This document shows, piece by piece, positions 1 through 64,000 of a stretch of 64,000 nucleotides of DNA (the stretch's first letter is position 1; each line of letters opens with the position of its first letter). The notes below the pieces were generated by a model. It was not told the origin of the DNA. It did no database searches and saw only the letters and a program-made list of their open reading frames with translations. The DNA comes from Leucobacter sp. UT-8R-CII-1-4 (lineage in GTDB: Bacteria; Actinomycetota; Actinomycetes; Actinomycetales; Microbacteriaceae): assembly GCF_030010235.1 (NCBI RefSeq), contig NZ_JASCRS010000001.1, positions 558,001-622,000 on the forward strand. Direction: 5' to 3'. The translations under genes and the position numbers were made by a program.

Positions 1-436
1 TCCACTCAACTTTATAACCCGATTGCTCGCAGTCCTGAACAATCTGGCTCAACATTTCGCCGTTGAAGTTTTGTGACAAGCCATCAACATTTTCAGCGAT
101 GAAAATTGGGGGTCTTAGCTTCTCCAAGGCCTGAATCATTGCGAGGTACAGCGTGTTTCGCACGTCATCGATTCGCTTCGGACCGGCTTTCGAGAACCCC
201 TGGCAAGGAAATCCCCCAAGTAGTACATCACAATGCCCGACCTCGTTCAGACTCTGGTAATAGTCTTCCGAGGTTACATCGACCGTCTTAGCCCTATGGC
301 CAAAATTCAAGTTGTAAGCGAGTACGGCGGCAGGGTCAGAGTCTATGGCAAGTGAGACATCAAACCCGCTGTCAACAAATCCCAAGTCCAGTCCGCCGAC
401 GCCGCTAAACAGGCTTACAATTTTTGGTTTGATCAT
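1..436 (-). CDS. DNA (cytosine-5-)-methyltransferase, N-terminal part (gene runs off the left edge)
   Basis: The reverse strand encodes at least 145 residues without a stop, beginning at an ATG whose first base is 436, and continues beyond the window. Motif I of C5-cytosine methyltransferases (SLFSGVGGLDLGF) lies at residues 8-20 and binds S-adenosylmethionine. Motif IV (GGFPCQGFS) lies at 74-82, with the catalytic Cys at 78. Motif VI (ENV) lies at 115-117. The enzyme would methylate C5 of cytosine in a specific target. Whether it is a solitary methyltransferase or part of a restriction-modification system cannot be seen because the neighbouring DNA is outside the window. Base composition is more AT-rich than the genes that follow, which fits acquired DNA. 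The family call is firm; the target sequence and the C-terminal recognition domain are unknown. Confidence 0.93.
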   Translation of the reverse strand, partial: MIKPKIVSLFSGVGGLDLGFVDSGFDVSLAIDSDPAAVLAYNLNFGHRAKTVDVTSEDYYQSLNEVGHCDVLLGGFPCQGFSKAGPKRIDDVRNTLYLAMIQALEKLRPPIFIAENVDGLSQNFNGEMLSQIVQDCEQSGYKVEW

Positions 437-642
437 TGCCTCATTCTAAATTCGAGGTACGACATTCAACGCCGTTTCGCCTGCAGCACCCGCACGGACA
501 TGCAGCAGGCAATTGTATCAACGCGAATTGGGGCGCACGATCACAGGCAACTGCTGTCCTTAGAGCCACAGTCGAGGACACCGTCCCCAACCAAACATGG
601 GCTCGCTTCTCGCGTCCCGTTAGTCAAGCCCCTCCTGGAGAG

Positions 643-826
643 TCAAACGATGGGGTCTCTTCTGGGTCACTATCGATCGGCACGTTCAAATCTAATTCAT
701 GCGATCCCCAACCGACAGGGCGTTTCGTACAACGCCCACGTGATGGAATCGTTCGCGAAGCATGTCGCGCCCGCGCTCGGCTGGAAGCCAAACACCGAGG
801 GGCCGGTGCAGGGCGACGCGATCTAG
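643..826 (+). pseudogene. Possible 3' remnant of an unidentified gene
   Basis: From roughly 710 to the TAG at 824-826 one frame has the strong G/C third-position bias of the neighbouring genes and would encode a C-terminal tail ending ALGWKPNTEGPVQGDAI. Upstream of about 700 that bias disappears and no convincing start or Shine-Dalgarno site is present. The simplest reading is the truncated end of a host gene whose 5' part was replaced when the methyltransferase region arrived. I do not recognise the family. It could instead be a short chance reading frame. Confidence 0.3.
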
Positions 827-843
827 ATCGCTGACCAAAACTG

Positions 844-874
844 GCGGTGGGCTGCGCTAGGCGCTGCCCACCGC
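844..874. terminator. Strong hairpin, probable terminator
   Basis: GCGGTGGGC (844-852) pairs perfectly with GCCCACCGC (866-874). Inside, after one T-T mismatch, GCGC pairs with GCGC around a 3-nt loop. It lies 18 bp after the stop of the gene remnant at 826. No T-run follows, so intrinsic termination is likely but not certain. Confidence 0.5.
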
Positions 875-930
875 TAACAGAAGCAAGCCTCACTCAGCTG
901 ATCTCACTCACACTCTTGTACGATTTTTCT

Positions 931-1782
931 ATGCTGTGCCAACGAGAACTCCAAACGGTTACGACTGACGGGCGAGTACTCGCTGGCCGAAGCTTCGGCC
1001 CAGCCGACGGCCAGCCGATCCTCTTTGTCGCGGGCGCAGCCACCGGCAAATCGATGCTTTTCGGTGACGACCTGCTCGAAGCAATGAAGCTGCGCATCAT
1101 CACGATGGATCGGCCAGGCCTTGGCGATTCAACGCCTGATCCCGCGCGAACCCTTGAATCAACCGCTGCCGACTACCGATCGTTTGTCGCGGCAGCTCTC
1201 GGCGAGAAAGCTGCACCGATCCCGGTAGTCGCAAATTCGCAGGGCGCTGTGTTCGCGCTCAAGCTTGCGAGCATGGGCGGCACGGCGAGCCTCACTCTGG
1301 TTTCTCCGGCCGACGAGCTCGCGCATCCGGCAATCCACGCCATGCTGCCCCCAGAAGCTACGATGCTCGCGGACCTCGCGCAATCAGCTCCCGAAGAAGC
1401 GGCCGCGATTCTCGGGGGATTTTCGGCGCAGGCAATGGAAGAAATGGTCATCTCAGGCTCAAATGCTGATGACGCGAGTTTCTACCAGGCCGAACCATTT
1501 CTTTCGCTCTATCGTCGCGGCCTGGCCGAGGGTTTCATGAACGATGGATCGGGTTACGTGACAGACACCCTGATCGCGATGCGCTCATGGCAGCTAGATT
1601 TTGATGCAATCTCCTGCCCGGCGCAGGTGCTCTTCGGCGCTGGTGACCTCAGTCACTCACCGGATCACGGCGAGACCCTCACCTCACGAATCCCGGGCGC
1701 TTCAAGAACCGTGTTCTCCGATGCTGGCGGAGCTCTGCTGTGGACCCACGCAAAGAAGATCCTCGAGCTGGCGAGCGCGTAG
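931..1782 (+). CDS. Alpha/beta-fold hydrolase
   Basis: A 283-residue protein of typical alpha/beta hydrolase length. The oxyanion-side strand region FVAGAATGKS lies near residues 32-41. The nucleophile elbow is ANSQG, with the predicted catalytic Ser at 103; it departs from the usual GxSxG by having Ala/Asn before the Ser. The acid-containing stretch FGAGDLSHS is near the C-terminus. The substrate cannot be predicted. An upstream in-frame ATG at 847 exists, but it would place a hairpin inside the coding region. ATG 931 is preferred because a TACGAT -10-like box (919-924) ends 6 nt before it, the spacing seen for many apparently leaderless genes here. Confidence 0.85.
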   Translation: MLCQRELQTVTTDGRVLAGRSFGPADGQPILFVAGAATGKSMLFGDDLLEAMKLRIITMDRPGLGDSTPDPARTLESTAADYRSFVAAALGEKAAPIPVVANSQGAVFALKLASMGGTASLTLVSPADELAHPAIHAMLPPEATMLADLAQSAPEEAAAILGGFSAQAMEEMVISGSNADDASFYQAEPFLSLYRRGLAEGFMNDGSGYVTDTLIAMRSWQLDFDAISCPAQVLFGAGDLSHSPDHGETLTSRIPGASRTVFSDAGGALLWTHAKKILELASA

Positions 1783-1833
1783 GGTCCACTGCACCGTTCG
1801 ACCGCGCCAGGCTCTCCCGCTACGCTCAGAAGC

Positions 1834-2396
1834 ATGATCTTTGACCGGGTGCTCTCCCCTGAGGAAAGCGTACTGGTGCTGCCCGAGCTACAGGCCTTGC
1901 AACGCACTTCGCCCTTTCATGCTCGCGTGATTGTTCAGTCGACCTCGGGTATCGAACAGTCGCATGTCGAGGTAGATCGGGCGAACGGTGAGTGGTTCGC
2001 GATAGACGAGTCGGGCTACGTCGATGAGTTTCGAGACGCGACAGCCTTTCACGGCGGCGAGCCTGTCGAACACGAGACGACGATGTTCAGCGAGCGACCC
2101 TCATCGCTCGACCCGTTCTTCCCTGAAGGATTGCTTTGGTAGGGAACACACGATCACGGCCTGCGCCCCATGCTTGCGGAGCGCGTTGGATCGCACTCAC
2201 TACTGCTCACCTTTGAGCACGGCAGCGATCCCGCGATGCGAGGGACCATGGTTTTTGACTATGAGCTGGGTCTTTTCACTCGAGTGCTGTACCCTTTCAG
2301 CCCCCAGATCCTGGTGCTCGATGTAGAAGTTGGCAAGAAGCTGGAACGCTTTGTGCCGGATTCTTTCCCTGAACTTGAAGTGGTGTATCCGAGCTA

Positions 2397-2400
<4 letters not shown>
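1834..2400 (+). pseudogene. Conserved hypothetical gene interrupted by one in-frame amber codon
   Basis: Residues 1-102 (1834-2139) are followed by TAG at 2140-2142. The same frame then continues without interruption through GTHDHGLRPMLAERV to a TGA at 2398-2400, which would make a 188-residue product. Codon bias is coding-like on both sides of the stop. The codon just before it is TGG (Trp), and a TGG to TAG change at 2140 would explain the interruption. A TACGCT box (1821-1826) ends 7 nt before ATG 1834, so the 5' end still looks expressed. An internal ATG at 2170 could start a 76-residue fragment. The downstream TTG start at 2397 overlaps its final stop, suggesting former translational coupling. 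I do not recognise the family. A sequencing error or readthrough is the alternative. Confidence 0.7.
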
Positions 2401-3476
<1,076 letters not shown>

Positions 3477-3702
3477 TGATGGGCTGAGCGTGGTGACGCT
3501 CGCGAGAGCAACGACGTGAAATGCCATGTTTTCCTGGGAACGGCACCGAGCACTCGCCCAAGATACGGTTTTTCAAGCAGCTGTTCACTGAGCCGCAGCT
3601 GCAAAGTCAACAAGGATTCATTTGGGGCAACCTCTGGGCTAACTGAGACTCCCACAATTGTCTGCGGCCATCCTTCCGCAGACGAACAGGTTTTCTCTTT
3701 CA

Positions 3703-6700
3703 ATGAGCCCTCTCCCCCTTTCCCGCCTTGGAGCCGGCGCGGTTGCAGTCGCATTTGTCAGCGCCGCAATTTGCTCCGGTGTCACATTCACAATGCCATC
3801 CTCAGCATTCGCCGAAGACACCGCGAACAGCAACTCCACCGCACCGCCCAACAGCGAAGTAGAACCAAGCACGCCAGAAACTGAGCTCCCAGGCACAACC
3901 GACCCAGGCACAACAGAGCCGGGCACAACCGAGCCGGGCACTGGCGAAGAATCACCCGCCGAGACCGGCGAAGAACCGGTTCCTGATGATCCAACGCCCC
4001 CTATCGCCCCACCAGAGGAAGCACCGACCACTGGCACCTCAGGAAACGCTGGCGCGCACTGGCCGCTAGTCATTACCGAGATCAACGGCGACAATGTTGG
4101 CGCCGATAATTACGAGTATCTTGAGGTCACCAACACGACCGATCAGCCGATCGACCTTGATGCAGCAGGAATTCAACTTCGCTACCACACGAGCCAGTGG
4201 AACACAGGCACCGTACAGCCTCTGATTCACCTTGACGGAGAGAACGATGCTCCGACAGTTATCCCGGCGGGCGGGATTGCCGTGTTCTGGATGAACTACG
4301 CGCCAGGCGATAGCCGACAATCACTCACGAAAGACGAATTCCGTGCCTTCTATGGCGTTTCCGAAGACGTGCAAGTGTTCCGTTTTGGGCCGCAAGCAGG
4401 TTTCGCAAACGGCGGAGACCGCGGTTTTAGCGTCACTGATGCTTCCGGAAAGACGCTCACCCGAGCCTGGGTTCCCGCAGATGATGGAAACTCCAAAACC
4501 CATTGGAACGCGCAATTTGCGGTGCCAAACGAACTCGACAGTGTTGACTCACGCCTCACCGAATACGACATCACCGGTGCGACCGCGAGCCCCACTCCCG
4601 GCAGCATCACCATCGAACAGGTGACCAGTCTGCTCACCAAACCAACAAATCCGTCACTTGGAGCTCCCGTGCTCCAGATCACCGAGGTGGCCCCCGACAC
4701 GGCGAACGTTTCGGGCTCAGATGCCTTCGAATTCATCGAGATCTACAATGCTTCGAACGCACCGGTGAATTTCGGAGACTACGTACTGAATTACCTCACG
4801 ACCGACAACGACCTAACAAACCCAACCACAAACTCGTCGACGCTCTGGCCAGCCGGTCCCGGCGAACCGGTCATTCAACCGGGCAACACCCTGGTGCTCT
4901 GGGTACAAAACCCGGCTGTGCTTGCGGCCGGATATGACACAGATCGCTTCAACTCAGAGTTCGGCAGCGAGCTTGTGTTGGGCGAAAATTTGCTCGTGAT
5001 CAAGTCAGCAGGTATGTCTAACGGTGGATCGCGCGGCCTCCAGCTCATGACAAAGTCGGGGCACGACGTGAGTCGCGCATACTATTTCAACGATGCGCAA
5101 ACCACACCGACTACCGCGATTCAGTACGCCTGGAATCCGGCAACAAGCACTCCGATGTGGAGCCCAGCAGATCCGGCGGGCAGCACCCAGACCATGCTCG
5201 GGCTTGAAACCCCCAGCCCTGGCGCTGTCAGCACCGGTCAGATCCCAGACGCATTTGTGCAATTTCCAGAGGCAGGCGCAGCACCTGAAATCACGGACCG
5301 CACGGTAACCCCTGGCGTTCCAGTAGCGCAGGATCTTGCGCTAGATTTTTTGATCAGCGATGACTCTCTGGTGCGCCGGGTCACTCTTGAAGTGACCGAC
5401 AACCTCGGTCACTCAGAAACTCGGAACCTTGCCTTTGGCGCGGCCGATGAATACCGTCACACGATTCCCCAGGTCGACCTCTTTGGCAAGCAGTGGATTG
5501 AATACACAGTTACTGCCAGTGACGGTCACCAGAGCAGCACGCTTGGCCCAGTGCGGGTTGCGTTGACCGACGGCGAGCTCGATCCGGTGCGTCTGAATGT
5601 TAACGATGGACAGTATGTGAGCGGCCAGACGCCACTCGTCGCAACCTCTGCAGACAATGTGGCTGGCCTCTCTCTCAGCGTCGATGGCACTGCGGTGAGC
5701 GATGGAGTTCGCTCGCTTGAGCGCGCACCAAAGTTCGCGATTGAGGCGACCGCCACTGATGCGTTCTTCCGCAACGGCATTAAGCACGGTGACAATGTGC
5801 TTCGAATCTTTGACGAGGGCTACTACGACAAAATCGTCACGGTCGACGCCGAGGTGCCGATGAGCGAGGTGATCCCCGGCGAAGCGCTGACCATTGGCGT
5901 GTACTCAGGCACCAAAGCTTGGCCGCAACCAGATGTGAACGAAAATAATGATGATTTCTCGTTCATGAATCCGAGGCTCGCGCTGCCCGATGGCCGTGTG
6001 CTACTGCCAAGCTCATGCGAGGGTGCCGGAGAAGTGAAACCGCTTCGCGCTATTGACTGCCCAAGCGATTCGGCTGAACGCATCAACCTCACCGACAACG
6101 ATCTGGTGTACTACCTTGCGACGTTCACGATTCCGGAAGACGCGTTCAACTCGACCGCAAAGGTCTGGGACTCGATGGCAGTCGCAGATGGCCCACACCA
6201 AGTAACCGCAAGCGTTGGCAGCGAGAGTGTCACCCGCACCGTACTCGTCGACAACACCGCGCCTGTGATTTCGAGCCCGATCGAAGACAACACGCAGTAC
6301 CGAGGTGACTTTACGATCGATGCGTCGGCCACTGACTCGGGATCCGGTCTCGACACAGTCAAGGCAACGCTCGACGGTGACCCCATTTCGATTCCTTTTG
6401 ATACCTCGTCGCTCACGCTCTCGCCAGACACCCATTCGCTCGCGATTACGGCAACTGACGTTGCCGGCAACGTCGCAACCAAAACGATTGAGTTCACCAC
6501 GCCTAACGAGAAACCGACGACCACACTGACCAGCCCAGAGCACGGCGCGAAGATTTCTGGCAGTTCAGTGAAGCTCGAGGGCGTACCCGTTTCAAACGTT
6601 GATGACCTCCTCGACGTATGTTTCGTAGAGGGGTACAGCTACGACCCGCAGAGCAGCCAGGTCACTTCGGCAACCGGTGCAATCGCGCACGCTGGATCGA

Positions 6701-8526
6701 CCAATCGCAGCGACGCTACCGCGCTGAGCGCAGAGCAACTGGCGAGGCTCACCAGCGTTGACGGCCTGAGCGTGTCAGAAACGTCAGACTCCGCGTTGCC
6801 GTACCAGCTCTTCACCGTGGAGGCACCCGAGGGTTCGCAAAAGGGTGCAGATGCTCGGGTACAGTGGAGCGGATCGGCGAATTCTAACGCGAAGGTGCTG
6901 CTCTATGTGCAAACCGACAAGGGCGCCTGGCAGGAAGTTGACCGCTATGTGACCACCGGCGGCGCACCAACCGAGTTCACTCTCGAAGCGCAAGTTCCGG
7001 TTGCTGGGCACGTCAGCGATGGCAAGTTGACCTTCCTGGTGCAGCATTCTGAGGGCTGGGCAGGCGCAGACCTCAGCAATCGCGATTCTGCGGTGACCCC
7101 GTTCAACGCAGATGCGACTCCTCGTGATTCTTACGACTTCACGCTCGCTTGGGAGTCGGACACGCAGTACTACAACAAGAACGAGGGCAAGCCGGCCGGC
7201 ACTGGTGGCTCAGATACGTGGTACCAGCACCAAGTGAACATTCACGATTTTGTGCTCAAAGAGCGTGAGAATCTGAACATTCAGTACATGACGCACACTG
7301 GCGACATCGTCGACAATTTCGATCAATCTTTCCAGTGGGACAACGCTGATGCGGCATACCAGAAGCTCGATGATGCTGGTCTGCCATACGGCGTGCTTGC
7401 AGGCAACCATGATGTCGGGCATTTTGACGGTGACTACACCAATTACGGGAATTACTTCGGCGAAGAGCGCTTTTCTGGGAACCCCTGGTACGGCGGCTCG
7501 TACAAGGACAATCGTGGTCATTACGATCTGGTGAGCGCAGGTGGCATTGACCTGCTGATGCTCTACATGGGCTGGCCAGATCCAAACAATGACGCCTCCA
7601 ACTCGGAAGATATTGCCTGGATGAACTCGGTTATTCAGCAGTACCCCGAGCGCAAGGTCATGATTAACCTGCACGAGTTCATGCTCACTACCGGTGGCCT
7701 CGGCCCGATTCCGCAGCGAATCTATGACGAGGTCGTAGCGCCAAACGCGAACGTTGTTTCGGTCGCATCTGGCCATTACCACGACGCGTATACCCGCCAA
7801 GACGAGTTTGATGACGATGGTGATGGCTTGGCCGATCGCACCGTGTATTCAATGCTCTTTGACTACCAGGGACTTGCCGAGGGCGGCCAGGGCTTCTTGC
7901 GCCTGCTGCACTTCGACAATGAAAATGGCAAGATTATCGTTCGCACGTACTCACCGTCTCGCGATCTTTTCAACTCTGAAGAGCCATCGTTGAACAGCCC
8001 TCCCGGAATGCAGGAGTTCGAGATTCCCTATGCGGCTGGAAACCTCGTTTCTGCAGCAAAAACTCTCTCAACTGACGCTTTCAAGGCAGACATTCTCACT
8101 GGCAAGACCATTGCGTGCGCCGAAGACGTACGCAGCGGCGAGACCGCGAGTGTGACCTGGAACAAGGTGAAGCCCGGCGAGCACAGCTGGTATGCGCGCA
8201 CTACCGGACCCTACGGGGGCGTCGAGTATTCCGAGGTTCGCACCTTCACGGTCACCGACAATGGCGGATCAGAGGGTGGCGACGGGAGCGACGGAGGCTC
8301 TAACGGTGGCTCTAACGGGGGCTCTAACGGGGGCTCTAACGGGAGCTCAAACGGTGGAGCAAACGGTGCAGCAGACGGTGGCACCGGTTCAACCGGTGGA
8401 TCGAACGGTCTTGACCCAATCGCAAATACCGGCTCGGATACACCGTGGCTCGTCATTGCCGGAGCGGTGCTCGCCGCCGTCGCCGGTGTAGCGTCAATGC
8501 TTGCGGCCAGGGCACGACGCCACTGA
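3703..8526 (+). CDS. Large secreted, cell-wall-anchored lamin-tail/metallophosphoesterase protein
   Basis: A 1607-residue surface protein. The signal peptide ends near MPSSAFA (about residue 37), followed by a Thr/Glu/Pro-rich linker with GTTEP repeats. Two lamin-tail-like domains (VITEINGDN at about 125 and QITEVAPD at about 325) are followed by Ig-like modules with VDNTAP junctions. A calcineurin-like phosphoesterase domain follows, with HTGDIVDNF near 1199, GNHD near 1235, a conserved His in LHEF near 1324 and SGHYHDAY near 1356. These are the expected metal ligands. A Gly/Ser/Asn-rich repeat leads to a sorting signal: IANTG near 1575, one membrane helix and a basic tail. It is likely exported and sortase-anchored, hydrolysing extracellular phosphoesters; the substrate is unknown. 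ATG 3703 is chosen over TTG 3658 because it places the signal peptide normally. Confidence 0.88.
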   Translation: MSPLPLSRLGAGAVAVAFVSAAICSGVTFTMPSSAFAEDTANSNSTAPPNSEVEPSTPETELPGTTDPGTTEPGTTEPGTGEESPAETGEEPVPDDPTPPIAPPEEAPTTGTSGNAGAHWPLVITEINGDNVGADNYEYLEVTNTTDQPIDLDAAGIQLRYHTSQWNTGTVQPLIHLDGENDAPTVIPAGGIAVFWMNYAPGDSRQSLTKDEFRAFYGVSEDVQVFRFGPQAGFANGGDRGFSVTDASGKTLTRAWVPADDGNSKTHWNAQFAVPNELDSVDSRLTEYDITGATASPTPGSITIEQVTSLLTKPTNPSLGAPVLQITEVAPDTANVSGSDAFEFIEIYNASNAPVNFGDYVLNYLTTDNDLTNPTTNSSTLWPAGPGEPVIQPGNTLVLWVQNPAVLAAGYDTDRFNSEFGSELVLGENLLVIKSAGMSNGGSRGLQLMTKSGHDVSRAYYFNDAQTTPTTAIQYAWNPATSTPMWSPADPAGSTQTMLGLETPSPGAVSTGQIPDAFVQFPEAGAAPEITDRTVTPGVPVAQDLALDFLISDDSLVRRVTLEVTDNLGHSETRNLAFGAADEYRHTIPQVDLFGKQWIEYTVTASDGHQSSTLGPVRVALTDGELDPVRLNVNDGQYVSGQTPLVATSADNVAGLSLSVDGTAVSDGVRSLERAPKFAIEATATDAFFRNGIKHGDNVLRIFDEGYYDKIVTVDAEVPMSEVIPGEALTIGVYSGTKAWPQPDVNENNDDFSFMNPRLALPDGRVLLPSSCEGAGEVKPLRAIDCPSDSAERINLTDNDLVYYLATFTIPEDAFNSTAKVWDSMAVADGPHQVTASVGSESVTRTVLVDNTAPVISSPIEDNTQYRGDFTIDASATDSGSGLDTVKATLDGDPISIPFDTSSLTLSPDTHSLAITATDVAGNVATKTIEFTTPNEKPTTTLTSPEHGAKISGSSVKLEGVPVSNVDDLLDVCFVEGYSYDPQSSQVTSATGAIAHAGSTNRSDATALSAEQLARLTSVDGLSVSETSDSALPYQLFTVEAPEGSQKGADARVQWSGSANSNAKVLLYVQTDKGAWQEVDRYVTTGGAPTEFTLEAQVPVAGHVSDGKLTFLVQHSEGWAGADLSNRDSAVTPFNADATPRDSYDFTLAWESDTQYYNKNEGKPAGTGGSDTWYQHQVNIHDFVLKERENLNIQYMTHTGDIVDNFDQSFQWDNADAAYQKLDDAGLPYGVLAGNHDVGHFDGDYTNYGNYFGEERFSGNPWYGGSYKDNRGHYDLVSAGGIDLLMLYMGWPDPNNDASNSEDIAWMNSVIQQYPERKVMINLHEFMLTTGGLGPIPQRIYDEVVAPNANVVSVASGHYHDAYTRQDEFDDDGDGLADRTVYSMLFDYQGLAEGGQGFLRLLHFDNENGKIIVRTYSPSRDLFNSEEPSLNSPPGMQEFEIPYAAGNLVSAAKTLSTDAFKADILTGKTIACAEDVRSGETASVTWNKVKPGEHSWYARTTGPYGGVEYSEVRTFTVTDNGGSEGGDGSDGGSNGGSNGGSNGGSNGSSNGGANGAADGGTGSTGGSNGLDPIANTGSDTPWLVIAGAVLAAVAGVASMLAARARRH
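8297..8352 (+). repeat. 12-bp tandem repeat encoding a Gly-Gly-Ser-Asn linker
   Basis: Four near-identical GGCTCTAACGGN units and a degenerate fifth encode GGSN repeats between the phosphoesterase domain and the wall-sorting signal. This is a flexible wall-spanning spacer whose length could vary by slippage. Confidence 0.9.
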
Positions 8527-8554
8527 TCAAATAGCTCGGTGATCGGCCACAGCT

Positions 8555-8587
8555 GAGGGGGCAGAGAGGTTTTCTCTCTGCCCCCTC
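8555..8587. terminator. Terminator of the phosphoesterase gene
   Basis: A perfect 14-bp stem (8555-8568 with 8574-8587, arm GAGGGGGCAGAGAG) closes a 5-nt GTTTT loop. It lies 28 bp after the stop codon and separates the surface-protein gene from the SD-driven gene at 8627. Confidence 0.8.
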
Positions 8588-8626
8588 GCCTGTAACAGGG
8601 CAGAATTGTGTTCAGGAGGCCAAACC

Positions 8627-9064
8627 ATGACCCAGAATGATTCGGTCAGTCGACTCGATGAAACCGAAAGAAATTCCCCCACTGAATACCCCGAAAATGA
8701 AGCCTTGATTCAGCTTGCTTGGCGAGGCGAAGAAGCATTGCTCTCACCGCAGGTTCGTGGAGATGCGGCCCGTGTTGAAGCTTTGCTTGCTCCTGACTTC
8801 ACCGAAATCGGGCAGTCTGGTGTGCATTGGTCCCGTCGCTCAGTGGTTGAGGCTCTTGTCGCGGAACCTCCAGCACCTCCTTCGATGATCATGAGGGAAC
8901 GTGCTGCTCGCGAGATTGCACCCGATGTAGTGCTGGTGAGTTATCGACTGAGCTTTGCTGGGAAGCAGAGTCTGCGTTCAGCTCTTTGGCGTCGTGTGGG
9001 TGAGACTGTGCAGTGCTTTTTTCACCAGGGCACGCCAATTGCTTTCACCGAGACAGGCGCCTGA
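8627..9064 (+). CDS. DUF4440/SnoaL-like (NTF2-fold) protein
   Basis: A 145-residue protein. After an acidic, poorly ordered N-terminus it resembles the NTF2-like DUF4440 family: LIQLAWRGEEALLSP, then LAPDFTEIGQSGVHWSRRSV and WRRVGETVQCFFHQGTP. These match the helix and curved-sheet pattern of that fold. Some relatives are enzymes or toxin/immunity modules; no specific role can be assigned. ATG 8627 is chosen over TTG 8606 because a near-perfect AGGAGG sits 8 nt upstream. The following gene starts 4 nt after this stop, so the two are probably co-transcribed. Confidence 0.75.
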   Translation: MTQNDSVSRLDETERNSPTEYPENEALIQLAWRGEEALLSPQVRGDAARVEALLAPDFTEIGQSGVHWSRRSVVEALVAEPPAPPSMIMRERAAREIAPDVVLVSYRLSFAGKQSLRSALWRRVGETVQCFFHQGTPIAFTETGA

Positions 9065-9068
9065 TCTC

Positions 9069-9542
9069 ATGGCAACTACCGCATTCACTGCGATTGAGCG
9101 GTATCGAGCATTGAGTGTAGACCGCGTTAATCTCGGATCGCTTGCCCCTGAGACGCAGAATAGTGATTACGAGTCAGCACAGCTCGAAATCAATTCACAG
9201 CTTTGGCACATTCGCACCGCACGAATCACACCAAACAAGCCCGGTGCATTTTTAGCATTCTGGCGGCGAGCGCTCGACGGCACTACTGAACCGTTTTCGG
9301 GCGATGACGAGTGTGTTGGGCTCAAGGTGTTCGTCTCAGAGGGTGACCGTTTCGGTGTCTTTAGTTTTACTCGCGAGCACCTTTTATCGCTTCGTGTAGT
9401 CAGCGCTCCTGGCATACCCGGCAAACGCGGTTTTCGTGTCTATCCATCTTGGTGCGAGGCCCTAAATCCGCAAGCATCGCGTACACAGCGGGCACAGGCA
9501 ATTGCGTTTGCTGAGCTGATAGCGCCAACTTCTGTCGTCTGA
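9069..9542 (+). CDS. MepB family protein
   Basis: A 157-residue protein matching the MepB family by the conserved series NSDYESAQLEI, RTARITPNKPGAF, the phenylalanine-rich FGVFSFTREHL and GKRGFRVYPSW. MepB was named from the Staphylococcus aureus mep locus; its biochemical function is not established. The start ATG 9069 lies 4 nt after the preceding stop, so translation is likely coupled. A longer upstream frame from 8955 overlaps the preceding gene and was rejected. No efflux pump gene accompanies it here, unlike the staphylococcal context. Confidence 0.8.
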   Translation: MATTAFTAIERYRALSVDRVNLGSLAPETQNSDYESAQLEINSQLWHIRTARITPNKPGAFLAFWRRALDGTTEPFSGDDECVGLKVFVSEGDRFGVFSFTREHLLSLRVVSAPGIPGKRGFRVYPSWCEALNPQASRTQRAQAIAFAELIAPTSVV

Positions 9543-9576
9543 AAGTTGCTTCACTTCAGGATGTAGTCTGAACTGT

Positions 9577-10512
9577 ATGGCCGCGAATTGGGATGAACGC
9601 GTTGATCGTTTCTGGCAGACCGCCAGCAGCGAGCAGCCAGAGCTCGCGCTAGAGACAATGCGCGCGCTCGTTGCCGAACGTGACGCTGACGACCCAGCAG
9701 CCCTCTATGAGTGGGCTTCCGTACATGATTTTCTTGGCCGAGAGGCCGAAGCGATCCCCCTGTATCGGGCCGCCCTCGATCACGGGCTCAGCGGGCCTCG
9801 ACGTCCGCAGGCCATCATCCAGTTGGCAAGTTCGCTTCGAAACGTGGGCAACGCAGGGGCCGCGGTGGATCTGCTCAGCGGTCAGAGCGCCGACGAAATC
9901 ACGGGCGATGCGGCGCAGGCATTTCTCGCCCTTGCTTTGCATGATGCGGGCGATTCAACGGCCGCCCTGCGCACGGCACTGCTTGCGCTCGCTCCAACGC
10001 TGCCTCTCTATTCGAGGGCTGTTGCAGAGTATGCAAATTCACTTCGCACGAAAGATCACAAGATGAACACCCCACTTTCAATTCGCGAGCCTCACGGCGT
10101 CGAGGAGTATCCGCGACTCGTAGAGATTTGGCGCAGTGCAGTTCGCGCTACCCACAACTTTCTTTCGGAATCAGATTTTCTTGAGATTGAGAGCCACCTG
10201 GTCCCCGCGTACTTCCCCGCAGTGAGTTTGCTGCTTGCGGAACGGGATGGTGTCGTGGTCGGTTTCGCGGGCGTGGCAGATCACAACCTCGAAATGCTGT
10301 TTGTCGACGATGCGGAACGCGGTGGTGGCGTTGGATCGGCTCTCTTGCGTGCGGCGATAGAGAGATTTGATGTGCAGCGGGTTGACGTGAATGAGCAGAA
10401 TCCGGGCGCGCATGGTTTTTACCTCAGCAAGGGATTCACAGAGATTGGGCGAAGCGAAGTTGATGGAGACGGCAAGCCGTATCCGATCTTGCATTTGCAA
10501 CTCAAGAAGTGA
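9577..10512 (+). CDS. Fusion of tetratricopeptide-repeat domain and GNAT acetyltransferase
   Basis: A 311-residue protein with two parts. Residues 1-155 are alpha-helical with TPR-like units (LYEWASVHDFLGREAEAIPLY, a run of small-residue helices). Residues 165-311 form a GNAT acetyltransferase resembling the YjaB type: EIWRSAVRATHNFLSESD, then FVDDAERGGGVGSALLRA (the acetyl-CoA pyrophosphate loop) and NPGAHGFYLSKGF. It probably transfers an acetyl group to an unknown small molecule or protein. An ATG at 10063 at the start of the GNAT half could allow a separate product but lacks a good SD. A TAGTCT box (9564-9569) ends 7 nt before ATG 9577, so the mRNA is probably leaderless. Confidence 0.82.
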   Translation: MAANWDERVDRFWQTASSEQPELALETMRALVAERDADDPAALYEWASVHDFLGREAEAIPLYRAALDHGLSGPRRPQAIIQLASSLRNVGNAGAAVDLLSGQSADEITGDAAQAFLALALHDAGDSTAALRTALLALAPTLPLYSRAVAEYANSLRTKDHKMNTPLSIREPHGVEEYPRLVEIWRSAVRATHNFLSESDFLEIESHLVPAYFPAVSLLLAERDGVVVGFAGVADHNLEMLFVDDAERGGGVGSALLRAAIERFDVQRVDVNEQNPGAHGFYLSKGFTEIGRSEVDGDGKPYPILHLQLKK

Positions 10513-10674
10513 TTTCAGGGCCCCGGGCCCCACGCCCATTGGAACGTCTCCCCGTGGCCTTTTGCCGGTCAACACTCTTAAATATGTTCGGCATGACGTA
10601 GTCAAGTTTCGCGCCATTCCAAGCATCACAAGCGGGTTCTCACGCACTGAGTTTGCTTGCTAACGTTGCCCCTC

Positions 10675-11400
10675 GTGAGTGAAATAAACATTGCGAACCC
10701 GCACGAGTACGACCACACCCATTCTTCGTCAGCCGGTTCGGGTTGGCTGCGGGCATCGGTCTTCGGCGCAATGGACGGACTTGTCTCAAACGTGGGTCTG
10801 ATCGCAGGTATCGCCGCTGCGGGTGCTGCACCGGGTATCGTCGCGATCACCGGTATTTCTGGTCTCATCGCCGGAGCAATTTCGATGGCACTCGGCGAGT
10901 ACACTTCGGTCAGAACTCAGAATGAGCAGCTTGAGGTCGAGGTACAGACCGAGCGCGATGCGCTCTCGCGAAACCCCGTCGGTGAAGAAGCGGAACTGTC
11001 AGTCATGTTCCAATCACTGGGCATGCACGAAGATACCGCCCGCGATGCAGCCTCGCAGGTGCATGCGAACTCGGAGCAGGCACTCAAGGTGCATCTTGCC
11101 CATGAGCTTGGGCTTCGGCCTGACGAGCGCCCCTCCCCAATGGTGGCCGCCGTTTCGTCGTTTATTGCCTTCAGTATCGGCGCAATTATCCCGGTGATTC
11201 CTTTCCTTTTCGCGTTCGGCAACCTGATCTGGGGACTCGTTTTCGGCGGCGTTGGTCTGTTGATCGCTGGATTCGTCGCCGCAAAGTTCACCGACCGCAA
11301 CCCATTCGCAGGCGCTGGCAGGCAGCTCCTATTTGGTGGTATTGCCGTCGCCGCCACTTACATCATCGGCAAACTTCTTGGCGTTTCAGCCCTCGGATAA
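10675..11400 (+). CDS. VIT1/CCC1-type transporter (Fe/Mn exporter-like membrane protein)
   Basis: A 241-residue membrane protein of the VIT1/CCC1 family, which moves Fe2+ or Mn2+ out of the cytoplasm. DGLVSNVGLIAGIAAAG and ISGLIAGAISMALGEY form the first two membrane helices with the family's signature D-G-x2-S-N and M-x-x-G-E. A cytoplasmic helical metal-binding region with many Glu residues (about 80-145) is followed by three more hydrophobic helices. GTG 10675 is taken as the start; a TTG at 10657 is possible but has no SD. A TAACGT box (10661-10666) lies 8 nt before the GTG, suggesting a leaderless transcript. Confidence 0.87.
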   Translation: MSEINIANPHEYDHTHSSSAGSGWLRASVFGAMDGLVSNVGLIAGIAAAGAAPGIVAITGISGLIAGAISMALGEYTSVRTQNEQLEVEVQTERDALSRNPVGEEAELSVMFQSLGMHEDTARDAASQVHANSEQALKVHLAHELGLRPDERPSPMVAAVSSFIAFSIGAIIPVIPFLFAFGNLIWGLVFGGVGLLIAGFVAAKFTDRNPFAGAGRQLLFGGIAVAATYIIGKLLGVSALG

Positions 11401-11446
11401 CCGCGTTCTTGGCTTCAGCTAGTTCTACTAGCCGTAGGCTTGAGGT

Positions 11447-11785
11447 ATGCCAAGCCCAGAATTCGTCGATGCAGTACTCGACGTCGTGCGGCGCATTCCC
11501 GCTGGTCGTGTAATGACCTACGGAGATATCGCCTACGCTCTCGGGTCGAACGCGCCTCGCGCCGTCGGGCGCGTTCTCGCCTTGTATGGGCACGCTGTCA
11601 GCTGGTGGCGAGTTGTTCCAGCAAGCGGATTGCCTCCCCAGGGGCACGCCCGCGAGGCACTCCCCCACTACATTGATGAAGCCACTCCGTTGCGTCACCT
11701 CGAAGCAACTGACGACTACCGCATTGCACTTTCGTCAGCACGGCTTGGCTACGACCATGAAATCTACTCGGAAGTAGCGCCGTGA
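11447..11785 (+). CDS. Alkyltransferase-like protein (ATL, MGMT family without catalytic Cys)
   Basis: A 112-residue protein with the helix-turn-helix DNA-binding core of O6-alkylguanine alkyltransferases: IPAGRVMTYGDIAYALG and the recognition helix ARAVGRVLALYG-like segment. The PCHR active-site motif is replaced by SWWRVV, so no alkyl-accepting Cys remains. Such ATL proteins bind alkylated guanine and hand the lesion to nucleotide excision repair. A TAGGCT box (11435-11440) ends 6 nt before the ATG, the commonest leaderless arrangement in this window. Its stop overlaps the GTG start of the next gene by 4 bp. Confidence 0.88.
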   Translation: MPSPEFVDAVLDVVRRIPAGRVMTYGDIAYALGSNAPRAVGRVLALYGHAVSWWRVVPASGLPPQGHAREALPHYIDEATPLRHLEATDDYRIALSSARLGYDHEIYSEVAP

Positions 11786-12588
11786 ACCGTCGAGCCCCAA
11801 AACGCCATGCCCCCCGCGGCGGTGCCCCTCGATCTGGCAAGCGTCCCATGCTGCCGGGAACCAAACAGGCCCAAGCGCAGAAGCAGGCCGCCAAAAAACT
11901 AGCGGCGAAGAAACAACAAGCAGCAGCCGAAGCTGCTGCTGCCGCCGCCGCCGAAGTTTTGCCCACCATTCACCTTGGTTTCGTGCGCGGGGTTGCACCA
12001 AGCAAGTGGGCAGAGCGTTGGGCACGCGCGGTTCCCGAGCAGGCGCTCGAACTAGTGCCAGTAGATCTGCACGAGGTAGCCGATGCCCGTGAGTCCCTGG
12101 ATCTTCTGCTCGAGCGAGTAGAGCACGGTGCAACGCCAGAAGGAAGCAACGACCTGATTCGCTCGCGTCATGCGATGCATCTTTACGAAGAAAAAGTCGC
12201 GCTTGTGGTGCCTTCCGACCATGAACTCGCGAAGCAAGAATCCGTCACCCTTGATGAAGTCGCACTCGTAACGTTGATTGACCACCCTGACCATTTCAGA
12301 GAGTGGCCCAACGCCCAGGAGTGGAAAGATCCCTCGTGGATGCCAAAGAACGCCAAAGCGACACTAGAGCTTGTAGCCACAGGTCTTGGTGGCGCATTGA
12401 TGTCGCAACCACTCGCCAGACATTTAGCCAGCAAACGAGTGCACGCGGTTATCCCTGTCGCCAGCGGCAATACCTCCCTTCTGCCAGGTACCGAAATCTG
12501 GGCAAGCTGGCGCGTTGAACGTGACGGAAACGACCTGCAGCGTCTCGTGGGAGTGCTTCGGGGTCGAACCTCACGAAGCAGCCGCTGA
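11782..12588 (+). CDS. LysR-type substrate-binding domain protein lacking a DNA-binding domain
   Basis: A 268-residue protein. Residues 1-58 are Arg/Lys/Gln/Ala-rich and low in complexity (GTKQAQAQKQAAKKLA). From about residue 60 it resembles the effector-binding half of LysR regulators: IHLGFVRGVAPSKWAERW, LVPVDLHEV, LYEEKVALVVPSDHELA and LVATGLGGALMSQPLAR. No helix-turn-helix is present at the N-terminus. It may act as a ligand sensor or accessory protein; the basic tail could contact nucleic acid. GTG 11782 overlaps the stop of the ATL gene (GTGA), so the two are translationally coupled and probably work together. Confidence 0.75.
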   Translation: MNRRAPKRHAPRGGAPRSGKRPMLPGTKQAQAQKQAAKKLAAKKQQAAAEAAAAAAAEVLPTIHLGFVRGVAPSKWAERWARAVPEQALELVPVDLHEVADARESLDLLLERVEHGATPEGSNDLIRSRHAMHLYEEKVALVVPSDHELAKQESVTLDEVALVTLIDHPDHFREWPNAQEWKDPSWMPKNAKATLELVATGLGGALMSQPLARHLASKRVHAVIPVASGNTSLLPGTEIWASWRVERDGNDLQRLVGVLRGRTSRSSR

Positions 12589-12761
12589 TCATTTCCTTCT
12601 GGCCTCACTCCTTGTGAAGCGAGTAACCTCACCTTCTCAGTGTGCTCGCCCAAAGCAAAGAAGTTTTACTCCATAATCACGACTGCGCGCACGCCTCTGT
12701 CTATTAAGTGAGCCTCCGTTTGCTCCGGAAGCTCTTCTATTAGATTGAGGAGAACTCATTG

Positions 12762-15335
12762 GTGACCCAACACAAGTTGCAGCGCCGCGGCGAAGAACGA
12801 CAGCAGAAGTGGCGCTATGTCGTCGCGATGACGCTCAGCGCCGTTCTGATGGGACTAGGCGTGTTCGCGACTTCGCTTTTCTCTACCCCACCTAAAACCG
12901 CGCACGCACTCGAGAACTTGCACGGCCCCGGAATTAACTGGGGCAACGGAATCCACATCCACGGCGCTGGCGCATTTATTGTGGATGGCACATACGCCTA
13001 CTGCGCCGAGATTTGGGTCAGATCGGGCACAGCAACTCCAGACTTTGTCGGGGCGAGCTCCATCCCAGCAGCAAGTTCAGACGGCGTCTCAGTAGCGTCC
13101 ACTGTTGGGGCGCCACTGCGCGAAATATCCTTTGTGTTAGCCCGATACGGGCAAACCACAAACAACATTCAGGCTGCTGCGGTCGCGCTTGCGGTGTGGG
13201 AAATTCGCGGGGCACAGGGGCGAGGCAATGCAGCCTACGAAGCTGAACTCGTCCGCGTGCGCGCGTCCGTTGGCTCAGAAGTAGTCGCCCTCACACAGCA
13301 GTTTCGGGCAGAGGCTGCGAATTGGGTCGCCTCAGTTCAAGCCTCGCCGAGCTCCGAAAGCACTCCTGGGATCACGCTTGACCCAAGCTCCCCGTACCGC
13401 GGAACCGTGAAAGTACCACTGGGTACCAGATCCCTACGAATACAAAACGGAAAGTTCTTGGATGGATCAACATCTCACGAGTGGCCCGCAAGCGGCGCGC
13501 CGCTAGGCACTTCTCTCAGCTGGGTGGGGGTACCGCCGAGTGACAGCTGGGGCAAGTTTTACCGAGTGAGCTTTACCGGCGACTACCTTGAGGTGCCAAC
13601 GTCTATCTTGTGGGCTGATGGGCAGGGGTCACAGTCGTCAATTTCCCTCACTGAGCCCAAGGTCAAGCCCCTCCGGGAGACCGCGCTAGACGCCGACACC
13701 ACCTGGCATCCCGAAGTCTCCAGCTTGGTAGGCAGCAAATATGTGAGCGTCGGTACACCACACAGCGACGACGTGGTGTTTTCATCAGCATCAGCATCAA
13801 ACGGGTTGAGTGGGGATTGGCGTTGGCGAATCTCAGAAACGGGGACGCGCGAGTGGATGCCAGTGACAGCCAGCGTTACCGCATACGGCCCATACCTGAG
13901 CGACCCGGCGCTCAACCCCTCTTTCGAGGCTCCTGTCGGCGCACCTATTGCCGCAAGAGGTTCACTCACGACTGAACCGACTCGTGATCAAAGTGTTCCG
14001 CAGCGATACAGCTTCAAGTTTGATCAGCCCATTTTGGAACAGGGCTACTACACCTACAAATGGAACATTGACGGCAGTGAGCAGCTTTTGAAAACCAATG
14101 AGCTCAGTGGCTGCTCAAAGTCCAACGAGAACGCGCTGTGTAGCGCCCTCCCGAAAAACTACTTCTTCAGCGATGGCTTCGGCACTGCCGGAGAAACCCA
14201 AATTGGAAAATCTGTGCCTGCATTCAGCACCGAAATCTCGACAACTATTACTGAACTCAACGGCACGCTGACGGATCGTATCGATGTCCCAAAAATGCAA
14301 AACTGGCTCAGAGATAGCACTGGCTCGCGAATTCCACTCACCCTTACGGGAACCGCGTATCTAGTACCAGGACCCGAACTTGCTCAATCAGTGGACGTGC
14401 CAGACTCAGCTGTTGCACTCACAACGGTTCAGGTCACCACCAACCCAGAACTCAATGAGCAAAGCCTCTATTCACCTGCGATCAGCATTCCCATCGGCAC
14501 TCCCCGAGAATTCGAGTATGTTTCCCTGCGCTGGTGTGTGATCGATGAAGACCAGTTACCTGAAGCCCGCGGACTGTGGGAAGAAGTCTGCGATGACTTC
14601 GGCCTGGCGAGCGAGTCGGCTCGAATCATCCATCCAGAGGTACGCAGTGTGGCTTCAAATGAGGCAGCACCCGGAACTGCCATCGCTGACAAGGCGATCG
14701 TAAATGGATCAGTGCCCGCAAACGCTGCTCTCGTCTTCGAACTCTTCAAAAAACCAGAGCTGGCTGGTCTCCAACCGTTGTTGGCTTCAGAACGAGCAGC
14801 CGATTCTTTGAGCGGATCTGAATTCGCCCTTGCCCAGAGCCAACCAGTGTGCACTCTTGAAAACCGGGTATTCGTATCAACGACTATTCCGGTGCAACCC
14901 GGTCTCGCCCAAAATGCGAGTTATCACTCTGAAGAGGTGAGCGTCGGCGACCCTGGGACCTACTGGTGGGTAGAGTCGCTGATCCACCGAGACCCTGACA
15001 CCGGCGAAGAGACCATTCTGCACCTTGGCGAGTGCGGCCTACCAAACGAGACCACAAGTGTGGCGTTCGAAGTGCCCGGCCCGCCTCCGGCGCTCGCGAA
15101 AACTGGTTCAGCTGCCCCATTGCCGTCAACGTTTTGGGCGACGGGAATGGTTGCTTGTGGTCTGCTTATCTGCGGCGTTGTCCGAATGACGCATGCCCGA
15201 AAAGAGGCGCGAGCGAGCACAAAGAAGCAAGAACACACAGACTGTGAAGAGGGCACGGGCCGGCATCTAGGCAGCAAGCCGACCCAAAGCAAGAGACTGC
15301 GTTTCTTCCCTGCGCATCACTTGGCGAAAATGTAG
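12762..15335 (+). CDS. Thioester-domain surface adhesin with LAKTG sorting signal
   Basis: An 857-residue protein. A signal-anchor-like export helix lies at about 24-49. The mature N-terminus has the two landmarks of thioester domains: Cys 81 in TYAYCAEIW and Gln 137 in NNIQAAAVALAVWEI. In known TED proteins these residues form an internal Cys-Gln thioester that bonds covalently to host or surface ligands. Beta-rich stalk segments follow (about 200-770), then LAKTG near 778, a hydrophobic helix and a basic cluster. Unusually, about 46 more residues follow the basic cluster, overlapping the convergent gene by 69 bp; a lost stop codon is possible. An SD (GAGGAGA, 12747-12753) serves GTG 12762 or TTG 12759. 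Confidence 0.8.
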   Translation: MTQHKLQRRGEERQQKWRYVVAMTLSAVLMGLGVFATSLFSTPPKTAHALENLHGPGINWGNGIHIHGAGAFIVDGTYAYCAEIWVRSGTATPDFVGASSIPAASSDGVSVASTVGAPLREISFVLARYGQTTNNIQAAAVALAVWEIRGAQGRGNAAYEAELVRVRASVGSEVVALTQQFRAEAANWVASVQASPSSESTPGITLDPSSPYRGTVKVPLGTRSLRIQNGKFLDGSTSHEWPASGAPLGTSLSWVGVPPSDSWGKFYRVSFTGDYLEVPTSILWADGQGSQSSISLTEPKVKPLRETALDADTTWHPEVSSLVGSKYVSVGTPHSDDVVFSSASASNGLSGDWRWRISETGTREWMPVTASVTAYGPYLSDPALNPSFEAPVGAPIAARGSLTTEPTRDQSVPQRYSFKFDQPILEQGYYTYKWNIDGSEQLLKTNELSGCSKSNENALCSALPKNYFFSDGFGTAGETQIGKSVPAFSTEISTTITELNGTLTDRIDVPKMQNWLRDSTGSRIPLTLTGTAYLVPGPELAQSVDVPDSAVALTTVQVTTNPELNEQSLYSPAISIPIGTPREFEYVSLRWCVIDEDQLPEARGLWEEVCDDFGLASESARIIHPEVRSVASNEAAPGTAIADKAIVNGSVPANAALVFELFKKPELAGLQPLLASERAADSLSGSEFALAQSQPVCTLENRVFVSTTIPVQPGLAQNASYHSEEVSVGDPGTYWWVESLIHRDPDTGEETILHLGECGLPNETTSVAFEVPGPPPALAKTGSAAPLPSTFWATGMVACGLLICGVVRMTHARKEARASTKKQEHTDCEEGTGRHLGSKPTQSKRLRFFPAHHLAKM

Positions 15336-16058
15336 CAGGGCACGAATATGCGTCGGGGAGCCCGCGGGTCGAAAATCTGGGTCTAGCAGAAGAGCAGCAA
15401 AGAGCGAGGTTTCCTTTCTTCGCGGCCTCCCTCCCCACGTAACATTCGCAATAGCTGAAATTTGCCCGCTCGTGAACTCTGGAAACTGCGCCTGCATCGC
15501 GGACCGGTCTTCGGTCTCATAGGAGAGCCGCTGCGGCGGATTTCTCGCAAGCCAGAACAGTAGACAACGAAGCGCTACCTGCTGCACACCCGGAGCATAC
15601 GCAAGAAGCATTTGGGCTGAACGGGCCACCACTTCTTCGAGCTCCGTGAGCTGATCATGGGGTTCAGGTCGAGGCAGGACCGGGCTGTGCTCAGTGAGTT
15701 CATCGCAACTGCTCAAGCAAATCTTGTGCACCCATTCAGTTGCACACACCGCTAGGTATTCCCAAGGTTCGCGTGCTTGCTCACCTATCACGCGGGCGAC
15801 TCTGCAGCCATCGGCCAAGAGCTCGAGCAACACGGCATGCAGCACCTCATCTTCCTGCAGCCAAGTTTGCGTGCCTCTGCCACTTCGAATTGCAGTTCGC
15901 ATGATTCCCGGCACCAAAAATTGTCTGAGCTGAACAATCAGCTCAGCACCATCTTTGCCAAGAAGCAGATCGGTTGACCCTGCAAGTCGCAGCAGCAAGG
16001 CGCCAAGGTCTTCTCCCGATATCTGGTCCGTTTCTCGGAGTGCTCGTGAATCGCTCAC
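15267..16058 (-). CDS. Unknown protein, third gene of the Cys/His-ParB operon
   Basis: A 263-residue, mostly helical protein that I do not recognise. Residues 35-105 (LRQFLVPGIMRTAIRSGRG, EDEVLHAVLLELLADGCRV, REPWEYLAVCATEWV) faintly recall the helices of sigma-factor region 2, but no clear -10 recognition motif is seen. The C-terminal part (SGQISAIANVTWGG, DPDFRPAGSPTHIRALLHFRQVM) could be a DNA-binding helical unit. The start is GTG 16058, 4 nt after the TAG of the ParB-like gene, so translation is likely coupled. The 3' end overlaps the adhesin gene tail to tail by 69 bp, making mutual transcriptional interference possible. Confidence 0.65.
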   Translation of the reverse strand: MSDSRALRETDQISGEDLGALLLRLAGSTDLLLGKDGAELIVQLRQFLVPGIMRTAIRSGRGTQTWLQEDEVLHAVLLELLADGCRVARVIGEQAREPWEYLAVCATEWVHKICLSSCDELTEHSPVLPRPEPHDQLTELEEVVARSAQMLLAYAPGVQQVALRCLLFWLARNPPQRLSYETEDRSAMQAQFPEFTSGQISAIANVTWGGRPRRKETSLFAALLLDPDFRPAGSPTHIRALLHFRQVMRREETQSLALGRLAA

Positions 16059-16062
16059 GGCT

Positions 16063-17163
16063 CTAAGCAGCTTTCATAGGGCGCACCGGGCTGCTTTGCC
16101 CGGCGTTTGAAATACGCTCGTGCGCGATCGAAGTGCACAGCTGCCCCGCTTCGGTAATGATCCGGCGAAGCTCTCTTGCGGGTTCGCGGTGGCGCATACT
16201 CTCTGCAGCCGAAACGTGGGCGAGCGCTATCGAAAGCGAAGATCGCACCCCCTCGATGAGCTGCGCTGAGACAAGGTCGTCGGGTTCCACTCTGCTCAAC
16301 GCCTCAAACGCGGATCCCCCCATCCGTTCAGCCAACAACGAGGTTTCAACTAGGAGTCGTTCTAGTAGCGATTCGTCCTGCCTCGCTCGCTCTGGATTCA
16401 GCCCAGCGCGAGCGGAGTTTTCTTTGCAAGCCTGCGCCGCATAGAGCAACTGACGGTAGACCGCGTCAACACTGGCACGAGACGATGCGATCTTCTGAAG
16501 CCCGTGTTTGGCTGCTGCTTGTAAATCGGTAGGCGCTGTGGTGGAGTTGGCGATCCCCCGAATGGTTGCCACTTTGTTGAGAGTATCGATCGAAAACCCA
16601 GTTATTCGTTTCGCCGCTCTTGCGAGTGATTCGGAGCGAGGCTGACTGTCTTGAGCCCCAAGCTTTACTTGGTTATTGGAATTTCCAATAACCGGGAGAA
16701 GAGGCGAGCTCACGCGTTGAGCCCGCAACGGAAACCGTTTTCGAAGTCCGGCCAATTGCCGCTGCTTGGCCTGAAACTCCAGCTCGGGAGCGTACAGGGT
16801 TCTCCACTCCCATTCGAGGTCAACAACCGAAAGCTGTTTACGCACTCGATTCGCTTCGGCAAGTAAGAGCGCACGATCCTGATCGTTTACCCGTTCAAAC
16901 ACGACCGCCGAAACAAAGCGCCAGCCGAGTTGCTTGGCTGCTTCGAGGCGGTGCAAGCCGTCGATGAGCATGAGTGTTTCGTCGACCACGATCGGCTGAA
17001 TCAGCAGTTCGCCACCAAGCAACTGAAATGAAGCAGAAAGCGCATCAACGTGTTCTTGGTTCAGGCGACGGCGAACGGTAGCAGTGTTGATTGCCTCAAC
17101 CTCAACCGCCCGCCAATTGCGCGCCAAAGGGATCACGCGAACCACACGCTGGGTCTCACTCAT
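16063..17163 (-). CDS. ParB-like nuclease-fold (ParB N-terminal domain) protein
   Basis: A 366-residue protein. Residues 10-125 form a ParB/sulfiredoxin-like domain: HVDALSASFQLLGGELLIQPIVV, cut here only for orientation, then LIDGLHRLEAAKQLGW at about 66-81, the conserved DGxHR box. The rest is helical and basic, with KRITGFSIDTLNKVATIRG near the middle resembling a HTH-containing region. The genuine chromosomal ParB normally sits beside parA near the origin; neither parA nor a canonical parS palindrome is seen here, so this is a paralogue with a regulatory or mobile-element role. ATG 17163 overlaps the preceding stop as ATGA. Confidence 0.82.
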   Translation of the reverse strand: MSETQRVVRVIPLARNWRAVEVEAINTATVRRRLNQEHVDALSASFQLLGGELLIQPIVVDETLMLIDGLHRLEAAKQLGWRFVSAVVFERVNDQDRALLLAEANRVRKQLSVVDLEWEWRTLYAPELEFQAKQRQLAGLRKRFPLRAQRVSSPLLPVIGNSNNQVKLGAQDSQPRSESLARAAKRITGFSIDTLNKVATIRGIANSTTAPTDLQAAAKHGLQKIASSRASVDAVYRQLLYAAQACKENSARAGLNPERARQDESLLERLLVETSLLAERMGGSAFEALSRVEPDDLVSAQLIEGVRSSLSIALAHVSAAESMRHREPARELRRIITEAGQLCTSIAHERISNAGQSSPVRPMKAA

Positions 17164-17564
17164 GCAGCATCACAAGCGCCATTTGAGTCACCGGGCGCGC
17201 AGTCCTGGCGAGGCCCAGCACCGACACCGACACCGACACTGGCACCGGCACCGGCACCGGCACCAACATGCCCGTCACTCCAGATCAGCGCCGCGGCATC
17301 ACTATCGTGGCGCACACAAAGATGCACCCGGTCGGGGTTCGTGCGACAGCTGCACATCAACGCACTACTCGCGTGAAGTGTGCAGTAGCTGCGCAATCGA
17401 GGAGTCAGCACCAGCACCCATCCGCGAGAGACTGCGTGTTCCATCTGGGTACGCTGCATCTCTGGTTCGGCGAAAATTGAAAACGGCTCAAGCTCGTATC
17501 GTGCCGCACAGCTGCGCAGTTCGCAACGAAGCGCAACCACTTCATGCCTGACCACTCGGCCCAT
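17160..17564 (-). CDS. Small Cys/His-rich protein, first gene of the ParB-like operon
   Basis: A 134-residue protein. Cys14-x4-Cys19 and Cys61-x2-His64 could form a zinc-ribbon-like metal site around a hydrophobic core (RGWVLVLTP). Beyond about residue 70 the sequence is low in complexity and includes alternating Gly-Ala and Gly-Val residues encoded by a hexanucleotide repeat. ATG 17564 is chosen because AAAGGAG lies just upstream; a GTG at 17615 lacks one. The last codon and stop overlap the ATG of the ParB-like gene, so the three genes form a coupled operon. The function is unknown; a DNA- or RNA-binding partner of the ParB-like protein is a guess. Confidence 0.65.
   Translation of the reverse strand: MGRVVRHEVVALRCELRSCAARYELEPFSIFAEPEMQRTQMEHAVSRGWVLVLTPRLRSYCTLHASSALMCSCRTNPDRVHLCVRHDSDAAALIWSDGHVGAGAGAGASVGVGVGAGPRQDCAPGDSNGACDAA
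17221..17268. repeat. CCGACA/CCGGCA hexanucleotide repeat
   Basis: Eight consecutive 6-bp units (CCGACA x3, CTGGCA, CCGGCA x3, CCAACA) lie inside the 3' part of the small Cys/His gene. They encode Gly-Val and Gly-Ala pairs on the reverse strand. Slippage would alter tail length in two-residue steps. Confidence 0.95.
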
Positions 17565-17686
17565 GGATACTCCTTTGCGTTGTCTTTTGCGTCTACCGCG
17601 CGATCGCTCGCTCACGACGAGCGGGTGTCGAGCAGGCTAGCAATCAACATGAGCCTGTTTTAGTGTCTGCCGGATGACACAACAAA

Positions 17687-17868
17687 ACCCCTACCGCGGC
17701 AGGGGTGTGAGCTGTTAATGCGCTGGATCGATCCAGCGCCAGCAGAGCATCTTTATTCGAAGCAAGGGAATGGTGGTGGGGTGTTGACGCCCCACCACCT
17801 CGCAGGGGATATTTTGGGGATGACCTGCGTTGGGGATATTTGAGATTCATGCTGTGAGATGAATCTCA
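17687..17868. other. Cluster of four hairpins/palindromes upstream of the ParB-like operon
   Basis: In the 473-bp gap between 17565 and 18037 four inverted repeats follow each other: ACCCCT...AGGGGT (17687-17706); the perfect 20-bp palindrome GCGCTGGATCGATCCAGCGC (17720-17739); GGTGGTGGGG...CCCCACCACC (17772-17799); and TGAGATTCAT...ATGAATCTCA (17841-17868). Two GGGGATATTT direct repeats lie between the last two. None is followed by a T-run. They could be operators, recombination sites or structured RNA. No gene is seen in this gap. Confidence 0.85.
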
Positions 17869-18037
17869 GTAATTGATTAGGCCGCTCTGACCAACCAAGC
17901 CAAGGCTATTTCGCACAATCGTCTCTGAGTACCCCTAACGTCGTTTCTGAGGGAGCATTCGATCAACCTTAGGTGTTTCTGAAGCGTTTACCATCTCAAG
18001 CGCCTCACCGAGCGTGCTAGCGAAGCTGGGAAGTGAA

Positions 18038-18476
18038 ATGACCGCCATATCGCTACTGATCCTCTTTCCAGGAGTCGTTCTCGTGTGCGCCGGCATCTTG
18101 GCCTCCACCGGAAAATGGACCGGATGGGCAGAGTCAGCGAACTACCTGATCTATGGTGGCTTTGCTGCGCCATATTCGAGGTTGCCCTCATTCTGGTTTC
18201 GTATTGGGATCCCCTGACCGGCCTCGGCTTCCCAATGTCGCCCACCTAGTTCTTTATGCTTATGGGCCTCGCAATTGTTGGGTTTTTGTTATGCCGGGTT
18301 TTCTTCTTCCGGAGTGGTTCCGCGAAGGTCGTGCCGCTCGACGGAAAGTTGAGCGCGATTGGCGAGAGCTGCGACGAACAGCTCCGGCGGAGCGCAAAGC
18401 AGCGCGCGAAGCGGAGCGAAAAGCGGAACGAAAAGCAGACAGAATAGCGAACAAAAAACCGGATCAGGTTCAGTGA
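18038..18476 (+). pseudogene. Decayed small membrane-protein gene with frameshifts and an internal stop
   Basis: ATG 18038 opens a hydrophobic reading (TAISLLILFPGVVLVCAG, then TGKWTGWAESANYLIYGG). Coding character then moves to another frame near 18165-18172 (FEVALILVSYWDPLTGLGF), meets a TAG near 18250, and continues in that frame as LMGLAIVGFLLCRVFF. It moves again near 18290 to a third frame giving MPGFLLPEWFREGRAARRK and a strongly basic, Arg/Lys/Glu-rich tail ending at 18476. Joined, this would be a three-helix membrane protein with a long charged cytoplasmic tail. At least two frameshifts and one stop make it non-functional unless split products are used. Confidence 0.65.
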
Positions 18477-18562
18477 GCGCTGACCGGTGCGTGCGTAACG
18501 GGCGAGTTTAAGTACCTGCTAGCACCCTCCCAAAATAATCACCCTCCCAAAACTGGCACTCT

Positions 18563-18598
18563 CACCAGCACCAGCACCAGCACCAGCACCTGCACCAA
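18563..18598. repeat. CACCAG hexanucleotide repeat in an intergenic region
   Basis: Four CACCAG units followed by CACCTG and CACCAA lie 40-75 bp before the lipoprotein gene. Immediately upstream, CACCCTCCCAAAA is also directly repeated (about 18525-18555). Both lie in the promoter region, so changes in length could alter spacing. Confidence 0.92.
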
Positions 18599-18638
18599 CC
18601 AAAAGGGCTTTTTACTCCCCTATAGCTAGGCTGCCAGC

Positions 18639-20021
18639 ATGAAGAGAAAAGCTTCCCTTGCTCTAATGACAGGAATCATGGTCACAGCGACGCTCGCGCT
18701 GAGTGGCTGTGGCGTTAGCATCTCTCACAGCGATTGGGAAAGGCGCATCTCACAATCTGACGCTGTAATTTCAGCCGACTGGGAGTACCTCAACAATTGG
18801 CCAACAGGCGGCTCCGTATATACAGGCCGAGTGATCCTCGACATGGGAATGACCGAGCAACAAGCCCGCGAGATGGCTCAACTGAGTTGCCGCGAAGATG
18901 CGATCTTTGACGAGATTCACTACGAGGCAGACTCTCAAGGTTTCAAAATTGTTGCCGAAAAGCGGGGCCTTCAAGGCAAGTGCAGCGACGAAGAAGAGCT
19001 TGCAAACTTCTCACGCATACTCGAAGTGCTTAACCGTCAGCCCGCATCATTTGAGGCAGATCTGCTGGTCTGGAGTTACGAAACAAGAACTGACTACGCC
19101 ACCGGCGAAGAAGAAACAAAGCCGCCGTCAATTCGGTTCAAAACAACCACGGTCGAAGATTTATTCGCGTTCGCTGAGCAAGCTCACGCAGCAGTAGGCG
19201 TCAACGACCCCTTTTCATTTACTGGTGCAGTCGATGAAAAGGTCTCACTACTCTCAGATACGGGCATGGAATTGGACATTGATGTTCCTGCCGGTTTGGA
19301 CCTTTCCAAGGTGTTCCCGATACTCGCTGAGGCCTATTTGCTCGATCACCGGGGCATCAAGTTCAGGGAGGACGACGGGATTGTTGTGGCCATGAACGAT
19401 CTTGAGTATCTCGCGAGCGAAGACACCAACCGGGTTCGTGAGTTGGCCGATGCTGCTGGCGTTCCGTTCAATCTGGTCTTCGGTGACAACCCTTACGGTT
19501 CTTCAACTGTCTCAGCGGTCCGGCAGCAATTTCTTGCCGACCTCGCGGTTCTGCCATCAGTAGAGTCGGCGCAGCTCGATCAACACTCGACCATCGAGGT
19601 GACCACGACGAGTGTGGCCGGAATCGATGAGGTTCTCGACTATTTCGAACAGAATGGTGGCGAGCATGTGCAGACGCTCAATGACTCGTTCGTGAACGGG
19701 GCAGACAAGGTTTCAGTGCTGCTCACGAGCACTGAAAACAAGAACTTCAAGATTCGACTTGATGGTGGAGTATCAAGCCTCAGCGACCTACGCACCATGT
19801 ACGGTGCAGCAACTGAGATACTCGCGGAAAACCCAGAGATCTACCGATTCCATATTCAATCTTGGCCAGACAAATTCCGGATCTTGGTGGAGTTTGAGGA
19901 CCATGCCTCAGCAAGCGGTGTTGAAGCCACCGAGCAGAAGCTCAAAGAGTTGCTGCCAGTCGCCACGCTCGAAGAGATTAATACTGGGCGCTTTAACGGC
20001 AGAACAGAGAAGCTCACTTGA
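18639..20021 (+). CDS. Secreted lipoprotein of unknown function
   Basis: A 460-residue lipoprotein. A short basic n-region (MKRK), a hydrophobic stretch and the lipobox LSGC (Cys 24) mark it for lipidation and display on the outer face of the membrane. The mature part is acidic, without recognisable enzymatic motifs, and has repeated alternating patterns (SVESAQLDQHSTIEVTTTSV, EIYRFHIQSWPDKFRILVEF) suggesting several alpha/beta sandwich modules of one type. A TAGGCT box (18627-18632) ends 6 nt before the ATG, so the mRNA is probably leaderless. It appears monocistronic. Confidence 0.8.
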   Translation: MKRKASLALMTGIMVTATLALSGCGVSISHSDWERRISQSDAVISADWEYLNNWPTGGSVYTGRVILDMGMTEQQAREMAQLSCREDAIFDEIHYEADSQGFKIVAEKRGLQGKCSDEEELANFSRILEVLNRQPASFEADLLVWSYETRTDYATGEEETKPPSIRFKTTTVEDLFAFAEQAHAAVGVNDPFSFTGAVDEKVSLLSDTGMELDIDVPAGLDLSKVFPILAEAYLLDHRGIKFREDDGIVVAMNDLEYLASEDTNRVRELADAAGVPFNLVFGDNPYGSSTVSAVRQQFLADLAVLPSVESAQLDQHSTIEVTTTSVAGIDEVLDYFEQNGGEHVQTLNDSFVNGADKVSVLLTSTENKNFKIRLDGGVSSLSDLRTMYGAATEILAENPEIYRFHIQSWPDKFRILVEFEDHASASGVEATEQKLKELLPVATLEEINTGRFNGRTEKLT

Positions 20022-20139
20022 TTCTGGTGTGGCCTGTGTAAGTTGGGTTCCGCATTCAGGCTTCTGACCTGCCTGAAAAGCGAAAAGCTTCTCAGCCTAC
20101 GAGTCGTTCCCGATGCTGAAAAGAACTCGGAGAACGAAA

Positions 20140-20169
20140 CATCCCCCGCTGCCGAAGCAGCGAGGGATG
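20140..20169 (-). terminator. Terminator of the tRNA-Lys gene
   Basis: CATCCCCCGCTGC (20140-20152) pairs with GCAGCGAGGGATG (20157-20169) with one G-T mismatch around a CGAA loop. On the reverse strand it follows the tRNA 3' end by 5 bp and ends near a short T-run. Confidence 0.7.
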
Positions 20170-20174
20170 AAATG

Positions 20175-20247
20175 TGGGCCCGGCGGGGCTCGAACCCGCG
20201 ACCCGCGGATTAAAAGTCCGATGCTCTACCAACTGAGCTACAGGCCC
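20175..20247 (-). tRNA. tRNA-Lys (anticodon UUU)
   Basis: On the reverse strand a full cloverleaf folds over 73 nt. The acceptor stem is GGGCCTG with CGGGCCC (one G-U pair), the D-arm contains AGCTCAGTTGGTAGAGC, the anticodon loop is CTTTTAA giving UUU for lysine, and the T-arm is GCGGGTTCGAGCCCCGC. CCA is not encoded. Confidence 0.96.
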
Positions 20248-20398
20248 CTCGACTAATGTACATGGTTCTGGGCCGCTCCGAGAACTCGAACGGCAAGTCG
20301 CGCGCCTTGGGAATGCCCTGAGTCCTTGTTTTGTTTTAGTTTTTGAACGTTAGATTGGTTTTATCTGCCCAGCAAGCCCGCGTTTTTCAAGGAGAGTC

Positions 20399-20881
20399 AT
20401 GCCGCTGTACATCGATAAGACGGTTCCCGAAGCGTGGCAGAGTGCGCAACAGTTCTCTTCGGCAATTGATCAGGCCGTTGCTACGAGCGAGCTTGATCAG
20501 CGTGAAGCCGAGCTGATTAAGGTTCGTGCGTCGCAGTTGAACGGCTGCGCGTTCTGTCTGGATCTGCATTCTCGCGAGGCTCGTGAGGCTGGCCTCGAGC
20601 AGCAGAAACTCGATATCTTGCCTGCTTGGCGCGAATCAAGCGTCTTTAGTGAGCGCGAAAAGGCAGTGCTCGCTATCGCTGAGGCTGCAACCCTGCTGCC
20701 GCTTTCTGAAGAGTCTCGGGCTGATCTTGGGGCTTCGCGGGCGCTCCTCGGAGACCACACTTTTGCGACCGCCGAATGGGTGGCTGCTTCGATCAACATG
20801 TTCAATCGAATCTCAATTCTGAGCGAACACCCGGTGCGCCCGAGAGATGTCGAGGGCAAGGTGATTCGCGCGGCCCGGTAG
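20399..20881 (+). CDS. AhpD-like/carboxymuconolactone decarboxylase family protein
   Basis: A 160-residue protein. RASQLNGCAFCLDLHSREAREAG carries the Cys-x2-Cys and downstream His of the AhpD peroxidase-associated fold; only the core CAFCLDLH is needed for the call. In AhpD-like proteins these residues perform thiol-disulfide peroxidase chemistry. A second helix pair, FSEREKAVLAIAEAATLL, fits the all-helical fold. A strong SD (AAGGAGAG) lies just before ATG 20399. The gene stands alone between the tRNA and the next gene. The substrate is unknown; a role in oxidative stress is inferred from the family. Confidence 0.85.
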   Translation: MPLYIDKTVPEAWQSAQQFSSAIDQAVATSELDQREAELIKVRASQLNGCAFCLDLHSREAREAGLEQQKLDILPAWRESSVFSEREKAVLAIAEAATLLPLSEESRADLGASRALLGDHTFATAEWVAASINMFNRISILSEHPVRPRDVEGKVIRAAR

Positions 20882-21084
20882 CGGCCGCACGGCGAAGTCA
20901 CGAAGAAAAGTCGAAACGGCAGGCGATCCAACGCTCAAAAATTGTGCGTTTGAACCGGGTCTGCCGTTACCCATAATGGTACCCGAGTAACTTGAACGAG
21001 GGCTGCACACGCGTTTGCCTTGCGCTGCGTAGAATCGCATGGCGGCGATACCGCAAGATCCTCATACCACCCGAAAGGAATCGC

Positions 21085-21714
21085 GTGACGACAGAGCACC
21101 ACCGGCCACTGCTGCAGCCTTCAGCCACATTTGACTGGATTGTCGGCAGTGATGAGGCCGGAGCGGCGCAACACCTCGCGCAAGAGACGTCTTGGGCGCT
21201 GCTTGATCGGGTTCGCCGTGTGGCTGATCCTGAGGTGGTTGAGCGCGTGGTCACTCTCGCGTCGGGCGAGGGTATCGACGATATCGCTGAGCTCTGGTCC
21301 ACCTCTAGCGCGCACTCGCTCGCTGGCCAGCTCTGGCGTATCTACCTGTTGCGCCGCATTGTGCATGCCGATCCTGAGGGCACTGCGGAGCTGTTCAGAT
21401 ATGGGCAGGCGGTTTCTTCTACGATCGATCCTGTTGTTGCGGGGGTCGAGGATCCGATTGCGCCCGACACTATTGCTGCGCTTTGCGACACCATTCTTCG
21501 AGGGGTGTTCAGCGGCAATCTGGCGCTCGCTCTCGAACGTGCCGCGAGCTATTGCCGTGTGATGTCGCTCGGTGCGGCAGCTATTGCCGACGAGCGCGAC
21601 GATTTCGATGACGAGCACGCGAGTGAACTTACTACCCGGGCGCTGCGCTATTCAGCGTTCGCGAATGAGCTGCAGGCTGGCGCGCGACGCTGGCGTGACG
21701 GCACGCTCGGCTGA
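21085..21714 (+). CDS. Conserved actinobacterial hypothetical protein
   Basis: A 209-residue soluble, mainly helical protein with an acidic middle (DERDDFDDEHASELTTRALR). I recognise no catalytic or binding motif. Hydrophobic helices such as SLAGQLWRIYLLRRIV and AALCDTILRGVFSGNLALAL suggest a compact helical bundle. GTG 21085 is chosen because AAAGGA lies 6 nt upstream; an in-frame ATG at 20992 lacks an SD and would add an Arg-rich, unlike-coding leader. It lies alone between the AhpD-like gene and a candidate small RNA. No function is proposed. Confidence 0.7.
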   Translation: MTTEHHRPLLQPSATFDWIVGSDEAGAAQHLAQETSWALLDRVRRVADPEVVERVVTLASGEGIDDIAELWSTSSAHSLAGQLWRIYLLRRIVHADPEGTAELFRYGQAVSSTIDPVVAGVEDPIAPDTIAALCDTILRGVFSGNLALALERAASYCRVMSLGAAAIADERDDFDDEHASELTTRALRYSAFANELQAGARRWRDGTLG

Positions 21715-21752
21715 GCTGCCGTCACCTCGATAGCAAGCCATCGGGTAGAATT

Positions 21753-21845
21753 AAACCGCCGGGCCGCAGTAACCCCGGGCTCCAATATTCGCCGCTTCGA
21801 GCGGCCTTCCGCCGAGAGGCGTTTCTGCGGTTCGGTTTTTTCGTC
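21753..21845 (+). ncRNA. Candidate small structured RNA or leader
   Basis: A TAGAAT -10-like box lies at 21746-21751. Downstream, CCGCAG (21764-21769) can pair with CTGCGG (21825-21830), enclosing two hairpins: GCCGCT-TCG-AGCGGC (21791-21805) and CGCC-GAGA-GGCG (21810-21821), the latter with a GNRA tetraloop. AACCG/CGGTT pairing can extend the outer stem, and a run of T follows (21836-21841) as in an intrinsic terminator. This suggests an independent RNA of about 85 nt, or a leader/attenuator of the metallopeptidase gene 60 bp downstream. It matches no RNA family I recognise. Confidence 0.42.
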
Positions 21846-21905
21846 TTTATGCTTGGAACATAGCTAATTCGCAATTTTGTGATTGCCTGAGTCCAGGGAG
21901 CGACG

Positions 21906-22781
21906 ATGACGTTCAACGACAACGCGCGCATTGACACCAGCAAAGTGCAGCGCCGTAAGGGTGGCCGCACCGCGATGATTGGTGGTGGCAGCCTCGTAGG
22001 CGTGCTGATTCTTTTCATCGCCTCGCAGTTGCTTGGCGTAAATCTGATGCCGCTGGCTGACATGCCATCGACGCAGACGAGTTCGAGTGAGCAGACTCTT
22101 GATCTTTCGCACTGCACGAGTGGTGCCGCCGCGAACGAAGATGACAATTGCCGCATGGCCGGCGCTGCGGATTCGCTCGATGTCTACTGGAATGCCACGC
22201 TCGGCGACGGGTATCGCATTCCGGGCGTCATTTTGTACACCGGCAGCACAAGTTCTGCGTGTGGCACCGCGTCTACTGCGGTTGGGCCGTTTTATTGCCC
22301 TCGTGACGAGTCAATCTATGTTGATACCGACTTTTTCCAGTCGTTGCGAAGTGATTTTGGTGCGACTGCTGGGCCTCTTGCTCAAATGTATGTGCTTGCG
22401 CACGAGTGGGGGCACCACATTTCAAATCTCACCGGAACCCTAGGCCAGGTCGGCAATGACAGTGGTGCAAGCTCGGGTTCTGTGCGGCTTGAGCTGCAGG
22501 CTGATTGTTATGCCGGTGCTTGGGTGAAAGACGCATCTCAGGTGAAGGATGCAAACGGCAATACTTTCATGAAGCCGGTCACGCGCGAAGAGATCGCTGA
22601 TGCGTTGAACGCCGCCGCCGCTGTTGGCGATGACCACATTCAGCAGCAGGCCGGGCAGTCGGTGAACCCTGATGGGTTTACGCACGGCACTTCTGAGCAG
22701 CGTCAGCGCTGGTTCCAGCGTGGCTACGAGTCGGGCCCGGGTGCGTGCGACACGTTCTCGGTGAGTGCGGCGAGCCTGTAA
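21906..22781 (+). CDS. Neutral zinc metallopeptidase (YpfJ family)
   Basis: A 291-residue membrane-anchored protein. A basic N-terminus (VQRRKGGRT) is followed by one helix (about 24-47), then an extracytoplasmic domain with CxxC-like cysteines and the zinc-binding HEWGHH at about 166-171, preceded by AQMYVLA. Downstream, LELQADCYAGAW supplies the third ligand region, and SEQRQRWFQRGYESG is the family's C-terminal box. It is the usual length for the YpfJ/KPN_02809 family, whose substrates are unknown. An AGGGAG SD lies before ATG 21906. The candidate structured RNA immediately upstream may influence its expression. Confidence 0.9.
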   Translation: MTFNDNARIDTSKVQRRKGGRTAMIGGGSLVGVLILFIASQLLGVNLMPLADMPSTQTSSSEQTLDLSHCTSGAAANEDDNCRMAGAADSLDVYWNATLGDGYRIPGVILYTGSTSSACGTASTAVGPFYCPRDESIYVDTDFFQSLRSDFGATAGPLAQMYVLAHEWGHHISNLTGTLGQVGNDSGASSGSVRLELQADCYAGAWVKDASQVKDANGNTFMKPVTREEIADALNAAAAVGDDHIQQQAGQSVNPDGFTHGTSEQRQRWFQRGYESGPGACDTFSVSAASL

Positions 22782-22831
22782 GGCTTCGGCGTTCGACTTC
22801 TACGTTGGATCGCGTTCGCCCGCAGGCGAGG

Positions 22832-23251
22832 CTACTTTGCGACGACCTTCACCGTGAATTCGAGCGGCTGTATGCCACCTTGAGCGTTCACCATTGTCAC
22901 TGTTGTGGTGCCTGCTGATAGCGCGGTGATTCCGGGGTTAAAATCTGCGGTGTCTTTTTTGCCGCCCTGGTGAAACTCTGCAACCTTCGGGTCTGAGAGT
23001 TCGGCGGTGTAGCTGTCTGTCGCGAGCGACTCGGTATCGATGTTGAGCACCTGGCCAACTACGAGCTCAACCTTGGCACCTTGCAGATCGTTCACGCCCA
23101 TAGTTACGGGTGCGACGATGTCGCCGCCGATTGGCTGTTCGGTGCCGCTGCTGCTTGAGTTGCTGCTATCGGGTGATGCGCTGCCGCATGCTGAGAGAGT
23201 GACTGTGAGAATTGCTGCGGTGCCCAGTGCGAGCCATGCTGTCTGCTTCAT
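22832..23251 (-). CDS. Small secreted lipoprotein
   Basis: A 139-residue lipoprotein. The signal ends at the lipobox LSAC (Cys 22), then comes a Ser/Asn-rich linker (SSNSSSSGTEQ) and a beta-rich domain of about 95 residues. The latter resembles an Ig-like fold: GAKVELVVGQVLNI, then ITALSAGTTTVTMVNAQGG and FTVKVVAK. It may be an exported binding or protease-inhibitor-like module (chagasin-type proteins have similar size and segments), but this is a guess. A TAGGCT box (reverse strand, 23276-23271) predicts a short 5' leader of about 12 nt. It converges with the metallopeptidase gene. Confidence 0.75.
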   Translation of the reverse strand: MKQTAWLALGTAAILTVTLSACGSASPDSSNSSSSGTEQPIGGDIVAPVTMGVNDLQGAKVELVVGQVLNIDTESLATDSYTAELSDPKVAEFHQGGKKDTADFNPGITALSAGTTTVTMVNAQGGIQPLEFTVKVVAK

Positions 23252-23326
23252 GACACCACAGTTGCATTGAAGCCTATGGATGTGAAGAGTGTTGGCTGAA
23301 AATGTGGGCGGTTTGAGAAGTTTTGA

Positions 23327-24013
23327 TTATTCTGCTGATTCAGCTGAGCGACGCTTCGCACGCCAATTGCGGAAAGCTCGGAAGAGTTCGATCAGGATTG
23401 GGATTCCTGGGATCAGTACGAGCACAATGATGAACACTTCGCTGTATTCGCGAACAAATGGAATCTGGCCAAGGAAGTAGCCGAGCAGCGTAACTCCGAC
23501 TGCCCAGAGCAGTGCACCAATGACGTTGTATGTAAGGAAGTGACGTCGCGTCATATTTCCGATGCCTGCAGCCGCCGGCACGAAGGCACGGAACACTGGC
23601 AAGAATCGGGCAATAATGATTGCCTTCGGTCCGTGCTTCTCAAAAAATTCGTGTGTGCGTTGCACGTTTTGCGGGTTGAAGAAGCGGCTCTTTTCACGGT
23701 TGAAGAGGCTCGGTCCGATTTTTCTGCCGATAGTAAAGCCGAGTTGGTCACCGGCGACCGCGGCTACAAAGAGCACTAGGCAGGTGATCCAGATCGGAAT
23801 GTTGATGACTCCGGTGGCACTGAAGAGGCCAACGGTGAAGAGTAACGAATCACCAGGCAAAAACGCGAGTACGAGCACGCCTGTTTCGAGAAAGACGAAG
23901 GCGACGGCCAGCACGAGCGCCACCCAACCGCCTACTTCGAGCAACTTTTCGGGGTCGAGCCAATCGATGCCGAGCAAGGCAGGTTGCACGAACGCGGTCA
24001 AAGTCTCAAACAT
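23327..24013 (-). CDS. DedA family membrane protein
   Basis: A 228-residue integral membrane protein of the DedA/VTT family. Landmarks are ETGVLVLAFLPGDSLLF, where an acidic residue precedes the re-entrant loop, GDQLGFTIGRKIG, and the family signature ARFLPVFRAFVPAAAGIGNM (20 residues) around 135-154. The membrane helices at the C-terminus end in a basic tail (RNWRAKRRSAESAE). DedA proteins include flippases for undecaprenyl phosphate and other lipids; which lipid is moved here is unknown. ATG 24013 is preferred over GTG 24022 because AGG lies at a suitable distance upstream. Confidence 0.9.
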   Translation of the reverse strand: MFETLTAFVQPALLGIDWLDPEKLLEVGGWVALVLAVAFVFLETGVLVLAFLPGDSLLFTVGLFSATGVINIPIWITCLVLFVAAVAGDQLGFTIGRKIGPSLFNREKSRFFNPQNVQRTHEFFEKHGPKAIIIARFLPVFRAFVPAAAGIGNMTRRHFLTYNVIGALLWAVGVTLLGYFLGQIPFVREYSEVFIIVLVLIPGIPILIELFRAFRNWRAKRRSAESAE

Positions 24014-24229
24014 CTCTGGCACCTATGAATTGTAACCTCCACAAAACTGCCCCGCCTGGGAACATTTATTTGAAATGAGATGATCTAGAAATCCATTTAT
24101 CAGACACGCAGTGTAATAATGAAACCGGCTCGCAATTTCCTCACGAGTTTGAGTCGAAAGCGCCGAGCCTCCCCCCACTTTCTTCGCTCCTGGCGCGGGA
24201 GAGAAGAAGCATCTGTGAAAGGTCCCCCG

Positions 24230-27004
24230 ATGTCACTGCTACACGAGGAGTTTGAAGCTTCTCAAAGTACGCAGGCGCGCAACCTTGAGGACAGTCGTGT
24301 TCGCCTCTCAGCCCGCGCAAAAATCGTTGATCGGTTGCTAGATGAGACGGGCAGCAATGAAGCTGTGCACCGGCTCACTGTCATGCGCGCACCAGCAGGT
24401 TACGGCAAGACACGCACCATACGCGGCTGGCTAGGCGACGCCGAAAAGCAAAACGAAGATCTGCGCTGGCTGCACTGCACACCCGAGCATTCCGGCAACC
24501 CAGATCTCTTCTGGGAAGCGGTTGCGCGCACCCTGGACTTCACCTATTCAGGCGTAGACGATCTGGCAAACGCTGCGCCGCTCAGCGACCAGGTACAGTC
24601 ACACACGTCAAGTCTGGTCGCCCAGCTCACCAAACCCATCACACTGGTAATCGACGACTACAACCACGCAACAAGCGCCGAAAACGATATCGCGCTTTCG
24701 CACCTGGCAGCGGCATCACCGATGCTCACGCTCGTGGTTATCGCCCGGCGTGTGACGCTGCTCGATCGAACCGTGGTGACCGCAGGCACGATCGTGCGCG
24801 TGGTGGGGCCAGAAGAGTTGGCCCTCACACTGGCCGAGTCGTTCGAGCTCGCTTCGTCGCTGGGTGTGCCAATGAGTGATGCGTTGGCTGCGGCGCTTGA
24901 ACAGGCAGATGGCTGGCCGCTCGCAGTGCGCGCCGCCCTAAACCTTGGCTCAGACGAGTTCTACCACGGCCCACCAAACGAGCGCCGCTGGAACGAGAAC
25001 GCCTCTGCAGCAGACTTCGACCCGATTGCGAACCTCGATAGTTTCGCTGTAGACGCGGTTGAGCTTTTGCCAGCGCATTGCCGCGAATTGCTCTTTGCTA
25101 CCGCGCTGCTTGACCAGATCGGCATTGGTTTCGACCAGCTCAGCGCAGCCTTTGATGATGGCGATGGATCAGCAGAACAAGCGGCCCAGCAACTCCTCGA
25201 GCTTGGACTGCTTGTTGAAGAAACCCAGGGTGACACCACTGAGTATCGTTGCCATCGAGCAATCTCAGCGCCACTGCGCGCGTTCGCCGTTCGCAACGCC
25301 GATCCTCAGCTGATGCGCTGTGTGTATGGCACCCGCGCGAAGGCGCTCTCGGCGTCTGCTCCGTTCACGGCATTCCAGCTTGCCTGTGCAGCCGAAGACT
25401 ATGCCCTGGCCGAAAGCTTGCTCGCACGAAACTTCACGACGATCACAGATGAGGGCGAGCTTTGCGCGCAATCACTGCGAGCCGTGCCCGAAGCCGAGTT
25501 GCGCCGCCACCCGACGCTGGTTGCGGGCATGATCATGCTCGAACTGCCACGCTCAGACACTGCGAGTTCAACGCTGAAGTATCTTTCCACGCTGTGGAGC
25601 GCTGGCCTTGAAGCGCAGCTCACAAATGATGAGCGAGCACAACAGAATCCGCTCTACAAGGTGCTGCTCGGCCAGGCAATGGTCGGCGCGCGTCAGAGCG
25701 GTCACTTCGATAAGTCGCGCACCATCATGCGCTACCTTGAGAGCCGCCTCACACCACAGGCAGTTGAACCGGAGAACCACGGCGAAGCTCGCTCGAACCT
25801 GAGCCTGATTGGTTCACTGCCAAGCTACTTCCACGAAACAGCGGTCACCGGTTTGGTTGTCGGCGACCTGGTGCACGCGCGACGCAACCTAGAACGGCTG
25901 CGCCATTTCGCAGAGCGTCAGATTTCAAGACCTCGCGGTGAACAGCCACGCGCTTCGACGAGGCGTGTGAGCGATGTTGAGTCTGGGCAGCGCTGGCTGC
26001 TCACCGCACTGGGTGAACTGGCATTCACCGAGATGATCGAGGGCAATATTCACGAAAGCGCCGCACTGCTAGCTGAAACCGCTGAGCGTATTTCTAGCAC
26101 CGGCACTTTCTTCCCGGGTATTTCTTGGGTGGGCTCCGAGCTCGCCCGCGCGAATATTTCGGTCGAGGTGGGCGACCCATCAATGCTGCACACCGCGGTG
26201 AAGCGTCTCACCCCGATCATCGACCGCGTCGAAGGCTGGCAGTTGCTGCTGGTCGCCGAGACCGCATCGTTGCGTGAGAGCCACGGCCCTGTCTGGGCTC
26301 TCTCCCATCTTGAGACGAGTCTTACGAGCACGCTCTCCTATCTGCAGCCCAAAGATAATTGGTCTGAGTATCTGATGTTCTTCCGCGTCATGCTGAACAC
26401 CACAATTGGTGATCTTGCGCGCGCGCAACAGACGCTTGCCGAACACAAGAATCCTGAGTCGCCGAGGCACCGGATCGAGCAGGCTCGCCTTGCTCTTTTT
26501 GCGGGAGAAGATGTTGAGGCATTACTCATCGCACAGCGCATCGGTGACCCTGGTACGACAGCTCGGCAGCGTCTTGATCGCGCGCTTATCGTTGCAATTA
26601 CTGCGTGGATCTGCGGGCGTGAAGCCGAAGCTTTCCAAGCGATCGGCACAGCCGCAGAACTGTTGGAACGCCACGGCATTCCCTCAGTCATTCGCAATGT
26701 GCCATACGATCTGTTGCGCGACGTAGCGACCGCAGCGCAGGCAGCCGGTTTCGCGGATCTATTGCCGTACCTTGATGCAGTGCCAGAGCTTGCCCGCTCG
26801 GAGCGTTACGACAGGCTCACCGAGATGGAACTGCGCACACTGCGCGCGATCACTGAGCATCGCACCGCGAAAGATGCCGCGGCGGCGCTCTTTGTCACGC
26901 TCGGAACAGTGAAGAAACACCTCGCATCGGTGTACCGCAAGCTTCGCGTGAGTGGGCGCGACGAGGCTATCTTGCAGGCGAGCCGAATGGGAATGCTCGA
27001 CTGA
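24230..27004 (+). CDS. LuxR-type (MalT-like) ATP-binding transcriptional regulator
   Basis: A 924-residue regulator of the LAL/MalT type. The Walker A motif APAGYGKT is near residue 55, and TLVIDDYNHA near 145 fits Walker B. A winged-helix-like and long TPR-like helical middle follows. A C-terminal LuxR HTH occupies about 865-922 (LTEMELRTLRAI, then TVKKHLASVYRKLRVSGRDEA). Such proteins are signal-responsive activators; the signal and targets are unknown. No obvious target gene adjoins it. ATG 24230 is chosen because GAAAGG lies 7 nt upstream; the AT-rich DNA before 24119 probably holds the promoter. Confidence 0.9.
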   Translation: MSLLHEEFEASQSTQARNLEDSRVRLSARAKIVDRLLDETGSNEAVHRLTVMRAPAGYGKTRTIRGWLGDAEKQNEDLRWLHCTPEHSGNPDLFWEAVARTLDFTYSGVDDLANAAPLSDQVQSHTSSLVAQLTKPITLVIDDYNHATSAENDIALSHLAAASPMLTLVVIARRVTLLDRTVVTAGTIVRVVGPEELALTLAESFELASSLGVPMSDALAAALEQADGWPLAVRAALNLGSDEFYHGPPNERRWNENASAADFDPIANLDSFAVDAVELLPAHCRELLFATALLDQIGIGFDQLSAAFDDGDGSAEQAAQQLLELGLLVEETQGDTTEYRCHRAISAPLRAFAVRNADPQLMRCVYGTRAKALSASAPFTAFQLACAAEDYALAESLLARNFTTITDEGELCAQSLRAVPEAELRRHPTLVAGMIMLELPRSDTASSTLKYLSTLWSAGLEAQLTNDERAQQNPLYKVLLGQAMVGARQSGHFDKSRTIMRYLESRLTPQAVEPENHGEARSNLSLIGSLPSYFHETAVTGLVVGDLVHARRNLERLRHFAERQISRPRGEQPRASTRRVSDVESGQRWLLTALGELAFTEMIEGNIHESAALLAETAERISSTGTFFPGISWVGSELARANISVEVGDPSMLHTAVKRLTPIIDRVEGWQLLLVAETASLRESHGPVWALSHLETSLTSTLSYLQPKDNWSEYLMFFRVMLNTTIGDLARAQQTLAEHKNPESPRHRIEQARLALFAGEDVEALLIAQRIGDPGTTARQRLDRALIVAITAWICGREAEAFQAIGTAAELLERHGIPSVIRNVPYDLLRDVATAAQAAGFADLLPYLDAVPELARSERYDRLTEMELRTLRAITEHRTAKDAAAALFVTLGTVKKHLASVYRKLRVSGRDEAILQASRMGMLD

Positions 27005-27070
27005 CGTTTGGCGATCCAGCGCACCCAAAAATGCGCGCTGCTCACAATAGACCTCAAAAACAAAAAACAC

Positions 27071-27128
27071 CGATCTCGCCGGAAACGATAGAAACTACTG
27101 CAACTATCTATCGTTTTCGACGGGATCG
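27071..27128. repeat. Imperfect palindromic repeat, copy A
   Basis: The left arm at 27071-27091 (beginning CGATCTCGCCGGAAACGATAG, written here only by its ends CGATC and CGATAG) mirrors the right arm at 27108-27128 with about four mismatches. It lies between convergent genes and may act as a terminator. A related palindrome sits at 29627-29677. Confidence 0.7.
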
Positions 27129-27137
27129 GCGCTTCTC

Positions 27138-27300
27138 AACGCGATGCGTTTACAACCCCCCACCGAGCAAGCTCGGGTCGGCGCAGTGCCGCCGACAGCG
27201 GAACGCCGTAAACGCGATGCGTTTACAACCCCCCACCGAGCAAGCTCAGGTCGGCGCAGTGCCGCCGACAGCGGAACGCCGTAAACGCGATGCGTTTACT
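27138..27300. repeat. 73-bp tandem direct repeat containing a 19-bp palindrome
   Basis: Two complete 73-bp units (27138-27210 and 27211-27283) differ at about two positions, and a partial third unit runs into the end of folD. Units 2 and 3 begin with the palindrome GTAAACGCGATGCGTTTAC; unit 1 has the same core with a degenerate left arm. The repeat fills the space between the convergent LuxR-type gene and folD, and the TAA of folD lies inside the last palindrome. Confidence 0.93.
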
Positions 27301-28171
27301 GGCGTTCCGCCATTTCAACAACGTTCTTGAGCAGCAGCGCGCGAGTCATCGGACCAACACCACCGGGGTTCGGTGACATCCAAGCAGCGACCTCGGCGAC
27401 CGCCGGATCAACATCACCGACCACGCGACTCTTGCCAGTCTCAGGGTCAACCTTGCGCGACACTCCAACGTCGAGCACGATAGCGCCCGGCTTCACGTCT
27501 TCGGCACGCACAATGCCCTCAACTCCGGCCGCAGCGACAATAACGTCGGCACGACGCAGCTCAGCCGAAAGATCGGCGGTGCCGGTATGCGTGAGCGTCA
27601 CGGTTGCGTTGTACTCGCGGCGAGTGAGCAGTGGTCCGATTGGGCGGCCAACGGTAACACCGCGGCCAACCACAACCACATGCTTGCCTGCCCAGGAAAG
27701 ACCGTTGCGCTCAACCAGCTCGATCACGCCGCGCGGGGTGCACGGCAGTGGCGAGGTGATTTCGGTGTTGGCGTTCAGCACGAGGCGACCGAGGTTGGTC
27801 GGGTGCAGCCCGTCAGCATCCTTTGCGGGGTCGATCTTTTCGAGAATACGATCGGTGTCAATGTGCTTCGGCAATGGCAGCTGCACGATGTATCCGGTGC
27901 ATGCCGGATCAGCGTTCAGCTCGTCGAGCACGGACTCAAGTTCTTCTTGAGTGACTGTCTCTGGCAGTTCGCGCTTGATCGAGGCGATTCCAACCTCGGC
28001 GCAATCGCGATGCTTGCCAGCTACGTACCACTGCGAACCAGGGTCAGATCCGACCAGCACGGTGGCTAGGCCCGGCACGATTCCGGCAGCAGCGAGCGCG
28101 GCAACCCGCTCGGCAAGCTCAGACTTGATCTGAGCTGCCGCAGCGGTGCCGTCGAGTTTTTGGGCTACCAC
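27296..28171 (-). CDS. folD: Methylenetetrahydrofolate dehydrogenase/cyclohydrolase
   Basis: A 291-residue bifunctional enzyme that oxidises 5,10-methylene-THF to methenyl-THF with NADP+ and hydrolyses it to 10-formyl-THF in the cytoplasm. The catalytic Lys lies in [26 protein letters not shown], then [25 protein letters not shown] (dinucleotide fold) and [11 protein letters not shown] are diagnostic. The length is normal. The GTG start at 28171 overlaps the end of glyA by 7 bp, so translation is coupled and the ZTP riboswitch upstream of glyA should control both. The stop codon lies within the palindrome of the downstream repeat. Confidence 0.97.
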
Positions 28172-29448
28172 TGTTCGAGGCCGGGGTACAGCGGGAACGC
28201 CTCAGCAAGCTTGCTGACGCGACCGCGAAGTGCCTCGATGTCGCCGTTGCCCTGCAGCACCTGAGCGATGATGTCGGCCACCTCGGTGAACTCAACGTCG
28301 CCAAAGCCACGGGTTGCCAGCGCAGGAGTACCGATGCGCAGGCCGCTGGTCACCATTGGTGGGCGTGGGTCGAATGGAACCGAGTTGCGGTTCACGGTGA
28401 TGCCGACTTCGTGCAGCGCGTCTTCAGCCTGCTGTCCGTCGAGCTCGCTCGTGCGCAGGTCTGCGAGTACGAGGTGCACATCGGTGCCACCGGTGAGCAC
28501 GTCAACGCCAGCAGCCTTCGACGACTCGCTGGTCAGTGCCGATGCGAGCAGCTTTGCACCCGAGAGGGTACGCACCTGGCGGTCCTTGAACTCGTCGCTT
28601 GCGGCGAGCTTGAACGCGGTTGCCTTTGCTGCGATTACGTGCATCAGTGGGCCGCCCTGGTGACCGGGGAACACATTCGAGTTGAGCTTCTTGTAGAGCT
28701 CAAGGTCGTTGGTCAGGATGAAGCCTGAGCGTGGGCCGCCGATGGTCTTGTGCACGGTCGACGATACGACGTGCGCGTGTGGCACTGGGTTCGGGTAGAG
28801 GCCTGCAGCTACGAGACCTGCGAAGTGAGCCATGTCGACCCAGAGTGTTGCGCCTACTTCGTCAGCGATCTCGCGGAATGCGGCGAAGTCGAGGGTGCGT
28901 GGGTAGGCCGACCAGCCGGCGATGATGACCTTTGGCTTGTGCTCGCGTGCCTTTGCACGAACCACATCCATGTCAAGCAGCATGGTCTCTGGGTCTACGC
29001 CGTATGAGACAACGTTGTAGAGCTTGCCTGAGAAGTTGAGCTTCATGCCGTGGGTCAGGTGACCGCCGTGTGAAAGCTCAAGTCCAAGGATGGTGTCGCC
29101 TGGCTCGGCGATTGCGCTCAGCACTGCAGCGTTTGCTGATGCTCCCGAGTGCGGCTGCACGTTTGCGTATGCCGCTCCGAAGAGTGACTTTGCGCGGTCG
29201 CGTGCGAGGTCTTCTGCAACGTCAACAAATTCGCAACCGCCGTAGTAGCGGCGACCTGGGTAGCCTTCGGCGTACTTGTTGGTGAGTACCGAGCCCTGGG
29301 CTTCGAGTACTGCGCGAGGCACGAAGTTTTCGCTCGCGATCATTTCAAGCGTGGTGCGCTGACGGTTCAGCTCGTTTGCGAGCACCGCAGCGATCTCGGG
29401 GTCTACGACCTCGATCGGCTCGTTAAAGAATTCGGACTGGTTCGACAC
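28165..29448 (-). CDS. glyA: Serine hydroxymethyltransferase
   Basis: A 427-residue PLP enzyme converting serine and THF to glycine and 5,10-methylene-THF, the substrate of FolD encoded next in the operon. It shows [29 protein letters not shown], the cofactor His region [14 protein letters not shown], and the PLP Lys in [13 protein letters not shown]. The length is typical of bacterial GlyA. The GTG start at 29448 follows GGGAGA. A ZTP riboswitch ends about 35 nt upstream, so expression should rise when the purine-pathway alarmone ZTP/ZMP accumulates through 10-formyl-THF shortage. Confidence 0.98.
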
Positions 29449-29479
29449 GTTGCGTCTCCCTTGGGTGATGTTTCCAGGA

Positions 29480-29560
29480 TCTGCGACCCAGGCGTGCGGT
29501 CTTTTCTGCGTTGGCCGCTCCCCGGTGGTACTCCACCTATTCGCCAGTCACGACCGAGTA
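29480..29560 (-). promoter_or_regulatory. ZTP (pfl) riboswitch upstream of glyA-folD
   Basis: Read on the reverse strand, the leader contains the conserved blocks of the pfl motif in order: GTCGTGACTGGCG near 29553-29541, the hairpin GGTGGAGTACCACC followed by CGGGGAGC near 29534-29513, and CGCCTGGGTCGC near 29494-29483. This class binds ZTP/ZMP and typically turns on one-carbon and purine genes, matching the glyA-folD cargo. The remaining 30 nt before the GTG likely form the expression platform at the ribosome-binding site. Confidence 0.9.
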
Positions 29561-29626
29561 CAACTCTACCAACGAAGCGCCCTCGCCTGCCGAGTGTTTG
29601 CTTTGCTCCCGCCGAGAGGCCCCGTT

Positions 29627-29677
29627 CCCGTCGAAAACGAGCGAAATATGGCGTAACTATCGCTCGCTTTCGGCGGG
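29627..29677. repeat. Imperfect palindromic repeat, copy B
   Basis: CCCGTCGAAAACGAGCGA (29627-29644) pairs with TCGCTCGCTTTCGGCGGG (29660-29677), with two G-T type differences. In the inverted orientation it resembles copy A at 27071-27128: CGCCG-GAAA at one side and CGTTTTCGACGGGA at the other. It sits between the divergent glyA and purU genes. Confidence 0.75.
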
Positions 29678-29794
29678 ATTGGTACTTGTCTGGGCATGGG
29701 TTGCGCACAGGGTGGCCACTTCGTAAATCGTTGGATCGCCCGTTCTCGCGCGGGTGACTCCGCGCACGCGCGCGGAATCTACTACCCTGGCATA

Positions 29795-30673
29795 GTGATT
29801 ACAGAGGCAAACACGCAGACTCAGTGGGTACTTACTCTCTCGTGCATTGATGGTCCTGGCATTGTGCACGCCATTAGTGGCGCGGTTGTTGCTGCCGGCG
29901 GCAATATTGAAGAGAGCCAACAGTTCGCGAGTCATGACACTGGTCGCTTTTTTATGCGCCTTCAGGTGTCTGCAGTGTCGCAGCCTGAGACGTTTAACGC
30001 GCGTTTTGAATCGGCGCTTGCTCCGGTTACCGAGCGCTATCACATGACTTGGCGTCTTGATTGGGTTGGCCGCCCAGTGCGCACGCTGCTGCTCGGCAGT
30101 ACTGCTACGCACTGTGTGAACGATTTGCTTTACCGTCAGCGCGGTGGCCAGTTGCCTATTGAAGTTCCGCTGATTCTCTCGAATCACGAGACGATGCGCG
30201 ATCTCGCTGATTTCTACAGTGTTCCGTTTGAGCATCTTGCGATCAAGAGCCCCGAAGATAAGGCAGCGTTTGAGCGCCGTGTGCTTGAGGTTGTTGAGCA
30301 GGAAGAAATCGAACTCGTGGTGCTTGCCCGCTACATGCAGATTCTTTCTCCTGAGTTGTGCGAGGCACTCGCTGGCATGGCTATTAATATTCATCACTCA
30401 TTTTTGCCGGGCTTCAAGGGTGCGAACCCTTACCGCCAGGCGCATGGTCGCGGTGTGAAGCTGATTGGTGCGACGTCGCACTTTGTGACGACTGATCTCG
30501 ATGAGGGTCCGATCATTGAGCAGGATGTGGTTCGTGTTGATCATTCTTACTCGCCAACCGAGTTGATGCAGTTGGGTCAGGACGAAGAAGCTCGTGTGCT
30601 GCGCCGTGCAGTGGGCTGGTTCGCTGAGAACCGTGTGCTGCTTGATGGTGACCGCACGATTATTTTCAAGTAG
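29795..30673 (+). CDS. purU: Formyltetrahydrofolate deformylase
   Basis: A 292-residue enzyme that hydrolyses 10-formyl-THF to formate and THF, balancing one-carbon pools and supplying formate. The N-terminal ACT domain (WVLTLSCIDGPGIVHAISG) is followed by a formyltransferase-fold catalytic domain with SNHETMRDLADFY, VVLARYMQILS, INIHHSFLPGFKGANPY (the catalytic His region) and LDEGPIIEQD. It is divergent from glyA-folD, forming a folate cluster. A longer frame begins at 29696, but GTG 29795 is preferred: TACCCT (29783-29788) ends 6 nt before it, as at other leaderless genes, and PurU proteins start close to the ACT domain. Confidence 0.94.
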   Translation: MITEANTQTQWVLTLSCIDGPGIVHAISGAVVAAGGNIEESQQFASHDTGRFFMRLQVSAVSQPETFNARFESALAPVTERYHMTWRLDWVGRPVRTLLLGSTATHCVNDLLYRQRGGQLPIEVPLILSNHETMRDLADFYSVPFEHLAIKSPEDKAAFERRVLEVVEQEEIELVVLARYMQILSPELCEALAGMAINIHHSFLPGFKGANPYRQAHGRGVKLIGATSHFVTTDLDEGPIIEQDVVRVDHSYSPTELMQLGQDEEARVLRRAVGWFAENRVLLDGDRTIIFK

Positions 30674-31013
30674 TTTCCGCCGCGCTGGATCACCTCGGAC
30701 GCCGTGGTGACCTTGCTTTGGCGCTCGAAGCAACCGTGCTTCGGTGGCTCGCGAGCTCTCCGGGTCTGAGGAAGGGTCCCGGAAGAGAGCGCGAATCGTG
30801 GCGCCGCTTTGAGTGCCTTGACTTCACTCAATCGACGCCTGCTCAGTACCCACACGCGAGAATTCAACGCTCAACTTCAGCAAGAGAACACGCGCATACC
30901 TCCCCCTCCGAATAGCGCAGGGGCAAGAGAGTGATGCCTAACATAAGGTTTCTTCGGATAACCGCCCACACACGCGCCCCCCAATATCTCTTGTCTCATT
31001 TTGGAGGGGAACT
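30674..31013. other. Intergenic region between purU and the secreted beta-helix gene
   Basis: No gene is apparent. It contains one copy of the dispersed motif (GCGCTGGATCAC, 30682-30693), a small perfect hairpin CGAAGCA-ACCG-TGCTTCG (30726-30743) that may end purU transcription, and the SD TTGGAGGGG just before 31014. The 90 bp before that SD are AT-richer and probably hold the promoter. Confidence 0.6.
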
Positions 31014-32993
31014 GTGTCCCACGCGTCAACTGAAACCATCGCGCCACGGAAACGGCGATCACGCTGGACCGCCGCACTTATCGCCCTTTGCCTCACCGCG
31101 GCAGGTGTCGTGGTGTATACGGCCGCAGCAAACGCTGCAACAGAACTTACGACCTTTGTGTCGAGCCAAGACGGAGAAACCGACCAGGTTGATGCCACGG
31201 TGCTCACTTCGACTAGCACCACGCTCATGGACGGTTGGTATGTCTGCGACTCGGCCCTGACGATCGATTCTCAAGTGACGATAGCCAGCTCCAGCAACGT
31301 CCAAATCATTTTGGGCGATAGCTGTGTCTTGGAAATCATCGGCTCCCCCGGAACGGGTGGCACGGGAATCCTTGTACCATCTTCAAGCGCTCTCACCATT
31401 TACGGGCAGGAAAACAACTCGGGTAGGGCAGCTGTCACGGGCGTATACAGTGTCGCAATCGGAAACGTTGATGCTCCAAACGGTGCGATCACTTTAAATG
31501 GTGGCCACATGTGGATAAACACCTATGCGGGCTTGACGGGACGCTCATACCCGGGCATTGGCACCTCCGGCACCAACGAGTTGGGAACTCCGGGCCCAAT
31601 CACCATTCGCTGGAACGCGAGCGTTTTTGCGATGGGTTCAGGCGGCGACACCATTCGGCCAGGTGCTCCAGCTATCGGTACAGGTGCCGGCAGCAGCACC
31701 GTACCCACCCTAAGCGCTGGTTCAATCAACATAGATACGACAGGACTAGTACTCGCGTATGCGGGAGCAGCCGGTAAATACCCAAGCTCCCCCGAGATCG
31801 GCACGGGTTCCTGGATTGGCGGCGCCGGAAGCAAAACAATCAATATGTACATCATCACTACCACTGCTATCGGGCCCGGCAGCATGAAAACGCAAGACTG
31901 GAACGGCACTCTAACGAATAACAATTCTTGGAGCGCCGCTGCCGGCAGCAGTATGACCTATGTTACGACTCCGAATAGTGGCGCGAAGCTCCGCACCGTA
32001 GATTCCGGGCTCAACCTTGTCTCTACCGATGGCGACTCATCAACCTACCGTCTACCTGTCACTGGCAACGCCACAAAGTCCTCTTATTTCTGGTATCCCA
32101 CCACCTCAACAGTCACGACGACTCCGGTAGGCAAACAAACCTACCCAGGCAACGTCACCATTAGCGGGTCTATCACCCAAGACTCCAATATCGCGCTGCT
32201 TGTAGATTACGGGCAAGCGCAACTCTGGATCAACGGTGCGCCCGCACAAACCCAGACCGTCATTAACGGCAAAGTGTCCTTCAACCACTATTCGCCATCC
32301 GTCGGCACCTATAGCTACCAGATCAAGTACATGGGCTCGACAGTTTCACAGTTTCTCGCGACCTCTGAATCGGCTCCACTCACCGGGTTCGAAGTGTCAG
32401 CTGCTGAACCAGTCGCACCCTCCATTGTCGACATCAGCGCCACCGGCTACACCTACGGTGACGCACCGGTGTCTCTTTCGGTCAACGGCGCGTACGCCAT
32501 CGTCTCATCAGACCCCGCTGTTGCATCGATTGGCCCCTTCACCAGCGAGACAGGTGTCTTAACAATCAACCAGGCAGGCAGCATCATCATTACCATCACC
32601 GGGACAGACGGCACGACGATCTCTACCCCGCTCATCACCGTGTCAGCAGCCACCCCGGCAGCGACCCTCACCCGCACCGGAGGAGACACCGCCGACACGC
32701 CAGCCAACCTCACCATGACCGTGAAAGCACGCGGCACCGGCACCACCCCACAAGGACTCGTGCAATTCAGTCTGAAAAACAAGAAACTGGGCGACCCGCT
32801 CCCACTCGTAGACAACGGCGATGGCACCGCAAGTGTCTCCCTCACCGGGATCCCACTCGCGAACACCCAGTCACAATCAGTCGAAGCGGTCTACCTCGGC
32901 GAAACAGGCAAATACGCGACCGTCACAAAAACTGAGCTCTGGTACCTCGGCGCAGACGGGTACTGCATCGTAGAAACACCACCTGAAAGCTGA
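31014..32993 (+). CDS. Large secreted protein with beta-helix-like repeats and Ig-like domains
   Basis: A 659-residue exported protein. A basic n-region (RKRRSR), a hydrophobic core and cleavage after ANA (about residue 41) form the signal peptide. Residues 55-300 resemble the Gly-rich repeat class built of GWYVCDSALTID, LTIYGQENNSG, GAITLNGGHMWIN, SYPGIGTSG and GPITIRWNASVFA units, expected to coil into a right-handed beta-helix. Ig-like modules follow (APSIVDISATGYTYGDAPVS, VKARGTGTTPQGLVQF). There is no LPxTG-type signal; the protein ends abruptly at YCIVETPPES, so it is either released or truncated relative to an anchored ancestor. GTG 31014 is supported by TTGGAGGGG. Confidence 0.8.
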   Translation: MSHASTETIAPRKRRSRWTAALIALCLTAAGVVVYTAAANAATELTTFVSSQDGETDQVDATVLTSTSTTLMDGWYVCDSALTIDSQVTIASSSNVQIILGDSCVLEIIGSPGTGGTGILVPSSSALTIYGQENNSGRAAVTGVYSVAIGNVDAPNGAITLNGGHMWINTYAGLTGRSYPGIGTSGTNELGTPGPITIRWNASVFAMGSGGDTIRPGAPAIGTGAGSSTVPTLSAGSINIDTTGLVLAYAGAAGKYPSSPEIGTGSWIGGAGSKTINMYIITTTAIGPGSMKTQDWNGTLTNNNSWSAAAGSSMTYVTTPNSGAKLRTVDSGLNLVSTDGDSSTYRLPVTGNATKSSYFWYPTTSTVTTTPVGKQTYPGNVTISGSITQDSNIALLVDYGQAQLWINGAPAQTQTVINGKVSFNHYSPSVGTYSYQIKYMGSTVSQFLATSESAPLTGFEVSAAEPVAPSIVDISATGYTYGDAPVSLSVNGAYAIVSSDPAVASIGPFTSETGVLTINQAGSIIITITGTDGTTISTPLITVSAATPAATLTRTGGDTADTPANLTMTVKARGTGTTPQGLVQFSLKNKKLGDPLPLVDNGDGTASVSLTGIPLANTQSQSVEAVYLGETGKYATVTKTELWYLGADGYCIVETPPES

Positions 32994-33052
32994 GACAGAA
33001 ACCTGCTCCGCGGAACTCCAGCGAGCACATTGTCTCAGCACAAGGATCTGCC

Positions 33053-33093
33053 GGGCTCCCGCACACCGTCAACAACTCGGTAAATGGGAGCCC
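33053..33093. terminator. Probable bidirectional terminator
   Basis: GGGCTCCC (33053-33060) pairs with GGGAGCCC (33086-33093), with partial pairing inside. An A-run (33098-33103) follows, giving a T-run on the reverse strand before the hairpin. It lies between the convergent secreted-protein and amidohydrolase genes. Confidence 0.6.
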
Positions 33094-33122
33094 AGCTAAA
33101 AAATAGTGGCGTTCAGTGAGGC

Positions 33123-34754
33123 CTAGCCCAGTTCATGCACGATGCGACCGTCAACCACGGTCATCACGATCGGCAGTGTTGGTAGTTCATCTGCACTCGC
33201 AAGAACCGGATCACTTGCCCAGATCGTGAGATCAGCGTCAGCACCGACGGCGAGCTTGCCACGCTCTTCGTGCCCGCGCGCAAGCGCCGGCCAGAGGGTG
33301 TAAGCCAGCAATGCTTCTTCGCCGGTCAGTTGCTGTTCGGGCTCGAACACATGCGCAGAGCTATCGCCCGGCGTGTGCCGTCCGCGTGCCCAAGCCATCC
33401 CCAAGCGAGGGTCGTACTGAGCCACAGGCCAGTCAGAGCCGAGCACCAGGCGCGCACCGGCATTCAACGCATCACGCACTCGGTAACCGGTCGCCGCTCG
33501 TTCTTCGCCGAGACGAATAGCCCAGTTGTCACTGCCTTCTGCTTCACGCCACTGCATATGCAACGGCTGCATCGACGCGGTGACTCCGCTGCCGCGCAGC
33601 GCCTCAACGTCATCATCGGCGAGCACTTCGAGGTGCTCAATCGAATGGAACGGCAACCCCTCGCGTTCCGGCAGCGCGGCATACACCTGAAGCACCCGGC
33701 TCACGGCGTAGTCGCCAACGGCATGAGTTGCAATCAACATGCCGGCGTCGTGATACGAACGCACTACGTGCTCGAATCGTTCCCATGATGGCCAGAATGC
33801 GGCGCGACCATCACCCATCGCATCAACCTCATGCAACCAGGCGGTTCCGGTGTCGATCACACCGTCACTGAACAGCTTGATAGCGCCGGTTTGCCAAAGT
33901 TTGCCAGCACGGTCTTTGCCTGCAATTACCCTGGCGATGTCTTCGTCGGTGTCACCCACGCCGTGCCAGTGGTGCACCGTGACCCGGTGATCCAACTCGC
34001 CTCGCTGATCAAGCTGCGCGAGCAGTTCAACTGTTGGCTCGTTGCCATCCATAATTGCGCCACCGGTGAGGCCGGTTGCGGCGAGCTTGCGGAACATATC
34101 GCGCAGTGCGTCGCGCTGCTCAGCCTCGCTCGCCTTTGGCGCAGCGGCGAAGAGCAGCTGGTAGGCGCTTGGTTCACGCAGTTCACCGGTTGGCACGCCG
34201 GCTTCGTCAACCACAATCTCACTGCTGTCATCGAATTCGCGTGCAGCGTCGATACCGGCTGCGGCGAGCGCGGGTGCGGTGCCGAGTGCGGTGTGTAGGT
34301 CGTAGCAGATCAGTGCGATGGGCCGGCCGGGGGCGGCGTCTTCGAGCAGCGATCCGAGCATTCCGCTTTCTTCAAATGGTTCGTACTCTAGGTTCCAGCC
34401 ACGCAGCCAAGCGCCCTCTGGCAGGGTTTCGTGTTCTGCTGCGAGCGCTGCACGAATCGCCGCGATTGAGTCGAGCCCGCCGAGGTCGACTCCCGCGGTG
34501 ACTTCTGCTGCCCAATTCGGGTGGGTGTGCGAGTCGAAGAGCCCGGGCGTGATGGTTGCTCCGCCAAGGTTGCGTACTTCAACGCCTGCTTCGTCTGCCG
34601 CGGTGTTAATCTCATCGTCGTTGCCGATCGCAACAATACGGCCGTCAATGTAGAGCAGGCCGGTTGGCTGGTCTTCTGCGGCCAGCTGGTCGAGCTCGGT
34701 ATTGGTGCGAAGTTTCGCACCAATGAAGGCAAAACCGGTGTGTTCGGGGGTCAT
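33123..34754 (-). CDS. YtcJ-like amidohydrolase (metal-dependent)
   Basis: A 543-residue amidohydrolase-superfamily enzyme. The metal-binding His-x-His lies in FDSHTHPN (His 76, His 78) after the typical ITPGLFDSHTH strand. FSDGVIDTGTAWL, THAVGDYAVSRVLQ, SIEHLEVL and LGSDWPVAQYDP supply the remaining metal and catalytic residues. Relatives hydrolyse C-N bonds of amides, ureas or formamides; the substrate is unknown. ATG 34754, with GAAAGG upstream, overlaps the TetR stop as ATGA, so both are co-translated. A paralogue (35560-37203) lies on the other side of the regulator, with an APC transporter. Confidence 0.88.
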   Translation of the reverse strand: MTPEHTGFAFIGAKLRTNTELDQLAAEDQPTGLLYIDGRIVAIGNDDEINTAADEAGVEVRNLGGATITPGLFDSHTHPNWAAEVTAGVDLGGLDSIAAIRAALAAEHETLPEGAWLRGWNLEYEPFEESGMLGSLLEDAAPGRPIALICYDLHTALGTAPALAAAGIDAAREFDDSSEIVVDEAGVPTGELREPSAYQLLFAAAPKASEAEQRDALRDMFRKLAATGLTGGAIMDGNEPTVELLAQLDQRGELDHRVTVHHWHGVGDTDEDIARVIAGKDRAGKLWQTGAIKLFSDGVIDTGTAWLHEVDAMGDGRAAFWPSWERFEHVVRSYHDAGMLIATHAVGDYAVSRVLQVYAALPEREGLPFHSIEHLEVLADDDVEALRGSGVTASMQPLHMQWREAEGSDNWAIRLGEERAATGYRVRDALNAGARLVLGSDWPVAQYDPRLGMAWARGRHTPGDSSAHVFEPEQQLTGEEALLAYTLWPALARGHEERGKLAVGADADLTIWASDPVLASADELPTLPIVMTVVDGRIVHELG

Positions 34755-35416
34755 GAATCGCCTTTCAATGACTGGTAGGTGGTGGTGAGGCCCGCGAGCA
34801 TGGCTTCGAGGCCAAGTTCGAATACTGCGTCGGTTGGGCGAACGTCTGTGTGAGCCTCGGCTCTGGCTTGGTAGGCGCCAACAAAGGCGGTCGAGTCTTC
34901 GTCGTCGCCGGGGTTCAGCATGTCGTCTGGTGCCACGTGGTCGAGGGCCGCACCAAGAATGAAGCATTCGAGTGCAACAATCACGTTGAGCACCTGAGCC
35001 TCCGGCCAGCCCGATTTGACGAGCCCGGCGCATACAGCGTCGTACATTTTGCTGGTGCGTGATTTTGGCTTCAATTGTGCAACCGCGAGCATGCCAATTG
35101 TTGGTGGGTGTGCTGCGAACGCGAGCCGGTATGAGCGTGCCCATTGCCGCACTGCATCGTCCCACTCAAGGGTGTCAAAGCCGCTCACATCGATGCGGTC
35201 GCTGACAAGTTCTCGAATGCCCGCGATGATGTCATCTTGGCCGCTGACGTGGTTGTAGAGGGCAGATGGGCGAACGTCGAGCGCTCGTGCGATATCGCGG
35301 ATCCCTGCACCGTGTTCACCGTTTTTATCGAGCAAATTGAGTGCGGTTTCTAGGATCAGGTCTCGACTGAGCACCGCTACCCGCGGTCTACCGGATTTTC
35401 TTGCCTGCGCTGGCAT
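34751..35416 (-). CDS. TetR family transcriptional regulator
   Basis: A 221-residue regulator. The N-terminal HTH spans about 15-60: RDLILETALNLLDKNGEHG, then GIRDIARALDVRPSALYNHV, a standard TetR recognition unit (20 residues or fewer each). The rest is a helical ligand-binding and dimerisation domain of the tetracycline-repressor C-terminal type (AHPPTIGMLAVAQL). ATG 35416 follows AGGAG; a longer frame begins at 35464. It is divergent from amidohydrolase 2 and co-translated with amidohydrolase 1, and probably represses both transcription units through the palindromes between them. The inducer is probably an amine or amide substrate. Confidence 0.9.
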   Translation of the reverse strand: MPAQARKSGRPRVAVLSRDLILETALNLLDKNGEHGAGIRDIARALDVRPSALYNHVSGQDDIIAGIRELVSDRIDVSGFDTLEWDDAVRQWARSYRLAFAAHPPTIGMLAVAQLKPKSRTSKMYDAVCAGLVKSGWPEAQVLNVIVALECFILGAALDHVAPDDMLNPGDDEDSTAFVGAYQARAEAHTDVRPTDAVFELGLEAMLAGLTTTYQSLKGDS

Positions 35417-35460
35417 GTCTCCTCTTTCTCGACCCGACTCTATCGAAAAGTAATGGTTCC

Positions 35461-35532
35461 CCAATCTCGGTTCTTGTGTTTACAATAACGAACAGTGTTC
35501 ATTTTGGAAATGGGTGATACATCCGAGATTGG
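35461..35532. promoter_or_regulatory. Divergent promoter/operator of the TetR-amidohydrolase module
   Basis: A small palindrome GAACAGTGTTC (35489-35499) of the size bound by TetR dimers lies 2 bp after a TACAAT -10-like box (35481-35486). A larger inverted repeat CCAATCTCGG (35461-35470)/CCGAGATTGG (35523-35532) brackets the whole promoter. Repressor binding here would close both divergent units. Confidence 0.65.
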
Positions 35533-35559
35533 CAAAGCTGCCAAGAAACTGGAGCAAGA

Positions 35560-37203
35560 ATGACTCTCACCGTCTGCACTGGCGGCAAGGTATTGGTGTC
35601 AACCGACACCAATGGCGCACCACACTACTCAACCGCGATCGCGTTTACACAGGGCAAAGTAGTGGCACTCGGCGAAGCAGCCGAACAACTCGCTGCCACA
35701 GCCGAGGAAGTAATCGACCTGGCCGGCGGCACACTCGCGCCAGCCCCAGGCGATGGTCACGCGCACCCCGTACTCGGCGCGCTCGAATCGGCCGGCCCCA
35801 ATGTACGGGCAGCGCACGACGTGCAAGGCATTCTTGATGCCGTAGCCGAGTGGAAGGCAGCAAACCCAGCAGCAGAATGGATCGTGGGCGGCAGCTACGA
35901 CGCCACCTTCGCTCCCGGTGGCTCATTCGACGCTCGCTGGCTCGATGAGGTCACAGGCGATACCCCCACGATTCTTCGAGCATGGGATTACCACACCGCC
36001 TGGGTCAACACCGCAGCACTCAAAGCAGGCGGCATCGACGCAGACACGCCAGACCCAGAACTCGGCCGCATTGTGCGCCGCGAAGACGGCACCCCACTCG
36101 GCACACTGCAAGAGTCTGCCGCCAACAACTTCCTCGCCGATGTCGCTCCGCCGTTCAGCCTCGAACATCGGGTCACCGCAGTCGAGCAGGCTACCCGCGA
36201 ATACGCCGAACTCGGCATGACCTGGGTACAAGACGCCTGGGTAGAACCACACGACGTCGAGCACTACCTCGTTGCGGCAGCGCAGGATCGCCTCCACACC
36301 AGAGTCAACCTCGCGCTGCGCGCCGATCCAGCGATCTGGCGCACACAACTTGAGCTCTTTGCCACACTGCGCGCGCAAGTGCACGAGACCGCAGAGCAGC
36401 ACTACGGCCCAGTTTCTGCAGGATTCAGCCGCCTCAGCGCAAACACCATCAAGTTTTTTGTTGATGGCGTGATTGAAAACCACACAGCTGCACTGGGCGC
36501 GCCATACGCCGACCGCAGTGACGACGCAGGCCTGCCGAACTGGCAACACGAAGAGCTCGATGCAGCAGTTGCCGCCTTCGCAGAGCTCGGTTTTCAGCTG
36601 CACCTGCACGCCATCGGCGATGCAGCGAACACGGTCGCTCTCAACGCACTTGAGGCAATGCGAGCCGCACAGCCAGAAAACCAGACCCAGCACGTCATCG
36701 CGCACGTCGCGATGCTCGCACCCGGAGAGGCTGAACGCTTCGCAAAGATCGGCGTAATCGCAAACTTCGAACCCTACTGGGCGCAGTGCGACGCCGTAAT
36801 GCGCGACCTCACAATTCCGCACATCGGCCACGACCGCGAGGGCTGGCAGTACCTCATCGGCAGCGTGCTGCGCAGCGGAGCAACAGTGAGTTTCGGCAGC
36901 GACTGGCCGGTCACCACTAAAGATTGGCGACCCGCGCTTTCAACCGCGATCACCCGCCACAGCCATCTCGAACCCGAAGCCGAAGCCTGGTTGCCAGAGG
37001 AACGAATCAGCGCGGCACAGGCCTATGGCGCCTACACCCGAGGTATCGCCGCTCAAGCTCTAGCGAGCGATCGTGGCTCGCTAGAAATCGGCATGACCGC
37101 CGATGCGGTTTGGCTCAGCGCCAGCCCGCTCGAGCTCCCCCCAACAGACATCCCCACAATCACGGTGCTCGGCACCTGGTTGGCCGGGGCACGTAGCTAC
37201 TAA
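35560..37203 (+). CDS. YtcJ-like amidohydrolase (second paralogue)
   Basis: A 547-residue amidohydrolase-superfamily enzyme, a distant paralogue of the gene at 33123. The metal-binding motif reads GDGHAHP (His 67, His 69). KFFVDGVIENHTAAL, LHLHAIGDAANTVAL, HVAMLAPGEAERF and VSFGSDWPVTT complete the metal and catalytic set. ATG 35560 is preceded by a weak purine-rich stretch (GGAGCAAG). It begins an operon with the APC permease 33 bp downstream. The combination suggests import and hydrolysis of an amide-containing nutrient under TetR control; the substrate cannot be predicted. Confidence 0.88.
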   Translation: MTLTVCTGGKVLVSTDTNGAPHYSTAIAFTQGKVVALGEAAEQLAATAEEVIDLAGGTLAPAPGDGHAHPVLGALESAGPNVRAAHDVQGILDAVAEWKAANPAAEWIVGGSYDATFAPGGSFDARWLDEVTGDTPTILRAWDYHTAWVNTAALKAGGIDADTPDPELGRIVRREDGTPLGTLQESAANNFLADVAPPFSLEHRVTAVEQATREYAELGMTWVQDAWVEPHDVEHYLVAAAQDRLHTRVNLALRADPAIWRTQLELFATLRAQVHETAEQHYGPVSAGFSRLSANTIKFFVDGVIENHTAALGAPYADRSDDAGLPNWQHEELDAAVAAFAELGFQLHLHAIGDAANTVALNALEAMRAAQPENQTQHVIAHVAMLAPGEAERFAKIGVIANFEPYWAQCDAVMRDLTIPHIGHDREGWQYLIGSVLRSGATVSFGSDWPVTTKDWRPALSTAITRHSHLEPEAEAWLPEERISAAQAYGAYTRGIAAQALASDRGSLEIGMTADAVWLSASPLELPPTDIPTITVLGTWLAGARSY

Positions 37204-37236
37204 TTGCAGCATCCCCCACACATTCGAAGGAGAATC

Positions 37237-38637
37237 GTGAGCACGCAAACAGAACCACATCTGAAACGAACACTCGGCTTGGCAGGGCTCACCCTGTTCG
37301 GCCTCACCTACATGACGGCCATCACCGTCTTCACCACTTACGGCTTCGCAAACCTGGCCTCTGACGGCCACCTGCCGGCCTCATACATCGCTGCGGCGGT
37401 TGCCATGATCTTCACGGCACTCAGCTACGGCGCAATGGTGCGAAAGTATCCCGTCGCTGGATCGGCCTACACCTACACCCAGCAGTCCTTTGGTGGCGCG
37501 GTCGGGTTCTTGACCGGTTGGGCAATGCTGCTCGACTACCTCTTCATTCCGATGATCAACTTCATGGTGATCGGCACCTACATGCAGACCCGCTTCCCGG
37601 ATATTCCGTGGCAGGTCTTCATGCTGATCGCTCTCGTTGGCGTCTTCGCCCTCAACGCGCTCGGCATCAAACTCATCAACCGCGTGAACTTTGTGATCAT
37701 TGCGATTTCGATCGTGATGGTCGTCATGTTCGTCGTGCTGTCACTGCGCAGCATGACTGCTGGTGAGGGCGCAACTAGCGCAATCGAACCGTTCATGGGT
37801 GAGCTTGGACCAGTATTTGCCGGCGCAGGCATTCTGGCGCTTTCGTTCCTCGGCTTCGACGCAATCTCGACCCTCTCAGAAGAAGCGAAGAACGCGCGCC
37901 GCGACATTCCACGCGCGATCGTGCTGGCAACCGTTTTCGGCGGCCTGATCTTCATCGTGGTTTCGTGGGCTGGCGCAATGGCGTACTCGCCAGACTGGGG
38001 CAGCATGAGCGAAGCAGACCTCGACTCTGCCGGCGTCGGTGCGATGCTCGCAGTGGGCGGCGAAGCCTTCGCAAACTTCGGTGTCGCAGTTTATGTTGCC
38101 GGCGCATTCGGTTCGGGGCTCACCGGATCAACCAGCGTCTCGCGCATTCTCTACTCGATGGGTCGAGACGGAGCACTGCCAAAGCCATTCGCACGCATCT
38201 GGACCCGCTACGGCACACCAATTGTGGCAGCTGGCGTGGTGTCGGCATTCGCACTGCTTGGCCTCGTGATCCCACTGCTCACCGTGTCGACAATGATCAG
38301 CTTCGGCGCACTCGCAGCGTTCTCACTCGTGAACCTCTCGGTGATCCGCACCTACCTCTTCCCGAAGGGTGGCCGCAAGACTCCAGCCACCGTCGGAGAT
38401 TGGCTGCGCTACGGTCTCTTGCCGCTGATCGGTTTCGCCCTGACGCTGTGGCTGTGGACCTCGCTTTCGGGCCAGACCTTCATGTACGGCGGCATCTGGC
38501 TGTTCTTCGGCGTGCTGGTACTCGCTTGGTCGACCAAGCTGTTCCGACGCCCAGCACCAAAGATGGACTTCAGCGAAGATGAGCCTTCGACCGAATTCAT
38601 CGATGTTGTCGGCGAGGATCACCCAGCAGCTCGCTAA
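37237..38637 (+). CDS. APC family amino acid/amine permease
   Basis: A 466-residue integral membrane protein with about 12 helices and the LeuT-type APC superfamily features: GLTLFGLTYMTAITVF at helix 1, the SAYTYTQQSFGGAVGFLTGW region (20 residues) in helices 2-3, and LSFLGFDAISTLSEEAKNAR, the conserved F-D-x-S-x-E segment. It should import an amino acid or amine by H+ or Na+ coupling. GTG 37237 has a strong SD (GAAGGAGA). It lies 33 bp after the amidohydrolase and likely supplies its substrate. A perfect long terminator follows at 38642. Confidence 0.92.
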   Translation: MSTQTEPHLKRTLGLAGLTLFGLTYMTAITVFTTYGFANLASDGHLPASYIAAAVAMIFTALSYGAMVRKYPVAGSAYTYTQQSFGGAVGFLTGWAMLLDYLFIPMINFMVIGTYMQTRFPDIPWQVFMLIALVGVFALNALGIKLINRVNFVIIAISIVMVVMFVVLSLRSMTAGEGATSAIEPFMGELGPVFAGAGILALSFLGFDAISTLSEEAKNARRDIPRAIVLATVFGGLIFIVVSWAGAMAYSPDWGSMSEADLDSAGVGAMLAVGGEAFANFGVAVYVAGAFGSGLTGSTSVSRILYSMGRDGALPKPFARIWTRYGTPIVAAGVVSAFALLGLVIPLLTVSTMISFGALAAFSLVNLSVIRTYLFPKGGRKTPATVGDWLRYGLLPLIGFALTLWLWTSLSGQTFMYGGIWLFFGVLVLAWSTKLFRRPAPKMDFSEDEPSTEFIDVVGEDHPAAR

Positions 38638-38641
38638 CCAC

Positions 38642-38688
38642 AACTAGTTGAGGGGTGGGGCACTCGGTGCCTCACCCCTCAACTAGTT
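38642..38688. terminator. Terminator of the amidohydrolase-permease operon
   Basis: Perfect 16-bp arms (38642-38657 and 38673-38688, AACTAGTTGAGGGGTG on the left) enclose a 15-nt loop, followed by TTC. It also lies beyond the 3' end of the convergent birA gene (38728) and can serve both. Confidence 0.85.
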
Positions 38689-38727
38689 TCAAGCAAGCGA
38701 ATTCGCCCGCATAGGCGAGTGTCTTCT

Positions 38728-39582
38728 CTAGCGCAGATGCTCAACGTCGGCAGCGCTCACCACAAGCTGCCCGGTGGTTGGCCGATCTACAATCAGCGCA
38801 CCATCGTCACCCAGGCCGACAGCGCGACCATCAACGATTTCACCACCCGGCAAGTGCACACGCACCTCTGCCCCGAGAGTCAGCGAATCACGAAGCACTC
38901 TGGTGCGGGCACGCTCTGGCTGCGTCGCAGCAAGCTCGACGAGACTGAGCAGCTCAGCGCAGGCGACACTCAACACCTGGTCTGCAAGCACCTCACCCAG
39001 CGGGTCGGTGATCGACATTGCGCCACCAACATTGCCGCCACAGGCCAGTACAGAACCGGCACGCTCGGTTGGCAGTTGCCAATCCTCGAGCAGCATATTG
39101 ATACCAAAACCCACGGCCACCTCGCCCGTTGGCAGCACCTCGCAGAGGATGCCGCAAAGCTTTGCGCCGGGCTTACCAGCGATCGCTTCGTCTTCGTTGC
39201 GAGCGTGCACATCGTTTGGCCATTTCACGCCGACCCGCAAACGCGCTTCGCGATCCTCGTTCATAAAAAGCGGCTGTAGCGCGCGCACAACAGCAGAACC
39301 GGCCAAAAGGGGCAGCCAGCTCAGCCCAAGCCCTGCAGCGATCTGACTCGGGCGAATCAGCAGCGTCGAAGCGAGCGCGGTCCCCGGCGGAGTGTCCCAC
39401 CCTCGCCCTTGGCGGCCTCGGCCAGCCGTCTGATCGGCCGTCGACAGCAACAACCCGTGCGGAGCCGCAACCCCCATCGAGGCACGCTCGGCGACAAGCT
39501 CACGCATGGCAGCATTGGTGGACGGCGAAGATTCGAGCCACTGCACTTCAGGCAGCGCTTCACGAGTTAGAGGCAGTTGCAC
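38728..39582 (-). CDS. birA: Biotin--[acetyl-CoA-carboxylase] ligase
   Basis: A 284-residue monofunctional biotin protein ligase with no N-terminal HTH. It activates biotin with ATP and attaches it to the biotin carboxyl carrier domain of acyl-CoA carboxylases. ESSPSTNAAMRE, the ATP/biotin loop GRGRQGRGWDTPPG, LRVGVKWPNDV and KLCGILCEV are diagnostic. Longer frames begin at 39627 and 39591. GTG 39582 is preferred because a TAGGGT box (39595-39590, reverse) ends 7 nt upstream and homologues start near this point. It is divergent from the carboxylase beta-subunit gene, its functional partner. Confidence 0.92.
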   Translation of the reverse strand: MQLPLTREALPEVQWLESSPSTNAAMRELVAERASMGVAAPHGLLLSTADQTAGRGRQGRGWDTPPGTALASTLLIRPSQIAAGLGLSWLPLLAGSAVVRALQPLFMNEDREARLRVGVKWPNDVHARNEDEAIAGKPGAKLCGILCEVLPTGEVAVGFGINMLLEDWQLPTERAGSVLACGGNVGGAMSITDPLGEVLADQVLSVACAELLSLVELAATQPERARTRVLRDSLTLGAEVRVHLPGGEIVDGRAVGLGDDGALIVDRPTTGQLVVSAADVEHLR

Positions 39583-39773
39583 GCTTTTCACCCTAGTGTG
39601 ACGACCCACAAATCTGTCGAGAAGCAAACCGTTTAAAAGCCTAGGTAGAACGCACTTTCGGGCATAAAGACGCGCTTTTCAGAAGCCCCTTGGAGACTTT
39701 CGTGAGTGAATCGCGGTTTTCTTTGGTGAATGCCTACCACGAGAGGCATCGTTGCCGCGCTAGGCTGGCATGC

Positions 39774-41393
39774 GTGACCGCAAACACCGAAGCACACGAC
39801 GCACAGGCCCCGCAGGCAACCCCTGCCACGACCGCAGCGAAGATCGCCGACCACCGCCGTAAGTACCAGGAGGCCGTTGGCGACCGCGACGCTGCCGCCG
39901 CGGCGAAACAGCATCCGCGCGGAAAGATGACCGCGCGTGAGCGCATCACCAACCTGCTCGACCCCGGCAGCTTCGTCGAGTTCGACAAGTTCGTGAAGCA
40001 CCGCACGCAGGGCTTCGGCATGGAGAACTCGCGGCCATTCGGCGACGCAGTAGTGACCGGCGCTGGCACCATTCACGGCCGACAGGTTGTTGTCTTCTCG
40101 CAAGACTTCACCACCTTCGGTGGATCGCTCGGTGAGGTCGCCGGCGAAAAGATCGTGAAAGCAATGGAGTTCGCCCTGAAGACCGGCGCTCCCCTGCTCG
40201 GCATTCTTGACTCGGGTGGTGCTCGTATTCAAGAGGGTGTAGTCGCACTCTCGAACTACGCCAAAATTTTCCGCCTGAACACCATGTGCTCGGGTGTGAT
40301 CCCACAGATTTCGATCGTGATGGGCCCATCAGCCGGTGGTGCTGTGTACTCACCAGCGCTCACCGACTTTGTGATCATGGTCGACAAGACCAGCCACATG
40401 TTTGTTACCGGCCCAGACGTCATCAAGACCGTCACCGGTGAAGAGGTCGGTTTCGAAGAACTCGGCGGCGCACGCACCCACAACCAGACCAGTGGCGTCT
40501 CCCACTACCTGGCGAGTGATGAGCACGACGCACTCGACTACGCGCGCACCCTGATTAGCTTCCTGCCAGACAACAACCTCGCAGAAGCGCCAATCTACGA
40601 CAGCGACACCGCGCTCGAGATTACCGACGCAGATCGCCGCCTGAACACGCTCATTCCAGACAGCCCAAACCAGCCATACGACATGGTTACGGTCATTGAG
40701 GCGATTCTTGATGGCGGAGACTTCCTTGAAGTACAGCCGCTATTCGCACCAAACATGCTGATCGGCTTTGGCCGCGTTGAAGGCCGCACCGTCGGCATCA
40801 TCGCAAACCAGCCAAAGCAGATGGCCGGCACACTGAACATCGACGCAAGCGAGAAGGCCGCACGCTTCGTACGCTTCTGCGACGCATTCTCAATCCCGAT
40901 CTTGACCCTCGTCGACGTGCCCGGCTACCTGCCAGGCACCGAGCAGGAATTCAACGGCGTGATCCGCCGCGGCGCCAAGCTTCTCTACGCATACGCAGAA
41001 GCAACCGTTCCGCTCGTCACCATCATCACCCGCAAGGCCTACGGCGGAGCGTACATCGTGATGGGTTCGAAGCAGATGGGCGCAGACTTCAACATCGCGT
41101 GGCCGACCGCAGAGATCGCCGTCATGGGTGGCGCAGGCGCCGTGAACATTCTGTACCGCAAGGAACTCGCCGCCGCAGCAGAGCGCGGAGACGATGTCGA
41201 AGCACTCCGCGCAGAACTCACCGCCAAGTACAACGCCGATGTCACCTCGCCGTTCCTTGCGGCAGAGCGCGGTGAACTCGACAACGTACTCGAGCCAGCC
41301 GGCACCCGCCTCGCAGTGATCAAAGCGCTGCGGGGGCTTCGCGGCAAGCGAACCGAGCAGCCAGCGAAGAAGCACGGAAACATTCCGCTCTAA
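39774..41393 (+). CDS. Acyl-CoA carboxylase beta subunit (carboxyltransferase; propionyl/acetyl-CoA type)
   Basis: A 539-residue carboxyltransferase subunit of actinobacterial acyl-CoA carboxylases (AccD5/PccB type). It transfers CO2 from carboxybiotin to acetyl- or propionyl-CoA, feeding fatty-acid or methylmalonyl-CoA synthesis. [19 protein letters not shown], the oxyanion-forming GGARIQEGV and [13 protein letters not shown], and [17 protein letters not shown] mark the two crotonase-like halves. GTG 39774 is chosen because TAGGCT (39761-39766) ends 7 nt before it; the upstream ATG 39690 would add an unrelated leader. The biotin-carrying alpha subunit is not in this window. The epsilon subunit follows. 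Confidence 0.93.
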
Positions 41394-41434
41394 GCGCTCT
41401 CGCCTATCTGCTTTAGCTACGCATCAGGATTTCA

Positions 41435-41767
41435 GTGAACGATTCAACTTTGCCAGGCCGGCACCGCGCCGCCGACAGCGATAACTTGCTGTCGGCAGAC
41501 GCCGTGCTGCCACCAGATGCGGCCGCCCGCGACGCCGCAAAGCGCGAAGAAGCCGGCCCGCACGATGACACCATCAAGAGCGACGGCTTCGACTTCATCA
41601 CCCGCGGGGTGAGCGACGAAGAGCGTGCAGCAGTCATCGCGGTGCTGACGCAGGTGCGCGCCGAGGAGACCGCTCAGGTGCGTCGAGTCGAGCGCCGAGA
41701 ACACGAGCCCTGGGCTCGCTCGCAGCGCGTGCCACAGCCCTTTGGCGATCTCTTCCTCGAGGGTTAA
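41435..41767 (+). CDS. Acyl-CoA carboxylase epsilon subunit
   Basis: A 110-residue protein. The C-terminal 60 residues match the actinobacterial carboxylase epsilon family: FITRGVSDEERAAVIAVL, then RAEETAQVRRV and EPWARSQRVPQP. The N-terminal half is acidic and probably unordered. In Streptomyces and mycobacteria this subunit bridges or stimulates the alpha-beta complex. GTG 41435 follows CAGGA; it lies 41 bp after the beta subunit and should be in the same operon. Epsilon subunits are fast-evolving, but the WARSQR box makes this call reasonably firm. Confidence 0.88.
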   Translation: MNDSTLPGRHRAADSDNLLSADAVLPPDAAARDAAKREEAGPHDDTIKSDGFDFITRGVSDEERAAVIAVLTQVRAEETAQVRRVERREHEPWARSQRVPQPFGDLFLEG

Positions 41768-41800
41768 CTCCAAGGAAGAGATCAGGCATAGGCTGGGGGC

Positions 41801-42520
41801 ATGGGGGAATACAAGGGTCGCGCGAAACAGGAACTTCTAGCGGGCCTGGAACGCGGTTTTCAATCTCCGTTCATCGGCCAGAATCTGCCTGAGCCGGGAT
41901 CTGGCGTGCGCAACTCTGCCGTGCTTGTGCTCTTTGGCACGCTCGACTCTGTGCTCTCTGCTGGGGCCACCGGCGGTGAGTTCGGCGACCCCGCCGATGC
42001 GCCGGTCGCCGCCGACCTCGACGTGCTGCTGACCATGCGATCCAGCGGGCTCAAAAATCATGCTGGCCAAATCGCTTTCCCCGGCGGCGGTGTTGAGCCC
42101 GATGACACCGATCGTGCCGCCACCGCTCTGCGCGAGGCGAACGAAGAAACCGGGCTCGATCCAAGCGGGGTTGATGTGCTCGGCTATCTGCCAGACGCAC
42201 ACATTCCGGTGAGCAATTATCTTGTTACACCGGTGCTCGGTTGGTGGCGTTTGCCTAGCGACATCGCTGCAGATGCGCAGGAGTCGGTTGAGGTGTTTCG
42301 GGTTCCGGTCGCTGAGCTTCTCGACCCGAAGGCTCGCGGCACCTCGGTGCTACATCATCGTGGCCTGACCATGCGCGGGCCGGCGTTTCAGCTTGGTTCG
42401 CAATTTGGTGGTCACATTGTTTGGGGCTTTACAGCAATGCTGCTTGCCGGGATCTTCGATACCGTCGGCTGGACTCAAGAGTGGGACGTAGATCGCACCT
42501 TTGAAATCAAGCGGGGCTAG
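41801..42520 (+). CDS. Nudix hydrolase, coenzyme A diphosphatase-like
   Basis: A 239-residue Nudix protein. LLTMRSSGLKNHAGQIAFPGG (the UPF0035 motif of CoA diphosphatases, cited by its core HAGQIAFPGG at about 87-96) precedes the Nudix box, with REANEETGL at about 111-119 giving the REUxEExGU ligands. The first acidic position of the box is changed, as in some CoA-type members. It probably hydrolyses CoA or an acyl-CoA to 4'-phosphopantetheine derivatives and 3',5'-ADP, which fits the adjoining acyl-CoA carboxylase genes. TAGGCT (41789-41794) ends 6 nt before ATG 41801, indicating its own leaderless promoter. Confidence 0.87.
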   Translation: MGEYKGRAKQELLAGLERGFQSPFIGQNLPEPGSGVRNSAVLVLFGTLDSVLSAGATGGEFGDPADAPVAADLDVLLTMRSSGLKNHAGQIAFPGGGVEPDDTDRAATALREANEETGLDPSGVDVLGYLPDAHIPVSNYLVTPVLGWWRLPSDIAADAQESVEVFRVPVAELLDPKARGTSVLHHRGLTMRGPAFQLGSQFGGHIVWGFTAMLLAGIFDTVGWTQEWDVDRTFEIKRG

Positions 42521-42594
42521 GCAGATCCGCCGGGCGCTACGCGCCAGAATGTTCCGCACTCGACGCGTCAGATTCACTGGGTAAACTGATCGGC

Positions 42595-43410
42595 ATGAGC
42601 GAATCGCACGAACAAACTCCCCAAGAACTGGCAGCAGAAGCAGCTCGCGTTATCGCCGAGCTGAGCGGTATCGAGAAGCACGATATTGCCCTCACTCTCG
42701 GTAGCGGCTGGGGCAAGGCAGCCACCGCGATCGGTGAGATTGTTTCTGAGATTCCTGCTGAGCAGGTGCCTGGTTTTCATGCGGCTGCAGTTGTCGGCCA
42801 CGGCGGCAAGCTCACTTCGATTCGGATGCCCGATGGTCGCCACGCGCTTGTGATTGGCGCTCGCACCCACTTCTATGAGGGTCGCGGCGTTCGTGCGGTG
42901 GTACACGGTGTGCGTACCGCTGCTGCGGCGGGCGCAACAACTATGGTGCTCACCAATGGTGCCGGTGGCGTGAACCCGAACTATTCTCCAGGTCAGCCGG
43001 TGCTGATCAGCGATCACATTAATCTCACCGCTTCTTCGCCAATTGAGGGTGCGAACTTTGTTGATCTGACCGATCTGTATTCGTCGAAGCTGCGTGACCT
43101 TGCACGCACGGTTGATCCAACGCTTGACGAGGGTGTCTACGTGCAGTTCACGGGGCCTCACTATGAGACTCCCGCCGAGGTGCGTTATGCCGGGATCATC
43201 GGTGGCGACATTGTGGGTATGTCTACCGCGCTTGAGGCGATTGCTGCGCGCCAGGCTGGCATGCAGGTGCTGGGTTTCTCACTGATCACGAATGCGGCTG
43301 CTGGTATTTCTGAGACTCCGCTCAGCCATGCTGAGGTGATTGAGGCCGGTCGTGAGGCTGAACCAAAGCTTGCTTCGCTGCTCTCGCAGATCGTCCCGCT
43401 GCTTCCTTAG
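42595..43410 (+). CDS. punA: Purine-nucleoside phosphorylase
   Basis: A 271-residue trimeric-type (PNP/MTAP family) enzyme that phosphorolyses inosine or guanosine to base and ribose-1-phosphate. ALTLGSGWGKAA is the phosphate-binding loop, ARTHFYEGRGVR and MVLTNGAGGVNPNY follow, and TGPHYETPAEVRYAG with GMSTALEAIAAR complete the substrate site. It is the usual length. A TAAACT box (42582-42587) ends 7 nt before ATG 42595. A perfect 12-bp terminator follows at 43447. It functions in purine salvage; the specificity between inosine/guanosine and other nucleosides is not resolved. Confidence 0.93.
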   Translation: MSESHEQTPQELAAEAARVIAELSGIEKHDIALTLGSGWGKAATAIGEIVSEIPAEQVPGFHAAAVVGHGGKLTSIRMPDGRHALVIGARTHFYEGRGVRAVVHGVRTAAAAGATTMVLTNGAGGVNPNYSPGQPVLISDHINLTASSPIEGANFVDLTDLYSSKLRDLARTVDPTLDEGVYVQFTGPHYETPAEVRYAGIIGGDIVGMSTALEAIAARQAGMQVLGFSLITNAAAGISETPLSHAEVIEAGREAEPKLASLLSQIVPLLP

Positions 43411-43446
43411 GGACACGCGTCGGCTCTGCCGAAAAAGTGGACGATA

Positions 43447-43490
43447 GCACCGCGCATCCCCTTTCGTTACAGAACGGAGATGCGCGGTGC
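43447..43490. terminator. Terminator of punA
   Basis: GCACCGCGCATC (43447-43458) and GATGCGCGGTGC (43479-43490) form a perfect 12-bp stem. The enclosed 20 nt can pair further (TTCGTT with AACGGA). A TAGAAT box (43502-43507) just downstream probably starts the MHS transporter transcript. Confidence 0.8.
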
Positions 43491-43607
43491 CGCTGAGCGT
43501 CGTAGAATATATTTCTGTTTTGCCACAAGCAAACGCCCACTTTTCAGCCTTCTCGACCGCATAACCCGCGATCTACTGGGTGAACTCCCGCTTTTCAAAG
43601 GTTATTC

Positions 43608-45020
43608 ATGTCTTCCGACACCCCCACCACAACCCCGAGCACCGCAACGGCGCCGCGCAACTCAACCTCTCGTGTGATTCTGGCCAGCCTCGTTGGCACC
43701 ACGATCGAGTTCTACGACTTCTACGTCTACGCGACAGCAGCTGTTCTGGTTTTCCCGATCCTCTTCTTCCCGACGGGCAATGAGACCACAGCGCTGCTTG
43801 CAAGCTTCGCAACCTTCGGCGCAGCCATGCTCGCACGCCCAGTCGGAGCAATCTTCTTTGGCCATCTCGGTGACCGACTCGGCCGAAAGACCACCCTGGT
43901 CGCATCACTGCTCACCATGGGTGTAGCCACCTTCTTGATCGGCCTGCTGCCAACACACGAAGCAATCGGACCGTGGGCGGCAGTACTCCTGCTCATTCTG
44001 CGCCTAGCCCAGGGCTTTGCCATCGGTGGCGAATGGTCGGGTGCCGCTCTCGTGGCAACAGAAAACGCACCGAAGGGCAAGCGTGCCTGGTTTGGTACCT
44101 TCCCGCAGCTCGGCGCGCCCATCGGCTTCATCATCGCCAACATGCTCTTCTTCGGCATCAACAAGGCTCTCGCAGACGATTCAGCACCGGGCGTAGCAAG
44201 CGAAGCATTCCTCAGCTGGGGCTGGCGAATCCCGTTCCTCTTCTCGGCTGTCATGGTGATCGTGGGTCTATGGGTTCGCCTCAAGCTCGTTGAGTCCAAC
44301 GCCTTCGAACGCACCAAGCAGAGCGGCCAAGTGAAAAAGCTGCCAATCGCTGAGGTCTTCAAGAACCACTGGAAGGGCCTGCTCTACGGCACCTTCGCAA
44401 TGCTTGCAACCTACGTGCTCTTCTACCTGATGACCTCGTTCACGCTGAGCTTCGGCACCCGCCCAACCGTAGAGGGTGCGCAAGCCGCTGCAGAGGCCGC
44501 AGGTAAGGAATTCGACCCAGCAACCTTCGTTGCCGGTGCAGGTTACGTCTACAACGACTTCATCCTGATGCTCGTATTTGGTGTGGTGTTCTTTGGCATC
44601 TTCACCCTCGTTTCCGGCCCGCTGGCAGACCGCTTCGGCCGCCGCCGCACACTCATCTGGGTGACCATCGCAATCGCGCTCTTCGGTTTCACCTTCGTGC
44701 CACTGCTCGGTGGCGGTACCGCATCGATCATGTTCTTCCTGGCGCTTGGCTTCACCCTGATGGGCCTCACCTTTGGGCCAATGGGCGCGTTCCTGCCCGA
44801 AATGTTCCCGACCAACGTTCGCTACACCGGTTCGGCGGTGGCGTACAACGTGTCGTCGATCCTCGGCGCAGCGCTCGCACCGATCATCGCTGTTTGGCTC
44901 TGGGGCCTCGGCGAGGGCAGCCCAATGTACGTTGGCTTCTATTTGACGGGTGCTGCGGTACTCACCCTGATCGCGCTGATTCTTGGCAGCGAGACGAAAA
45001 ATGTCGACATCGACGAGTAA
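43608..45020 (+). CDS. MHS family MFS transporter
   Basis: A 470-residue 12-helix major-facilitator protein of the metabolite:H+ symporter subfamily. GTTIEFYDFYVYATAA at helix 1, GHLGDRLGRKTTL between helices 2 and 3, RLAQGFAIGGEWSGAAL in helix 4-5 and LPEMFPTNVRYTGSAVAYN are its typical markers. Substrates in this subfamily include organic acids and compatible solutes; the specific one is unknown. AAAGG precedes ATG 43608 by 6 nt. A very strong terminator follows at 45051, so it is monocistronic. Confidence 0.92.
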   Translation: MSSDTPTTTPSTATAPRNSTSRVILASLVGTTIEFYDFYVYATAAVLVFPILFFPTGNETTALLASFATFGAAMLARPVGAIFFGHLGDRLGRKTTLVASLLTMGVATFLIGLLPTHEAIGPWAAVLLLILRLAQGFAIGGEWSGAALVATENAPKGKRAWFGTFPQLGAPIGFIIANMLFFGINKALADDSAPGVASEAFLSWGWRIPFLFSAVMVIVGLWVRLKLVESNAFERTKQSGQVKKLPIAEVFKNHWKGLLYGTFAMLATYVLFYLMTSFTLSFGTRPTVEGAQAAAEAAGKEFDPATFVAGAGYVYNDFILMLVFGVVFFGIFTLVSGPLADRFGRRRTLIWVTIAIALFGFTFVPLLGGGTASIMFFLALGFTLMGLTFGPMGAFLPEMFPTNVRYTGSAVAYNVSSILGAALAPIIAVWLWGLGEGSPMYVGFYLTGAAVLTLIALILGSETKNVDIDE

Positions 45021-45050
45021 GTCAGAACTCGCGTTCGAAGCCTAGACAAA

Positions 45051-45097
45051 AGCAGGGCCGCGATCCACGTTGTTATACGTTGGATCGCGGCCCTGCT
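45051..45097. terminator. Terminator of the MHS transporter (contains the dispersed motif twice)
   Basis: A 20-bp arm at 45051-45070 pairs with 45077-45097, with a single bulge, around a 6-nt loop. Each arm contains a GCGATCCA-CGT or ACGTTGGATCGC copy of the motif seen in other intergenic regions. An A-run precedes the stem, allowing bidirectional use. Confidence 0.85.
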
Positions 45098-45163
45098 CAG
45101 TCGCAATCATATTCATTGGGCACAATCGCCTGCCCGGTGATGCACCGCGTCTAGGCGCTGCAC

Positions 45164-45283
45164 TTAGCCATTGCAGCTGCAGCGGTCTGCGGTCGCTACA
45201 CCCTCGAGCGCCTGCTCAATGTGCTCGCCGCAACCACTCCAGGTCGCCTTGTTGCAGTTGTCGCAAGTAACTTTTACGCACAT
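45164..45283 (-). CDS. 39-residue Cys-rich protein
   Basis: A short reverse-strand gene: ATG at 45283, TAA at 45164-45166, with AGGAGA 7 nt before the start. The product has six cysteines: MCVKVTCDNCNKATW contains Cys-x4-Cys-x2-Cys, and SGCGEHIEQALEGV and DRCSCNG supply a Cys plus a final Cys-x-Cys. It probably binds zinc as a small ribbon. Closely similar tiny proteins occur widely in actinobacteria as uncharacterised proteins. It lies alone between two plus-strand transcription units. The function is unknown. Confidence 0.85.
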   Translation of the reverse strand: MCVKVTCDNCNKATWSGCGEHIEQALEGVATADRCSCNG

Positions 45284-45464
45284 GGTTTTCTCCTAAAGAT
45301 TGATACTTCGATGCTATGCCACAGGGCGTACCGGTGAGAGCAATTAGACAATCGCACCGTTACGAACCGCACGATTTTTACTGTTTACTCTTGACTCGGC
45401 AAATCCCATTCCCAAGATGGTAGTTTGAGTCAATCTGAACCCCCAGCTATACGAGAGGTGGGCC

Positions 45465-47228
45465 ATGGCCATCGATAGCCAGCTTGAAGCGCAGGTGCGT
45501 GAATGGATCTCAGCAGATCCAGACCCCGTTACCATTGCCGAAGCAGATACTCTTCTTTCTTCAGCCCTCGCTGGTGACACCGAGGCAGAAACCCAACTGC
45601 GCAGCGCGTTCGCTGGCCGTCTAGCCTTTGGCACCGCTGGCCTCCGCGCAGAACTCGGTGCTGGCCCAGCCAGGATGAACCGGGTCGTGGTTTCACAAAC
45701 CAGTGCCGGTTTCGCCGCATACCTGCTGCAGCGCGCAGCAAATGGCGAGACGAGCAACCCACCTAGCATCGTGATCGGCTACGACGGCCGCGTAAACTCC
45801 GACGTTTTCGCTCGCGACACCGCAGAAATCATGGCCGGCGCCGGCCTCTCGGTCACCCTCTTGCCGCAGGCAATGCCCACCCCAGTCACGGCGTTTGCGG
45901 TGCGCCACCTGGGCGTCTCTGCCGGTGTGATGGTCACCGCAAGCCATAACCCGCCCCGCGATAACGGTTACAAGGTGTACCTGGGCGACGCAGACGCTGG
46001 CTCGCAGATCATTCCGCCCACCGACGGCGATATTGCCGCGCAGATCGATCTGGTGGCTGCGCGCCCATTTGCCGGCCTGCCCCGATCGAACGACTACACG
46101 GTTGCGGGCCCAGAAGTTCAGCAGGCTTATGTCGCCCACACCGCAGCAGCTGTGCGGGCCGGACTGCCGCGTGATCCAGCGCAGCCAGACCAGCCGCTCG
46201 CGGCAGACGTACCGCTTCGTATCGTTTACACCGCCATGCACGGTGTGGGATCCGACACCGCACACCAGGTTTTCGCTTCTCTGAACTTGCCTGCCGTGAC
46301 GCCCGTACCAGAGCAAGATCGCCCAGACGGCGCGTTCCCCACGGTTTCGTTCCCCAACCCTGAAGAGCCTGGGGCACTTGACCTGGCTTTCCGCACGGCG
46401 CGAGAAATTGATGCCGAGCTGATTGTCGCCCATGACCCCGACGCGGATCGCCTGGCCATCGCATTGCCCGACCCGAATTCGGCAGAAGGTTACCGTCGGC
46501 TCACCGGCAACGAGCTCGGTCTGCTGCTTGGCTGGCGCGCGGCCGCCCGTGAACGCTTGCGCGCCGAAAATGAGGGCACCGCACTGCGCGGCGCGCTCGC
46601 CTGCACGAATGTCTCGTCGCCCGCTCTTGGCGCGGTGGCACGCGAATACGGTCTCGACTATGCCGAGACGCTCTCCGGGTTTAAGTGGGTTTCGCGTGTG
46701 CCTGCGCTCATCTTCGGCTTCGAAGAGGCGATTGGCTACCTCACTCACCCAGAAGTGGTGCGCGACAAAGACGGCATTCTGGCCAGCGCCGACGCGATCG
46801 CAATGGTTCGCGAAGCGAAACTTGCGGGCAAGACCCTCTGGGATCTACTCGATGACGCTGGTGAACGTTTCGGTCATTTCAGCAGTTCGCAAGTGGTGGT
46901 TCGTCTCGGCGGCATGCACGAGTCAGCTCAGCTCGCCGAGTGGGTGCGCCAGAATCCGCCGAGTGAGTTTGGCGGTGTTGCTGTGGCCGAAGTGCACGAC
47001 CTGCTCGTGCCAGGAGCCGCTGCGGTCCCGGCCAATGTGTTGAGCTACCAGTTGGCCGACGGATCCCGCGTGATGATCCGGCCAAGCGGCACCGAGCCAA
47101 AATTGAAGGTGTACATCGATACTTTCTCGGGTGAGGGCACGATCACGGAACGGCGTGCGGCCGCAGACGCGGCTCTCGGCACCATCGAAACTGCGCTTCG
47201 CGCATATCTGGACCAGGCAACAGCATGA
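45465..47228 (+). CDS. Phosphohexomutase (phosphoglucomutase/phosphomannomutase)
   Basis: A 587-residue alpha-D-phosphohexomutase that interconverts hexose 1- and 6-phosphates. FGTAGLRAELGAGPARMN is at the N-terminus. The phosphoserine loop MVTASHNPPRDNGYK has its active Ser near 160. The metal loop HDPDADRLAIA, sugar-binding GFEEAIGYL and phosphate-binding RPSGTEPKLKVY complete the four domains. Its length fits the PgcA/PGM2-like branch. A GAGAGGTGG SD precedes ATG 45465. It could supply glucose-1-P or mannose-1-P; the latter would feed the manC product encoded 13 kb away. Its stop overlaps nnrD. Confidence 0.92.
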   Translation: MAIDSQLEAQVREWISADPDPVTIAEADTLLSSALAGDTEAETQLRSAFAGRLAFGTAGLRAELGAGPARMNRVVVSQTSAGFAAYLLQRAANGETSNPPSIVIGYDGRVNSDVFARDTAEIMAGAGLSVTLLPQAMPTPVTAFAVRHLGVSAGVMVTASHNPPRDNGYKVYLGDADAGSQIIPPTDGDIAAQIDLVAARPFAGLPRSNDYTVAGPEVQQAYVAHTAAAVRAGLPRDPAQPDQPLAADVPLRIVYTAMHGVGSDTAHQVFASLNLPAVTPVPEQDRPDGAFPTVSFPNPEEPGALDLAFRTAREIDAELIVAHDPDADRLAIALPDPNSAEGYRRLTGNELGLLLGWRAAARERLRAENEGTALRGALACTNVSSPALGAVAREYGLDYAETLSGFKWVSRVPALIFGFEEAIGYLTHPEVVRDKDGILASADAIAMVREAKLAGKTLWDLLDDAGERFGHFSSSQVVVRLGGMHESAQLAEWVRQNPPSEFGGVAVAEVHDLLVPGAAAVPANVLSYQLADGSRVMIRPSGTEPKLKVYIDTFSGEGTITERRAAADAALGTIETALRAYLDQATA

Positions 47229-48136
47229 TCGAGGGGCTCGTCGAGTGGGGTGCAGCCGAGGCTGCCGAACTGCTCGGCGTGCCCGATGTTCAGGCGCACA
47301 AGTACTCTCGGGGAGTGCTTGGCCTGAAAACAGGTTCGGCAGCGTTTCCAGGTGCCGCTGTGCTGGGCGCAGAAGCAGCCTGGCGCACCGGAGCAGGCCT
47401 GGTGCGCTTCGTACCCCAGTTTGGCGATGCAGCGCCCCTGCACGGCCTGCCCAGTGCCGCCGCGGCTGTACTTGCGACTCGTCCCGAGACGGTATTTTCA
47501 AGAGATTTCGACGAGGATCGCGCACGCTGTGACGCCTGGGTGCTCGGCAGCGGCACCGACCCTTCGACCCGCGATGAGGCTGAAACGGCGGCTCTCACCA
47601 AGTTGCTCGCAGACTGGGCGGTCATTGTGGCCGACGCCGGAGCACTCGACCTGCTCGGGAGCACTCCCCTGCACGCGCCGCTCATTGCTACACCACACCT
47701 CGGCGAGTTTCGAGAGCTCTGGCAGGCTGCCGAGCTCGGTGAGCTGCATGACAAAACCGAAGACGAGCGCCACCAGGCGGCTGTCACTTTGGCAAGGCAC
47801 CTGCAAATCACGGTGCTACTCAAGGGGTCGCGCACCATCGTTGCAGCACCGGATGGATTCGCGCTGGTGTGCGGACCTGCCACGCCGTGGCTGGCAACCG
47901 CGGGAACCGGAGACGTACTCGCTGGCGCCCTCGGCGCGTTGGTTGCGGCTCGTGGCGCCGAAGTAAGTGCTGACGTTCACATGCTCGCGAAACTTGGTGC
48001 GACGGCTGCAGTGCTGCACGATCACGCCGCCCGCATCGCCTCACACGATACCGAGGCGAGCGGCGCGGGTCACCCGGTTACTGCTCTCGACGTTGCGCGC
48101 ACCCTCGGCACGGCGTTCGAACAGATTCGAGGCTGA
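47225..48136 (+). CDS. nnrD: ADP/ATP-dependent NAD(P)H-hydrate dehydratase
   Basis: A 303-residue ribokinase-fold enzyme that repairs hydrated NADH and NADPH. VQAHKYSRGVLGLKTGS resembles the KYxRG substrate segment, VLGSGTDPS follows, IATPHLGEFREL is the TPHxGE motif, and LATAGTGDVLAGALGALVA contains the catalytic Asp in GTGD. The epimerase domain (NnrE) often fused to it is absent, and none is seen nearby. ATG 47225 overlaps the preceding stop as ATGA, so the phosphohexomutase and this enzyme are translationally coupled even though their functions are not obviously related. Confidence 0.9.
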   Translation: MIEGLVEWGAAEAAELLGVPDVQAHKYSRGVLGLKTGSAAFPGAAVLGAEAAWRTGAGLVRFVPQFGDAAPLHGLPSAAAAVLATRPETVFSRDFDEDRARCDAWVLGSGTDPSTRDEAETAALTKLLADWAVIVADAGALDLLGSTPLHAPLIATPHLGEFRELWQAAELGELHDKTEDERHQAAVTLARHLQITVLLKGSRTIVAAPDGFALVCGPATPWLATAGTGDVLAGALGALVAARGAEVSADVHMLAKLGATAAVLHDHAARIASHDTEASGAGHPVTALDVARTLGTAFEQIRG

Positions 48137-48290
48137 GCAAGCCAGTCGGGCTGAAATTCGGGCGGCAATCCGGGCAGAGGACTCGCCGCCCTGACGCAGT
48201 CACTCCGATTACGCGGCTCGTCCACGCAGGTTTCAGCACAGATGCGGCTTTGTGATCCAGCGCACCCAAAAACCTCGCTAGGAGATGCAG

Positions 48291-48330
48291 AAGCCCCTGC
48301 CCCGCAACTTTCGCTGCGGAACAGGGGCTT
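48291..48330 (-). terminator. Terminator of the large LPNTG surface-protein gene
   Basis: AAGCCCCTG (48291-48299) pairs with CAGGGGCTT (48322-48330), with inner CCGCA/TGCGG pairing. It lies 9 bp after the stop of the reverse-strand surface-protein gene. A dispersed motif copy with an A-tract lies a further 30 bp on. Confidence 0.8.
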
Positions 48331-48338
48331 CACACTAG

Positions 48339-51300
48339 TTAGGCCTGCTTACGCTTTCGGTTTCGAACCTCAAGCGCGATCGCCGCTCCACCGATCAGGA
48401 GCAGGGCCGCCATTGCCGCAAGCGGCATGGTGCCTGACCAACCAGTATTTGGCAGTGGCTTTGCAACACCCTCGAATTCGTTCGAGAAGAGCACGACCAC
48501 GCCATCCTTCGGAACTACAAATTCCTCAGAGGCGGTGCCATCAATCTTCTCGCCGTTAATCGTGACCGTGGTACCAAGAGCGCCGCCATCGTTGGTCTCG
48601 ACTGCGGTGCATCGTGCACCCTCGGGAATGTCACTCTGCGTGCGCAGGGCGCCACCCTTGACCGTGAAATCACGCACGATCGGCTGATCGTAACCGTTGA
48701 CCTCACAGCTCAGTTCGAAGCCGTATTCGGCGTTCTTCTTCGCGTCTGGCACAGGATGCGAGTTGTTGCTGGTCGTCACCTTCTGCACAGCAACACCGGC
48801 AACAGTGTAGAAGTTGGTGAACTCAAGCTCCGTCTGCGAACCATTAGCCTCGCGAATCTTGACCTCTGCCGAGAGACCGTCGTCAGCGGGCGTTACGCCA
48901 GGAGTTGTCGCAATCGAACGAGCGGTTTCACCGTACTCGCCAACTGCACCAGTCTCGCTCGCCGAGCAGTCTGCACCGATCGGAATGTTTGGCACAGTTG
49001 CGCCGAACTTCCAGGTGCCGTCGTTCTGCTCAGTCTTCACCAGCTTCACGGTGCCGTTTGCGCCCATGTCGAGAGCAACCCGGTCGTCACCATTCGCGTC
49101 ACCGCTAGGTACGGTACAGCTGAGATTCACGTCGAACTCGTCAGGAGCGTAGTTTGCGCCCTGGCCCGAAATCTTCTTCGAGATTTCAAGGTCCATGGTC
49201 TTCACTACGACGCCTGCACGGTGCTGCGAGCTAGGCAGACGCAGCTGCGCACCGCTCTCATCCCAAGCCGTCATACCCGCCTGGTTCCAAGCGAACTGCT
49301 GGGTTGCGAAGCTATCAAGCGATGGTGCGAGCTCTCCAGTAGTGCCAGCCTTTGCCAGGTTCACGGTGCGGAAGTTGATACCGATACGGCCGGTTGGCTG
49401 CAGCGGAGTCGCACTCATATCGATATCGAAACGCACACCTGCGATGTCTTCAACAGCGAATGGCAGCGCCCCAGCATCAATGTCGTACCACTGGTTTTCA
49501 GGCACCAACGTCGTGTTCTCACACGTTGGGTCTTGTGGCCACTTCGAGTCACTCCCCGAACCGATGCAGGCAGCTGCTTGGTCAGTGACGTCAATTCGAA
49601 CGACAGCGCCTGCAGGCAGACCGGAGATGTTGCTGAAGTTGTCCTTCACTACCGAGTTTGCGAGCACTGGCTTGTAGCTTGAACCACGGCTTGCACCGCC
49701 GTCAAGCCTGCGGTCGCCTTCCCGTGGCAGCATGTCAACGACCACCATACGGCTCAGCGCCGTGCTGCCGGTGTTCACATTCTGGATCGACCAAGTATCG
49801 GTCGCACCGGGAGCTGTGTATGACGCGCATGGGCTGCGAGTGTAATCAGCTGACAGGAACGGAACGTTTGGCAGCGTGCACTCACCGCCACGCGTGTTCA
49901 TTGCACCGTTCACCAGGTTCTCACCAAGAGTGTCTTCGATTTCACCCGAGACGCCCTTCAGTGAAACCGCTGAGGTGCCGAGGCGAGGTGTTACGTAGTT
50001 GTTGTTCGCACACTCGTTGAGCGCGGTCGGCCGCGGCTCAGTGGTGAGGCCACGCTTTGGCGCCACACAACTTGCAAGATCGACACCGGTGGTGACAGTG
50101 AACTTGTTCACTGCGTGGGTACCAGTTGGTAGTGGATCAAGCGCGAGATTCAGCGTGATCGTCATAGTCTCGCCCGGATACATACGCTGTCCTTCTGGCC
50201 AGCGGAATGTGATCGTATTGCCAATGTCTGCGACATCGATCGAGATCTGCTCTTTATCGGTAGTCAGACCTTGACCCTTTGGTCCAGGAGTAGACGTGTA
50301 GGTCGGGAGTTCCCAGTCCCACTTCAGCGTGCTTGGCAGGCTATCTACGACCTTGTCGATCGGCAGGTAGCTGTTTCCGGTGTTCTTGAACACCAGCTGC
50401 CAAGGCAGGCTTGCCAGCGGATCAACCGGGTGAGCACCAGACTCTTCCGGCGCACGCTTCTCTACGGTGATGCCGTGGGTGCCTGGCCCGAAGGTCACGG
50501 TACGCGTGATTTCGTCAGTCACCGGCTCGTAGTTCGGGTTCACAGCTGTAACCTGCACGGTGTTGTCTACACTGTCACCAGTCCAGTCAACTACCGCGTC
50601 GGCACGTAGCTGAACAGTGAACGGCAGAGCTGCCGACTCCCAGGAAGTGCTCCACGAAGCAGCCCCATCTGGGAAGAGTGGGTTGCTACCCGAACGGCTG
50701 AAGTCAACCGCGAGACCGCGCACCTGGGCGAAGTCTGCCGGATCAATCGTGTCGATTGAGACCCACGCATTGCCAACCTTCACCTGCACGTCACTCGTGT
50801 CGGCGTCCTTTGGCAGCTTGATCGAATCAACACTCTTCAGCTCGAACTTCTCCCAGAATTCTGGGGTGGAGTCTTCGATTCGCAGTGAGCTAATCGGAGC
50901 TGTCGAGCCCTTCGGCGCAGCCGCGAGCGAAACACGCACTGGTGCTTCTGGCTCAGTCTCGTAGATCTCGGTGTTACGCGACGAACCGTGCAGCACGGCA
51001 ATTGTCTTGCTTGCCTCAACGTTCACGGTCGGCTTCTTCAGCACGATCGTTGCTTCGTCGGTGTCACGAGGCTGTTCGTGCGGCGCAACGACTGCGTCCC
51101 ATGCACGAACAACGCCGTTGTTCTTCACCGACTCGATGGTGACAAGGCCGCTACCCTCAATACGCTCGCCTGTCGCGCGATCAAACTCGCGCAACTGCAC
51201 ATCCATGATCGTGGTCAGCTTCGCGCCAACCGGAATGCGGTTGCCGTTTACCTGCGGCTCGGTGCCGGTGAAGGTGGTCGATACACCGATAAGGTTCGGC

Positions 51301-54300
51301 AGCAGCGCTTGGAACGCTGGATCATTGTCAAGCACCTGCTGCAGCTTGAACGTTTGACGTGTTCCTTGCGGGGTGCTGCCGTCGTAGATCCAAACCTCAA
51401 CCTCTGACTCATCACGGTCGATGTAGTCGGGAATTGGGCCGTAGCTCACCTTCGTAATGTTGACATTTGCAAACGGGTTCATGCCGTCTGCTGCTTCGGT
51501 GAGGAAGTTACGGCCAGCAAACTGGCTGTCACCGATCATTACTGGATCGCTAGATGGGTTGCGGGTGTCTGCGATACGGAGCATCGCGAGACTCATCGCA
51601 CCATTAGCGTTTTCTGGCGTTTCTGAGGTGTTCATCGCAGTGAGGCTGTACTGCGCTCTTGGGAAATCAGCGGCAGCGACTTCACCCTGGTTTGGCACAA
51701 CCAGGTCGATTGAGGCTGCGGCCGAACCGCTTGGCTGACCATTCGGATTCACAGGGCGCACGGTCTTGTCGAGGTCGACGTTCACGCGGCCATCAATGAG
51801 GGTCACCTCAGCCTTGGCGGTGCTGGTCTCGCGAACCTTGCCTGCGCCACCGGTGATGCTGAAGTCGTTGCTCACGCAATCCAACTTGCTTGGGCCACAG
51901 TTGAAGCCGCTGCCACCTGCGATGACCCACTTTGGTGGGGTGCCTTCGACGTAACCGTCTGTGCGGGCGGCGCTGCGCAGCTGCCATTTGAGTTTGTAGC
52001 TGCGCACGTCTGCTGATGAGGAGACTCCGCTACCAACCTCAGGAACAGTCGGATCGTATGTCGCCGGATCACTTGGATCGCCGCCTGCAGCGAGACGTGC
52101 TGCTGAGTTCTCCTGAACAATCAGTCGCATTCCGAGCGCGGTCAGGTGCTCACCGGTTTGTTGGTTGAGCTCATAACCCTTGAAGCTGCCGTTTGCAGTC
52201 ATCCAGCTACCACCTGGCGCTGGCACGCTGTTCCAGGTTGTACCGTCGAAGAGCTGCACATCTGTGATCGTGTCCCACTTGAGGCGTGGATCGAGTGTCC
52301 AGTTGTCGTTCGCGCCTGGTGCCGCGCCCGAGGTACGGATCTCAGAAATACCGAGCAGGTTAAACGCCTCGAAGACGGTGCCCTGGCCACTGGCACTCGT
52401 GGTGCCAGGGTCTTGCAGAGTCACCTCAGGAATGCCCGTTTTTGTTACGGCCCATTTCTGTGTGGTTGAGACTTTGGCGTTCGACTGTGAGGTCAGGAGC
52501 TTGTCGCTCCAAGACTTCGAGGTCCAGACGTCATACTCGCCACCCGGGACCGGTCCGGTTTCACCCTCGCCACCGCGAATCACTACCGAAATCTTGTCTT
52601 TGACAATCGGTGAGGTTACCTCGCGAGGTCCAAGCTTTGCCTTGGCCTTAGCGATTACGGTGTTTTCGTACGTGACCTCAGGCTCCTCCTTCGGACCACC
52701 GGTTGGCTTCGTCGGATCGCTGCGCAGAGTCTGTCGGGCAGTGAACTTCATGTTCGGTTTCAGCAAAGCGGTCTGCGAGAGACCCTCGGGATGCGTGTAG
52801 ACAAACTGCACGCCAATTGTGTCGGCTGGCAGATCGAGCGCCTGATCCGAAGGTGGATCTACGGCAACCATTTCCCAGGGGCCACCCTCGGACTTCTGCA
52901 CGTTGATCGTGAGTGTCGCAGCGGTTGGGGTACCGTCACCGCCAAGCGGCCTCGTGATTGGTGGCAGCACTTGCTTTGCATCAAATGCGTCCCAGAAGTT
53001 ATTTGCCGATCCGCTCGAACTTGCAAGCGAGTCTTCAATAATGATCTCGGTTGGTTTGGTGGTAGCGCCGCCGGTCTTTACGACGGTGTCAAGCTGCACG
53101 TAAAGGTCTTGTCCTGGCAGTACCGTGTTCGGGCCTGCCTTCTTCTTCACGGTGACCGTGACCTTCGGAGCAACGAGCGTGATACTCGCGTCGACCGTCG
53201 CGGAGTCTTCTGGGAGACCTGTCGCCCCACCCGTTACGGTCGCAACGTTTTTAACCTTGGTGGTCTGACCGTCAGCAACGAAGTCGCGTGTGCCGTTCGT
53301 TGCCATCTTGTAGTGCACGAGTGCCTGCGCACCCGGAGCAATCGCACCCTGGAACTCGAGTTCAAAGCCCTTCACCACGCCACTGTTTGGGGCAGCGGGC
53401 AGCGGTCCGTTTGCTGGCACGATCACTTCGATGCGAGTGTCATCGGCCATGGTCCAGGTGAGCTTTGCACCGTTGTTGCCGGTTGGCCACACGGTTTTGG
53501 CGTTGTCGAATCCGGCAAAAATGAGATTCTCACCAAAGTATTCGGCATCGGCGCCGGTGCTCGGTTCGGTGACCTTGAGCGAGTTCAGTTCGGTACTGAA
53601 TGGTTCTTCACGGTTGGTCGCTTGTACGACCACACCGACAGCTTCACCGGCTGGCACATCACGCAGATTCTTTTCTGGCTGGCCATCTGGCAGACGGTAG
53701 AAACCCTTCGACGCCTGCACGTCCACGCGTGTAGCGATCGCTTCAAAGGTTGCTTCCATCGTGGTGGTTGCTTCTTTGTCGCCGGTGTTTACGGTTGCGG
53801 CGGCCGTGTTGGTGACACTCCAGCCACCTGAAAGCGACTGGTTCGTTGCACGGTTCTTGTCACGCTGAGTGACCTTCATGCCCTGAGTGACCTTGGTGCC
53901 CGGAGCAATGTCGGCGTTGGAGGCATCGTATTCGATGTGCACGCCACCGATGTTTTTGGGATCTTGGGTTGCACTATCCCAAGGCACCCAGTTCCAGCTT
54001 GCTCCGTCGAAGTAGTAGACCTCAACGAGAACGGTTTCGACACCAGCGGGGATAGTGGTGAGCGGATCGTTTGGAGCGAGGAACCCGGCGAAGTCAACGA
54101 AGTTGAATGGGTTATTGGCGGGCAGTGTGGTGGCGCCGTTTGGCGTAAGCGCTGGATCGGCTGGGTCGCGCAGATCGATCTGGTCTACGTCAATGTTTGA
54201 AGCCTGAGTTGCCGATACGGTGATCGTTGACTCAAGACCAGCTTGGAATGGCTGCGCTGCAGGTGACCAGGTCTTTTTCGCGTCGACCTTTGGCATGACC

Positions 54301-54965
54301 GGGTTGTCGATCTGCACGGTTGCCGAGTCGGTGCGGCGAAGTGGCGTGACTCCGGCCTTTGCGGTGATCGTCGCGGTATTGACGAGGTCTTTTTTAAGAA
54401 TTGGGCTGTCGGTGCCGATATCGCTTGGCACAACAAGGGTGTATTCGATGACGCCGGCGCTACCAACTGGCAGGCCAAGTCCGTCGTCGTTGCCTACGCC
54501 ACCAAATACTGGCAGAGCGACCGAGAGCGCGAGCTTCAACTCTTCTGGGTCAGCAGAGAGCACACCATTCACCGGGGCCGTTGGTGCGGGGCCTGAGGTG
54601 ACACCAGGAAGTTCGAGGGTGAGGCCCGTCTGCGCGCCGTTTACGCGCGCGCTGAGGCCACGGATCTCCCATCCGGCAAACTCCTCGGGCAGTTTGTCGG
54701 TGATGAGCACTGGTCCGTCAGCATCATCGTCGTTTGCCTGAAAGTTGATCTTGTAGTTCAGGGTGGCGCCCGGGCGAATGTCGCTCACCGAGTTTTGGTC
54801 ATTGACTTGCTTGTCAATTGAGACTGATGCGCCGTCAGCTGCCTGTGCAGGCTGTAGCGTGCCGCCTGCGACAATGCCGGAGACTACGAGCAAGGTGGTG
54901 AGCACCCCGCCAATCAATCTCATCAATCGTGGCTTCGTGCTGCCCTGTGCCGTGTCGGTTGTCAT
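48339..54965 (-). CDS. Giant LPNTG cell-wall-anchored surface protein
   Basis: A 2208-residue surface protein. A signal peptide ends after AQA (about residue 42). The ectodomain consists of many beta-sandwich repeats of the DUF11/isopeptide-adhesin style, with phrases such as GATLNYKINFQAND, TVQIDNPVMPKVDAKKTW and SITLVAPKVTVTVKKKAG. Two DUF5979-like modules (about 1945-2160; FDVNLSCTVPSGD, IPEGARCTAVETNDGG) precede LPNTG near 2170, a membrane helix and the basic tail RNRKRKQA, a textbook sortase signal. It probably mediates adhesion or forms a surface layer of fibrils. ATG 54965 is chosen for GGGGAGAG upstream; a longer frame begins at 54995. Confidence 0.9.
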   Translation of the reverse strand: MTTDTAQGSTKPRLMRLIGGVLTTLLVVSGIVAGGTLQPAQAADGASVSIDKQVNDQNSVSDIRPGATLNYKINFQANDDDADGPVLITDKLPEEFAGWEIRGLSARVNGAQTGLTLELPGVTSGPAPTAPVNGVLSADPEELKLALSVALPVFGGVGNDDGLGLPVGSAGVIEYTLVVPSDIGTDSPILKKDLVNTATITAKAGVTPLRRTDSATVQIDNPVMPKVDAKKTWSPAAQPFQAGLESTITVSATQASNIDVDQIDLRDPADPALTPNGATTLPANNPFNFVDFAGFLAPNDPLTTIPAGVETVLVEVYYFDGASWNWVPWDSATQDPKNIGGVHIEYDASNADIAPGTKVTQGMKVTQRDKNRATNQSLSGGWSVTNTAAATVNTGDKEATTTMEATFEAIATRVDVQASKGFYRLPDGQPEKNLRDVPAGEAVGVVVQATNREEPFSTELNSLKVTEPSTGADAEYFGENLIFAGFDNAKTVWPTGNNGAKLTWTMADDTRIEVIVPANGPLPAAPNSGVVKGFELEFQGAIAPGAQALVHYKMATNGTRDFVADGQTTKVKNVATVTGGATGLPEDSATVDASITLVAPKVTVTVKKKAGPNTVLPGQDLYVQLDTVVKTGGATTKPTEIIIEDSLASSSGSANNFWDAFDAKQVLPPITRPLGGDGTPTAATLTINVQKSEGGPWEMVAVDPPSDQALDLPADTIGVQFVYTHPEGLSQTALLKPNMKFTARQTLRSDPTKPTGGPKEEPEVTYENTVIAKAKAKLGPREVTSPIVKDKISVVIRGGEGETGPVPGGEYDVWTSKSWSDKLLTSQSNAKVSTTQKWAVTKTGIPEVTLQDPGTTSASGQGTVFEAFNLLGISEIRTSGAAPGANDNWTLDPRLKWDTITDVQLFDGTTWNSVPAPGGSWMTANGSFKGYELNQQTGEHLTALGMRLIVQENSAARLAAGGDPSDPATYDPTVPEVGSGVSSSADVRSYKLKWQLRSAARTDGYVEGTPPKWVIAGGSGFNCGPSKLDCVSNDFSITGGAGKVRETSTAKAEVTLIDGRVNVDLDKTVRPVNPNGQPSGSAAASIDLVVPNQGEVAAADFPRAQYSLTAMNTSETPENANGAMSLAMLRIADTRNPSSDPVMIGDSQFAGRNFLTEAADGMNPFANVNITKVSYGPIPDYIDRDESEVEVWIYDGSTPQGTRQTFKLQQVLDNDPAFQALLPNLIGVSTTFTGTEPQVNGNRIPVGAKLTTIMDVQLREFDRATGERIEGSGLVTIESVKNNGVVRAWDAVVAPHEQPRDTDEATIVLKKPTVNVEASKTIAVLHGSSRNTEIYETEPEAPVRVSLAAAPKGSTAPISSLRIEDSTPEFWEKFELKSVDSIKLPKDADTSDVQVKVGNAWVSIDTIDPADFAQVRGLAVDFSRSGSNPLFPDGAASWSTSWESAALPFTVQLRADAVVDWTGDSVDNTVQVTAVNPNYEPVTDEITRTVTFGPGTHGITVEKRAPEESGAHPVDPLASLPWQLVFKNTGNSYLPIDKVVDSLPSTLKWDWELPTYTSTPGPKGQGLTTDKEQISIDVADIGNTITFRWPEGQRMYPGETMTITLNLALDPLPTGTHAVNKFTVTTGVDLASCVAPKRGLTTEPRPTALNECANNNYVTPRLGTSAVSLKGVSGEIEDTLGENLVNGAMNTRGGECTLPNVPFLSADYTRSPCASYTAPGATDTWSIQNVNTGSTALSRMVVVDMLPREGDRRLDGGASRGSSYKPVLANSVVKDNFSNISGLPAGAVVRIDVTDQAAACIGSGSDSKWPQDPTCENTTLVPENQWYDIDAGALPFAVEDIAGVRFDIDMSATPLQPTGRIGINFRTVNLAKAGTTGELAPSLDSFATQQFAWNQAGMTAWDESGAQLRLPSSQHRAGVVVKTMDLEISKKISGQGANYAPDEFDVNLSCTVPSGDANGDDRVALDMGANGTVKLVKTEQNDGTWKFGATVPNIPIGADCSASETGAVGEYGETARSIATTPGVTPADDGLSAEVKIREANGSQTELEFTNFYTVAGVAVQKVTTSNNSHPVPDAKKNAEYGFELSCEVNGYDQPIVRDFTVKGGALRTQSDIPEGARCTAVETNDGGALGTTVTINGEKIDGTASEEFVVPKDGVVVLFSNEFEGVAKPLPNTGWSGTMPLAAMAALLLIGGAAIALEVRNRKRKQA

Positions 54966-55260
54966 ACTCTCCCCGCTTGTCCCCCCAGATTTCACGAGAC
55001 AGAAGATGAGTCACACTTGTGGTGAGAACCTTCGCTTCTATGCCGGAAATCCGCTACTTCAACCCTGCGCAAAAGACAGGTGTGTCACACTCCACAGGCA
55101 TTTTCGCCGGCAGTGAACGCAGATATGCCACTCAGTCTCACACTCATGTGCATAAAATTCAATAGATTAGGTGCACATTTGGCCAAAATCGTGCGCGCTT
55201 ACATAAGCACTAGGTGAAGGTCCCAAAAAATCGTGAATCACCTAGTTTTGACCGAGAAAA
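54966..55260. other. Intergenic region between the giant surface-protein gene and the YihY gene
   Basis: No gene is seen. It holds the presumed promoter of the surface-protein gene (AT-rich, with repeated GTGTGAC/GTCACAC-type stretches around 55012 and 55083). The inverted repeat ACTAGGTGA (55209-55217)/TCACCTAGT (55238-55246), flanked by TTTT, lies 14 bp past the end of the YihY gene and probably terminates it. Confidence 0.6.
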
Positions 55261-56226
55261 TCAATCCTCAAGATCAGTAGGCGGCAGGCCAACCGTGCGG
55301 TCTACACCAGTTGCGATCCACGCAGCCGTAAGCAACAACACCCGACAAATCAGGTTGAACCAGAGCAGCACACCAATCAACACCGCGAAACTCGCAAGAA
55401 GCTGATTACTTGAAGCGCCACCGAGCAACGAAGCGCCCAACACCTTCAACACCAGCAGGCCAGCACCACCGAGCGCACACCCAATCAGCAGCTTCATTCG
55501 TGGCACTCGCACCTCAGCAAGATACCGGTGCATAGCCATCAGCATGAGCACGTCAAAGACATACATCGCCGCATCACGCGCAATGGTGCCCATCGTGCCA
55601 AATAGCCAGGTACCCCGGCTCCACCCGAACCAGTCAAAAATCGCGTCAGTGATATTCGAACTGAGCACCGTCAAGCTCGCGGAAACTAACAGCGCAATGC
55701 CAAAAAGCAACGCAAGCAAAAAATCACGAAGCTTCAGCAACACCGCATTGCGATACTTACGCACGTCAAGACCAAAGATGATCCGAATCGAACGCCTCGT
55801 GCCCGTAAACCAGTTCAGCATCACCCAGAGCAGCGAAATAGATGCAATAACTTGCGTCCAGGTGAGGGCTCGTGACTTCAAAAGTTCATCAGGTTTTACG
55901 AGACCATCGGGGCCGATCAGCCCCGGCACCGAAACATTGATCTGTTCGATCAAAGCATTCAGCAACTCAGGTCTGTTCGAGAGCGCAATTCCCAGCACAC
56001 CAAAACCGACCCAGAGCGCTGCGACCACGGCAAAAAGGGCCTGGTAGCTCATGCCAGCAGTGAGCACACTGCCGCCGACATCGGTGAAATGCGAGAACGC
56101 GCGCCACGGCCGCGTCTGCTGCACCCACTGCCACCTGCTTCGGCCAACGGCAACCGCCTGCTGAATCGACGATAGTTCGTCGTGCACACGGTCGCTTGGC
56201 GTTTCGGCAGAGCGAGTCGATGTCAT
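55261..56226 (-). CDS. YihY/virulence factor BrkB family membrane protein
   Basis: A 321-residue protein with about six membrane helices. The family's pattern is clear: RPWRAFSHFTDVGGSVLTAG and MSYQALFAVVAALWVGFG near the first helix, later FTGTRRSIRIIFGLD, and CRVLLLTAAWIATG in the last helix. The family was once called ribonuclease BN in error; its function is unknown. ATG 56226 is preferred over 56292 because a TAGACT box (reverse strand, 56239-56234) ends 7 nt before it, the same leaderless spacing as elsewhere. It is the next gene downstream of sdhB but separated by a strong terminator. Confidence 0.88.
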   Translation of the reverse strand: MTSTRSAETPSDRVHDELSSIQQAVAVGRSRWQWVQQTRPWRAFSHFTDVGGSVLTAGMSYQALFAVVAALWVGFGVLGIALSNRPELLNALIEQINVSVPGLIGPDGLVKPDELLKSRALTWTQVIASISLLWVMLNWFTGTRRSIRIIFGLDVRKYRNAVLLKLRDFLLALLFGIALLVSASLTVLSSNITDAIFDWFGWSRGTWLFGTMGTIARDAAMYVFDVLMLMAMHRYLAEVRVPRMKLLIGCALGGAGLLVLKVLGASLLGGASSNQLLASFAVLIGVLLWFNLICRVLLLTAAWIATGVDRTVGLPPTDLED

Positions 56227-56330
56227 GTAGCTGAGTCTAACGCTGTCGCATTCATCGGCACGGTTCCCGGCGCGGGATCGCCCAGCCCGCACACGCCAAC
56301 ACTCCCGGCGCTATGCGATCCAACGCACAA

Positions 56331-56367
56331 AAAAGCGCGGCACCCCCGAAGGGATACCGCGCTTTTT
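56331..56367. terminator. Terminator of the sdhCDAB operon
   Basis: AAAAGCGCGG (56331-56340) pairs with CCGCGCTTTT (56357-56366), with an inner CCC/GGG around a short loop. A-runs and T-runs on both sides make it potentially bidirectional. It lies 14 bp past the sdhB stop. Confidence 0.92.
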
Positions 56368-56380
56368 AGCGAAACGAAAC

Positions 56381-57154
56381 TTACTTCGTCTTGCCCGAGA
56401 TGATTGCAGCCTTAACCTCGGCAATTGCCTTGGTGACCTGAATGCCACGAGGGCATGCATCGGTGCAGTTGAAGGTCGTGCGGCAGCGCCACACACCCTC
56501 GGTATCGTTCAGAATATCGAGACGCACCTGAGCCTGATCATCGCGCGAGTCGAAGATGAAGCGGTGGGCGTTCACAATTGCAGCTGGGCCGAAGTACTGA
56601 CCATCGGTCCAGAACACTGGGCACGAGGTGGTGCAGGCGGCACAGAGAATGCACTTGGTGGTGTCGTCGAAGCGCTCGCGATCTTCGATCGTCTGGATGC
56701 GCTCCTTGCCAGCTTCTGGCTTCGAGCTTGCTACGAGGAACGGATTCACGGCGCGGAACGCGTCGAAGAAAGGTTCCATATCGACGATGAGATCCTTCTC
56801 AAGGGGCAGGCCCTTGATCGCCTCAACGTAGATTGGCTTGCTGATGTCGAGATCCTTGACCAGGGTCTTGCAGGCAAGACGGTTTCGGCCGTTGATTCGC
56901 ATCGCATCGCTACCGCAGATGCCGTGCGCGCAGGAGCGACGGAAGCTCAGTGAGCCATCCTGATCCCACTTGATGCGGTGCAGTGCGTCAAGAATACGGT
57001 CGGTTGGGTACATGGGAACATCGAAGTCCTCCCAGTACGCCTCGCGGCCCGATTCTGGATCGTAACGACGAACCAGCAGGGTAACGTTAAACGGCTTGAG
57101 GCCAGCTTCTTCAGCTGGAGTGCCGGGAGCCGTAGAGGTCACAGTTGCGCTCAT
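56381..57154 (-). CDS. sdhB: Succinate dehydrogenase iron-sulfur subunit
   Basis: A 257-residue electron-transfer subunit of complex II carrying 2Fe-2S, 4Fe-4S and 3Fe-4S clusters. Ligand sets are visible as RRSCAHGICGSDAM plus LACKTLV for 2Fe-2S, CILCAACTTSCPVFW for 4Fe-4S, and FNCTDACPRGIQ for the third cluster. The length is typical. It is the last gene of the sdh operon, starting 2 bp after the sdhA stop, so it is co-translated. Electrons pass from SdhA flavin through these clusters to quinone at SdhCD. Confidence 0.97.
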   Translation of the reverse strand: MSATVTSTAPGTPAEEAGLKPFNVTLLVRRYDPESGREAYWEDFDVPMYPTDRILDALHRIKWDQDGSLSFRRSCAHGICGSDAMRINGRNRLACKTLVKDLDISKPIYVEAIKGLPLEKDLIVDMEPFFDAFRAVNPFLVASSKPEAGKERIQTIEDRERFDDTTKCILCAACTTSCPVFWTDGQYFGPAAIVNAHRFIFDSRDDQAQVRLDILNDTEGVWRCRTTFNCTDACPRGIQVTKAIAEVKAAIISGKTK

Positions 57155-57156
57155 TC

Positions 57157-58989
57157 TTAGTACTTCCTCTCCAGCGGTGGGTAGTTCAGCTCGCCCTTTT
57201 CGTTCTTCGTGAAGACGACAGGCTTCCAGTCAAGGCGAATGTGATCTTCAGGATCAGCCGAGTGCGGGTCGCCAGTGAGATACGCCATGGTGTGCTTCAT
57301 GTAGTTCTCATCGTCACGGTTCGGGTAGTCGTCGCGCATGTGGCCGCCACGGCTTTCCTTACGGTTACGAGCAGCGAATACGAGCACCTCAGCGAGGTCG
57401 AGCAGGAAGCCAAGCTCGATTGCCTCAAGCAGATCGGTGTTGTAACGCTTGCCGCGATCCTGGATTCCGATGTCCTTGTAACGGTTGCGCAGGTTGTGAA
57501 TCACACCAAGCACCTCAGTCAGCGACTCTTCGGTGCGGAACACCTGTGCGCCGCGGTCCATTGCTTCCTGAAGTTCCTTGCGGATATCAGCAACACGCTC
57601 GGTGCCGGCAGCGGTACGAACCTGCTCAACCAGCTCGCGGATTTCCTTCGCAGGATCGGCAGGCAGGTCAACAAACGACGCGGTCTGCGCGTAATCAGCA
57701 GCGTTGTTGCCGCTTCGCTTACCGAAGACGTTGATGTCGAGCAGCGAGTTGGTGCCGAGACGGTTCGAGCCGTGCACCGACACGCAAGCGCACTCGCCCG
57801 CTGCGTAGAGACCTGGCACGACGGTGTCGTTGTCCATCAGGACCTCAGCGTCGTTGTTGGTCGGAATACCGCCCATTGCGTAGTGCGCCGTTGGGAACAC
57901 TGGCACTGGCTCGGTCACTGGATCCACACCAAGATAGGTACGTGCGAACTCGGTGATGTCTGGCAGCTTGGTTTCGAGAACCTCAGCACCGAGGTGGGTG
58001 CAGTCGAGGTAGACGTAATCCTTGTGCGGGCCAGCACCGCGACCATCGAGCACCTCTTGCACCATGCAGCGTGCAACGATGTCACGAGGCGCGAGGTCCT
58101 TAATGGTTGGCGCATAACGCTCCATAAAGCGCTCGCCACTTGCGTTACGCAGGATCGCGCCCTCACCACGTGCACCCTCAGTCAGCAGAATACCGAGGCC
58201 AGCAAGGCCGGTCGGGTGGAACTGGTAGAACTCGATGTCTTCGAGAGGCAGACCCTTGCGCCAAACGATGCCAACGCCGTCACCGGTCAGGGTGTGCGCG
58301 TTCGAGGTGGTCTTGAAGACCTTGCCGAAACCGCCGGTAGCGAAGACGATCGACTTTGCCTGGAAGACGTGCAGTGCGCCGGTTGCGAGCTCGTAGGCCA
58401 CAACACCAGCTGGCTTGCGGTCCTTGCCCTCACCGGTCATCACGAGGTCGAGCACGTAGTACTCGTTGTAGAAGTTCACACCGAGCTTCACACAGTTCTG
58501 GAACAGAGTCTGCAGAATCATGTGACCGGTACGGTCCGCTGCGTAGCACGCACGGCGAACTGGGGCCTTGCCGTGGTCGCGAGTGTGGCCACCGAAACGA
58601 CGCTGGTCAATCTTGCCCTCAGGCGTGCGGTTGAACGGCAGACCCATGTTCTCGAGGTCGATCACAGCATCGATTGCCTCTTTTGCGAGAATCTCAGCTG
58701 CGTCCTGGTCGACCAGGTAGTCGCCGCCCTTGACGGTGTCAAAGGTGTGCCACTCCCAGTTGTCTTCCTCAACGTTTGCGAGCGCTGCAGCCATGCCACC
58801 CTGCGCTGCACCGGTGTGCGAACGCGTTGGGTAGAGCTTGGTGATCACGGCAGTCTTGGCCTTCGGGCCGGCCTCGATCGCTGCGCGCATGCCGGCGCCG
58901 CCAGCACCAACGATGACAACATCGAACTGGTGGTAGGTAACGCCGTCCTTGACGGTTACTTCCTCGCCCTCATGGGTGTTGGTAGTCAC
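57157..58989 (-). CDS. sdhA: Succinate dehydrogenase flavoprotein subunit
   Basis: A 610-residue catalytic subunit that oxidises succinate to fumarate. It carries the dinucleotide fold [16 protein letters not shown], the covalent FAD-binding His region [15 protein letters not shown], the substrate-binding FHPTGL and GGHTRDHGK segments, and [19 protein letters not shown]. Full length and all key residues are present. A 31-bp gap separates it from sdhD. The antisense strand also shows a long open frame of 667 codons, a shadow caused by codon bias and rejected as a gene. Confidence 0.97.
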
Positions 58990-59020
58990 GAGTTTGCTAC
59001 TCCTTTAGAAAGAATGAAAT

Positions 59021-59464
59021 CTAGAGATTGGCGCAGAACGATGCGACCAGATCAGCTGGAGCTCCAGCTGGGCATGGATCGAAGGTCAGCACGACGAGGG
59101 TGCCGAGCAGGATCAGCAGCGCAGCCGAAAGGAAAAGTGCGACCTTGAGGCCCTTCGCAAGGCCTGGGCGGCTCACGTAGTCGTTCACGATCGTGCGCAT
59201 GCCGTTCGCACCGTGAATCAGTGCGAGCCAAAGCAGCAGCAGATCCCAGACCTGCCAGAACGGGCTAGCCAGCTTGCCGCCAACGAAGCCAAAGTCAATC
59301 GCCGAGATTCCGTCACCAACCATGAGGTTCGAGAAAAGGTGGCCAAAGATCAGCACGACGAGCAGAACGCCCGATACGCGCATGTAGATCCAGCCCCACT
59401 TCTCCCAGTTGGTGCGCTTCTTTGCAGGAGTCTTGGAGCGGGGGTTTTCGATAGTCATAGTCAT
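59021..59464 (-). CDS. sdhD: Succinate dehydrogenase hydrophobic membrane anchor subunit
   Basis: A 147-residue membrane anchor with three hydrophobic helices. VSGVLLVVLIFGHLFSNL contains the probable heme-ligand His, WLALIHGANGMRTIVNDYV is the conserved second segment, and the third helix is ALFLSAALLILLGTLVVL. With SdhC it binds quinone and heme b. The start is given at ATG 59464, but the second ATG at 59458 is as likely. It lies 19 bp after sdhC and 31 bp before sdhA in transcription order. Confidence 0.92.
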   Translation of the reverse strand: MTMTIENPRSKTPAKKRTNWEKWGWIYMRVSGVLLVVLIFGHLFSNLMVGDGISAIDFGFVGGKLASPFWQVWDLLLLWLALIHGANGMRTIVNDYVSRPGLAKGLKVALFLSAALLILLGTLVVLTFDPCPAGAPADLVASFCANL

Positions 59465-59483
59465 CTCTATTTACCTCTCGCCC

Positions 59484-59900
59484 TTAGTGTCCGAATACGT
59501 TCATGAGGTGGCGTGGCGTAAAGCCGAGCATCACGACAACCCAGAGCGCAATCACAATCCAGAACATTGCACGCTGGTACTTGGTGCCCTTGCTCCAGTA
59601 GTCAACGAGAATGATGCGCAGACCATTCAGCGCGTGGAAAGCAATCGCACCGACGAGACCGGTTTCGCCAAGACCCATAATCGGGTTCTTGTACGTTCCC
59701 ATCACCGCGTTGTAGGCCTCGGGGCTTACGCGAATGAGTGCCGTGTCGAGCACGTGCACGAGCAAAAAGAAGAAGATTGCTACGCCAGTGATGCGATGAA
59801 GCACCCATGACCACATTCCCTCATTGCCGCGATAGAGCGTGCCGCCTGGGCGGCTCTTCTTCGCAACTACCGGCGTCGCCTGAGCGGGCCTAGCTGACAC
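59484..59900 (-). CDS. sdhC: Succinate dehydrogenase cytochrome b556 subunit
   Basis: A 138-residue anchor subunit and first gene of the operon. WVLHRITGVAIFFFLLVHVLD is the conserved SdhC helix with the H-R-x-S/T-G start and heme-proximal His; HALNGLRIILVDYW is the second conserved block. Longer frames begin up to 59987. GTG 59900 is chosen because AGGAGG lies 6 nt before it (an ATG at 59906 abuts the SD and would be too close). The promoter should lie in the 235-bp gap that separates it from the divergent manC gene. Confidence 0.92.
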   Translation of the reverse strand: MSARPAQATPVVAKKSRPGGTLYRGNEGMWSWVLHRITGVAIFFFLLVHVLDTALIRVSPEAYNAVMGTYKNPIMGLGETGLVGAIAFHALNGLRIILVDYWSKGTKYQRAMFWIVIALWVVVMLGFTPRHLMNVFGH

Positions 59901-60135
59901 GAGCATCCTCCTAGAATCGGTTGCACCGAAGTAAATCGGTATCAGGAGCAAGGTAGGCAGCAACATCGTCGTGATGTCAAACCGCAAAACCTGCCGCGCC
60001 CTCCATTATGACACTGTTCTTGCGTGTCCCGATGCCATTGCGACACTCACCTTCATCAGATGATTGCTCGCCGCGGGGTTCCCTACTCCCCAATTCTGAG
60101 CCAGCGCAAACCCACAGGCGACTAGGCTTGCAGCT
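59901..60135. other. Divergent intergenic region between sdhCDAB and manC
   Basis: This holds the SD of sdhC (AGGAGG) and the TAGGCT box of manC (60123-60128). AT-rich DNA around 59925-59945 may hold the sdh -10. No clear regulator site or additional gene is seen. Confidence 0.6.
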
Positions 60136-61254
60136 ATGAACAACAGCACGGCGATGGACCGTTTTACCTGCGTCATCCCCGCAGGCGGAGCCGGATCTCG
60201 ACTCTGGCCACTTTCTCGCGCGAATGCACCAAAGTTTTTGCTCGATCTGACCGGCAGCGGCACATCACTCCTGCGCACCACGTGGGATCGCCTATCGCCA
60301 CTCGTTCCAGCCGAACGAATGATGGTGGTTACAGGTTCGGCCCACCGCGATTCAGTCGAATTGCAACTGCCCGAGATTCTCTCTGAAAATCTGGTGATCG
60401 AGACCGAACCAAAAGACTCTTCAGCAGCAATCGGCCTGGCAGCAGCACTGCTCGAACTGCGCGATCCAGACGCGATCCTTGGTTCCTTCGCAGCCGACCA
60501 CGTGATTCGCGGCAATGTTCTGTTCCAGCGCGCGGTGCGCACAGCTGTGCAAGCCGCAGATCAGGGATACATCGCAACCATCGGCATCCACCCTGCTTTC
60601 CCAGCAACCGGCTTTGGCTACATTGCATGCGGTCAGGCGCGCGGCGACCTGGCACCGTTCGACGTTTACGACGTCACCCAGTTTGTTGAGAAACCAGACG
60701 AGGCAACCGCAACCGAGTATCTGAAGCGCGGCGGCTACCTTTGGAACGCCGGCATGTTTATTGCTAAGGCCAGCGTGTTGCTCGAACAAATGGCACTGTC
60801 CGAACCAGAGATGGTCGCGTCGCTACGCGAGATCGCTTCGGCCTGGGGCACGGATCGCGCAGCCGAAGTACGTGAGCGACTCTGGCCAGCACTGCCAAAG
60901 GTTGCCATTGACTACACCGTTGCCGAACCAGCAGCCGAGGCCGGGCGAATGGTCTGCGTCACCGCACACTTCGAGTGGGACGATGTGGGCGATTTTGCGA
61001 GTGTCGCGAATCTGCTCTCGCGTGGGCGCAAGGGCGACCTCGCGGTGCTTGGCGACGGTGCACAGGTGCTCTCTGATCGCTCAAGCGGCATTGTCGTGAG
61101 CGAAAGCGATCGTCTTGTCGCGCTCGTTGGCATGCAAGACATTGTTGTGGTTGACACCGCAGACGTGTTGCTTGTCACCTCGAAAGAGCACGCGCAAGAT
61201 GTGAAGAGTTTGGTCGAACGGATGCGCGGCCGAGGCGGCAAACACCTGCTCTAG
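60136..61254 (+). CDS. manC: Mannose-1-phosphate guanylyltransferase
   Basis: A 372-residue nucleotidyltransferase producing GDP-mannose for glycan, lipoglycan and protein mannosylation. VIPAGGAGSRLWPLSRANAPK is the GTP-binding signature (motif core GGAGSRLWPLSR). GSFAADHVI, TQFVEKPDEATA and YLWNAGMFIAKASVL are further family segments. The isomerase domain found in bifunctional ManC/AlgA proteins is absent, as usual in actinobacteria. TAGGCT (60123-60128) ends 7 nt before ATG 60136, so it is probably leaderless. The phosphohexomutase at 45465 could supply its mannose-1-phosphate. Confidence 0.94.
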   Translation: MNNSTAMDRFTCVIPAGGAGSRLWPLSRANAPKFLLDLTGSGTSLLRTTWDRLSPLVPAERMMVVTGSAHRDSVELQLPEILSENLVIETEPKDSSAAIGLAAALLELRDPDAILGSFAADHVIRGNVLFQRAVRTAVQAADQGYIATIGIHPAFPATGFGYIACGQARGDLAPFDVYDVTQFVEKPDEATATEYLKRGGYLWNAGMFIAKASVLLEQMALSEPEMVASLREIASAWGTDRAAEVRERLWPALPKVAIDYTVAEPAAEAGRMVCVTAHFEWDDVGDFASVANLLSRGRKGDLAVLGDGAQVLSDRSSGIVVSESDRLVALVGMQDIVVVDTADVLLVTSKEHAQDVKSLVERMRGRGGKHLL

Positions 61255-61292
61255 CTCAGGCTCATCAACGCAACACAACGCGAAGCGTCAGG

Positions 61293-62495
61293 TCAAACAC
61301 CGTGCTTCTGCGAGCGTGACTGTAGCCAAGCTGCAGCAGCGGCAGACAGCACAACCGCGACAATCATCGCCACGGTGCCGTTCCATCCTGCTGCGGCAAA
61401 AGCAAGACCGCCGGTCCAACCGATGAGGGTTGATCCAGCGTAGTAACCCAGGTTGTACAGCGAGGGCGCGAGAGTTCTCGCGCCCGGCTCGGCACGCTGA
61501 CTAACAAGCGTGAGGGCAATCGAGTGTGCCCCGAAGAAGCCGACCGTGAAACAAACCAGACCGACAATAATCGCGATCAGCCACGGCAGCATGGTGAGCA
61601 AGATACCAAGCAACATCACACCGAGACTCAACAGCAACACCGTGATGGGCGAGACTCGCGCGGTCAACGACCAGGCGCGGCGCGAGGCAAACGCGCCAGC
61701 AAGATAAGCCAAAAACAGCCACGAGACGGCAGTGAGACTCAGGCCGAACGGGGCCTCTTGCAAGCGAAAACCAAGGTAGTTGTACGCCGAAACAAAACCA
61801 CCCATCAGCAAAAACGCCTGCAGCACCATCACCATCACACCCGGATTTCGCAGGTTCGCGATTGTCGCCCGCCAAATCGGTAAACCCTTCGCCGGGGCAA
61901 TCGCAGTTGGCGGCATCAAAAGCGCAAAGCTGACCGCCGCCACCGCAGCTACAGCACCAACCGCGAACAACCCCCAATGCCACCCGAACGCTTCACCAGC
62001 GGCCGCGGCAATGATTCGACCGGCCAAGCCGCCAATCGTGTTGCCAGCGATAAACGCCCCGACAGCGCCGCCGAGCGCCATCGGCGTGACCGTCTCGGCG
62101 AGCGCCGTCACACTGATCGCCGGCAACCCAGCGAGAAACAAACCCTCGACGAAACGCAGCGCAACAAGACTCTCAAACGTCGGCATGAACGGCGTGATCA
62201 GACCAACCGAAACTGCCAACAAAATTGCCCAGCGCATCGCCCGCACACGTCCGATTCGATCGCTCAATCGACCCCACGGCAGCATGCCGATAGCAAGCCC
62301 AATCGTCGTGGCACCGATTGCGAGCGACGATGAACTCTCGTTCATACCAAAGTCGCGCGCAATTTCGGGCAAGACCGCTTGCGGGGAGTACACCTGCGCA
62401 AAGGTCGCAAGCCCCGCACAAAATAGTGCAATGAGCGCACGCCGATAGCGCGGGCTTCCTGCGGGAGCTCGCGGATCCTCTACTGCTTCGGACAC
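61293..62495 (-). CDS. MFS transporter (arabinose/YnfM-type efflux subfamily)
   Basis: A 400-residue, 12-helix major-facilitator protein. YSPQAVLPEIARDFGM near helix 1, MLPWGRLSDRIGRVRAMRWA between helices 2 and 3, and RFVEGLFLAGLPAISVTAL resemble the YnfM/AraJ-type drug or metabolite efflux subfamily. The substrate is unknown. The start is GTG 62495 without a clear SD; it may be leaderless. It converges with manC (39 bp between stops) and lies just after the end of lysS, with only 31 bp between them, so read-through from lysS is possible. Confidence 0.88.
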   Translation of the reverse strand: MSEAVEDPRAPAGSPRYRRALIALFCAGLATFAQVYSPQAVLPEIARDFGMNESSSSLAIGATTIGLAIGMLPWGRLSDRIGRVRAMRWAILLAVSVGLITPFMPTFESLVALRFVEGLFLAGLPAISVTALAETVTPMALGGAVGAFIAGNTIGGLAGRIIAAAAGEAFGWHWGLFAVGAVAAVAAVSFALLMPPTAIAPAKGLPIWRATIANLRNPGVMVMVLQAFLLMGGFVSAYNYLGFRLQEAPFGLSLTAVSWLFLAYLAGAFASRRAWSLTARVSPITVLLLSLGVMLLGILLTMLPWLIAIIVGLVCFTVGFFGAHSIALTLVSQRAEPGARTLAPSLYNLGYYAGSTLIGWTGGLAFAAAGWNGTVAMIVAVVLSAAAAAWLQSRSQKHGV

Positions 62496-62526
62496 GCGAA
62501 TACTGCGTTTAACGCGGCTGTTGCGG

Positions 62527-64000
62527 TTACTTTACGAGCGGGAACAGAATGGTCTCGCGAATGCCGAGGCCAGTGAGGGCCATCAGCAGACGATCCATGC
62601 CCATTCCCATGCCACCGGTCGGCGGCATCGCGTGCTCAAGCGCGCGCAGGAACTCTTCGTCAACGTTCATCGCCTCAACGTCACCGCGGGCTGCTTCTGC
62701 CGCTTGCTGCACAAAACGCTCACGCTGCACAACTGGGTCGATCAACTCGGAGTAGCCGGTGGCTAGTTCGAAGCCGCGAATGTAGAGATCCCACTTCTCA
62801 ACCACACCGGGGATACTGCGGTGGTGGCGGGTGAGCGGGCTCGTCTCAACCGGGAAGTCCATTACGAAGGTTGGCTTGGTGAGCGAGTCGATCACAAAGT
62901 GCTCCCAGAGCTCTTCGACCAGCTTGCCGTGGTTTGGCAGCTTCACCTCGACACCCTCGGCGTCGGCAATAGCCTGCAGTTCTTCGACACTCGTCTCTGG
63001 CGTGATCTCGCGTCCGGCTGCCTCGCTGAGCGAACCGTACATCGAGATGCGATCCCACTCGCCACCGAGGTCGAAGAGTGTGCCGTCGGCCCACTCGACT
63101 ACGTGCGATCCCTCGCGCTCGGTGCCGATATTTGTCGCGAGTGCAGCGTTCTGCACGAGCGCCTGGGTGAGGTCGGCGATGCCGTTGTAGTCGGTGTATG
63201 CCTGGTAAGACTCAAGCATCGCGAACTCTGGGCTGTGCGTCGAGTCTGCACCCTCGTTGCGGAAGTTGCGGTTGATTTCAAAAACGCGCTCAAGTCCGCC
63301 GACAGCGGCGCGCTTGAGGTAAAGCTCGGGCGCAATACGAAGGTAAAGTTCCGTGTCGAACGCGTTCGAGTGCGTCACAAACGGGCGAGCGCTCGCGCCG
63401 CCGTGCATCGTCTGCAGCATCGGCGTCTCAACCTCGATGAAACCGCGCTCAGCGAAGGTCTGTCGCAGGCTTGCCATAGTTTTTGCGCGGGTGAGCACGT
63501 TGGTGCGTGCGCGCTCACGCTGAATGAGGTCGAGGTAACGCTGGCGAACTCGTGATTCTTCGTTCAGTTCGGCGTACATGTTTGGCAGCGGCGCAATCGC
63601 CTTTGCCGCGATGCTCCACTCGTTGACCATCACCGAAAGCTCACCGCGACGGCTCGAGATAACCTCACCGCTTACGAAGAGGTGATCGCCAAGGTCGACC
63701 AGTTCCTTGTAGAGCGCGAGTGATTCTTCACCCACGCTTGCAAGGCTGATCATGGCCTGAATACGGGTGCCGTCTCCGGCCTGCAGGCTCGCAAAGCAGA
63801 GCTTTCCGGTATTGCGCTGGAAGACAACGCGTCCGGCAATGCCGACTGTCTGGCCCGACTGGCTATCAGGTTCTGCCTCAAGGTGGCCCCAGGTAGCGCG
63901 CACCTCTGGGATCGTGCTGGTCACGGGAACTGCCACTGGGTAAGCGCCACCGCCCAGGTCATCACCGGCAAGCGCGTTGAGTTTGTCGCGCTTCTCCAGG
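62527..64000 (-). CDS. lysS: Lysine--tRNA ligase, class II (5' end beyond the right edge)
   Basis: At least 490 residues encoded on the reverse strand, open through the window edge. A GTG at 63936 is internal, because the preceding in-frame residues [12 protein letters not shown]...[10 protein letters not shown] match the N-terminus of bacterial LysRS. Motif 2 ([15 protein letters not shown] and [18 protein letters not shown]) and motif 3 ([14 protein letters not shown]) of class II synthetases are complete. It charges tRNA-Lys, one gene of which lies at 20175. Only about the first 10-25 residues are missing. Confidence 0.96.

Follow-up and report, generated by a model that had tools for sequence, protein, structure and literature searches.

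Leucobacter sp. UT-8R-CII-1-4 has three minus-strand genes, for a Cys/His protein (CH), a ParB-like protein and a third product (TH), which most likely form the control cassette of a family of Leucobacter conjugative elements associated with tRNA genes, since a T4SS coupling-protein gene lies downstream of the trio in 8 of 18 loci. The copy in the analysed 64-kb stretch (the window) is most likely a stripped one, in which the trio stayed intact beside an adhesin gene, without transfer genes. All three genes lie where the original prediction had placed them, and they overlap or nearly abut as it had claimed: the CH frame runs from 17615 to 17160, parB (366 aa) from 17163 to 16063 and TH (263 aa) from 16058 to 15267, with a 4-base overlap between CH and parB and a 4-base gap between parB and TH. 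Comparison with the relatives places the CH start better at ATG 17564 than at GTG 17615, because the conserved part in the relatives begins with MGR; this gives a gene at 17160–17564 and a product of 134 aa. No internal stop was found in any of the 54 frames read (three genes, open at all 18 loci, 17 from the Leucobacter genomes with the trio plus that of L. chinensis; the TH frame of G010 ends at the contig end), and whole-genome searches of 54 Leucobacter genomes gave one set of 15 that has TH and is also the set that has CH. The predicted operon is real, and the independent distribution of its genes in relatives, named beforehand as a reason to abandon it, was not observed. Its 3′ end falls inside the adhesin gene, as proposed, with TH overlapping that convergent gene by 69 bases (15267–15335). 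Even samples of 396 genomes from 110 genera of the order and of 396 from 237 genera of the phylum, with at most six candidates scored per genome, gave no TH match outside the window's genome.

The eight loci with a coupling-protein gene are the second trio in the window's own genome (G000), G020, G006, G003, both G016 copies, G015 and G448. The first genes of a T4SS cluster were found in three further loci (G013, G435 and L. chinensis), and the G008 locus gave a relaxase-like match alone, with no other T4SS match. The Pfam matches were T4SS-DNA_transf at 1.5e-22 and, near the G020 copy, TrwC relaxase at 1.5e-71. Full copies have both the coupling protein and the relaxase that characterize an integrative conjugative element, whereas no T4SS genes were found near the window copy, as none of 16 query proteins matched within the 64 kb at E 1e-6. 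The same 16 proteins found no T4SS genes near the trio in G007, G440, G438, G010 and G028, in stretches that differ in length (only 4.96 kb for the stripped site of G010). The window and G007, G440, G438 and G010, from four other species, are the stripped loci. The gene order in full copies is a cI-like regulator, a replication-initiator-like HTH protein (phrog_1032), CH, parB, TH, a DUF2637-like gene (labelled after a relative at 5.4e-12 in the class B elements described below, the trio's own copy having no Pfam match), F19 and a large surface protein. A tRNA was found in 14 of the 18 stretches scanned, one of which (L092) repeats the window. The tRNA at which the cassette sits is tRNA-Arg for G003 but tRNA-Lys for G020 and G006, and the reciprocal sites had no trio in the stretches read. 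TH of G003 and of G020 are 97% identical. No clean empty site was seen, because G003 and G020 are homologous only up to the tRNA-Lys gene, with no further match over 34 kb. Repeats of the tRNA were also considered as att borders of the elements, but none of the tRNA 3′ ends had a second copy, a 15-mer in L023 being located outside the tRNA. The missing att repeats and empty site count against the main reading, as do the lack of T4SS matches near G028 and the lone relaxase-like match in G008. The ParB of the trio (class A) had no match among plasmids, and a plasmid location of the trio was rejected. Besides its stripped copy, G010 seems to have another one of the element type at tRNA-Arg (L091:8634-10033), truncated by the contig end, where a second CH was found.

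The N-domain profile of the ParB protein (alignment A3) matched the solved ParB structures 4umk (4.5e-13), 1vz0 (6.4e-13) and 6t1f (3e-10) in the PDB, in agreement with the predicted ParB fold. The N-domain has motifs of the GxxR and NxxR type, which assign the protein to the ParB/Spo0J CTPase-fold family; G69, R72, A75 and N105 are invariant in 16 of 16 rows and the CTP-type motifs are kept, while the window protein taken alone scored below the Pfam ParB_N cut-off (22.9 vs 26.3). A defence system was rejected, PADLOC giving weak matches to P0002 only, and a scan of the genome collection with P0002 yielded no confirmed match. A second ParB class (class B) occurs in T4SS elements of Micrococcales (L035-L042, L128-L157), with no fewer than 30 strong matches in the genomes sampled from the order and matches in two plasmid and two phage records. 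As in the trio elements, parB there adjoins a gene for a helical protein (here F15) as well as a DUF2637 gene; by contrast, the ParB proteins share only about 20% identity with those of the trio, CH was not seen, and F15 lies upstream of parB. F15 was considered as a TH homologue, which is unproven (hhalign probability 3.8).

While the inverted repeats of the window were being counted, a perfect palindrome absent from the original prediction came up inside parB, with 11-nt arms around one base (16671–16693), in the linker between the CTPase and HTH domains. The palindrome recurs at this linker in relatives from several genera. In class A, 15 of 18 parB genes have it with perfect arms of 11 nt or more, as opposed to none of 18 TH and one of 18 CH genes, on a background of 50 such repeats in 623 kb in all. 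Among the class B genes in T4SS elements, a linker palindrome was present in five of the eight first examined and in 22 of 30 from the order search (one of the 30 being a locus already among the earlier ones), and a Microbacterium plasmid copy of parB has one as well. Within a fixed part of the linker, 48 of 51 parB genes had nine or more of the 12 central pairs complementary and 33 had all 12, many of the rows being related and therefore not independent events. The best site of the gene reached 12 of 12 in 30 of 50 genes, compared with 1 of 250 draws in which synonymous codons were shuffled. One palindrome was found per element, in parB, and no further copies at up to 2 mismatches. The palindrome is probably a ParB loading site and is treated here as a candidate for one. 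Several observations count against such a role: the site is weak (under 9 of 12) in G438 and G010, two of the five stripped loci, and in the class B locus L131, it appears only below the perfect-arm threshold in the class B locus L155, and the arm length and covariation exceed the needs of a clamp site. We consider it possible, if somewhat doubtful, that the palindrome is instead a structural hairpin or cruciform (an mRNA pause, a signal in transferred ssDNA or a recombination site) and no ParB site, as its arms covary over their whole length, up to 21 nt, and its letters differ even between close ParB proteins. Against this, the site is complementary down to the central base, the innermost pair being Watson–Crick in 47 of 48, and there is no G-U excess, since the mismatches comprise six A-C and three G-T; a DNA dyad is therefore favoured over an RNA hairpin. 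In a separate set of pair counts, used for the covariation of the arms, the sites had been picked for symmetry, so that full pairing there is by construction and the variety of pair types is not. Moreover, the palindrome lies at the same place in both ParB classes with GT fixed at −10/−9 (alignment A7), and in-gene parS sites have precedents in SCP2 ParT of Streptomyces coelicolor, with parS inside its own coding sequence (PMC12260392), and in Bacillus subtilis, where parS-359 lies within parB (PMC4442127).

TH matched no Pfam, NCBIfam or PHROG family; a match to a known plasmid-maintenance family had been named as a reason to give up the prediction. Its AlphaFold model (pLDDT 82.5, pTM 0.50) aligned by VIA-align over residues 15–118 to sigma factors in 49 of the 50 matches listed, the best at Z 8.4 and 2.5 Å over 89 residues; a Z of 8.4 is attainable by unrelated helical models, which counts against a sigma reading. 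Foldseek gave no match under E 0.001 (best E 0.11). In sequence comparisons, Pfam reported no sigma family (Sigma70_r2) in 12 of 12 TH members and the TH profile found nothing in five real sigma factors of the host genome (hhalign P 0.51), and TH as a sigma factor by sequence was rejected. The sigma-like segment claimed for this protein at 15267–16058 accordingly held at the level of the predicted fold and failed by sequence: the N-terminal half, residues about 15–118, resembles sigma-factor region 2 in its predicted structure. The resemblance comes from one model, which counts against the switch reading below. CH is probably a zinc-binding protein, and the earlier suggestion of metal binding is plausible: all 12 rows of the alignment agree at eight Cys/His positions (C14, C19, C61, H64, C71, C73, C83 and H86). 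Fold searches with its model (pLDDT 79.1) gave weak zinc-domain matches only (best Foldseek E 0.97), among them the PZP zinc domain at a weak VIA Z of 2.9. At 17214–17262 the CH gene contains a run of six-base repeats, in frame and coding a Gly-Ala/Gly-Val tail, which among the aligned rows is found in the window copy only.

We infer from these features a mechanism for the cassette. The ParB dimer would bind the palindrome in its own gene, close as a CTP-type clamp and slide over neighbouring promoters, while TH, with its predicted likeness to sigma region 2, and CH, as a zinc-type protein, may act with ParB to switch the element genes; the closest targets of a stripped copy would be its own three genes and, perhaps, the adhesin. 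Even chances are given to the trio being a switch of mobile elements built on a ParB clamp and a sigma-like protein and retained in the window once the element was lost. That, in actinobacterial mobile elements, a clamp nucleated at the in-gene palindrome, whose letters would change through compensatory steps, delivers or restrains the sigma-like factor of the element together with the zinc protein, and that chromosomes kept this after element loss, is proposed tentatively, at appreciably lower odds.

The stripped loci share their surroundings. In the window, G007, G440 and G438, the trio is bordered on one side by the same chromosomal genes, C11-C13, and an F11 gene lies on its other side in these four and in G010. 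A tRNA-Lys is also on the F11 side, in the window as tRNA-Lys(ttt) at 20174–20247 on the minus strand; the exception is G007, in whose stretch no tRNA-Lys was found. The orientation of the tRNA-Lys relative to the neighbouring F11 differs between species (L026, L089, L090, L107). In the concatenated tree, the five stripped loci fall on one side of a 100% branch; the tree is midpoint rooted, and this root is a guess, which counts against the main reading. The stripped copy would have been placed near tRNA-Lys in the ancestor of the five species and kept open since. It is unlikely, in our estimate, that the trio is a partition cassette, in which ParB, through its in-gene site, would retain copies of the element that are excised or replicating and the window copy is a functionless, dying leftover. 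The single palindrome site per element and the phage replication-initiator-like gene adjoining the trio in full elements favour partition, as does the weaker constraint in stripped pairs (pN/pS of 0.34–0.63, with dS saturated, vs 0.03–0.42 in the less diverged element pairs), from which slow decay of the stripped trio is possible. The F12 regulator, a repressor, was lost in the window only among the five stripped loci, which also fits partition. On the other side, none of the five stripped species has a broken frame among the three, although protein identity is down to about 40–66%, and a ParA-type motif (a single Walker motif) had 0 matches in 35 stretches, 664,639 nt in total. A plasmid or phage partition remnant, as first suggested, was close, because the trio of the window is a remnant, albeit most likely of a conjugative element's control cassette. 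Between the upstream hairpins and tRNA-Lys the window has a lipoprotein-like gene (18639–20021), in the position that F12 occupies at the other stripped loci.

The four inverted repeats predicted upstream of the first gene are present at 17687–17868: an 8-pair stem followed by a T-rich stretch (17687–17706, minus strand), a perfect 20-bp palindrome (17720–17739) and two inverted repeats with perfect 10-nt arms and 8-nt loops (17772–17799 and 17841–17868). Of the nine repeats in the whole 64 kb with perfect arms of such a length, three lie in the 240 bp upstream of CH, compared with a mean of 0.002 and a maximum of 1 in 2000 draws from a Markov model of this region; terminator-like sites there were not above chance (4 found vs 4.0 in shuffles). 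The cluster is non-chance but confined to the window copy, as the other four stripped loci lack it ahead of CH and the genome has no second copy of it, and its proposed role as a part of the system was rejected. Elsewhere in the window, the longest perfect inverted repeat (8555–8587, 14-nt arms) directly follows a gene for a 1607-aa protein and is probably a terminator, and a ZMP/ZTP riboswitch (Rfam) was found at 29479–29561 on the minus strand.

The adhesin gene (12828–15335, plus strand), convergent with the trio, encodes a large surface protein of family F4, which presumably carries an LPXTG-like sorting signal and had no Pfam match. The adhesin as a partner peculiar to the operon was not borne out, as the family has matches in 50 of 54 Leucobacter genomes, mostly without the trio, though its closest members do adjoin trios. 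For the same reason, and because the gene lies on the far side of the trio and moved across the tRNA in G438, we think it improbable that the stripped trio was recruited as a dedicated switch of this gene, despite same-family adhesins beside it in the window, G007, G440 and G438 (the G010 contig ends too early to show this neighbour). In L. musarum CBX152, described as a nematode-attacking strain (PMC4804768), a trio element occurs together with an adhesin from this family (L087:4086-7331).

In the literature searched, no description was found of the trio, of a sigma-like partner or of a covarying palindrome. To our knowledge, no sigma-like partner of BisD is known. The original prediction of an undescribed system stands for the trio within that literature and falls for its kind, as in-gene parS sites (PMC12260392, PMC4442127) and ParB-like regulators of integrative conjugative elements (BisD, PMC12704722) are already on record. 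SCP2 ParT likewise is a ParB-like protein, encoded by an actinobacterial plasmid, with one inverted-repeat site inside its own gene; it has a ParA partner, is CTP-independent and uses an 18-bp parS (PMC12260392), whereas for the trio no ParA motif was found nearby, the CTP motifs are kept, the dyad spans 23–43 bp, and CH and TH are partners. BisD is a ParB-like CTPase that serves integrative conjugative elements of Pseudomonas putida in gene regulation (PMC12704722), in another phylum than the trio. KorB of RK2 and VirB of Shigella are ParB-family CTP clamps acting on transcription from specific sites (PMC11790492, PMC10770331); they belong to Gram-negative plasmids and are not known to come with such a trio, and the VirB sites are at promoters (PMC10770331), unlike the in-gene palindrome. 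The parS-359 of B. subtilis has the same placement within parB but belongs to a chromosomal ParABS system (PMC4442127).

If the proposed switch is true, mobile elements would gain a new control module composed of a clamp, a sigma-like factor and a zinc protein, and the stripped loci would offer an example of a chromosome keeping such a module after loss of the element. The palindrome would be the more general gain, a candidate loading site recognizable from sequence in dozens of orphan ParB genes. Because it marks a candidate site in each orphan parB, naturally occurring pairs of variants would permit direct tests of binding, clamp loading and change of specificity.
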